Source: Chloroflexota bacterium (GTDB taxonomy: Bacteria > Chloroflexota > Limnocylindria > Limnocylindrales > CSP1-4). From it: DNA of 35,229 bases. Numbering within the stretch: the first letter of the stretch is position 1; the number at the start of each line of letters is the position of its first letter. Of the stretch, positions 1 to 35,229 are shown piece by piece. Made by a program: the position numbers and the translations under genes. Under the pieces are notes generated by a model, which was not told the DNA's origin, searched no databases, and saw only the letters and a list, made by a program, of their open reading frames with translations. The DNA is taken from the NCBI GenBank assembly GCA_003158875.1, contig PMLK01000085.1:1-35229 (forward strand), given 5' to 3'.

Positions 1-774
1 CTTGCCCATGATGATCATGGCCAGAACTTCGTCCGTGGTCACCTTGGTCTTGTCGACGGTTCCGACGAGCTTGCCGTGCAGCATGACGCTGATTCGGTCG
101 GCGAGATCGAAGACGTCGTGGATGTCGTGGCTGATGAGGAAGATCCCGATGCCCTCGGACTTGAGCTGCTTGATGACCTCGCGAACCTGGGCCGTTTCGG
201 CGGGACCGAGGGCGGCCGTGGGTTCGTCCATGATCAGGACGCGAGCATCGAAGTGAATGGCTCGGCCAATGGCGATCGACTGGCGCTGTCCGCCGGACAG
301 TGACATAACCGGCGTCTTGAAATTCTTGAAGTGCGGGTTCAGGCGTCCGATGACCTTGCGGGCCGCGGACTCCATGGCCGCGTCGTCCAGAGAGCCCGTG
401 CGGGTTCTGAGTTCGCGGCCGAGAAAGAAGTTGGCCGGGGCGTCGACGTTCTCGGCGAGAGCGAGATTCTGGTAGATAGTCTCGATCCCGAGCGCCTTTG
501 CCTCACGTGGATTGGTAATCGTAACGGGAACGCCATTGATCAAGACCTGGCCAGAGTCCGCGGGATGTGCCCCGGAAAGCGTGCGGATCAGCGTGGTCTT
601 GCCGGCACCGTTGCCGCCCACCAAGCCCACGACTTCGCCCGGGTACAGGTCTACCGTGACGTCCTGAACGGCATGAACGCCGCCAAACGACACGCATATG
701 TCGCGCATCTCGACCAGTGGCTTGTCCACGAGTGTCGGAGCTGCACTGGTTTCGGGAGTGCTCGCGATGCTCAT
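1..774 (-). CDS. Sugar ABC transporter ATP-binding protein (XylG/FrcA-like, single-NBD), 3' end cut by window edge
   Basis: This is the ATPase of a CUT2-type sugar importer and should hydrolyse ATP to drive the permease encoded just upstream. The visible 258 codons run from an ATG at 774 to base 1 with no stop seen. The Walker A is GGNGAGKTT (about residues 53-61), the signature LSGGQRQ, the Walker B LIMDEP, followed by a D-loop and the switch histidine in ISHD. An AGGAG lies 9 bases before the ATG. The gene starts 17 bases after the permease stop, so it is the third gene of the operon. Escherichia coli XylG has two fused nucleotide-binding domains (about 510 residues). Here the first domain reaches its usual end at the window edge, as in half-size FrcA-type proteins, but a second domain beyond base 1 cannot be excluded. 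Substrate specificity is inferred from the neighbours only. Confidence 0.93.
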
Positions 775-791
775 TCTTCTCTGCTCCTGGC

Positions 792-2168
792 CTACTTGGA
801 ACGCCGCTGGGCGATGGTATCGATGCCGACCGCCAGGACCAGAACGCTGCCGATGGCTACGTCCTGAAGGGGCGAGTCGAGACCGACGGTCACCATGCCG
901 GACTTGAGCGACTGCATCACCACGGCGCCCAGGATCGCGCCCTGGATCGTGCCGATGCCGCCGGCGAACGACGTGCCGCCGATGACCGCTGCGGCGATGA
1001 CGAGCAACTCGTAACTGGTACCGGTGCTCGTAACGCCCGCGTCGAGACGCGCGGTTTGAATCACGCCCGCCAGGGCGCACAGAATGCCCATCAACACGAA
1101 CGTTCCCAGAATGGTTCGTTTGGTGTTGATGCCGGCCAGCGTGGCGGCCTCAGGGTTTCCGCCGATGGCGAAGACGTACCGGCCGAAGGGCCGGCGCGTG
1201 GTCAGGTAGCCCATGACCAGCCCGATGCCAAGCAGCAGGAGTACTGGCATCGCGAGACCAACCGGAATATCCAGGCCATTAGCGCTGATGTTGTGAGCGG
1301 CCGCGTACTGGTCAGTGAGGAGCACCGGGAGCGGATAGCTGTTGTAGACGAACATCATGCCCATGACGGCGGCGCAGCCGCCAATCATGAGGACGGCCAT
1401 CGCCCAGCGCGGGCGGACCGGGAAGCCGTACTCGCGGCGCTTGCGGCGGCTGGTGACGAGCATGTACACGATGCCGGCGCACAGCAACACGCCAACAATC
1501 CATGTCGGCCAGAGGCCAAGTGAACCTTGCGGCAGCCCGCCCCCGAGAACGGAGAAGTTCTTGTCCATCGGGGAGATGGTCTGGCCTTGCTGGATCTTGA
1601 AGATCAGACCGCGCCAGACCAGTAGACCGCCGAGGGTGACGATGAACGCAGGGATGCCGACGTATGAGATCAAGCCGCCCTGTATGGCACCGATCAGGGC
1701 TCCGATCAGGACCGCGACTATGACGGCGATGATCCAGATTTCGAATCCGCCGTAAGCCAGACCGAGGTTCTCGGTCAGCCATACCCGCTGGGTCATGGCC
1801 GCGACATATCCGGTGACACCCATGATGGACCCGACCGAGAGGTCGATGTTGCGCGAGACGATGATCAGAACCATGCCCGTTGCCATGATGGCTACCGGCA
1901 CGCTCTGAACCGAAACGTCATAGAAGTTGCGGGCCGTCAGATATAGACCGTTCGAGGCGAAGCCGAAGCCGATCCAGATGAAGACGAGCGCCAGAATCAT
2001 GCCGGCCAGCCGGAGGTCGATCTCCATGGTCCTCGCGCCCAGGCGGATGACCCTCATACCCGCGCTGGTCGAACGCTTCAAAGGATTTGCCAGCCGCCCA
2101 GCGGCTGTCGGCCCGCGACTGGACCCGGCTGAATTTGGTGTCTGGAATTCCCCCGAGACCTGAGTCAT
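792..2168 (-). CDS. xylH: Sugar ABC transporter permease, XylH/RbsC family
   Basis: Inner-membrane permease of the CUT2 (BPD_transp_2) family, 458 residues, forming the channel for the sugar delivered by the binding lipoprotein. The conserved IDLSVGS motif is at about residues 108-114, and many hydrophobic helices follow. A basic, charged loop (RRKRRE) and an additional long segment make it larger than RbsC (about 320) and nearer the longer XylH class. I chose the ATG at 2168 rather than an in-frame start further upstream because an AGAGAGG stands 7 bases before it, and because the longer reading would translate straight through a strong RNA hairpin. The first 45 residues are polar and probably cytoplasmic. 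It lies between the binding protein and the ATPase in one operon. Xylose as substrate is inferred from the binding protein. Confidence 0.92.
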
Positions 2169-2211
2169 CGTCGTGCCTCTCTGGTCACCAATTTGCCGTC
2201 GTACACAGTAT

Positions 2212-2244
2212 GCGCCCTGCGCCGCCGAAGGCGGCGCAGGGCGC
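2212..2244 (-). promoter_or_regulatory. Very stable UUCG-capped intra-operon hairpin between binding protein and permease genes
   Basis: A perfect 15-bp inverted repeat (arm GCGCCCTGCGCCGCC) has a three-base loop that, on the transcribed minus strand, reads C-UUCG-G, the exceptionally stable tetraloop. It sits 31 bases after the binding-protein stop and 43 bases before the permease start. No T-run follows, so it does not look like a full intrinsic terminator. Hairpins in this position in sugar-importer operons are known to protect the upstream message from 3' exonucleases and to raise the binding-protein to permease ratio. That role here is inference. Confidence 0.8.
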
Positions 2245-2275
2245 AAGTTGAGCTCGACAGCTCTTTAGAGACGAA

Positions 2276-3367
2276 CTAGCAGCCCTTTACGGCGCCAGCC
2301 GCCACGTCCTTGCACAGAGTGGCCTTGTCGATCCAGCCGGCGTCGAGGACGATCTGGAGATTGTCCTTGGTGATCGCCTGCGGGGTGAGCAGGATCGAGT
2401 TGAGGCTGTTGCCGCCCGGCGACTTGAAGATCGCCGAGTTGCCGTACTTGTCAGTGGTGATCTTGTCGAGAGTCGTGCCCTTGGCCAATTCGGCCGCGAT
2501 CTGCCCGGCGCCGTCGCCAAGCATTCGGGCGTCCTTCCAGACGTCGACCGTCTGGGTTCCAAGCGCGATGCGGTTGAGGGCGGCAGCGTCGCCGTCCTGG
2601 CCGGAGACCGGAACGGTGCCCGCCATACCCTGGGACTGGAGGGCGGCTACGACGCCACCAGCCATGCCGTCGTTCTCAGAGATAACGGCGTCGACCTTGT
2701 TGCTGTTCTTGGTCAGGAACGACTCCATCTCGGTCTGAGCGGTGGCCGGATCCCAGTTGTCGGTGTAAGTCTCACCAACAATGTTGATCTTGCCGCTCGG
2801 GTCCGTCGCGCCAACCGCGGGGACGCCGGCTTCGACCATGCCCTGGCGCAGGAAGTCTGCGTTGGCGTCGGCCTTGTTGCCCTTGATGATTACGAAGTTG
2901 CCTGAGCTCTTCGCGGCGAGAACGGCCGTGGCCTGCATCTTGCCGACGAGGACGTTGTCGAACGTGATGTAGAAGGCGCCCGGATCCTCGATCAGGCGGT
3001 CGTAAGCGATGACGGGTACCTTGGCATCCAGAGCCTTCTTGACGGCCGGCTCGATGGCGGTGCCGTCCTGGGCGAGGATGATCACGACCTTGGCGCCCTG
3101 GTTGATCAGAGCGTCAACGTTGGAGAGCTGCGTGTCCGTCGAGGACTTGGCGTCGTTGGAGATGTAGCTGCAGCCAGCCTTGGTGAGGGCTGCCTTGATG
3201 GCCGGTTCGTCCCACTTGGCCCAGCGCTCTTCCTGGTAGTTGTTCCAGGAGACGCCGACGACACAATTGCCGCTTGCCCCCGAGCTCGTTGAGCTCGAGC
3301 AGGCAGTGGCCGTGAAGATGAGGGCCGCAGCTGCGGCCATACCGACCAGTTTGCGTGTGCTGACCAT
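2276..3367 (-). CDS. xylF: D-xylose-type sugar-binding lipoprotein, XylF/ChvE family
   Basis: Extracytoplasmic solute-binding lipoprotein of 363 residues that captures a sugar, probably xylose, for the importer. Residues 1-22 are a lipoprotein signal ending in TATA before Cys23, followed by a Ser-rich linker. The mature part follows the XylF/ChvE pattern: a GVSWNNYQEERW opening (the ERW motif contacts sugar in XylF), then VVIILAQDG, IAYDRLI and FYITFDN segments, and a GQDGDAAALNRI hinge region. The ATG at 3367 was chosen because an AGGAGG lies 9 bases upstream and the signal peptide starts there; an upstream in-frame extension lacks any signal. It is the first gene of the operon. Arabinose, glucose or galactose are possible alternative ligands within the family. 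Confidence 0.93.
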   Translation of the reverse strand: MVSTRKLVGMAAAAALIFTATACSSSTSSGASGNCVVGVSWNNYQEERWAKWDEPAIKAALTKAGCSYISNDAKSSTDTQLSNVDALINQGAKVVIILAQDGTAIEPAVKKALDAKVPVIAYDRLIEDPGAFYITFDNVLVGKMQATAVLAAKSSGNFVIIKGNKADANADFLRQGMVEAGVPAVGATDPSGKINIVGETYTDNWDPATAQTEMESFLTKNSNKVDAVISENDGMAGGVVAALQSQGMAGTVPVSGQDGDAAALNRIALGTQTVDVWKDARMLGDGAGQIAAELAKGTTLDKITTDKYGNSAIFKSPGGNSLNSILLTPQAITKDNLQIVLDAGWIDKATLCKDVAAGAVKGC

Positions 3368-3626
3368 AGGTCCCTTCCTCCTGTGAAATCCACTTAGAAC
3401 GAGAACCCCGACTCTGTCGATCACGCTGGCCCTGGCGGGCTGGACCTCCTCTCCACTAGTGGGTGCCCAACCTTTGAACCCAAGCTGCCGCTCCTGATTC
3501 GCAATGGATCCAGCGTGCTTTTGTGTCTCGCTTGATCCAAAACCTGGGTGCTCGACCGTTGATTCTGCTGCGGCAGCTGCATCCGACGCACGTGTTTGCA
3601 ACAACGCGCAAATTGGCACCACGTCG

Positions 3627-3651
3627 ATGCATACCTATGTAGCATACGCAT
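3627..3651. promoter_or_regulatory. Possible operator: imperfect palindrome over the importer promoter
   Basis: Outer arms ATGCATA and TACGCAT pair at six of seven positions around an 11-base centre that covers the predicted -10 hexamer. The same stretch holds GCATAC twice in direct orientation, 13 bases apart. Placement over the -10 would suit a repressor, but no LacI or ROK regulator gene is seen in the window. Weak evidence. Confidence 0.35.
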
Positions 3652-3665
3652 GCTGGCCGAGTCAA
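3636..3665 (-). promoter_or_regulatory. Candidate sigma70-type promoter of the xylFHG-like operon
   Basis: On the minus strand a TTGACT (five of six consensus bases) is followed after 18 bases by TACATA (three of six). It points at the binding-protein gene and would give an untranslated leader of about 265 bases. The -35 box is good, while the -10 box is mediocre. Confidence 0.45.
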
Positions 3666-3733
3666 GCTTGGATGAGACGACTCGACGGCAAGATTCGATC
3701 GCACGCAGCCGCTTCACCAGCGTTGCAATTGGG

Positions 3734-3753
3734 TAGGCCGGCGGCGCGGCCTA
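3734..3753 (-). terminator. Hairpin downstream of the phosphatase gene, possible terminator
   Basis: Perfect 7-bp arms (TAGGCCG and CGGCCTA) around a six-base loop, about 110 bases after the phosphatase stop on the minus strand. No T-run follows, so termination is uncertain. Confidence 0.3.
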
Positions 3754-3865
3754 ATCCCGACCCGCGAGACAGGCGCAAGCTTCTCGCAATAGAAGCCTTA
3801 GTGGTCGTCGAAGACGGGGCGCAATGTCCTGCTGGACGCCCTACGACGCCCTCTGGCGGCTGACG

Positions 3866-4684
3866 TCAGCGTCTGGGTGGAGGATTGCGAAGGCCGGGGC
3901 CCCAAAGTTCGGGGCCGCAGATGAACGGCTTCGGCGTGTGACCGGCCAGGCTGCGGGGATCGGCCCGCCAGGCCTCGATTGTTTGATCCAGCCACCGCTC
4001 CACCCCGGCGAAATCCTCCCAGCGCATGAACGGCCAGCCCTCGCGTTCGCACAGATCGATGAGAGCCCGCTTGGCGAAGATCGTGTCGGAGTAGGCCGCC
4101 CCGTAGCGGTCGCTTTCGCCGTCACCGATGAAGATGACCGTCCGACCCATCAACTGATGGCCCAGGACGCGCCGGCGCTTGCACGTACCGCATACAAGGC
4201 AGTCCGGATTCCCGTTCGGGAAGGTCATCGCCGCCTCAATGCCATCGAACGTGGTGTTGGCCGCGATCACCGGGATGGGCGGAACGCCGAGCCGAGCCAG
4301 CGCGGGTTCGATGTAGAAACCGAAGCCGTCGCTCACCACTTCGACGGGAACGTGAAGCTGCAGCGCCCGCTCTACGAACGAAGCGAACGTCGGGTCGTGG
4401 GGTTGAGCCTCGGCCAGCGCCACCACGGCGTCGGGCACGGACGGCAGAAGCTTGACCTGGCTCTCGAACAGAGTCCGGGACCCGACCTCGCCACTGCCGT
4501 ATGCGGCCTCATCCGCAGCGTAGCGTTCGCCGATGAAGTAGTACAGGATCCTTTCCGCGACGTCGACCTGCGAGATGGTGCCGTCGTAGTCAACGAGGAT
4601 TGCGAGCGGCGGCTGCCCGGGCTCGAGCGGCGGGAACATGGGCGCGACGGCGCTCACCGCTGGCGGGGGCTCTGACGACGACAT
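3866..4684 (-). CDS. HAD-superfamily (subfamily IB) phosphatase, MtnX/SerB-like
   Basis: A 272-residue cytoplasmic phosphatase. HAD motif I is DYDGT (Asp32 nucleophile, Asp34 acid/base), motif II is SDG at 118-120, and motif IV is GDGESD at 187-192. A cap-region cluster CLVCGTCK (Cys162, Cys165, Cys168, Lys169) is typical of MtnX-like members, which dephosphorylate 2-hydroxy-3-keto-5-methylthiopentenyl-1-phosphate in methionine salvage. No other methionine-salvage gene is next to it, so phosphoserine or another small phosphomonoester is equally possible. The first 25 residues are Pro/Ala-rich and look disordered. The ATG at 4684 has no clear Shine-Dalgarno sequence. It follows the EamA gene by 42 bases in the same direction and may be cotranscribed with it. 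Confidence 0.85.
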   Translation of the reverse strand: MSSSEPPPAVSAVAPMFPPLEPGQPPLAILVDYDGTISQVDVAERILYYFIGERYAADEAAYGSGEVGSRTLFESQVKLLPSVPDAVVALAEAQPHDPTFASFVERALQLHVPVEVVSDGFGFYIEPALARLGVPPIPVIAANTTFDGIEAAMTFPNGNPDCLVCGTCKRRRVLGHQLMGRTVIFIGDGESDRYGAAYSDTIFAKRALIDLCEREGWPFMRWEDFAGVERWLDQTIEAWRADPRSLAGHTPKPFICGPELWGPGLRNPPPRR

Positions 4685-4726
4685 CGCAAGAGGATAGCTT
4701 CCGCGAGCAGCCGGGCCGCTGCGTCG

Positions 4727-5722
4727 CTAGACGGCAGACAGCAGCCGATCCACGCGGCGAGAGCGGGCCACGAGAATACCCAGCACGATCACGGCGCCGC
4801 CGACCAGCTGGCCCAGGACGATCGCTTCGCTCAGGAACAGGGCAGCCATCCCGACGGCGAACGCCGGCACCAGGAACTGGAAGAGCATCGTCCGCGACGG
4901 GCCCAGGACTTTGACGGACTCGAAGACAATCACATTCGCCAGAGCTGCCGGCACCAGGGCACAGAAGAGGAATAGGGCGACGGTCCCGGCGTGGACGTTG
5001 GACGGCTGGAAAGACGGCGCCTGCAGAACGGCGAACGGCAGCATTCCCAGCGCCCCGAAACCGATCGCCCAGGTCGACATCCGAAGCGGGGAGTGGCGTG
5101 CCAGGATCGGCGTGCCGTACGCCACGTATACCGCCCAGCAGAGCGTCGCCGCCAATGTCATCAGGTCGCCGAGCGAGGCGCCGGTAAAGCCGATGCCGTG
5201 AGTCGCCACCACAACGCCGACCGCGCCGGAGAGCGCGATCATGCTGCCGGCGAGCTTGGCGCGCGACAGCGTGTCCGTGCCCACGACGGCGCAGAGGAGC
5301 ATCGTCGAAACGGGCGTGGCCGCGGTGATGAGCGCCGAATTGGCGGCCGTGGTCTGGCCCAGCGCCGAGGCCCACAGGTCCTGATATATCCCAAACCCGG
5401 TAAGACCCAGGAGCAGCATCGGAACCACGTCGCGACGCGGCAGACCGACGCTGCCCTCACGCCACTTCAGGATGGCCAGGAGAACCACGAATGCCAGCCC
5501 GAAGCGACAGAACGCGAACAGAATCGGGGGCACGTCGGCTATGACAGCCTTCACGGCAACAACGTTCGACCCCCAGGAGAACATCACCAGCAGGATCGAG
5601 ATCTCGGCGATGCGCCGTGCCCGCGGGCTGGGGATCGTTTGCCATGATCCCGCTGAAGCACTGGGCTGGGCGGTGGCGCGAGGCTCGGCGGCGCCCTGGA
5701 TACTGGCCCTCGGTTCGGTCAT
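4727..5722 (-). CDS. EamA/DMT-family permease
   Basis: A 331-residue inner-membrane transporter of the drug/metabolite transporter superfamily. About ten hydrophobic helices form two tandem EamA repeats, roughly residues 28-165 and 175-315. Family features include the SWGSNVVAVKAVIADVPP opening helix pair and the second-repeat segment ending LSEAIVLGQLVGGAVIVLGI. The substrate cannot be read from the sequence; family members export or import amino acids, nucleobases and other metabolites. I preferred the ATG at 5722 to an in-frame TTG 27 bases upstream, although neither has a strong ribosome binding site. The N-terminal 25 residues are polar. The phosphatase gene follows 42 bases downstream. 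Confidence 0.9.
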   Translation of the reverse strand: MTEPRASIQGAAEPRATAQPSASAGSWQTIPSPRARRIAEISILLVMFSWGSNVVAVKAVIADVPPILFAFCRFGLAFVVLLAILKWREGSVGLPRRDVVPMLLLGLTGFGIYQDLWASALGQTTAANSALITAATPVSTMLLCAVVGTDTLSRAKLAGSMIALSGAVGVVVATHGIGFTGASLGDLMTLAATLCWAVYVAYGTPILARHSPLRMSTWAIGFGALGMLPFAVLQAPSFQPSNVHAGTVALFLFCALVPAALANVIVFESVKVLGPSRTMLFQFLVPAFAVGMAALFLSEAIVLGQLVGGAVIVLGILVARSRRVDRLLSAV

Positions 5723-5742
5723 AACGGATCGTTCCGGTCCTG

Positions 5743-5774
5743 GAAACAAACGACCCGGACCTGGGCGGCCCGGG
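5743..5774 (-). terminator. Possible intrinsic terminator after the 51-residue membrane protein gene
   Basis: On the minus strand CCCGG pairs with CCGGG across an 11-base loop and is followed by TCGTTTGTTT. The stem is short. It lies between the small gene and the EamA permease. Confidence 0.35.
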
Positions 5775-5803
5775 CGTCCGTCGTGGCTGTGGTCACGAGT
5801 GGC

Positions 5804-5959
5804 CTAGAGGTTTTCTCCGTCGAGGTCGAGGGACTCTTCGTCGCCCTCTTCGGTCAACTTGAGCCAGATGAACAAACCGGCCAGGACGAGGAGCGGGACG
5901 ACGACCAGAGCCGCGACGAGCAGCACCAGAAACATCCCCAGAACCTTCAGGACCTTCAT
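5804..5959 (-). CDS. Small single-pass membrane protein with acidic tail, 51 residues
   Basis: A short gene translated from the ATG at 5959. An AGGGAGG stands 6 bases before it, which is among the best ribosome binding sites in the window. The product begins MKVLKVLGMF, has one long hydrophobic helix at about residues 7-34, then a lone basic residue and an acidic tail (EEGDEESLDLDGEN). The charge layout suggests a single-pass protein with the acidic C-terminus on one face of the membrane, but its orientation is uncertain. No family is recognised. It follows the conserved hypothetical gene by 49 bases in the same direction. Confidence 0.7.
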   Translation of the reverse strand: MKVLKVLGMFLVLLVAALVVVPLLVLAGLFIWLKLTEEGDEESLDLDGENL

Positions 5960-6008
5960 CTCCAACCTCCCTACCCGCCCTCAGCCGCAACCTGAGCCCG
6001 GCGCCAAA

Positions 6009-6518
6009 CTACGACTTGGCCTTCTCACCTCTGAAATCCGGGGCTTGCGAGATCATGGCCTCGACTTCGTCCCGGGTGAACTCGGCGATCACATGGCGGC
6101 TGCCGGTCTGAGTCCGCATCAGCAGCCGAAGGACGAACGCGCCGTCCTGCTCGAAGTAGAAGATGTCCTGTGGCTTCTGTTCGTCGACGTATCTGCCGAT
6201 CACGCGGAACGCCTGCTCATAGTAGCCCGACTGCCCCCAGGCAACGGCCCGTTGTTCGTTGTCCCGTCTGTTGTGGCCTTCTTCCATGAACCGGGCTATG
6301 TCGTCGTCGAGGAACGTGAACGTTTCCTTGGTCTGCGTGGCAAGGTGCTCCGACCACACACCGGACGACTGCGTATCGACCACCAGGCCCTGAACGATGA
6401 ACCCATCGGGGGCTTCCACGACCATCATTTCGCGCATGCCGCGCTGGTCCAGGAAGGCGCCGATTGACCGCAGAACTTCCTCGTAGTTCTGGCGCGGACT
6501 GCCGTCGTAGATCCGCAT
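6009..6518 (-). CDS. Conserved hypothetical protein, 169 residues
   Basis: A soluble protein of 169 residues without signal peptide or membrane helix. The composition is normal for a real protein: mixed alpha/beta, rich in aromatic and charged residues, with two similar halves suggested by FIVQGLVVDT and FVLRLLMRTQ beta-type segments. A GAGGG lies 6 bases before the ATG at 6518. The C-terminal DEVEAMISQAPDFRG looks helical. I do not recognise the family and assign no function. It is the first gene of a minus-strand run that continues with the 51-residue membrane protein, and it is divergent from transketolase. Confidence 0.75.
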   Translation of the reverse strand: MRIYDGSPRQNYEEVLRSIGAFLDQRGMREMMVVEAPDGFIVQGLVVDTQSSGVWSEHLATQTKETFTFLDDDIARFMEEGHNRRDNEQRAVAWGQSGYYEQAFRVIGRYVDEQKPQDIFYFEQDGAFVLRLLMRTQTGSRHVIAEFTRDEVEAMISQAPDFRGEKAKS

Positions 6519-6836
6519 CGATTGCCCTCGCAGTCACCGGTCGGTAGAGCTTGGCTTGTGGCCCAGCTTGATCGGGGCGGCGCCAGGGCCGGGATCGGCC
6601 GGAACGCCACCTTCGAGGCGAGTGTACCAGCCTCCCGCGACAGGGCAACGGTCGGCGAAGGCCGGGTTTCGGCCTCCGAATCGCCACGGTCCATCGGCCG
6701 GCCGCACCGGGCCGTAAAATGTCACCGCACATAGACACGGGGTCTCGCCCGAGGCGCCCGGATGGCGGCACCAGCCGCCGCTCCCTCGCCCGTAGCCCGA
6801 GGGACGGAACCACCAAGCTACGGAACGGAGGATGGC
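6519..6836. other. Divergent intergenic region before transketolase
   Basis: A 318-base region between two divergent genes, so it should hold promoters in both directions. A TAAAAT at 6715-6720 could be a -10 box for transketolase, but no matching -35 lies 16-18 bases upstream. I see no RNA gene, repeat or convincing small gene. Confidence 0.45.
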
Positions 6837-8888
6837 ATGACCGAGGCGTCCGGGAAGCTGGATCAGCTCGCGATCAACACTATTCGGACGCTCTCGATGG
6901 ATGCCGTCCAGAAGGCCAATTCGGGCCATCCGGGGGCCCCGATGGGCATGGCCGCCATGGCCTACACCCTATGGACGAAGCACATGCGTCACTCACCGAC
7001 CGAGCCGACCTGGCCGAACCGCGACCGCTTCCTGCTCTCGGCCGGCCACGCCAGCATGCTGCTGTACTCGCTGCTCTACCTCACAGGCTACGGGCTCTCC
7101 CTCGAGGATCTGGAGTCGTTCCGGCAGTGGGGATCGCTGACCCCCGGTCATCCCGAGCACGGCCACACCAAGGGCGTCGAGGCGACGACGGGACCCCTCG
7201 GGCAGGGTTTCGCCAACGGCGTCGGCATGGCCATCGCCCAGCAGCGACTCGCCACCGAGTTCAACCGGCCCGGCCACGAACTCATCGACCACTACGTCTA
7301 CGCCATCTGCTCCGACGGCGATCTGCAGGAAGGCATCACGGCCGAAGCGGCTTCTCTGGCAGGCCATCTGAAGCTCGGCAAACTGATCTACCTGTACGAC
7401 GACAACCACATCCAGCTCGACGGGCCCACTGCGCTGGCCTTCTCCGACAAGACGCTGGAGCGGTTCGATTCGTACGACTGGCATACCCAGCGCGTCGAGG
7501 ACGGCAACGACGTGGCCGCCATCTCGGCCGCGATCGATGCGGCGCGGGCCGATAAGCGGCCGAGCCTGGTCGCGGTGCGGACGCACATCGGATTCGGCGC
7601 GCCGACCAAGCAGGACACTCAGAAAGCCCACGGCGCGCCTCTCGGAGTCGACGAAGTCCGCGGCGCGAAGCTCGCCTACGGCTGGGATCCGGACAAGTCG
7701 TTCTTCGTCCCGGACGAGGCCCTGGCCCTCTACCGCACGGCCGTTCCGGCCGGTGAGAAGCTGGTTGCCGAGTGGAACGACAAACTCGCTCGCTATACCG
7801 CCGCGTTCCCGGCCGAGGCCGCCGAACTCAAGCGTCGTCTGGCCGGCCAGCTGCCGGGCGGCTGGGACAAGTCGCTCAAGTCGTATCCGGTGGGCGATGG
7901 ACCGGCCACCCGAAAGGCCAGCCAGGAGGCGATCCAGTCCCTGGCCAGCACGCTGCCGGAACTCTTCGGGGGCTCAGCGGACCTGTCCGAGTCGAACCTG
8001 ACCGACGTCGCTGACGGCGGCATCGTCGAGGCCGCCAACCCGGGCGGTCGAAATATCCGCTTTGGCGTTCGCGAGCACGCCATGGGCGGCATCGTCAACG
8101 GCATGGCCCTCTACGGCGGCTTCATCCCGTACGCGGCCACGTTCCTGACCTTCAGCGACTACATGCGCGGCTCGGTCCGGCTGGCGGCGCTGCAGAAGCT
8201 GCGGATCGCCTACGTCTGGACACACGACTCGATCGGCGTCGGCGAGGACGGCCCGACGCACCAGCCCATCGAACACTGCGCGGCACTCCGGGCCATCCCC
8301 AACATGACCGTCATCCGGCCGGGCGACGCCAACGAGACGGCGGCGGCCTGGGCCGCGGCGGTCAGCGTTTCCACGGGCCCGACGGCCCTCATCCTGTCCC
8401 GCCAGAACCTGCCCATCCTGCAAGGAACTCCGGAGAAGGCTCGCGAAGGCGTGACCCGCGGCGGCTACGTCCTGCGCGACGCCTCGGGCGACGCCGGCAA
8501 GCCGGATCTCATCATGATCGGGACTGGCTCGGAGCTGCAGCTGGCAGTGGCCGCGGCCGAGACGCTCGAGAAGGAAGGCATCCGGACACGAGTCGTCAGC
8601 CTGCCCTCCTGGGAGCTGTTCGAAGCGCAGCCGCCGGCCTACCGTGAGTCGGTTCTTCCGCCGGCCAGCAAGAAGCGTGTCACCGTCGAGGCCCAAACGC
8701 CATTCGGCTGGGAACGCTACGCCGGCGACGAGGGTGCCATCATCGGCATCGACCGCTTCGGCGCATCCGCGCCCGCCAAGCTGATCTTCGAAGCCTTCGG
8801 CATCACCGCCGAACGGGTCACCGACGTGGGCCGCAAGGTTGTGCGCGAAGGTCTCCATGGCCGCATCCCGACCGGGTCGGGCAAGTAG
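6837..8888 (+). CDS. tkt: Transketolase
   Basis: Thiamine-diphosphate enzyme of 683 residues that moves two-carbon units between sugar phosphates in the non-oxidative pentose phosphate pathway. Family landmarks are present in order: the GHPGAPMG opening motif, [21 protein letters not shown], the ThDP-binding SDGDLQEGI followed by an Asn about 25 residues later, [13 protein letters not shown] in the pyrimidine domain, and the C-terminal transketolase domain. The length fits the family (about 660-690). I chose the ATG at 6837 because a GGAGG is 5 bases upstream; an earlier in-frame reading lacks conserved residues. It opens the carbon block, with rpiB following after 24-30 bases. It links imported pentose and the RpiB product to glycolytic intermediates. 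Confidence 0.97.
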
Positions 8889-8918
8889 GGCGCACGGCGA
8901 CCGCAGGAGGAGATGGCG

Positions 8919-9395
8919 ATGCGAGTTGTGCTGGCCGCTGACCATGCCGGAGCCGAGCTCAAGGCCGAGTTGCTGGCGCGACTCGCGCCGCTGGGCCATG
9001 AGCTGATCGACCTCGGCGGCGACGGCTCGAATCCCCAGGACGACTACCCGGACTTTGCCCGGGCCCTGGCGCTGGCGATCCTCGACGGCCAGGCCGACCG
9101 CGGCCTGCTCATCTGCGGCAGCGGCGTTGGGGCTTCCATCGCCGCGTCCAAGATGCCGGGCATTCGGGCCGGCCTGTGCCACGACACGTACTCCGCCGGC
9201 CAGGGCGTCGAACACGACGACATGAACGTTCTGGCCCTCGGCGCTCGCGTCATCGGTATCGAGACGGCCGTTTCATGTGCCACGGCCTTCCTGGCGGCCG
9301 AGTTCAGCGGCGAGCCCCGCCATGTCCGCCGCGTGAACAAGATTCGAGCCATCGAGGCCGAAGCGGCGAATATGGAGATCGCTCGAGAGTCGTAG
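8919..9395 (+). CDS. rpiB: Ribose-5-phosphate isomerase B
   Basis: Interconverts ribose-5-phosphate and ribulose-5-phosphate. The product has about 158 residues, the normal RpiB length. The N-terminal VVLAADHAG motif and the LICGSGVG loop with the catalytic cysteine are present, as is the C-terminal [12 protein letters not shown] helix. Two ATGs lie in frame at 8913 and 8919. The AGGAGG at 8905-8910 is only 2 bases from the first but 8 from the second, so 8919 is the more likely start. The gene follows tkt by about 30 bases and is probably cotranscribed with it. Members of the RpiB/LacAB family can also isomerise allose-6-phosphate or galactose-6-phosphate, but the context favours the pentose phosphate role. 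Confidence 0.95.
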
Positions 9396-9575
9396 CCGCC
9401 GTCAGCCCGCTCGGGAGCACAGAGACGCCGGCTGCACGACCGGCACGTCACGGGGAACGTCCGAACTTGCCACGGTCGCGCATGGCCCGGTGCCTGTATC
9501 GTTTCGGGAAGACACATCCGCTGCGATCATGATTTCCGCCAAGCGGAGACACCGCGCCAACCACGAGGCCGCCAA

Positions 9576-11357
9576 ATGCAGGAACTCGCCCTGGACCTAT
9601 CTCTCCACGACGCCGCTCTGGAGACGGCACTCGAGGCGGCCGCCGACCGCGCCGTTCGGGAGAGCTGGGCGGACCGGGCGGTCGGCCGGCGGGACCCGTC
9701 GGTCTGGAGCGACGAAGACCTGGTCCAGCGAGCCATTGCCACGCGCCTCGGCTGGCTCGAAGCCCCATTCCACTTTGCGGACGAGACCGGCACGCTGGGG
9801 GCATTCGCGGCGGGCATCCACGCCGAAGGCTTCGCGACTGCGGTGCTCGGCGGCATGGGCGGCAGCAGCCTTGCGCCCGCCCTCCTGACACATGTCTTCG
9901 GCGTGGCCGAGGGCGGCACGCCCGTCCGAGTCCTGGACTCCACGGATCCCGCCGCGGTCGCCGCCGTGCTGGATGACCTCGATCCCACCTCGACGCTCTT
10001 CATCGTCTCAAGTAAGTCCGGCACCACGGCCGAACCGCTCTCATTCCAGGCGTACCAGTGGGAGCGGATCGCCGCCGCGTTGAAGGCAGGGCACGTGGGT
10101 CGGCAAACGAGGCCCGGCGATTTCGTGGCCGCAATTACCGATCCGGGCAACAGCCTCCGCGCCATCCCCCATCACGACGAACTGCGCGAGACGTTCCTCA
10201 ACACACCCGACGTAGGCGGGCGCTATTCCGCGCTCACGTATGTTGGGCTCGTTCCGGGCGCGCTCCTGGGCATCGATCTGGATGCGCTGCTCGAGAAGGC
10301 CCGGTCGATGGTCATGGCCTCCGGCACCGCCGCTCCCGCCACCAACCCCGGCCTCGCCCTCGGACTCGCAATGGGCGTGTTCGCCGCCAACGGCCGCGAC
10401 AAGCTGACCTTCGTCATCGACCGCGAGCTCTCGGCATTCGGGGCCTGGGTCGAGCAGCTGATTGCGGAGAGCACCGGCAAGGAAACCCTGGCGAGCATCG
10501 CCAATCGGACCCATGACGGCGCCGCCAAGGCGGTTCGCGTGGGAGTCGTCCCGGTCGACGCGGAGCCACTCGGCGCCGTCTCGACCTACGGCAACGATCG
10601 CGTCTTCGTCCGTATCGTTCTGGCCGGCTCGGCCGGTCCGGACACTTCGATCGGACAGAACGTGGATGCCCGCCTCGCCGAGCTGGCCGCCGCGGGCCAT
10701 CCCGTAATTCGCATCGAACTCGGCTCAAAGATCGAACTCGGCGCCGAATTCGTCCGCTGGGAAGTCGCCACGGCACTGGCCGGCATCGTCCTGGGCATCG
10801 ACCCCTTCGACCAGCCCAACGTCGAGGAAGCCAAGACCAACACCCGAGCCGTGCTGGCGGCCTACGAATCGGGCAAGGCGCCAGATGTGGACTCAACGGT
10901 CGTTGGAATCGACGATGAGAAGTCACTGGCGACCGCGCTGAAGGCCCATCTCGGCAAGATGGCGGCCGACGGCTACGTATCCATCCAGGCCTACGTGGCT
11001 CAGACGCCAGCGCGCGACGAAGCCCTCGCCGCTCTACGCGTGACGTTCCGAGATACGACGCGCCGGGCCACGACCGTCGGCTACGGACCGCGGTTTCTGC
11101 ATTCGACCGGCCAACTGCACAAGGGCGGCACGCCGACGGGCTGGTTCCTGCAGCTCATCTCGGAGCATCCCGACGATCGGGCCATTCCCGGCAAGCCGTA
11201 CAGCTTCGGCTCGCTCATCGACGCGCAGGCGCTGGGCGACGCCAACACGATCCGCGACCACGACCTGCCGATCCTGCGCATCAACCTCGGGGCGGATCCG
11301 GACGCGGGCCTCTCCGCACTCGGTCGCGCCCTGACCACGGCTCTTTCGGAGGCTTAG
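9576..11357 (+). CDS. pgi: Glucose-6-phosphate isomerase, of the transaldolase-PGI fusion type but without the transaldolase part
   Basis: Interconverts glucose-6-phosphate and fructose-6-phosphate. The 593-residue product carries the phosphosugar isomerase core: LGGMGGSSLAP at about 91-101, the phosphate-binding SSKSGTT at 145-151, and the C-terminal GQLHKGGTPTGWFLQL signature. The C-terminal RVTFRDTTRRATTVGYGPRFLHSTGQ region is typical of the PGI half of bifunctional transaldolase/PGI proteins (about 950 residues). Here the transaldolase half is absent, and no transaldolase gene is seen in the window. The ATG at 9576 has a GAGG 7 bases upstream. It lies 180 bases after rpiB, and zwf follows 8 bases after its stop, so pgi and zwf are almost certainly cotranscribed. 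Confidence 0.92.
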   Translation: MQELALDLSLHDAALETALEAAADRAVRESWADRAVGRRDPSVWSDEDLVQRAIATRLGWLEAPFHFADETGTLGAFAAGIHAEGFATAVLGGMGGSSLAPALLTHVFGVAEGGTPVRVLDSTDPAAVAAVLDDLDPTSTLFIVSSKSGTTAEPLSFQAYQWERIAAALKAGHVGRQTRPGDFVAAITDPGNSLRAIPHHDELRETFLNTPDVGGRYSALTYVGLVPGALLGIDLDALLEKARSMVMASGTAAPATNPGLALGLAMGVFAANGRDKLTFVIDRELSAFGAWVEQLIAESTGKETLASIANRTHDGAAKAVRVGVVPVDAEPLGAVSTYGNDRVFVRIVLAGSAGPDTSIGQNVDARLAELAAAGHPVIRIELGSKIELGAEFVRWEVATALAGIVLGIDPFDQPNVEEAKTNTRAVLAAYESGKAPDVDSTVVGIDDEKSLATALKAHLGKMAADGYVSIQAYVAQTPARDEALAALRVTFRDTTRRATTVGYGPRFLHSTGQLHKGGTPTGWFLQLISEHPDDRAIPGKPYSFGSLIDAQALGDANTIRDHDLPILRINLGADPDAGLSALGRALTTALSEA

Positions 11358-11365
11358 CCAGCAGC

Positions 11366-12991
11366 ATGCCGACACGCGCCCCAGCCGCTCCGCCTCCAGC
11401 CCGAACCGCCCGTGAGCTTCGAGAGGCGGCGGCCGCAACCCACCGCCGCTCCCGCACCGACTCAGACGTGAACCCACTCCGCGAAGGCCTGCGACTGGAG
11501 CGCGTGCCCGATCCTTGCGCTTTCGTCCTCTTCGGAGCGACCGGCGATCTGGCCCACCGCAAGGTGATACCCGCCATCTACCAGCTGTGGCGGACGAACC
11601 TGCTGCCGGCCGAGTTCAGTCTCGTGGCTGTGGCGCGCCGGCCCTATACGAATGAATCGTTCGCGGCCGAAGTTCGGGCGTCGGTCGAGAAATACTCGCG
11701 CGTCCAGCCAATCGACGAAGGCGCCTGGGCGGAACTCGCCAAGCGAATCGTCTATCAGCAGCTCGACTTCGCAGACGACGCGGCGTTCGACCGCCTCTCG
11801 ACCAGGCTCGACGAACTGGACAAGGGGTGCGGCACGGCCGGCAACAGGCTTTTCTACCTTGCCACCCAGCCCTCGCAGGTCACCGAGATCGTGCGCCAGA
11901 TGGGTCGAGCGGGGCTGGACCACGAGATGCGCGGCGGAGGCTGGCGTCGGGTGATCGTGGAGAAGCCGTTCGGCCGCGACTACGACTCGGCGAGACTTCT
12001 CAATCACGAAGTCAACAAGGTCTTTCGCGAGTCGCAGGTCTATCGCATCGACCACTACCTGGGCAAGGAAACGGTCCGTAACCTGCTGGTCTTCCGTTTC
12101 GGCAACGGCATCTTCGAACCGGTCTGGAACCGCAGCTACATAGACCACGTCCAGATCACCATGGCCGAGTCGATCGGCGTCGAAGGGCGCGGCGCCTTCT
12201 ACGAAGAGACCGGCGCCACACGCGACATCCTCCAGAACCATCTCCTGCAGCTGATGACTCTGGTAGCCATGGAGCCGCCGTCCTCGTTCCAGGCCGACGC
12301 CCTGCGCGACCAGAAGCTGGCCGTCCTGCGGGCCGTCTGCACGCCGACAGCGGAGGAAATCCGGCGCGAGATCGTGCGTGGCCAGTACGGTCCCGGCTGG
12401 GTCGCCGGCGAGCCGGCTGACGGTTACCGCCAGGAGCCCGAGGTCGATCCCGAATCGGAGACGGAGACCTACGTCGCCGGCCGCTTCACGATCGACGATT
12501 GGCGCTGGAGCGGCGTGCCCTTCTACCTCCGCGCCGGCAAGCGCATGCCCAAGCGCGCCACGGAGATCGCGATCCAGTTCAAGGAAGTGCCGCTGCGCCT
12601 GTTCCGCGACTCGGCGGGCGACCCGGCGCCCAACGTCCTGGCCATGCGGATCCAGCCCGACGAGGGAATCATGCTGCGCTTCGCGGCCAAGGTTCCGGGC
12701 CTGGGGCTTGACGTGCGGACCGTGAACATGGACTTCGCCTACGACAGCTCGTTCGTGGTGGACTCGCCGGACGCCTACGAGACGCTCATCCTCGATGCCC
12801 TGCTGGGCGACGCTTCGTTGTTCACCCGAGCCGACGAGGTCGAGGCGGCCTGGTCCATCGTCACGCCGATCATCAACTCCTGGGCAGAAGTGCCGGCGCC
12901 GCATTTCCCCGACTACGCCGCCGGATCGTGGGGTCCCGAGGGGGCCGATCACCTGATCGAGCGGGACGGCCGACGGTGGCGCAGGATCTGA
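11366..12991 (+). CDS. zwf: Glucose-6-phosphate 1-dehydrogenase
   Basis: Oxidises glucose-6-phosphate to 6-phosphogluconolactone with NADP+ (or NAD+), the entry to the oxidative pentose phosphate pathway. The Rossmann motif FGATGDLAHRK is near residues 52-62, and the active-site RIDHYLGKE with its catalytic histidine region is present, as is the EKPFGRD segment. The length is 541 residues against about 490-515 for the family. The excess is an Ala/Pro/Arg-rich N-terminus of about 34 residues. If translation starts at the GTG at 11468 (before NPLREGLRLERVPDPC) the protein has the usual length, but only the ATG at 11366 has a nearby purine box (GGAGG, 13 bases away). It follows pgi by 8 bases, and its end overlaps the OpcA-like gene. 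Confidence 0.95.
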   Translation: MPTRAPAAPPPARTARELREAAAATHRRSRTDSDVNPLREGLRLERVPDPCAFVLFGATGDLAHRKVIPAIYQLWRTNLLPAEFSLVAVARRPYTNESFAAEVRASVEKYSRVQPIDEGAWAELAKRIVYQQLDFADDAAFDRLSTRLDELDKGCGTAGNRLFYLATQPSQVTEIVRQMGRAGLDHEMRGGGWRRVIVEKPFGRDYDSARLLNHEVNKVFRESQVYRIDHYLGKETVRNLLVFRFGNGIFEPVWNRSYIDHVQITMAESIGVEGRGAFYEETGATRDILQNHLLQLMTLVAMEPPSSFQADALRDQKLAVLRAVCTPTAEEIRREIVRGQYGPGWVAGEPADGYRQEPEVDPESETETYVAGRFTIDDWRWSGVPFYLRAGKRMPKRATEIAIQFKEVPLRLFRDSAGDPAPNVLAMRIQPDEGIMLRFAAKVPGLGLDVRTVNMDFAYDSSFVVDSPDAYETLILDALLGDASLFTRADEVEAAWSIVTPIINSWAEVPAPHFPDYAAGSWGPEGADHLIERDGRRWRRI

Positions 12992-14220
12992 CCGGGCCAC
13001 GTCCGGTGGCCAACTCCATTCCCGAGGTCGAGGGGCAGCTCGGCAAGCTGTGGGCGCGGGCGGCGGTCGTCCGGGCCGAAGCCGCCAAGGCTGAGGTCGC
13101 CCTCATCGCCGCCCAGGCCGAAGCCGCCGCCCGTGCAGCCGCTTCGCTTGCCGCGGCCCGCGCCACGAGCGACTCCGGCGGCCTGCACGTGGCAGCCCGA
13201 ACGAGCGTCCTGAATCTGGTGGTTCTCGCGGGCGACGAAGCCACAGCCGCATCGTGCGCGGCCACGATCGAGGCCACGGCAGGACGCCACGCGTCGCGCT
13301 CCCTGATCCTGACCGCGACCGACCACGACGGCCCCAGCGGCCTGGAGGCCCGGGTCGAAGCCCTGGCCGAAACGACGCCCAACGGCAGGACCGAAACGGG
13401 CGCGGAGATGATCCGCGTGACCGCGCACGGCGAGACGGGTCTGCACCTCGCCTCGATCATCGTGCCCTTGCTGGTCCACGACCTCCCTGTCGCCCTGTGG
13501 TGGCCGGCCGATCCGCCTTTCGGCTCGCATCGCGCCCAGCGTCTCCTGCCTATCGCCGACAGGTTGATCGTCGACGGCTCGGGCTGGTCCGGCAACGGCC
13601 TGGAACTACTGGCCCACCTCGCGACCGTGGCCCGCGAGCGGCGTCTCGTGGTAGTGGATTGGGCCTTGCTGCGGCAGGCACGCTGGCGAGAGGCCCTTGC
13701 CTCCGTCTACGACCTGCCCGATCTGCGCCCGCATCTGGGGGCGGTACGCCGGATCGAAGTCACGTTCGCCGCCGCGGAGCCGGACGACGTGTCCGGTACG
13801 ACGAACGTGGTGCGACCGCTCTACCACGTTGCGTGGCTGGCTTCGCGCCTGGACATGAGCGTGGTCTCGCCACTCCAGCGGACGACCGATGGTCGGCACG
13901 TCGCGACTTTGCGTCAGTCGGGCCACGAGGTGGAGGTCGTGCTCGCGCCGGCCACTTCCGACCTCAGCGCGGGATCCACGGTCCGGGTCGACATCGCGTC
14001 GCGCCTGCGTGGCGCCGAACTCGTCGGCCGCGCGACCGCGACCGACCAGAGGGTCGACGTCTCGATTCTCGACAATGGTCACGAAAGGGTCCGTCGAACC
14101 TACGCCGTGCCGCAGCTCAACGAAGTCGATCTGCTCGGCCAGGCCGTCGAGGAGGGCGCCTCCGATCCCGTATCGGTAGATGCACTAGCTACCGCCGGTC
14201 GGTTGCTGGGCGTAGATTAG
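12976..14220 (+). CDS. opcA: OpcA-like glucose-6-phosphate dehydrogenase assembly protein
   Basis: OpcA proteins are required for assembly or redox activation of G6PDH in cyanobacteria and actinobacteria. The product (about 414 residues) has the family's central LPVALWWPADPPF segment and the VDGSGW region after it. The N-terminus adds a strongly Ala-rich helical stretch (roughly residues 20-55) that looks like a coiled coil and is longer than in usual OpcA (about 300-350 residues). The start is uncertain: the GTG at 12976 overlaps the zwf end by 16 bases, an in-frame GTG at 13006 is possible, and neither has a good ribosome binding site. Overlap suggests translational coupling to zwf. The N- and C-terminal parts are divergent, so the assignment rests on the motif and the position. 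Confidence 0.82.
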   Translation: MAQDLTGPRPVANSIPEVEGQLGKLWARAAVVRAEAAKAEVALIAAQAEAAARAAASLAAARATSDSGGLHVAARTSVLNLVVLAGDEATAASCAATIEATAGRHASRSLILTATDHDGPSGLEARVEALAETTPNGRTETGAEMIRVTAHGETGLHLASIIVPLLVHDLPVALWWPADPPFGSHRAQRLLPIADRLIVDGSGWSGNGLELLAHLATVARERRLVVVDWALLRQARWREALASVYDLPDLRPHLGAVRRIEVTFAAAEPDDVSGTTNVVRPLYHVAWLASRLDMSVVSPLQRTTDGRHVATLRQSGHEVEVVLAPATSDLSAGSTVRVDIASRLRGAELVGRATATDQRVDVSILDNGHERVRRTYAVPQLNEVDLLGQAVEEGASDPVSVDALATAGRLLGVD

Positions 14221-14299
14221 AACCGGTACCGCGGTCGGGCCCGGGGAACCGGCACGGAACTCCATCGACGGCAACGGCGGGCAGCAGGAGTCCGGACTC

Positions 14300-15169
14300 A
14301 TGACCGAGCACGACCCCGATTTCTTTCCCACGGCAGATCGCTGGGTCGGCGCCGTCGCCGGATCGCTGCCGGCGCCGAACAAGGGCGAGCCCGAACTGAC
14401 CGTCCTCGCGGATGCACCGGCTGTCGCCTTCGAGGCCGCGCAGCGGATCGCCGCCGCTCTGATAGCGGCAGTCGACAGGCGAGGTCGGGTCGACTTCTGT
14501 ACCACCGGCGGCAGCACGCCCATCGCGATTTACCGGCTGCTGTCGCAGTCGCCGTTTGTGGACGACATTCCCTGGCAGCACGTTCACGTCTGGTGGGGAG
14601 ACGACCGCTTCGTTCCGAGAGGCCACCCCGACTCCAACGTCACAGCTCTGGACGATGTCCTTCTCGGCGGCGCATCGGCGGCGGGGGGAGCGCCGCTGCC
14701 CAGCGCCAACATCCATCCCTGGCCGACCGATCTGGCCCTGGGCGAGTATCGGGACAACCACTGGTGCGCCGCGCGCTACGCCGAGCAACTCGGCTCGAGC
14801 GTGCCGATCGTCGACGGCAACTGGCCGGGCTTCGATCTGATCCTCGTCGGCGTCGGCGACGACGGCCATGTCCTGTCGTGCTTTCCCGAGTCGGATGCGC
14901 TGGACAGCAGGGCCTGGACGATGGGAGTGCCGGCTCCGTCTCACATCGGACCCCACCTGCCGCGCGTGACCGTCAACCCGAGACTGCTGGAAGCGGCCCC
15001 CGTTCTGGTCGTGACTTCCGGCAGCGGCAAGGCCGCGGCTCTGGGCCACGTCTTCGGCGAGGTGCGCGACGAGCGGCGCTGGCCCGTGCAGCGGGCACGC
15101 CGTACCGGAGCGGTGTGGATCGTGGACGAAGCCGCCGCGGCCGATATCCCGGCCCAGCCGGGGACTTAG
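14300..15169 (+). CDS. pgl: 6-phosphogluconolactonase
   Basis: Hydrolyses 6-phosphogluconolactone, the product of G6PDH, to 6-phosphogluconate. The 289-residue protein is of the DevB/SOL type. It shows the substrate-binding TTGGSTPIAIYRLL motif, HVHVWWGDDRFVP, and the catalytic-region GVGDDGHVLSCFPES, where most members read GxGxDGHxASLFP. Length is slightly above the usual 230-270 because of an N-terminal extension of about 30 residues. An AGGAG lies 9 bases before the ATG at 14300. It is 79 bases after the OpcA-like gene and closes the plus-strand carbon block. The next gene is convergent, with only 3 bases between the stops. No 6-phosphogluconate dehydrogenase gene follows. Confidence 0.94.
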   Translation: MTEHDPDFFPTADRWVGAVAGSLPAPNKGEPELTVLADAPAVAFEAAQRIAAALIAAVDRRGRVDFCTTGGSTPIAIYRLLSQSPFVDDIPWQHVHVWWGDDRFVPRGHPDSNVTALDDVLLGGASAAGGAPLPSANIHPWPTDLALGEYRDNHWCAARYAEQLGSSVPIVDGNWPGFDLILVGVGDDGHVLSCFPESDALDSRAWTMGVPAPSHIGPHLPRVTVNPRLLEAAPVLVVTSGSGKAAALGHVFGEVRDERRWPVQRARRTGAVWIVDEAAAADIPAQPGT

Positions 15170-15172
15170 CGC

Positions 15173-15469
15173 CTAGGCTTCGGTCTTTGCCGAGTCACGC
15201 GCCTGGACGGCCGCCAGAGCCGCGTTGACGTTGCCGCCCAGGGCCTTGAGCAACTGCAGGTACTCGGCCCGATCCTCGGGCTTCACCGACGCGGGGACAC
15301 TCGTCGTGCTCACCGTGGCGGCGGGCGTGGAGAGAGCGGCGACAGTCGCCCCGGATGAGGCGCCACCCTTGGCGGCCGGCGGAGGCGACTTTCGGGCCGG
15401 CGCCGCCTGGGCTGCACTGGCTTGCTTGGCTGATGTGTTGGACGTTGCGTCTATGGCACTTACGTTCAT
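15173..15469 (-). CDS. Small Ala-rich hypothetical protein, 98 residues
   Basis: A 98-residue protein with a low-complexity Ala/Ser/Thr/Pro-rich first two thirds, probably disordered, and a more ordered C-terminus (EDRAEYLQLLKALGGNVNAALAAVQARD) that should form two helices. The ATG at 15469 is preceded by AAGGTG 8-9 bases upstream. It lies 66 bases downstream of the second five-helix membrane protein in the same direction and could be the last gene of that operon. No family is recognised. Its codon use is like that of its neighbours. The low complexity means the call rests mainly on the ribosome binding site and position. Confidence 0.5.
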   Translation of the reverse strand: MNVSAIDATSNTSAKQASAAQAAPARKSPPPAAKGGASSGATVAALSTPAATVSTTSVPASVKPEDRAEYLQLLKALGGNVNAALAAVQARDSAKTEA

Positions 15470-15535
15470 GGCTGGGTCACCTTCTTGCGTACGGAAGGTA
15501 TCGGTCGCCTACCAGCAGGAGTTAGCAAATCGTGC

Positions 15536-16162
15536 CTACGCAGCCTCCGCCGGCTCGAACCTGGACTTGCGCAGGAACCAGATGAACATGACCGCACCGG
15601 TCGCGGCGAAACCGAGCAGGCTGACGTTGAGGATGGCGTAGGGCCAGCTGAGGTCGGTCCCGACGACGAGCGAACTGGGAATGCTGCCGAGCGTGGTGGA
15701 GAAGCTGTTCAGCGAGTCCACCTGATCGCCGGCCTCCACGCCGTAGATCTGCGGGACTATGTAGAGCGCCGACGCCACGACCAGCAGAACCGACACGATC
15801 CGGAAGGTGGTCGGGTTGTCGTCCGAGTCGCCGGTTACCTTCGCCAGAAGCGCCCAGAACAGCACCAGAGCCGCGATCGGGGCCGTGATCGGCAGTGCCA
15901 GATCCTGACTCAGGTAGAGGTTGGGGAAGAGGAAGATGGCGCTCAGGGCCAGCGTGATGACCATCAGGGCGTCACGCATGAGCACGTAGCTGAGCCACCA
16001 GACGTCGCCGCCGAAGCGGAGCGTCAGACCCTGCAGATACCGGATCACGTACGGTCGGGCGAAGTGGAGAGCCAGGGTGAAAGACCACAGGATGGGCAGT
16101 ACCGCGGCCACGGACAGAACGAGCCAGTACTGCGTTCCCTGAACGAGGGCTTGCTGATCCAT
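15536..16162 (-). CDS. Five-helix membrane protein, paralog of the gene upstream (redox module subunit B)
   Basis: A 208-residue integral membrane protein with five predicted helices at about residues 11-35, 58-80, 91-111, 121-144 and 174-197. It is clearly homologous to the protein encoded just upstream: both share LALHxARPY at the end of helix 1, a LTLRFGGDVWW / FTLRLGADLWW segment, and YVxMRD before helix 2. The shared histidine in ALHxARPY is the only conserved candidate heme or metal ligand. The ATG at 16162 lies 9 bases after the first paralog's stop. I do not recognise a named family. Pairing with the Fe-S flavoprotein suggests it helps anchor that enzyme or pass electrons to quinone, which is inference. 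Confidence 0.85.
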   Translation of the reverse strand: MDQQALVQGTQYWLVLSVAAVLPILWSFTLALHFARPYVIRYLQGLTLRFGGDVWWLSYVLMRDALMVITLALSAIFLFPNLYLSQDLALPITAPIAALVLFWALLAKVTGDSDDNPTTFRIVSVLLVVASALYIVPQIYGVEAGDQVDSLNSFSTTLGSIPSSLVVGTDLSWPYAILNVSLLGFAATGAVMFIWFLRKSRFEPAEAA

Positions 16163-16171
16163 CGTTGTCTC

Positions 16172-16801
16172 CTAGCTCCGGGCCGCGGGCAGACCAGCCG
16201 CGGATTCGGTCTTGCGCGGCGACGGCGAGGCCATTCGCAAGTTGTAAGCAACGGCCACCAGACCCATGACCCCGACCATCGCTCCGGACAGATAGCAGAG
16301 GACGAGCGCCCACGTCTGGTTCTGGGAACTCACCAGGATCGACGACAGTTGCGTCGCATAGCTGCTGGCGACGGTCGTCATCTGGCTGCCCAGGAAGTAG
16401 GGCACCAGGTAGAGCGTCGCGCCGAGGCCGATCAGCATCGTCTGCAGCTGGAAGCTGCGCGGGCTCGAGTCGCCTCTGGTCATGAGCTTGATCAGCAGGA
16501 CCGCGAAGGCCGCCGCCCCGGCGAGACCGCCGGTGATAGGCAGGTCGTTGTTCTTGACCACGTCGGGGTAGAAGAAGATGAAACTGCCGAGGAACACCTG
16601 AAGCAGAAAGACGTCGCGCATCCCAACGTAGATGGTCCACCACAGGTCCGCGCCCAGGCGCAGGGTGAACTTGCGAGTCATGGCCAGCATATAGGGCCGG
16701 GCCAGGTGCAGAGCCACGGCCAGCAGCCACAAGGCCACGAGCGCCGCCGCTATCGTCCCTTCGATGAACTGTTCGGCCGCGCCGAACGCGGGAGAATCCA
16801 T
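16172..16801 (-). CDS. Five-helix membrane protein (redox module subunit A)
   Basis: A 209-residue membrane protein with helices at about 14-34, 57-77, 87-105, 116-136 and 160-185, and a polar C-terminal tail. An AGGAGG is 9 bases before the ATG at 16801. The stop codon of the oxidoreductase and this ATG share one base (TGATG), so the two are translationally coupled. It is the first of two adjacent homologous membrane proteins. The loop between helices 1 and 2 carries RKFTLRLGADLWW and the conserved MRD. No heme-binding histidine pair typical of cytochrome b is visible. The function is unknown; a membrane partner of the oxidoreductase is the obvious hypothesis. Confidence 0.85.
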   Translation of the reverse strand: MDSPAFGAAEQFIEGTIAAALVALWLLAVALHLARPYMLAMTRKFTLRLGADLWWTIYVGMRDVFLLQVFLGSFIFFYPDVVKNNDLPITGGLAGAAAFAVLLIKLMTRGDSSPRSFQLQTMLIGLGATLYLVPYFLGSQMTTVASSYATQLSSILVSSQNQTWALVLCYLSGAMVGVMGLVAVAYNLRMASPSPRKTESAAGLPAARS

Positions 16802-18807
16802 CAGTCTCGACCTCCTGTGATCGACGAGGCGCTCGTCGGTTGGACCGGCGTCGACCGGCCGCTTGCCGGCTGCGCGCCTGCTATGGGAACCGCGGTGCGG
16901 TCGGCCGGACCGCGCCCGGCCTGGACGTGTACTTCCTCGCAGCGATACACGGCATCGCAACGGAAGCAGCGAGACGCTTCGGCTGTCGCCGCGGCCGGCT
17001 CGAGACTCGGCTGCGTGGCCGCGAACGAACCCGGCTTGTAGGCCGGCAGGGCCATCCCGATTCGCGGCCGCGTGGCGAGGTCCAAGGTGAGGACGGGCTC
17101 GGGAGCCTTCGGAACGCGAACGGTGGCCATGATCTCCGCCTCACCGTCGCGGCTGCCCGATAGATACTCGTGGATCGAACCGGCGGCGCGACGCCCCGCT
17201 CCGACGGCGTGGATGATCGTCTTGGCGCCCGACACGACGTCGCCGCCGGCGAAGACGCCCTTACGGCCGGTGGCTTGACCCGCATCCGCCACGATGCCCG
17301 AGAAGCCACTCGTCTCGATGCCGGCACCGGCGGGCAGTATGGATGGGTCCGGCTCCTCGCCGACCGCGACCAGGATCGTGGCCGCGTCTATCGCCCGATC
17401 GGTGCCCGGGATGGTTTCGTAGACCGCCCGACCACCTTCGAAACGGCCGGTGGGCCGCTGGCTCAGGTAAGTGACGGACGTCGCACCGCGGGCAGTGCCC
17501 TTGACCTCCGTCACGGCCGCTTCGAACAGGATGCTGACGCCTTCGTGCTCGGCCGCCTCCACCTCCTCAGACTGGGCCGGCATTTCGGAGCGGCCGCGAC
17601 GGTACAGGACCGTGACCGACGAAGCGCCCGACCGGAGCGCGGAGCGGGCCGCGTCCATCGCGGTGCTGCCCCCGCCGACTACCACGACCGCTCCCCGGAT
17701 GGCCGGCTTCTCGCCGAGATTGACCTGCTTGAGGAAGAGAGTGGCCGGGATGACACCGGGCAGATCGTCGCCGGGGACCCCGAGCTTGCGGCTCCGAGAA
17801 GCGCCCGTCGCCAGGAATACGGCGTCGTACCTGGCCTCCAGGTCCACGAGCGTGAAGTCGCGGCCCATTGCGCTATCGAGCTTCAACTCCACGCCCAGAC
17901 CGACGATCCGGTCAATCTCGGCACGTAGAACCTCGCGCGGCAGCCGGTATTCGGGGATACCGATGGCCATCATGCCGCCCGGCACAGGCATCGCCTCGAA
18001 GACGGTGACTCCGTAGCCGAGGCGGATCAGGTAGTACGCCGCGGCCATACCGGCCGGTCCGCCGCCGACGATCGCGACGTTCTGCGGGCGCTTCACCTTG
18101 GGCGCCGGCACGGCCGGCAGCTTGCCCTGTTCGGCCGCAAATCTCTTCAGTCGACGGATAGCAATCGGCTCGTCGAGCGTCCCGCGCCGGCAGACCGACT
18201 CGCACGGCGCCGTGCAGATCCAGCCGCATACCGAAGGGAACGGATTGACCTCGGCCGCAACGGCGTATGCCTCGTCATAGCGACCCTGCCCTATCAAGCC
18301 GACGTAACGCCCGGCGTCCGTTCCAGCCGGGCAGGCTTCCTGGCAAGGGGAGATCGGATCCCGGCGCGCGTCCGTGATCATCGACCGCCAGACCTGCCAA
18401 TCCTGGGGACGTTCGGAGACATTCCACTGGAAGGCGGGGCCCCACGGCGAGACGCGAGCCAGCTTGAGTGATTCGGTCGTTACGTCGCTGAGGGGCTGCC
18501 ACGCCGGAGCGGGCTCGGCGGGTCGATTGATCGGGCCCTGGCGCGCGGCGAGCGGCGTCTGACCGGGCACGGTGTCCAGCAGAACCACGTGGGTCGGGCA
18601 CTCGCGAACGCAGATGCCGCAGCCGATGCACTCCCCGACCTGAACCGGGTACTCCATCATCCACTTGAAGGGAGTCCCGAAGACCCCCGCACCCTCAACC
18701 CCGGGCCGGTTAGGCCGGGTCATGTCGAGCGCTTGAACCGGGCAGACGTCCATGCAGACGCCGCAGTTCAGGCAGCCCTTGTCCTCGATCTGAATCCGGT
18801 AGCCCAT
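16801..18807 (-). CDS. Ferredoxin-GltD-like Fe-S/FAD/NAD(P) oxidoreductase, 668 residues
   Basis: A large electron-transfer flavoprotein. The N-terminus is a two-cluster ferredoxin with Cys12/15/18/22 and Cys60/63/66/70. It is followed by a glutamate-synthase-small-subunit-type (GltD) module: a Cys-rich N-domain (CQEACP, then CGWICTAPCESVC), the FAD Rossmann motif VGGGPAG in about residues 245-251, and the NAD(P) Rossmann motif VVVGGGSTAMDAA. The C-terminal CFRCDAVYRC is an additional cysteine group. A GAGG lies 6 bases before the ATG at 18807. Such proteins move electrons between NAD(P)H and ferredoxin or quinone partners. No glutamate synthase large subunit is near, so it is unlikely to be GltD proper. 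Its coupling to two homologous membrane proteins suggests a membrane-bound complex. Confidence 0.9.
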   Translation of the reverse strand: MGYRIQIEDKGCLNCGVCMDVCPVQALDMTRPNRPGVEGAGVFGTPFKWMMEYPVQVGECIGCGICVRECPTHVVLLDTVPGQTPLAARQGPINRPAEPAPAWQPLSDVTTESLKLARVSPWGPAFQWNVSERPQDWQVWRSMITDARRDPISPCQEACPAGTDAGRYVGLIGQGRYDEAYAVAAEVNPFPSVCGWICTAPCESVCRRGTLDEPIAIRRLKRFAAEQGKLPAVPAPKVKRPQNVAIVGGGPAGMAAAYYLIRLGYGVTVFEAMPVPGGMMAIGIPEYRLPREVLRAEIDRIVGLGVELKLDSAMGRDFTLVDLEARYDAVFLATGASRSRKLGVPGDDLPGVIPATLFLKQVNLGEKPAIRGAVVVVGGGSTAMDAARSALRSGASSVTVLYRRGRSEMPAQSEEVEAAEHEGVSILFEAAVTEVKGTARGATSVTYLSQRPTGRFEGGRAVYETIPGTDRAIDAATILVAVGEEPDPSILPAGAGIETSGFSGIVADAGQATGRKGVFAGGDVVSGAKTIIHAVGAGRRAAGSIHEYLSGSRDGEAEIMATVRVPKAPEPVLTLDLATRPRIGMALPAYKPGSFAATQPSLEPAAATAEASRCFRCDAVYRCEEVHVQAGRGPADRTAVPIAGAQPASGRSTPVQPTSASSITGGRD

Positions 18808-18875
18808 GGGACGCCTCGGCGGTGCGGATTTGCTCGACCAAGACTGTCCGGTACGTAGCCCGCGGGCATCTGCCA

Positions 18876-18910
18876 GAAGAAAGCAATTGGCCTACCCCAC
18901 AGGGTGGGCC
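18876..18910 (-). terminator. Possible terminator between the two-component operon and the redox operon
   Basis: On the minus strand CCCAC pairs with GTGGG around a three-base loop, with GGCC boxes flanking, followed by TTGCTTTCTTCT. It lies just past the response-regulator stop at 18926 and before the oxidoreductase start at 18807. The stem is short. Confidence 0.4.
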
Positions 18911-18925
18911 GGGGCGCCGACTTCG

Positions 18926-19621
18926 CTAGCGACGCCGCAGAGGAACCTCGCGCTGCCAGCGCTCCTGGGCAGTGGAGGTGCGCGGTAGATCCGGGACCAG
19001 TCCCTCGCGAACAGCTCGAGCGGCCAGCTCGGCCCGGTTCTGGGCATGCAGCTTCTCGACGATGTTCTTCAAGTGGAACTTGACGGTGTTCTCGCTGATG
19101 CCCAGCTCCGCCGCAATCTCGCGGTTGCGTTGTCCGAGCGTCACGAGCTTGAGGACCTCCAGCTCGCGTTCGGTCAAGTGCCCGGTATCCTGGCGGGCGC
19201 CGCCCGGCGCTCTGAGGAACTCGTCGATGATGCGCGCCGCCGTGGCCGGCGTGATCGCCGGTTCGCCGCGAGCAACGCCCTCGAGCATCGACCGGAGCTG
19301 CGGCGCTTCGAGGTTCTTGAGAAGGTAGCCCTGAGCGCCGGCCTTGATGGCTCGGAACAGGTCGGCCTCGTCTTCGCTCACCGTTAGCATGACGATGGCT
19401 ACTTCTGGATGGCGCTCCTTGATGCGAGCGGTCGCTTCCAGACCGGAGACGTTCGGCATCCGGACGTCCATCAGGACGACGTCGGGCGAGGTCTCATCGA
19501 CCAACTGAATGGCATCGGCGCCATCGGAAGCCTGACCCACGACCTCATGTCCCCAGGCCAGAAGGAGCGAGGCCACGCCGTCGCGGAATAGGGCGTGGTC
19601 GTCGACGAGTACGGTTCTCAT
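18926..19621 (-). CDS. NarL/LuxR-family response regulator
   Basis: A 231-residue transcriptional regulator. The receiver domain (about 1-120) has the acidic pair Asp7/Asp8, phospho-acceptor Asp52 in LMDVRMP, Thr80 and Lys102. The C-terminal LuxR-type helix-turn-helix (about 150-210) includes LTERELEVLKLVTLGQRNREIAAELGIS with the typical NTVKFHLKNI recognition region. The ATG at 19621 overlaps the sensor kinase stop by four bases (ATGA), so the pair is translationally coupled. Upon phosphorylation it should dimerise and bind promoter DNA. The target is not visible. The redox operon directly downstream is a candidate, as the two sets of genes are separated by only 118 bases. Confidence 0.95.
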   Translation of the reverse strand: MRTVLVDDHALFRDGVASLLLAWGHEVVGQASDGADAIQLVDETSPDVVLMDVRMPNVSGLEATARIKERHPEVAIVMLTVSEDEADLFRAIKAGAQGYLLKNLEAPQLRSMLEGVARGEPAITPATAARIIDEFLRAPGGARQDTGHLTERELEVLKLVTLGQRNREIAAELGISENTVKFHLKNIVEKLHAQNRAELAARAVREGLVPDLPRTSTAQERWQREVPLRRR

Positions 19622-21054
19622 GATTTGTAGTCTGCCTCCGAAACGCCGGCAGCGGGCGATCGGACCGCCTGACGCTGCCCTGTTGGATAGTGGATCTCAC
19701 CTGGTGAAGCGACGCGTTCGGGCAGAAGACCCGAGGAGCCGCCACCTACTGGAATTCGTAGTTCGACTCTGGTTCCGGAGCCGGGCTGGCTCTCCCAGGC
19801 GATGCTTCCGCCGGCCGATTCGGCCCGCTCCCGCATCCCGGCCAGACCGAAGTGCGGCCATCGTTCCGGACCTATGGTCAACAGCTCAGCCTCGAACCCA
19901 ACGCCGTCGTCTTCCACGCGGAGCACCAGGTCGTCGCCCTGGAGCGAAAGTTCCAGGCAGACTCTATGGGCGCGGGCGTGCTTTCGGACGTTGGTCAGCG
20001 CCTCACGGGCGATGCTGAATACCTCGGCTTGCGATGCCGCCGACAACTGCGCCGCGCCTGCCTCGGGGCTGGCATGGAATTGGACCGCCAGCTTGGACGA
20101 CTCCGCATACAGGGCCGCGTATTCCTCCAGGGCCGCGGTGACGCCACGGTCCGGCGGAATCGGTGTCGAAAGGCTGAGAATCGCCTCGCGTACGTCCACG
20201 TAGACCGATCGGGCCGCGGCCGCCATCTCTCCCAGCTGCACTCGAGCCTCGGCCACTCGGCCGTCGGCCAGCATCTCGTCGGTGGCCTGGGACTTGGTGT
20301 TTACGTAGCCGAGCACCTGAGCGAGGCCGTCGTGCATCTCGCGGGCTATGCGTTCGCGCTCGCCCTGCACGGCGACGATCTTGAGCTGGCGCTGCAGCCG
20401 CGCCGCTTCGAGCGCCAGGCCAGCCTGGGTCGCAAGAGCTGCCAGCGTCTCAGTCTCCGCCCTCCCGAAGCGGCGGTGAAGGGCTCGCGGAACGGCAACG
20501 CCCAGCATCCCGACACGCTTGTCGCCGAGACCGACCGGCGTGACGAGTCGGATCTCATACCCGGCTCGGAGGAAACAGCCGAGATCGTCCTCGGCGGGTG
20601 CCATGACGCCCCCGGCAGCGGGCTCGTCGCCTAGCAGGACTCCAGGGGCCGCCCGCGCCGCACGGAGGCTCAACTCGCCCGCCGGGCCGTCCAGGGCCAG
20701 AAGTGCCGCGTCGGCCCGCAGAAGCGAGCGGGCATGGTCGACGATGACGGCGATCGTCTGATCCGGATCGGCCTGACCGGCAACCGCCAGGCTGGTGTCG
20801 TAGAGAGCGCGAAGGACGTCGTTGCGCGACTCGAGAACGTCGTTCCTCTCACGCAAGTCGCGGGTCAGGCGGTCGATCTGGCGAAAGGCGAGCCAGGCTC
20901 CAATAGCGGCGACGGCGCCGACTACTGCGACCAGGAATAGGGTATGGAACGGGAACGGCAACAAGGCATCGAAGGCCGTATCGCTGAGGGCTTCGAGGGT
21001 GCCGACGAGCAGCACCGCGGCGGCGACTGCAAGCCAACGGCGGCTGCGGTACAT
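19618..21054 (-). CDS. Membrane sensor histidine kinase, NarL-system type (HisKA_3) with GAF-like domain
   Basis: A 478-residue sensor kinase. Two N-terminal hydrophobic helices (about 7-25 and 33-57) anchor it, with almost no periplasmic loop. A coiled-coil linker rich in RNDVLESRNDVLRAL leads into a GAF-like domain (about 85-225). The dimerisation domain carries the phospho-accepting histidine in EMHDGLAQVLG, and the HATPase domain shows EALTNVRKHA, EDDGVGF and GLAGMRERAES. A GGAG is 6 bases before the ATG at 21054; an in-frame upstream extension has no membrane or domain character. The lack of an external loop suggests it senses something in the membrane or cytoplasm, for instance redox state through the GAF domain. 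The ligand is not identifiable. Confidence 0.93.
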   Translation of the reverse strand: MYRSRRWLAVAAAVLLVGTLEALSDTAFDALLPFPFHTLFLVAVVGAVAAIGAWLAFRQIDRLTRDLRERNDVLESRNDVLRALYDTSLAVAGQADPDQTIAVIVDHARSLLRADAALLALDGPAGELSLRAARAAPGVLLGDEPAAGGVMAPAEDDLGCFLRAGYEIRLVTPVGLGDKRVGMLGVAVPRALHRRFGRAETETLAALATQAGLALEAARLQRQLKIVAVQGERERIAREMHDGLAQVLGYVNTKSQATDEMLADGRVAEARVQLGEMAAAARSVYVDVREAILSLSTPIPPDRGVTAALEEYAALYAESSKLAVQFHASPEAGAAQLSAASQAEVFSIAREALTNVRKHARAHRVCLELSLQGDDLVLRVEDDGVGFEAELLTIGPERWPHFGLAGMRERAESAGGSIAWESQPGSGTRVELRIPVGGGSSGLLPERVASPGEIHYPTGQRQAVRSPAAGVSEADYKS

Positions 21055-21207
21055 GGCTGTCTCCAGGCGCTGAGGGCCTCGGGCGGCTCGTGCCGGGTCC
21101 GAGATTTGCCCACCCGTTCGGGCGGCACTATGCGCCGAACGGCGACAGATTCGAGCGGATCGGCCTGGCTGTCCTGCGGAGTGGCACGACCGGGGGGCCC
21201 GGATTAT

Positions 21208-21246
21208 GTCGTAGCGACCGATCACATCCGTTGACTGGCCGATCAC
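21208..21246 (+). repeat. Short direct repeats and small palindrome in the MarR promoter
   Basis: CCGATCAC occurs at 21218-21225 and 21239-21246, 21 bases apart, which is two helical turns, on either side of the -35 box. The small palindrome GTCG-TAG-CGAC at 21208-21218 is nearly repeated as GTCG-TGG-CGAC exactly 50 bases later at 21258-21268. These look like protein-binding sites. Confidence 0.45.
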
Positions 21247-21259
21247 CTCAGGAGATAGT
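21231..21259 (+). promoter_or_regulatory. Candidate promoter of the MarR-zinc ribbon operon
   Basis: TTGACT, a 17-base spacer and GATAGT (four of six). The predicted transcription start falls at about 21266, only a few bases before the ATG at 21269, so the message may be almost leaderless. Confidence 0.5.
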
Positions 21260-21281
21260 CGTGGCGACATGTTCGCCACGA
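21259..21281. promoter_or_regulatory. Perfect palindromic operator centred on the marR start codon
   Basis: Arms TCGTGGCGA and TCGCCACGA are exact reverse complements, separated by CATGT, which contains the start codon. The site begins at the last base of the predicted -10 box. Length and symmetry match MarR-family operators, and its position predicts autorepression. In RNA the same bases would form a hairpin over the start codon. Confidence 0.6.
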
Positions 21282-21844
21282 GCCGATCCGCACCTGAACC
21301 CGCGCCCGAGTCGTCCGACTCAGGCGACACGGCTGAACTCGAGGTAACCGCCCAGGCGGCCGCCCAGCGCGTCGTCCGGCTGTTCCCCGAGGTATACCGT
21401 CGCTATCACTGGGCCAATCGGGTTCAGGGAGCCGATCTGCCGGTTAGCCGCCGCGCTCTGGAAGTGCTGCAGCACCTCTCGATGAGCGGCCCGCTGACCG
21501 TTGGCGAACAAGCCGAGCATCTGGGGCTGAGACGCAACTCCGTGTCGGAGTTGCTGCAAAGGCTCGAGGCCAAGGGGCTCGTCGACAGGATCCGCGATGA
21601 GCGCGATGAGCGCCGCGTGCTGGTCTGGCTGACAGATGCGGGACGCGACGTCGTCTCCAGGGTCGGTCAGGTGCTGGCGCCGGATCTCATAGCCCAGGTC
21701 ATGGAACAACTTTCCCCGGAGGAGCGAGCGGTCGTCATCCGCGGTGTCGAACTGCTTGCCACCACCGACCCCAGCGGGTCGCGCGCTGCCGCTTCTGCGG
21801 CCACCGATCCACCTCAACGACAATCTGTAAGGAGCGGAACGTGA
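21269..21844 (+). CDS. MarR-family transcriptional regulator
   Basis: A 191-residue DNA-binding regulator. The winged-helix core spans about residues 60-130: LEVLQHLSMSGPLTVGEQAEHLGL, the recognition helix RRNSVSELLQRLEAKGLV, and the wing RIRDERDERRVLVWLTDAGR. Helices on both sides should form the dimer interface. The first 25 and last 30 residues are polar and probably disordered. The ligand is unknown; MarR proteins often respond to phenolics or oxidation, but this product contains no cysteine, which argues against a thiol-switch mechanism. The start codon lies within a 23-base palindrome. The downstream zinc-ribbon gene overlaps its stop by four bases (GTGA), so the two are coupled. It is divergent from the sensor kinase gene. 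Confidence 0.92.
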   Translation: MFATSRSAPEPAPESSDSGDTAELEVTAQAAAQRVVRLFPEVYRRYHWANRVQGADLPVSRRALEVLQHLSMSGPLTVGEQAEHLGLRRNSVSELLQRLEAKGLVDRIRDERDERRVLVWLTDAGRDVVSRVGQVLAPDLIAQVMEQLSPEERAVVIRGVELLATTDPSGSRAAASAATDPPQRQSVRSGT

Positions 21845-22092
21845 CCGTCTCGATTAGCTGCGATTCCTGCGGCATGCCTCTCGCCGGGGCCGAAGACCAC
21901 GCCCTGGCCGACACGTCTATCCCGTATTGCATCCATTGCGCCCCGGAAGGCCACCTCCAGAACGCGGCCGAGACTCTGGAGAGATTCACTCAATGGACCA
22001 TGCGTCAGGAAGGACTCGACTACGGCGTGGCCAGGGAAAGGGCGCGTGCCTACCTGAAGCTCATGCCGGCCTGGAAGGATGCCAACCTGTAG
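21841..22092 (+). CDS. Zinc-ribbon domain protein, 83 residues
   Basis: A small protein resembling the putative zinc-ribbon family Zn_ribbon_2. Cys7 and Cys10 in CDSCGMPL and the pair in YCIHC (about residues 30-33) should bind one zinc ion. The C-terminal half is helical (ETLERFTQWTMRQEGL, then RARAYLKLMPAWK). The GTG start at 21841 has an AAGGAG 6 bases upstream and overlaps the marR stop by four bases. Family members often accompany transcription regulators, and the tight coupling to marR suggests a shared role, perhaps as cofactor or part of the response. A direct function is not known. Confidence 0.85.
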   Translation: MTVSISCDSCGMPLAGAEDHALADTSIPYCIHCAPEGHLQNAAETLERFTQWTMRQEGLDYGVARERARAYLKLMPAWKDANL

Positions 22093-22115
22093 CCGGGAGA
22101 GGGCCAGCAAGGCGG

Positions 22116-22140
22116 GCCGCCGGCGAGTTCCGGCGGCTTC
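22116..22140 (+). terminator. Hairpin after the MarR-zinc ribbon operon
   Basis: Perfect 8-bp GC stem (GCCGCCGG and CCGGCGGC) with a six-base loop, 24 bases after the zinc-ribbon stop, followed by TTCGTCGTT, which is only moderately T-rich. It is a likely transcript end. Confidence 0.5.
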
Positions 22141-22302
22141 GTCGTTCCCGTTGGTCGTTACTCGCGTCGTCCCCGCGGCCGAGCCGGGAATCGTTCTGTG
22201 GATTGACCCCGCCGTCGGCGGCGCCCCGTATGATCGAACCCGCGGTTTCCCGGCGCGCCCATAGAAAGGGTCGCCCTCGTAGTCGCATACAGGAGCCATC
22301 GC

Positions 22303-22590
22303 ATGCCGCATATGGATCTCGTCGGCTGGATCGTGGTCGGGTTCTTCGCCGGAGCTCTCTCCGGTGCAGTCGTCGAGAGAGGCCCGCACGGCTGCCTGGC
22401 AAATACCGTCGTCGGCGTTCTGGGCGGATTACTGGGCGGCTGGTTCGCGACTGAAGAGATGCACATGGACAGCACCAGAGGCTTCCTCGGAGCCCTCCTG
22501 GTGTCGTTCCTGGGCGCCGTCGTAATCCGCCTCGTTCTCGACGCGCTGGAAGGCCGGGACCGTCGCAACCATCGCGGCGACCACCACTGA
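22303..22590 (+). CDS. GlsB/YeaQ/YmgE-family membrane protein
   Basis: A 95-residue protein of the transglycosylase-associated (Transgly_assoc) family. It has three short glycine-rich hydrophobic helices (about 6-25, 32-50, 58-82), including the typical GWIVVGFFAGALSG and NTVVGVLGGLLGGWF repeats, and a charged His/Arg/Asp tail. Family members are small stress-induced inner-membrane proteins whose mechanism is not known. An AGGAG is 7 bases before the ATG at 22303. A TATGAT at 22229-22234 could be a -10 box, with a TTGACC upstream at a poor spacing of 20 bases. It stands alone between the zinc-ribbon gene and citrate synthase. Confidence 0.9.
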   Translation: MPHMDLVGWIVVGFFAGALSGAVVERGPHGCLANTVVGVLGGLLGGWFATEEMHMDSTRGFLGALLVSFLGAVVIRLVLDALEGRDRRNHRGDHH

Positions 22591-22591
22591 T

Positions 22592-22618
22592 CGCCCGGCG
22601 CTCCTACCCCATCGGGCG
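22592..22618 (+). terminator. Weak terminator-like hairpin after the GlsB-family gene
   Basis: CGCCCG pairs with CGGGCG across a 15-base loop, immediately after the stop codon, followed by a short AATTT. Weak. Confidence 0.25.
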
Positions 22619-22751
22619 GGACAATTTCGCCACAGCCCGCGCCTGTATCCCCGATCGCGGTAGCATCTAGTCAAAGGCTCGGCGACCCCGGGGCAAGCTG
22701 CCACTCCGGACCCTGGACTGCCGTTCTCTTACGGCCCCAAGGAGGGCGACC

Positions 22752-23936
22752 ATGACGACCAGCGATACCGATGCCGCCCGACCCGCGCCGGAAGCGAAGC
22801 CCCAAGCGGTAACGCCGGCAGAACGCAAGCCCGCAACCGAGCGCACGTATTCGCCAGGACTGACCGGCGTCATCGCCGCCGAGACCGCGCTGGGGTTCGT
22901 GGATGGCGAGAAGGGCCAGCTGCTGTACCGCGGTTACCCGATCGGTCAACTCGTCGAGAAGGGCACATACGGCCAGGTCGCGGAACTCCTATGGACCGGT
23001 GAGTGGCGCAAGTCGGCCCGACTCGTGCCCGCGGTAATCCCGGAAGCAGTGCTGTGCGCCATGCGCGAACTGCCGGACCATACCCATCCAATGGACGCGC
23101 TCCGAACCGCAGTGTCCGTCTGGGGTGCGTGGCGCCGGCCGCACTGGCCGCCGACGGTGGATCAGGCTCGGGAACTGACGGCATTCGCACCGTCGGCCCT
23201 GGCCGCCTTCCACCGTATGCGCCAGGGGCTCGAGCCCGTCCAGCCCAATCCCAAGCTCACTCTGGCAGGGGGCTTTCTGCAACAGCTCACCGGCAAAGAC
23301 CCCGACCCGGCCGCCGCTCGCGCCCTCGACGCCTACTTCGTGGTCGGCGCCGAACACGGCCTCAATGCCTCCACGTTCACCTGCCGGGTCATCATCTCCA
23401 CCCGCTCGGACCTGGCGAGCGCAGTTTGCGGCGCGATCGGCGCCCTCAAGGGCCCGCTCCACGGCGGAGCTCCGGCGGAAGTCGTCAGCCAGCTGCACGA
23501 GATCGGCTCGCCGGAACGCGCCGAGAAGTGGGTTCGGGAAGCCATCGCCCGCGGCGACAAGATCATGGGTTTCGGCCATCGCGTCTATCGAGCCTACGAC
23601 CCGCGCGCGGCTGCGCTGCGCAAGGTTGCGGAGGGGATGTCCAGCATGGCCGACTGGCTCGATACCGCCGTCAAGGTCGAAGACGTCGTCCTGCGCATCT
23701 TCGGCGAGCTCAAGCCCGATCACGTCATCAAGACCAACGTCGAATACTACGCGGCCGCGGTCCTGCAGGGCGTCGGCCTGCCGCCCGATCTCTTCCCGCC
23801 GACTTTCGCCCTCGCCCGTATGGCCGGCTGGAGCGCCCACGCCATCGAACAGGCCTCGGCCGACAAGTTGATCCGGCCGGATGCCCGATACGTCGGGCCG
23901 CCTGAGATGGACGTGCCGTCCTTCGGCTCGCGTTAG
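22752..23936 (+). CDS. gltA: Citrate synthase (or 2-methylcitrate synthase-like)
   Basis: Condenses acetyl-CoA with oxaloacetate. The 394-residue product is of the short, Gram-positive/archaeal-type class. Active-site landmarks are EHGLNAST (His202, citrate binding), GPLHGG (His237) and GFGHRVYRAYDPRA (His276). The third catalytic residue is normally Asp in NVD; here the motif reads NVEYY, with Glu331. The first 30 residues are Ala/Pro/Lys-rich and probably disordered. An AGGAGG is 6 bases before the ATG at 22752. It is a single gene, 66 bases upstream of a HAD phosphatase. The short class includes methylcitrate synthases and bifunctional enzymes, so propionyl-CoA use is possible. No prp or other TCA genes are adjacent. 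Confidence 0.9.
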   Translation: MTTSDTDAARPAPEAKPQAVTPAERKPATERTYSPGLTGVIAAETALGFVDGEKGQLLYRGYPIGQLVEKGTYGQVAELLWTGEWRKSARLVPAVIPEAVLCAMRELPDHTHPMDALRTAVSVWGAWRRPHWPPTVDQARELTAFAPSALAAFHRMRQGLEPVQPNPKLTLAGGFLQQLTGKDPDPAAARALDAYFVVGAEHGLNASTFTCRVIISTRSDLASAVCGAIGALKGPLHGGAPAEVVSQLHEIGSPERAEKWVREAIARGDKIMGFGHRVYRAYDPRAAALRKVAEGMSSMADWLDTAVKVEDVVLRIFGELKPDHVIKTNVEYYAAAVLQGVGLPPDLFPPTFALARMAGWSAHAIEQASADKLIRPDARYVGPPEMDVPSFGSR

Positions 23937-24002
23937 GCAGGCCCAAATCCGGGACATAGTCGGCCGAATCCGCGGCCACGGCGTGTCTGGCACCATTCAG
24001 CC

Positions 24003-24728
24003 ATGACACCCACCGACACCGCAGACCAGCCATCCTCGCCCGTCCCCATCACGGAGCTGCCCGAACCGTCGGCGGTGCTCTTCGATCTCGACGGCACGCT
24101 GGTCGACACGGTAGGTCGGCGAGTTGCCGGCTGGGTCGTGGCCTTCCGCCAGTTCGGCATTGACGTCGACGGGGCGAGCCTGCCCCAGTACATGGGCTCC
24201 GACGGCCGCTGGCTGGCTCGCGAGATGGCCGGCGCGGCCGGTCGCGAGATCGACTGGGCCACGAGCGACGAGATCGATCGGGCCGCGGGCGCCGCCTTCG
24301 ACGAACTGAACGTCGACCCGGACAGGCTGCCCGGCGCCACGGAGCTCCTCTCCGCTTTGGAGGGCAGCGATCTCGCGTTCTGCATCGCCACGGCCAGCCA
24401 GCCGGCCCAGGTGGCGGCGAGCCTCGCCTCGTTGCGTCTGCCCACACCACCGCGCATCGTCGATGCCGGCCACGTCCAGAATGCCAAGCCGGAACCGGAC
24501 CTCCTGCTCGCCGCCGCCGATCAGCTCGGCGTGGAGCCCGGCCGTTGCTGGTACGTGGGCGACTCGAAGTGGGACATGATGGCGAGCGCCCGCGCAGGAA
24601 TGCCCGGCATCGGTGTCACGACCGGAGCCACCACCGCCGGCGAGTTGCTGGAGGCCGGGGCCACGGTCGCGGTGGCCGGACTCCCCGCGGTCATGACGGA
24701 ACTGAAGCGGCGCGGCCTTCTCGGTTAG
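24003..24728 (+). CDS. HAD-superfamily hydrolase, phosphoglycolate phosphatase/beta-phosphoglucomutase-like
   Basis: A 241-residue cytoplasmic phosphatase. Motif I is FDLDGTLVDT (nucleophile Asp28, acid/base Asp30), the motif II region is IATAS, the motif III lysine is in NAKPEPD, and motif IV is YVGDSKWDMMASARAG. The helical cap lies between motifs I and II, as in subfamily IA members such as Gph. The substrate cannot be assigned. No Shine-Dalgarno sequence is visible before the ATG at 24003, and the transcript may be leaderless or read through from citrate synthase. The 3' end overlaps the convergent MFS gene by 38 bases. Confidence 0.88.
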   Translation: MTPTDTADQPSSPVPITELPEPSAVLFDLDGTLVDTVGRRVAGWVVAFRQFGIDVDGASLPQYMGSDGRWLAREMAGAAGREIDWATSDEIDRAAGAAFDELNVDPDRLPGATELLSALEGSDLAFCIATASQPAQVAASLASLRLPTPPRIVDAGHVQNAKPEPDLLLAAADQLGVEPGRCWYVGDSKWDMMASARAGMPGIGVTTGATTAGELLEAGATVAVAGLPAVMTELKRRGLLG

Positions 24729-25938
24729 CGGCACCGCCGGTACGCCGCACGAAGACGATCGCCAGCACCGTGGCCACTGCCAGCGTCGCCGCGGCCGTGT
24801 AGAAGACCGCCCGGAGACCGTCCGTGACGACTATCGCGCCGATCGCCGGTCCGGCTATGCCTCCCAGGTACAGGGGCAGATAGATCAGGTTGAGCGTCGC
24901 GGAGCGGCGCTCAGGCGGGGTTTCCGTGGCCAGCAAGCCCGACACCATGGCCCCGACCACTGCCTGAAGCGCGATGGCGATGCTATACGTCACGGCCAAC
25001 CAGGCGACGGTCGTCCCGAGTGGCATGAGGGCGAAGGCGATCGCGATGCCGCCGATCGAGCCGACCAGAACGGCCCTGAAGCCCAGCCTGTCCGCCACCC
25101 AGCCGCCCACCGGCGAGAAGGCCGCTCCCACGATCGTGGCTGCGCCGAGCACCAGACCCACGGAGCCCGCAACTTCCAGGGACGTGTGTTCCACGTCGTG
25201 GATGAGCAGGGCCATATATCCGCCCGACATCTGACGGCCGATGAACACGGCCCCGTAGACAACGAACAGCCAGCGGACGATCGGATCCGAAGTGACGCCG
25301 CGGACCGCACCGAACGCGAGACGGAGCGTATTGCCGGTGGGAACTCGCTCCGGCCGTACCTCCGTGGACCCGACCGCCAGCAGCACCGCCACGGCAACCG
25401 ACAAGACGGCGGCCAGGGCGAAGACCGCGCCACTGGTCAAGTGCAGGCCGTCGATCATGAATGCCCCCAGGGCAGGTCCGGCACCGAAGCCCAGAGGGCT
25501 GCTCGCCGCGAAGATGCCGAGAGCGAGCCCTAGTCGGTGCCGCGGCGTCACGTCGCGAATCGCGGCCATCATCACGCCGCTGTTACCAAGCTGGAAGCCG
25601 ACCATGAGCATACCGACCACGAGCTGCCAGGGCGCCTGGCTGGCCGCTATGACGCCGAAGACCACCGCCTCGACGAGCGCACTGCGGATCACCACGGCCT
25701 TGCGGCTGTACTTGTCGGCCCATACGCCCCACAAGGGAATCAACGGCAGGCCGGTCAAGAAGAACAGCGACCCGAGCAGGCCAACCAGATGCTGGACGTC
25801 CGGCGCCGCGACGCCAACCTCCGCCAAGCGGTTGGGCAGGAACGCCCATATCTCGGCCACGCCGAGTCCTTCGACGAACGAGGTCACCCAGTAGACGGCC
25901 AGCAGCGGGCGCCAGTCCGGCGCGGGGCGGTGTTGCAC
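24691..25938 (-). CDS. MFS transporter
   Basis: A 415-residue major facilitator with about twelve helices. The motif-A-like loop between helices 2 and 3 reads GVWADKYSRKAVV, and its second-half counterpart is GGWVADRLGFRAVL. The helix-5 region LGIFAASSPLGFGAGPALGAF fits drug-efflux or sugar-exporter members, but the substrate is unknown. The start is a GTG at 25938 (GTG CAA CAC CGC) with only a weak purine tract upstream. The gene is convergent with the HAD phosphatase, sharing 38 bases at their 3' ends, and divergent from the first anchored paralog. Confidence 0.9.
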   Translation of the reverse strand: MQHRPAPDWRPLLAVYWVTSFVEGLGVAEIWAFLPNRLAEVGVAAPDVQHLVGLLGSLFFLTGLPLIPLWGVWADKYSRKAVVIRSALVEAVVFGVIAASQAPWQLVVGMLMVGFQLGNSGVMMAAIRDVTPRHRLGLALGIFAASSPLGFGAGPALGAFMIDGLHLTSGAVFALAAVLSVAVAVLLAVGSTEVRPERVPTGNTLRLAFGAVRGVTSDPIVRWLFVVYGAVFIGRQMSGGYMALLIHDVEHTSLEVAGSVGLVLGAATIVGAAFSPVGGWVADRLGFRAVLVGSIGGIAIAFALMPLGTTVAWLAVTYSIAIALQAVVGAMVSGLLATETPPERRSATLNLIYLPLYLGGIAGPAIGAIVVTDGLRAVFYTAAATLAVATVLAIVFVRRTGGAANREGRAASVPS

Positions 25939-26121
25939 TGGAGCAGCCTAGCCGAGCGCGCCCGATAAGGTTGCCAGGCCAAATGTCGGGACCGAATCGC
26001 CTGAGTCCAGGCCATGACGTCGAGACTCCGTCAGGGTCGCGGTTTTCGCCCAACGGCCGTAGGCGGTATCTTTCCCAGGTCCATCGGCGACTCCCGATGG
26101 ACCGGACAGGAGGAGCCCTAG

Positions 26122-27048
26122 TTGGACGACAGGGTCTGGAGGAACATCTCAATCGGCCTGGGAGTGGTCTGCGCGCTGCTGATTGCGGTCGCCGGTGTGC
26201 TTCTGGTCGTCGGTCACAAGGGCGGCGGCTCCCAGAGCACGCCGGCTTCCACGGCAACCCAGATCGCGGCGGCATCGACGCCGGCGAGCACCGCCAGCGA
26301 CGGGACCGGCACTACCCCGACTGTGACGATCGCACCACAGTCGGCCAAGCCGACTCTGGTTCCCGGCACGGCTCCGGCGGCAACCATCACGTTCAGCAAC
26401 CTGGCTCTCGATAGCTCAAAGGACCCTCTGTATTCCATCAGGACATTCACATTCACCAGTGACGGAGCCGGTTCTGTCATACCGTCCATCACCAAGATCT
26501 CGTCGGGCGGCTACGTCAAGATGTGCCTGAGCGCCGACGGCGGCAAGCCGAACTGCCCGATCAACCGGCCCAACAAGGGGCTGACGATCACCGGAGCCAA
26601 GGCCGACAAGACTCCGAACAACTGGACGGTCACTCTGGTCGGCTACAAGACCTCTCACCCCACCGTCACGGTCAGCTTCACCTGGCCCACGACGCATCCG
26701 AAGATCACGATGGCGCACGGCCGGTTCCAGGGCAATCCAGGCACGAGGACCGCCGCGACGGACGCGCTGGGTGGCATCACCGCGACCTTCCAGCCACGTG
26801 GCGTGGGTACCGCGGACGTAGAGGTGAACTGGTCAATCGTGACCACCGACGCCACCATGACTCTCAAGGATGTCTCCGCATCGCCGGCCGTCTTGATCGA
26901 CGAGCGCAACTACTCCAGCGTGGACCAGATCCAGCCACCCTTCACCCAGGCAGTCGACGGGACTAAGGCGTACCAGGTCCAGCTTGTTAGAACCGGCGCG
27001 GACAGCACCGATCGCCCGGACCTGACGGTACAGATTTCCTTCCCATAG
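26122..27048 (+). CDS. Membrane-anchored extracytoplasmic protein, tandem paralog 1
   Basis: A 308-residue protein with a short cytoplasmic N-terminus, one membrane helix (about 9-31), a Thr/Ala/Ser/Pro-rich linker (about 32-85), and a beta-rich outer domain of about 220 residues. The domain begins AATITFSNLAL and contains IRTFTFTSDG, a Cys pair spaced CLSADGGKPNC, VSFTWPTTHPKITMAHGRFQG, and ends LTVQISFP. The two cysteines could form a disulfide outside the cell. The start is a TTG at 26122 with a full AGGAGG 8 bases upstream. It has no lipobox, so the helix serves as signal anchor. It is homologous to the next gene. The domain is not one I recognise; an immunoglobulin-like fold is a guess. 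Confidence 0.82.
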   Translation: MDDRVWRNISIGLGVVCALLIAVAGVLLVVGHKGGGSQSTPASTATQIAAASTPASTASDGTGTTPTVTIAPQSAKPTLVPGTAPAATITFSNLALDSSKDPLYSIRTFTFTSDGAGSVIPSITKISSGGYVKMCLSADGGKPNCPINRPNKGLTITGAKADKTPNNWTVTLVGYKTSHPTVTVSFTWPTTHPKITMAHGRFQGNPGTRTAATDALGGITATFQPRGVGTADVEVNWSIVTTDATMTLKDVSASPAVLIDERNYSSVDQIQPPFTQAVDGTKAYQVQLVRTGADSTDRPDLTVQISFP

Positions 27049-27143
27049 GCTCTCCAACACGGCCACCGGAACCGATGACTCACAGGGCTTGATCGCGCCG
27101 GATCGACGTGCGTCGCTCGGCCTCGAGCACGGGAGATTCACGG

Positions 27144-28307
27144 TTGGCCGACGAGCCCGAAGAAGAGCTCACCGAATCCACTGATGGTTCGCAAACAGCG
27201 GCGACCATCGCTCAGATGGCGGCTGCCCTGGCAGGGGCGGCCGAATCCGATGCGTCTGCGACAGTAGAACCCGGGATCGCCGAAGCCGTTGAGGCCGTGG
27301 GGGCGGAGGCGTCCGCGGCGAATGTCCAGCCACATCGGCTCCACCGCGTCCTGCGCCTGCGACCGCGACTTCGCCGCCCACAATTGCGGCTCCGGCGGCC
27401 CGCCGTCCGACTCGCCATCGTCGTGCGGCTTGCGCTCGTAGCCGCGTTGGCGGCCGGCACCGCCGGCTCCGCCGGCCCGATCGTCGCGCCCCAATCTGCC
27501 CTCCCGAACTTCGTCGCCGCCGCCGGCTCCAAGCCGGCGACCGCGCCCGCGGCCACGCCCACCGCCACCCCTGAACCCGCCGAGTCGGTCGCGCCCCTGC
27601 CATCCTTCGCGTCGCCGAGCCCAAGCCCCACGCAGGCTGGACCCGTGCGGACCTCCCCCGCGGCGACCATCACGTTCTCGGGCTTGATGCTCGCCGCGGC
27701 CGGATCGACCGGCCCTTCGGGCTCGGTCCGGACGTTCGCGTTTACGAGCGATGGCCCGGGGACGGTGTCGGCCGAGATCGTGTCCTCCGCTCCGATCACG
27801 ACAACGATCGTCTGCCTCTTCGGGGATGAGGTGCTGGTCGGGTGCGACACCGGCGGCACGCCCGGAGTGACCCAGGCCGCGACGACGACCCACTCGCAAT
27901 GGCTGGCCGACATCATCTCGCTCCAAGCCAACGCGCCCACCGTCGATGTGCGGTTCAGCTGGCCCGCCGATCACCCCCAGATCTCGCTCAGCCACGCCCT
28001 CTTCCAGGGTCAGCCAAGTCCCGATTCGATGCGCAGCGTGACGGCCAACTTCAAGACCCGCAGAGCCGGTGAGCTGAGTCTCGACGCACTCTGGCCGTCG
28101 ACCGGAATCGATGCGGCTCTCACCGTCACGGACATGACGGGCTCGAGGCCGCTGCCGGTCGACAGAGTCTTGTACTCCGACCAGCCCACGATGGCGCCGT
28201 CCTACACGCTCTCCGTCCGGGCCAATCGAACCTACTCGATCGAGCTCTACAACCTGGGAAGCGTTGGCGCAAAGGGCAACCTGCAAGCCACTATCGCGTT
28301 TCCGTAA
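27144..28307 (+). CDS. Membrane-anchored extracytoplasmic protein, tandem paralog 2
   Basis: A protein of about 387 residues sharing its outer domain with the preceding gene: AATITFSGLML, VRTFAFTSDGPG, the Cys pair CLFGDEVLVGC, VRFSWPADHPQISLSHALFQG, and the LQATIAFP end. Its inside part is very different: an acidic, Ala-rich N-terminus (about 1-60), then a dense Arg/Leu/Pro stretch (about 65-90), then a weak membrane helix (about 90-108) and a Pro/Thr/Ala linker. The likely start is the TTG at 27144 (GGGAG 8 bases upstream); an in-frame GTG 36 bases earlier has no ribosome binding site. The arginine stretch could bind nucleic acid or phospholipid head groups. The function is unknown. Confidence 0.75.
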   Translation: MADEPEEELTESTDGSQTAATIAQMAAALAGAAESDASATVEPGIAEAVEAVGAEASAANVQPHRLHRVLRLRPRLRRPQLRLRRPAVRLAIVVRLALVAALAAGTAGSAGPIVAPQSALPNFVAAAGSKPATAPAATPTATPEPAESVAPLPSFASPSPSPTQAGPVRTSPAATITFSGLMLAAAGSTGPSGSVRTFAFTSDGPGTVSAEIVSSAPITTTIVCLFGDEVLVGCDTGGTPGVTQAATTTHSQWLADIISLQANAPTVDVRFSWPADHPQISLSHALFQGQPSPDSMRSVTANFKTRRAGELSLDALWPSTGIDAALTVTDMTGSRPLPVDRVLYSDQPTMAPSYTLSVRANRTYSIELYNLGSVGAKGNLQATIAFP

Positions 28308-28404
28308 CCTTGCGGCCGCGGCGCACGGATCAGGTGCCGCCGGGGCGCGGTTGCGTCGCGGTTGTGGCGCGGCCCAACTCAGCCGCTTAGCGGCCGAACC
28401 CAGT

Positions 28405-28731
28405 TCACGCGCCGGGCAAGTCCTCGAGACGGGCGACGCGTCCGAAGGGTCGGGCCCGGAAACCAACCCAGACACCGGTACGGAAATAGACGTCGTCGCG
28501 GACAATCGCAAGCGCCTCTTCCTCACTGGCCGCTCGAAGCAGGAGCAGCGAACCCGACATGTCGGCGTAGGCACCGACTTCGAGGATGACACCGGCTGCC
28601 CGCAGCTCGGCGGCATGGGCAATGTGCTCGACTCGGACCGACTCACGGGTCACGGACGCGTCGGCGGCGTATGTGGCTTCGACCGCCCAAACCCATTCGA
28701 CCGTGATGCCGTCCGGTAGATCCGATGCCAT
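28405..28731 (-). CDS. YciI-like (YCII domain) protein
   Basis: A 108-residue protein with the ferredoxin-like YCII pattern: a histidine in VRVEHIAHAAEL, the AAGVILEVGAYADMSGSLLLLRA strand pair, SEEEALAIVRDDVYFRTGVW, and a final RARPFGRV strand. The family includes YciI and dehydrochlorinase-like enzymes, most without known substrates. GAGGAG lies 6 bases before the ATG at 28731. It follows the YhaN-like ATPase gene by 15 bases and is probably the last gene of that operon. No functional link to the nuclease/ATPase pair is known. Confidence 0.85.
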   Translation of the reverse strand: MASDLPDGITVEWVWAVEATYAADASVTRESVRVEHIAHAAELRAAGVILEVGAYADMSGSLLLLRAASEEEALAIVRDDVYFRTGVWVGFRARPFGRVARLEDLPGA

Positions 28732-28746
28732 CGTGCACTCCTCGCC

Positions 28747-31140
28747 CTAGTGGCCCTGCCGGTTGCCGACGTCCGGGTCGCTCTCACTGTCCAGACCCAG
28801 CGAAACCTGTTCGGATGCCCGTTGCCGCTCGACAGCCGCAGCAACCTCCGCGGCCGATGCCTGGGCCTCTTCGAGGAGCGCGCTCGCCAGACCTCGCGAG
28901 CCGCTGGGCTTCGACGCGGCACGCTCGCCGCTGCCGCTCGGCGTCTCGGCCACGGCGGCAGCGCCGGGTTCGACGGCGGCTGCCGCCGTCTCGGCAACCT
29001 CCGACGGTCCGGACAGCTCCACCACCGCGTCGGCCAGGCCGTCGTATCGGTTCGAGCAGGCCAGGTATATGACCTGGAAATCCGACGAGAGATCGCGCAA
29101 CAGGATTGCCGCCCGGGCGGCCCGGGCATCGTCGAAGGTGACGAATGGGTCGTCGAGGATGAGCGGCGGCCGCCGTCCCTGAGTCACGAGCCTGACCAGC
29201 CCGATTCGCGCCGCCAGGAAGATCTGATCGATCGTGCCCTTGCTGAGTTGCGACGCCGGCACCCAGCCACCTCGTTCGGGCGCCCACACCGAGATGTCCA
29301 GCGTCTGGTCGTCGATGTTGACTCGCTTGTAGCGACCGCCGGTGAGCTTGGAGATGTCCCGCCCGACTTGAGTCTCCAGGAAGCGCGTGGCCTGACGCAT
29401 CGTGCCGCTCTCGGACGCCTCGATGGCGGCCAGCGTCTTCTCGTAGATACGAACACGACGTTTGAGTGCGGCCAGCTGGCCTTGCCACGTGACGAGCCGC
29501 TCCGACTCGCCCGCGACCTGCTCCGCGTCCACGGGGTTGGCGTCGACGCGGGCGATGGCCCCGGCCTCGGCATCGCGGGCCCGCTCCAGGGCGGCGTGGC
29601 GCTCGCGAACCTCGGCGTCGAGCTTCTCGCGGGCTCGAGCGTCCGTGGCAATCGGCCCCAGCGCGGCGAGGGCGGCCCGTTTCTGCTCCATCTCCAGAGC
29701 GGCACGATCGCGCAGGTCGGCAATGCTGTCGCCGCTCTGCCCCGCCAGGAGGGCGGAAACCTGAACCTGGAGCGTGGCGATCTCCTGGCGTCGGCCCTGT
29801 TCCGCGGCCAGAATGTTCTCGGCTGCGGCAACGTCCGAGACGCCCAACTCGCGCAGGATGCTCGCGATGCCCGACTGGGCGACGCGCAGTCCTTCCTCAT
29901 TGCCGACGCGACCCTGGCGCCGCAGTGTGCGGTCGTAGCTGCGAGCTTCGTTGATGCGCTGGACATTGACCGCAACCGATCGCCGCTCCCAGACTCGGGT
30001 CAGCATCAGGGCCGAGATACCGACGAGGATAAGCCCCGGAACCAGCGCCGGAATCATTCGCCCGGCGACACCGACCGCGGTCAGCACCAGAGCCACGGCC
30101 ATCAGCGCCACCGCCAGCAGCCCCAAACCCATGTAAGCCGGCACCGGCTCGTCCGGCTCGACCTCCGGTGCCAGATCGCCGTGAAGAGTGTCCTGCATGA
30201 CCGCGACGCGGCTTTGAAGAGTGCGCATCCGGTCGAGCTGATCACGCAGGCCCGACAGCGGTCGCTCCGGGATCGCGGCGAGTTCCTGGAGTCGCTGCTG
30301 CGCTTCGGCCGCCTGGCGGTAGCGTTCGAAGCGCTCGGCCACGACCGTCCTATCGGCCTGGAGACGCTCTGCCTGGCGGGCGCCTTCCAGCAGGTTACGG
30401 CTCTCTGAGAGGGCGATCTCGGCCCGGAGGCGAGCGTCGCGCGCCAGGGCCTGAGCGTCGCGATCCTGTTCCAGCTTCTGGAGGGCCGCTTCCCCTGTCT
30501 TGAGCGCCTGCTCGGCTCGAATTACTGCTTCGTCGGCGATCTTGAGCCGGCCCGGGTTCTTGTCGCCACGTGACTTCAGGGCGCGGATTGCGTCCTCGAG
30601 CCGGGCCTTGGCTCGCGACGAACCCTTGTCGCCGCCGCCGATACTGGCCTGGAGTCGGTCGCGCAGGGCTCCTTCGTCGCGATCCAGATCATCGAGTTCT
30701 TCGTGCCTGATCGATGCCGTCGAGCGGAAGAAGGCCTCGGTCGGGATGCCGGTCAGGTCGGCCACCACTTCATCCACCCGAGCCGGATCCGTGTAGCTGT
30801 TGCCGTCGAAATCGAGCGTCACCCGACCCTTGGCGCCGCGGAATTCCTTCTCGAGGACGCCCGCCTTCGTGCCGTCGCCGTTGGGTGCGGCATCGTCGTC
30901 CATCACGAACTCGACGCGCGTCGCCAGCCTCTGGTCGTCGGTTGAGCCCCATGTCCGGAGCGCTTCTAGTTCCGCGGTGTTGGCGGTCACCTTGCGGAAC
31001 AGGGCCAGCTCGATGCCGCGCTGGATCGTGGACTTGCCCGCCTCGTTGGGCCCGCGAATGATCGTGAAGCCGCGAGCCAGTTCGATGTCGAGATTTCGAT
31101 GACGGCCAAAATCGCGCAGGGTCAGGCGCGTGATTCTCAT
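28747..31140 (-). CDS. YhaN-like AAA/SMC-type ATPase with central membrane hairpin
   Basis: A 797-residue SbcC/Rad50-related ATPase. Walker A is GPNEAGKST (30-38). The signature region is LSKGTIDQIFLAARIGLVRL, and the Walker B is LILDDPFVTFDD at about 695. Long coiled coils run at about 175-320 and 395-600. Between them, where Rad50 and SbcC have the CxxC zinc hook, sit two hydrophobic helices (about 336-358 and 362-382) and no CxxC. YhaN proteins of Firmicutes share this layout, and their YhaO-YhaN complexes are linked to DNA repair. The C-terminal 95 residues are Ala/Ser/Glu-rich and disordered. The ATG at 31140 lies 16 bases after the nuclease stop, so translation is probably coupled. It would place a DNA-processing complex at the membrane. 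Confidence 0.88.
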   Translation of the reverse strand: MRITRLTLRDFGRHRNLDIELARGFTIIRGPNEAGKSTIQRGIELALFRKVTANTAELEALRTWGSTDDQRLATRVEFVMDDDAAPNGDGTKAGVLEKEFRGAKGRVTLDFDGNSYTDPARVDEVVADLTGIPTEAFFRSTASIRHEELDDLDRDEGALRDRLQASIGGGDKGSSRAKARLEDAIRALKSRGDKNPGRLKIADEAVIRAEQALKTGEAALQKLEQDRDAQALARDARLRAEIALSESRNLLEGARQAERLQADRTVVAERFERYRQAAEAQQRLQELAAIPERPLSGLRDQLDRMRTLQSRVAVMQDTLHGDLAPEVEPDEPVPAYMGLGLLAVALMAVALVLTAVGVAGRMIPALVPGLILVGISALMLTRVWERRSVAVNVQRINEARSYDRTLRRQGRVGNEEGLRVAQSGIASILRELGVSDVAAAENILAAEQGRRQEIATLQVQVSALLAGQSGDSIADLRDRAALEMEQKRAALAALGPIATDARAREKLDAEVRERHAALERARDAEAGAIARVDANPVDAEQVAGESERLVTWQGQLAALKRRVRIYEKTLAAIEASESGTMRQATRFLETQVGRDISKLTGGRYKRVNIDDQTLDISVWAPERGGWVPASQLSKGTIDQIFLAARIGLVRLVTQGRRPPLILDDPFVTFDDARAARAAILLRDLSSDFQVIYLACSNRYDGLADAVVELSGPSEVAETAAAAVEPGAAAVAETPSGSGERAASKPSGSRGLASALLEEAQASAAEVAAAVERQRASEQVSLGLDSESDPDVGNRQGH

Positions 31141-31156
31141 CGTCCCATGCCCGCTG

Positions 31157-32365
31157 TCACAGCGTCACCTGGCGGCCTTCGAGAAGGTGGCGTCCCAGCC
31201 GAAGGACCTCGCGAAGGTCGTCCAGCTCCTCTTCTCGTTCGGGATCCGAAACCGACCCGTCCGGGCCCGAGTCAGCGGGACCGGCCGAATCCGAAAGAGC
31301 GAAAATCTGGGATTCCACGTTGCGGACGAACGCGCCGACGACGGTGTCCGGAGGAGGTGGAGCGGCGCCCTCCGGCGCGGCGGGGATCGACTGATCGCGC
31401 AGTCGGAAGCGCAAGAAGGACGGCGCCAGGGCTCGTTCCACTTCGTCGAGATCCATGTCCAGGTCGTCGGGGAAGAGGCCGGTCAGCCGAACGTCGAATA
31501 CCAGGTTCGAGTCGGCATGGCGGCCCAGGACGTCGATCAACTCGGGCTGGCTGTGAACGCCGCTGACGTCCAGGTCGAACTTCTCAGAGCGCGTCTGCCC
31601 GACTCGCTTGGGCTCCACTGTGACGACGTGGCGACCGCCCCTGTCGTCCAGGGTGACAATCAAGACCTGACCGGCCCCGTCCTGGTCGACGGCGACCGGC
31701 TCCGGGGCACCTGAGTAGGCGTACGTGACGGATCCGGCTCGACCCTCCACCGCGGAGTGCCAGTGGCCCATGGCCAGGTAATCGAGGCCGGTTCGCGCGA
31801 TCTCCTCTTCGGTTACCACCACCGTGTCCGAATCGGTGCGACCCGGAATGGCCAGCGAGCCGTGGACCATGCCAATCTTCCAGGTAGCTCGCGTGTCGGA
31901 CCCGGCGTCGAGCCCGGCCAGGGGGCTACGGGGTGAACGCTTGGTGTCGAAGACGCGTCCGTAGACGATCGCGTCGAGTGAGGGAAAGACGATCTCGGGG
32001 ATGTAGGGCGTCAGAACGGCCACCCAGTCGCTGGCCGCGCGGGCCATTCCGGCGAGATCGTAGGAGCGGTAGATCGAGGCACCGTCGTAGACGTCGTGCG
32101 TGCCCGGAATGATCACCGTCCGGATACTGGCCCGGGCCAGCCGCCCGAGCTCCGCCGCCACTCGCTCCACGGAGCGGCGCGGCTGGGTGTTCGAATCGAA
32201 TAGATCGCCGGCGATCAGGAAGATGTCGATCTGCTCGGCGATAGCCAGCTCCACGGACGCGCGGAAGGCCGCGAACTGGCGCTCCCGCAAGACTGCGGCG
32301 CGCTCGCCCAGGTCCGTATGCCGCGCCCCGAGATGGACGTCAGCGGTGTGAAGCAGCCGCAGCAT
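31157..32365 (-). CDS. SbcD/YhaO-like metallophosphoesterase nuclease
   Basis: A 402-residue calcineurin-like phosphoesterase, the nuclease partner of the ATPase that follows. Metal-binding motifs are HTADVHLG (Asp9, His11), GDLFD (Asp54), PGTHD (88-91), VHGS and GHWHS. In most of the family the third motif is GNHD, with Asn binding metal; here it is Thr. An SbcD-type capping domain follows (about 250-345). The C-terminus (DPEREEELDDLREVLRLGRHLLE) is charged and helical, suitable for docking to the ATPase coiled coil. The ATG at 32365 has a GAGGA 13 bases upstream, a poor spacing. It is the first gene of a three-gene operon. Confidence 0.9.
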   Translation of the reverse strand: MLRLLHTADVHLGARHTDLGERAAVLRERQFAAFRASVELAIAEQIDIFLIAGDLFDSNTQPRRSVERVAAELGRLARASIRTVIIPGTHDVYDGASIYRSYDLAGMARAASDWVAVLTPYIPEIVFPSLDAIVYGRVFDTKRSPRSPLAGLDAGSDTRATWKIGMVHGSLAIPGRTDSDTVVVTEEEIARTGLDYLAMGHWHSAVEGRAGSVTYAYSGAPEPVAVDQDGAGQVLIVTLDDRGGRHVVTVEPKRVGQTRSEKFDLDVSGVHSQPELIDVLGRHADSNLVFDVRLTGLFPDDLDMDLDEVERALAPSFLRFRLRDQSIPAAPEGAAPPPPDTVVGAFVRNVESQIFALSDSAGPADSGPDGSVSDPEREEELDDLREVLRLGRHLLEGRQVTL

Positions 32366-32681
32366 CGGACGAGTGGTTCCTCAATTGGGCCGACATGAAC
32401 CTACCGGGCGATTGTGCCAGGTTCGGAGACCAGTGACGCAACGCACTTTGAAACGCCACCGTTCGCGGCGGCGGCCCTGTTGGGCGCCTCGGGACAGCCA
32501 TTGGGTTATGCGGACCGCGCTGCTATTCTGCCGCCCTGCCGCCGCGTCCCCGGCAGCCGACGTCAACTGAATACGCTCGGCCGGATTCGCGTGCGCCTCC
32601 CTGCACCGCAAAATGGCCGGTCGGTTTCAGTTCGTCCGGCGGGGCAAGCGGCCAGAAACCTGCGGCCCCGGGAGGAACATC
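32366..32681. other. Divergent intergenic region between the nuclease operon and zinc-ribbon gene
   Basis: A 316-base divergent region. A plus-strand promoter candidate lies at 32501-32529, and nothing equally good is seen for the minus-strand operon. No RNA gene or repeat was found. Confidence 0.5.
32501..32529 (+). promoter_or_regulatory. Candidate promoter of the zinc-ribbon gene
   Basis: TTGGGT, a 17-base spacer, and TATTCT (four of six). It would give a leader of about 145 bases before the GTG at 32682. The -35 match is weak. Confidence 0.4.
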
Positions 32682-32999
32682 GTGAGCTACGCCGATCGAA
32701 CCCTGACCTGTATGGATTGCGGCACCGAGTTCGTTCACTCGGCGGAAGATCAGGAGTACTACACCCAGAAGGGGTTCGTCTCGGAACCGAAACGTTGTCC
32801 GAGCTGCCGCGCCGCCCGACGATCATCGCGCGATGCCGGATCGGGTTCCGGGCGGGAGCGTGGCGACGCCCAGCGAGACTATTTCGCCGTGGTGTGTACG
32901 CGCTGCGGGAATCAGGCCCAGGTGCCGTTCAAGCCGCACATGGATCGGCCGGTCTACTGTTCGGACTGCTTCCGAATCGTTCACGCCCAGGGCGCGTAG
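32682..32999 (+). CDS. Double zinc-ribbon protein (zf-trcl plus CxxC-x17-CxxC), 105 residues
   Basis: A small protein with two zinc-binding modules. The N-terminal one reads TLTCMDCGTEFVHSAEDQEYY, followed by CPSCRAARR. The C-terminal one is CTRC, exactly 17 residues, then CSDC, the published CxxC-x17-CxxC pattern of mainly environmental bacteria. A Gly/Ser/Arg-rich linker lies between. The GTG start at 32682 has a GGAGG 6 bases upstream; an upstream in-frame extension has no ribosome binding site. The role is unknown, and RNA or ribosome binding is often suspected for such small proteins. It is convergent with the membrane protein gene that follows, with a shared terminator between them. Confidence 0.85.
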   Translation: MSYADRTLTCMDCGTEFVHSAEDQEYYTQKGFVSEPKRCPSCRAARRSSRDAGSGSGRERGDAQRDYFAVVCTRCGNQAQVPFKPHMDRPVYCSDCFRIVHAQGA

Positions 33000-33074
33000 T
33001 CGAGCAACGTATCGCGCGTCTCGCGCCGTGTGCGGGCGTACCCCCACGAAGCGTCACAAGTCGTCAGGCGAATC

Positions 33075-33108
33075 AAAACGGCGGCCGCCGGAAGGCGACC
33101 GCCGTTTT
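33075..33108. terminator. Bidirectional intrinsic terminator between convergent genes
   Basis: A near-perfect hairpin with outer arms AAAACGGCGG and CCGCCGTTTT, inner CGCC/GGCG, and a GGAA loop. The A-run on one side and T-run on the other make it work in both directions. It lies 76 bases after the zinc-ribbon gene and 17 bases past the stop of the convergent membrane protein gene. Confidence 0.9.
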
Positions 33109-33124
33109 CTTGAGCGCAGGAAGG

Positions 33125-33583
33125 TCAGACGGCCTTCGAGGCCGTGAATTCCGTGTACGCGGTGTAAGCCGCGAAGCCACCGCCACCGATGATGAAGATG
33201 TCGGCGACATACATCATGATCGGGGCATCAGTCAGGCCGTTCGTGAACTGGAAGAGCAGGGCGAGGACGCCGAGCACGGCTACGGCGGCGGTGAGCCCAA
33301 GAAGGATCTGGACGACCGGCATCGGCCAGGTGATATTGGTGTTCGGAGCGATCTTGAGGTAGATGACGACCAGCGTCGCAATTGCCGCCAGGCAAGCCAG
33401 GTGGACGCAAAGGCCTGCGGTGCCCCAGGTGAAGTAATTGGCCGTGTAGGTTGCGATCCCGGCCACGCCGTACGTCTTCGATCCCAAGATCAGTCCGAGG
33501 AGCCAGCCGACGATCGCGGCGATCGAACCGAACACGATGAACCGTTCTTTCGCGGACACCTTTGCCCACAGCTCATTGAGCAC
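33125..33583 (-). CDS. Four-helix membrane protein of unknown function
   Basis: A 152-residue integral membrane protein with four hydrophobic helices (about 14-36, 45-75, 90-112 and 121-140) and a short polar C-terminus. The GTG at 33583 was chosen because AAGGAGG stands 8 bases upstream; a TTG 21 bases earlier would start inside that ribosome binding site. The N-terminus (LNELWAKVSAKERFIVFG) is an amphipathic, charged segment. No family is recognised. It shows no similarity that I can see to the five-helix pair in the redox module. It shares a bidirectional terminator with the zinc-ribbon gene. Confidence 0.75.
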   Translation of the reverse strand: MLNELWAKVSAKERFIVFGSIAAIVGWLLGLILGSKTYGVAGIATYTANYFTWGTAGLCVHLACLAAIATLVVIYLKIAPNTNITWPMPVVQILLGLTAAVAVLGVLALLFQFTNGLTDAPIMMYVADIFIIGGGGFAAYTAYTEFTASKAV

Positions 33584-34018
33584 GAGTTGAGCCTCCTTCT
33601 CCAACTGGCCGGCGCGATCTAAGTCCCAGATCGTCCGGAGACCACGCTCCTGTCGGCCTGCACAACGGAACCGAGGCCGATTAGAACGAGCGCAGACTAC
33701 ACCCCGCTCTCAAACGTGAACAGTGGCGTATTGAACGGCGCCTCGGGCACGAAAGGAGATCGGCGAGGGCAACATACCTCGACGACCGGGCAGCGCGGAC
33801 CTGCCCGTATCGGCAGGTGGGACCAAACCTCATCGGATGCGACCGTCACCATCACCTGAACCGGCGGCGGGCTATCTGAGCGGAGGCCTCGTCTGGTAGA
33901 ATATGGGTAGCTTCCCAATCGGCGTGACCGTGTTTTAGCGCGCACGGATCCGTTCGGCGACGGCCTTCTAAATGGCCCGTCGCGGCGGCGTCGAATTTGG
34001 GATGAGGAGGAGGAAATC
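33584..34018. other. Intergenic region before the 58-residue gene
   Basis: About 435 bases between divergent genes. It contains a 7-bp hairpin at 33799-33818 (ACCTGCC and GGCAGGT), the extended -10 promoter candidate at 33894-33902, and no convincing gene. Open frames antisense to this region are by-products of high GC. Confidence 0.5.
33894..33902 (+). promoter_or_regulatory. Extended -10 promoter candidate for the 58-residue CxC protein gene
   Basis: TGGTAGAAT combines a TGn extension with TAGAAT (five of six). No good -35 box is present, as is usual for extended -10 promoters. It would give a leader of about 110 bases. Confidence 0.45.
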
Positions 34019-34195
34019 ATGGCTCGACCCGTCCGAACGTCGGTCGCACCGAACCCGCTCCGACCGGTCAAGTCGCATCTGATCGAGGAGTACAACGCCC
34101 GGACGAATATCGTCCGATGCGACTGCGGATGGTCCGGTGCCGCCGATGACTTCGCCGTTCATCGCCGCGCGGTGGGGGCGACCAACCCCAGCTGA
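34019..34195 (+). CDS. Small CDCGW-motif protein, 58 residues
   Basis: A short gene with a strong ribosome binding site: GAGGAGGA ends 4 bases before the ATG at 34019. The product is basic in its first 30 residues, then reads IVRCDCGWSGAADDFAVHRR: Cys34, Cys36 and His48 could bind a metal as half of a zinc knuckle. The gene is flanked by its own promoter candidate and a good terminator, so it is probably a monocistronic message. No named family is recognised. It ends 105 bases before methionine synthase. Confidence 0.72.
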   Translation: MARPVRTSVAPNPLRPVKSHLIEEYNARTNIVRCDCGWSGAADDFAVHRRAVGATNPS

Positions 34196-34234
34196 GCCTC
34201 GTTCGCCAGCAGGGCGATCGTTTCGGAATCGCGG

Positions 34235-34264
34235 GGCGCCTGACGTTACAGTCGGGCGCCTTTT
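34235..34264 (+). terminator. Intrinsic terminator between the small CxC gene and metH
   Basis: GGCGCC pairs with GGCGCC and GAC with GTC, around a GTTACA loop with one mismatch, followed by TTTT. It lies 40 bases after the small gene's stop and 37 bases before the metH start. Confidence 0.75.
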
Positions 34265-34300
34265 CCTTTGCCGATACACTGAGCGCGAGAAGGAGGCACC

Positions 34301-35229
34301 CTGACCGAAACCGAGGCCGCATCCCACACGCCCGCGGGGGTCGCCCCCAAGACGCCGGCCGCCATTCGAACCCGCGCTGAGCGCGTCGCGCTGCTGCGGC
34401 CGCTGCTCCAGGAGCGAATCCTCGTCCTCGACGGTGCCACCGGAACGCTGATCCAGCGCTACGGTCTTGCGGAGGCCGACTTTCGCGGTACGCGGTTTCG
34501 CGACCATCCCTGCGACCTGCGCGGCAACGGCGACGTTCTGACCCTCACGCGCCCAGACGTCGTTCGGGCCGTTCACGATGCATATCTCGACGCCGGCGCG
34601 GATATCATCTCGACCGACACGTTCGCCGCCACTCGCATCGCCCAGGCCGACTACGGGCTGGAGAGCGCGGCCGAGGAGATCAACTTCGAAGCGGCCCGGA
34701 TCGCGCGCGAAGCCGCAGATGCCGTCGAAGCCGCCGAGCCGGACCGCCCGCGCTTCGTGGCGGGCTCGCTCGGACCCACGAACAAGACCGCGTCCATCTC
34801 CCCGGACGTGGCCGATCCCGCGGCCCGCTCCATCACGTTCGTGGAACTGGCCGAGGCGTACGCCGAGGCCGCCCGCGGATTGATTCGGGGCGGAGCCGAC
34901 CTGCTCATGATCGAGACCGTCTTCGACGTGCTCAACGCCAAGGCGGCGATCTTCGGCGTCCAGACCACATTCGACGAACTGGGCGTGGAACTGCCCCTCT
35001 GGATTTCCGGCACGATCACCGACGCCAGTGGCCGCACGCTTTCGGGCCACACCGTGGAGGCATTCTGGAACGCCGTCCGCCACGCCCGACCGCTGATCGT
35101 GGGATTGAACTGCGCGTTGGGCGCGGCCCAGCTCCGAGGCCACGTTGAGGAGCTTTCCGGCTTCGCCGATACGTTCGTGGCCGCGCATCCCAACGCCGGG
35201 CTGCCGAACGAGTTCGGCGGCTACGACGA
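34301..35229 (+). CDS. metH: Methionine synthase (B12-dependent MetH), N-terminal part, cut by right edge
   Basis: N-terminal homocysteine-binding module of cobalamin-dependent methionine synthase, which transfers a methyl group from methyl-tetrahydrofolate to homocysteine. The visible 309 codons include [56 protein letters not shown] and VGLNCALGA, the last with the first zinc-binding cysteine. The reading frame has an in-frame stop at 34280-34282 and no ATG, GTG or TTG between it and the conserved domain. The best start is CTG at 34301, 4 bases after an AGGAGG, giving [11 protein letters not shown] (probably read as Met). The first 35 residues are a variable extension. The window ends before the folate, cobalamin and activation domains. 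The protein could instead be a short BhmT/MetH-like methyltransferase. Confidence 0.88.

Follow-up and report, generated by a model that had tools for sequence, protein, structure and literature searches.

Comparison of related loci outlined a putative operator at the start codon of a MarR-family gene (marR) in a 35,229-nt stretch of Chloroflexota DNA (hereafter the window). The inverted repeat that encloses this start codon is probably the site through which the MarR protein represses its own gene and a co-transcribed gene encoding a zinc-ribbon protein (znR), as judged from sequence comparison. The feature itself is confirmed, its function as an operator is likely, and its parts are of known kinds (Table 1).

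Table 1. Coordinates of the features of the marR locus in the window.
Feature	Position	Strand	Remarks
Divergent GAF histidine kinase	19618..21054	-	Probable start ATG 21054
O1, conserved upstream block	21203..21230	.	Directly upstream of -35
Element A, GTCGTAGCGAC	21208-21218		Within O1
Element B, CGATCACATCC	21219-21229		Within O1
-35 hexamer TTGACT	21231..21236	+	TTGACG in most relatives
-10 hexamer GATAGT	21254..21259	+	Ends 9 nt before ATG
Inverted repeat, proposed MarR operator	21259..21281	.	TCGTGGCGAC ATG TTCGCCACGA; dyad at T of ATG (21270)
marR, MarR-family winged-helix regulator, 191 aa	21269..21844	+	No NCBIfam equivalog above cut-off
Element B, second copy	21279..21289	.	CGAGCCGATCC in window, CGAGCAGATCC in most relatives; codons 4-7
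znR, 83-aa Zn_ribbon_2 protein	21841..22092	+	4-nt overlap with marR end

The repeat reads TCGTGGCGA-CATGT-TCGCCACGA, with fully complementary 9-nt arms and the ATG of the marR open reading frame (21269-21271) inside its middle. This agrees with the sequence-only reading, which had placed nine-base arms around a CATGT holding the marR start codon; its nine pairs are exact, but the wording "perfect 23-base palindrome" was loose, as the middle CATGT is asymmetric. Across 18 orthologous loci the site takes the form TCGTnGCGAC-ATG-GTCGCnACGA, a 10-3-10 repeat with its dyad at the T of the ATG. The tenth pair is C versus T in the window, where the T at 21272 disrupts the innermost pair, and the G that would complete it is present in 9/14 genus loci. 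Of the 13 distinct sequences, 10 lack the fifth pair, which is G-C in the window.

The product of marR belongs to the MarR family by its winged-helix domain (residues 59-117; PF12802, 47 bits against a cut-off of 27; PF01047, 42.2 bits against 24.6), and MarR proteins in the PDB were also matched. Comparison with NCBIfam equivalogs assigned it to no known MarR subfamily, the best match being TransRegRv0880 (39.8 bits against a cut-off of 220), and the AlphaFold model of the protein was poor (mean pLDDT 51; 11/18 alignment sequences). Each of the 14 genus genomes that carry marR has znR next to it, and the short overlap between the two genes is present in 13/16 loci, the others showing a gap (L018) or being broken by N (L020 and L023). 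A structure search returned no convincing solved-structure relatives of the zinc-ribbon protein. On the other side, the longest open reading frame of the histidine kinase (19618-21330) begins at GTG 21330, antisense over marR; its likely start is the ATG at 21054, as in L025. This upstream neighbour differs in some relatives, and L025 and L032 carry another divergent gene that, by reading of the open reading frame, is chemotaxis-receptor-like.

At E <= 1e-15, 17 of 101 genomes searched matched marR, counting the genome of the window, and a family-wide search of 107 genomes returned 17 at E <= 1e-25, confined to 2 of 27 genera. The named records carrying the gene are "Chloroflexi bacterium" metagenome-assembled genomes (MAGs), most of them of fen origin. 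The ATG-anchored alignment comprised 16 loci, with L024 (35% identical) left out before counting, and the addition of L056 and L057 brought the set to 18, which are relatives rather than independent observations. L025-L035 duplicate contigs already in the set and were counted once.

The window has a GC content of 67%, and it contains 10 repeats with 9-nt arms and a 0-10 nt gap (each nested match counted separately), against 4.85 +/- 2.46 expected from 60 dinucleotide shuffles, one of which attained that count. Since such repeats are not rare here, the repeat by itself is weak evidence, and the case for the site, as drawn from the aligned sequences, is carried by its conservation. Strong GC-rich inverted repeats with short loops also lie at 2215-2241 and 26078-26103, and a second 9-bp inverted repeat falls within marR itself, over recognition-helix codons (21534-21554). 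The latter has a perfect copy in one (L012) of the 13 relatives in which that stretch was found, and is thus probably due to chance.

The alignment revealed two conserved blocks. The first, from -66 to -33 relative to the ATG, has the conserved sequence AATATGTCGTAGCGACCGATCAGATCCGTTGACG and includes the -35 hexamer; the second, from -15 to +20, has the conserved sequence GATAGTCGTnGCGACATGGTCGCCACGAGCAGATCC and includes the -10 hexamer, the palindrome and codons 1-7. Over the 14 genus loci, the majority base has a mean frequency of 0.94 in the -10 hexamer, 0.88 in the left arm and 0.95 in the right arm, and this mean spans 0.88-0.95 over O1, the -35 and -10 hexamers, the arms and element B. 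By the same measure, the spacer between the -35 and -10 hexamers (0.55) and codons 8-21 (0.62) have drifted.

The palindrome also follows the presence of the gene. With at most one mismatch, TCGTNGCGACNNNGTCGCNACGA occurs in 12 of the 14 genus genomes with marR, in each case at the marR start codon, and in none of the 7 genus genomes without it, some of whose apparent absences may be assembly gaps, the genomes being MAGs. The sequence-only reading had named loss of the palindrome in close relatives as grounds for rejecting it, and this outcome is mainly favourable to it. One of the two exceptions (G015, locus L018) is diverged, with more than two mismatches. The other (G010, locus L016) has an intact marR and retains O1, the promoter and the right arm; a stretch 2 nt shorter destroys the left arm and brings the ATG 2 nt nearer to the -10 hexamer. 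G002 has lost marR together with the operator and the front part of znR. In the genome of the window, the start-codon site is the sole match with fewer than three mismatches. At three mismatches there are five more sites, against one for a reversed control; four of the five were inspected as candidates for a wider regulon, and all four, which overlap open reading frames of 100 aa or more, were treated as background. Six further two-mismatch sites are scattered across the genus, and G016, which carries one of these, has no marR.

Evidence that the right arm is maintained as DNA comes from codon usage. At the DNA level codons 2-7 are frozen, in contrast to the 14 that follow, which drift. Genus sequences with the same residue all use one codon at positions 2-5 and 7 (ACG 14/14, AGC 13/13, GCC 12/12, TCC 12/12 and GTC 9/9), and Arg6 is encoded by AGA in 10 of 12 sequences, whereas AGA makes up 8 of the 319 Arg codons in the remainder of these genes. 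A formal codon test had only two columns among the first eight to draw on (p 0.018), for which reason raw counts are reported, and the frames of L020 and L023, broken by N, are a source of noise in that analysis. Because codons for the same residue are identical and the rare AGA is used, the aligned codons indicate that selection keeps the DNA, not the protein, in this segment. The opposite view, in which the N-terminal peptide MVATSRS is kept for the sake of the protein, with the repeat arising as a by-product or by chance, could appeal to the frequency of such palindromes in a GC-rich window and to the repeat within marR that behaves as chance, but we regard it as highly improbable: codons are frozen and not residues alone, and the non-coding left arm and the promoter are conserved too. 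Under the operator model, the coding right arm would instead have the operator dictate the first residues of the protein, MVATSRS in relatives and MFATSRS in the window.

A promoter scan of 20900-22400 identified a single sigma-70-like promoter, TTGACT-17 nt-GATAGT, kept across relatives as TTGACG-17-GATAGT with 9 nt between its end and the ATG. The -10 hexamer and the inverted repeat have one base in common, which bears out the earlier description of a site abutting the predicted -10 box. By the general rule of spacing between the -10 element and the RNA start, transcription is inferred to begin at about 21266, 0-4 nt before the ATG. As the -10 hexamer is conserved and ends so close to the start codon, the marR mRNA is probably leaderless or nearly so. 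Shine-Dalgarno-like 4-mers are nearest at 16 nt from the ATG (-19 to -16) when all 18 loci are considered. AGGAG occurs in the window at 14 nt before the ATG, and several relatives have GGAG there, which leaves a longer leader a small probability; a Shine-Dalgarno sequence at 21250-21254 was rejected, given this distance and the lack of one at usable distance in relatives. In the excerpt of PMC3160421, leaderless genes are recognised by the lack of a usable Shine-Dalgarno sequence together with a -10-like hexamer located some 10-12 nt ahead of the start; GATAGT spans from 15 to 9 nt ahead of the ATG. Of the 12 Chloroflexi genomes in a table of the same source, 4 have leaderless genes, with a mean of 4.7% of genes, so that the marR layout would represent a minority mode there.

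In the proposed mechanism, then, promoter, operator and first codons would all occupy the same DNA. A MarR dimer bound to the repeat would cover the promoter from the edge of the -10 hexamer to about +16, over the start point, so that RNA polymerase could neither bind the promoter nor open it; release of MarR, presumably driven by a ligand, would turn the marR-znR operon on. The comparison thus backs the transcriptional half of the earlier proposal, a MarR operator over the -10 and start region that blocks initiation.

The translational half, in which an RNA hairpin hides the start codon, fared differently, and we consider it very unlikely. If GATAGT is the -10 hexamer, the transcript would include no more than the final few bases of the left arm, and the two layers of the sequence-only reading conflict with each other. 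RNA folding was run from four assumed starts. Strong folding (-17.5 kcal/mol, z -2.2) is predicted for a hypothetical longer RNA with both arms, but the start that the conserved -10 hexamer sets lies within the left arm, and RNA from 21266 forms no start-codon hairpin (-5.4 kcal/mol against -6.5 for shuffles). Among the 18 loci, covariation of the arm pairs does not rise above the level of shuffles (81.5% paired against 82.3%), the fifth pair being broken as described above.

The repeat might also be the site of another regulator of marR-znR, a possibility whose main support comes from the O1 block. O1 is retained both next to the histidine kinase and next to the other divergent genes (L025 and L032), and therefore belongs to marR rather than to the kinase. 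O1-like elements with a TTTACG -35 were also found, in the same position, before a carboxymuconolactone-decarboxylase (CMD)-family gene (PF02627) in the two genomes having that gene (L072:2896-2925 and upstream of 1501 in L094; G015 and G008). This gene starts about 86-89 bp beyond O1 and is preceded by GAGGAG or AAGGAG; it is a possible second member of the regulon, or O1 there may be a shared activator site. In addition, O1 and the promoter persist in G012, which lacks marR and znR and in which a transglycosylase-associated gene comes next (L071:4295-4400). A shared factor other than MarR would fit this distribution of O1, which shares element A with the start-codon site. The palindrome, however, tracks marR and is lost in G012 though O1 stays, and we judge it rather unlikely that a protein other than MarR is its binder. 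Another O1-like element with a promoter-like continuation (L090:1501-1522, G004 contig 120) has no visible gene start downstream and is perhaps a relic, and O1 matches in G010-C16, G003-C123 and G002-C19 showed no promoter-like continuation.

Returning to MarR as the putative binder, the consensus elements common to O1 and the second block (GTCGTAGCGAC, 11/11; CGATCAGATCC/CGAGCAGATCC, 10/11) suggest, as shared sequences, that one protein may bind at both. The joint score of A and B was reached in none of 5000 shuffles of the upstream block, and the score of the second element alone in 1.6%. The occurrences of O1 before the CMD-family gene and in G012 count against a single protein at both. A more elaborate arrangement, which we put forward tentatively and hold to be unlikely, would have two composite sites bracketing the marR promoter, namely O1, made up of A and B, and a start-codon site made up of A, inverted A and B, with one MarR assembly holding both and clamping or looping the promoter; the two copies of A are 50 bp apart and those of B 60 bp apart. 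Were this true, half of one site would lie in codons 2-7, with selection on the operator dictating the MarR N-terminus, and a lone O1 at other promoters would mark a small MarR regulon.

MarR-family autorepressors such as Escherichia coli MarR and OhrR use palindromic operators over promoter elements. The system outlined here resembles them in having a MarR-domain protein, a palindrome over its own promoter and a small local target set, and departs from them in the placement of its dyad at the start codon and in an operator one half of which is coding. The palindromes of the family span 16-20 bp and often lie over the -10 and -35 elements, according to the excerpt of PMC5401885. The same excerpt describes CrtR of Corynebacterium glutamicum, a MarR-type, negatively autoregulated and leaderless regulator with apparently one genomic site, features mirrored here by a MarR-type protein with proposed autorepression, a predicted leaderless mRNA and one close site in the genome. 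The motif required by CrtR, unlike that of marR, is situated in the region separating divergent genes, 25-28 bp ahead of the RNA start of crtE, and the excerpt describes no start-codon palindrome for it (PMC5401885). Excerpts of other sources report leaderless or near-leaderless regulator genes with inverted-repeat operators in the promoter region for restriction-modification C proteins (PMC4824078), CvkR (PMC9938897) and PY54 cI/cro (PMC4488713), all from other protein families; C.Csp231I differs further in having two upstream operators that mediate activation and repression (PMC4824078). For an ArsR/SmtB case in Thermus, the RNA start was mapped at -3 of the first codon, as given in the excerpt of PMC5658604. 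Our literature search on start-codon operators returned only these C proteins, CrtR, CvkR, PY54 cI/cro and Thermus ArsR/SmtB, and none joining the MarR family, a zinc ribbon and leaderless transcription.

The layout of the marR locus is hence unusually clear, though ordinary in kind. It would be a clean natural example of bases shared by promoter, operator and coding sequence, with the binding site setting the first residues of the repressor. Furthermore, it predicts the operator and the target operon of an uncharacterised MarR/zinc-ribbon pair in uncultured peatland Chloroflexi, and it cautions against explaining the start-codon palindromes of such GC-rich genomes as RNA hairpins before a reading as DNA operators has been considered.
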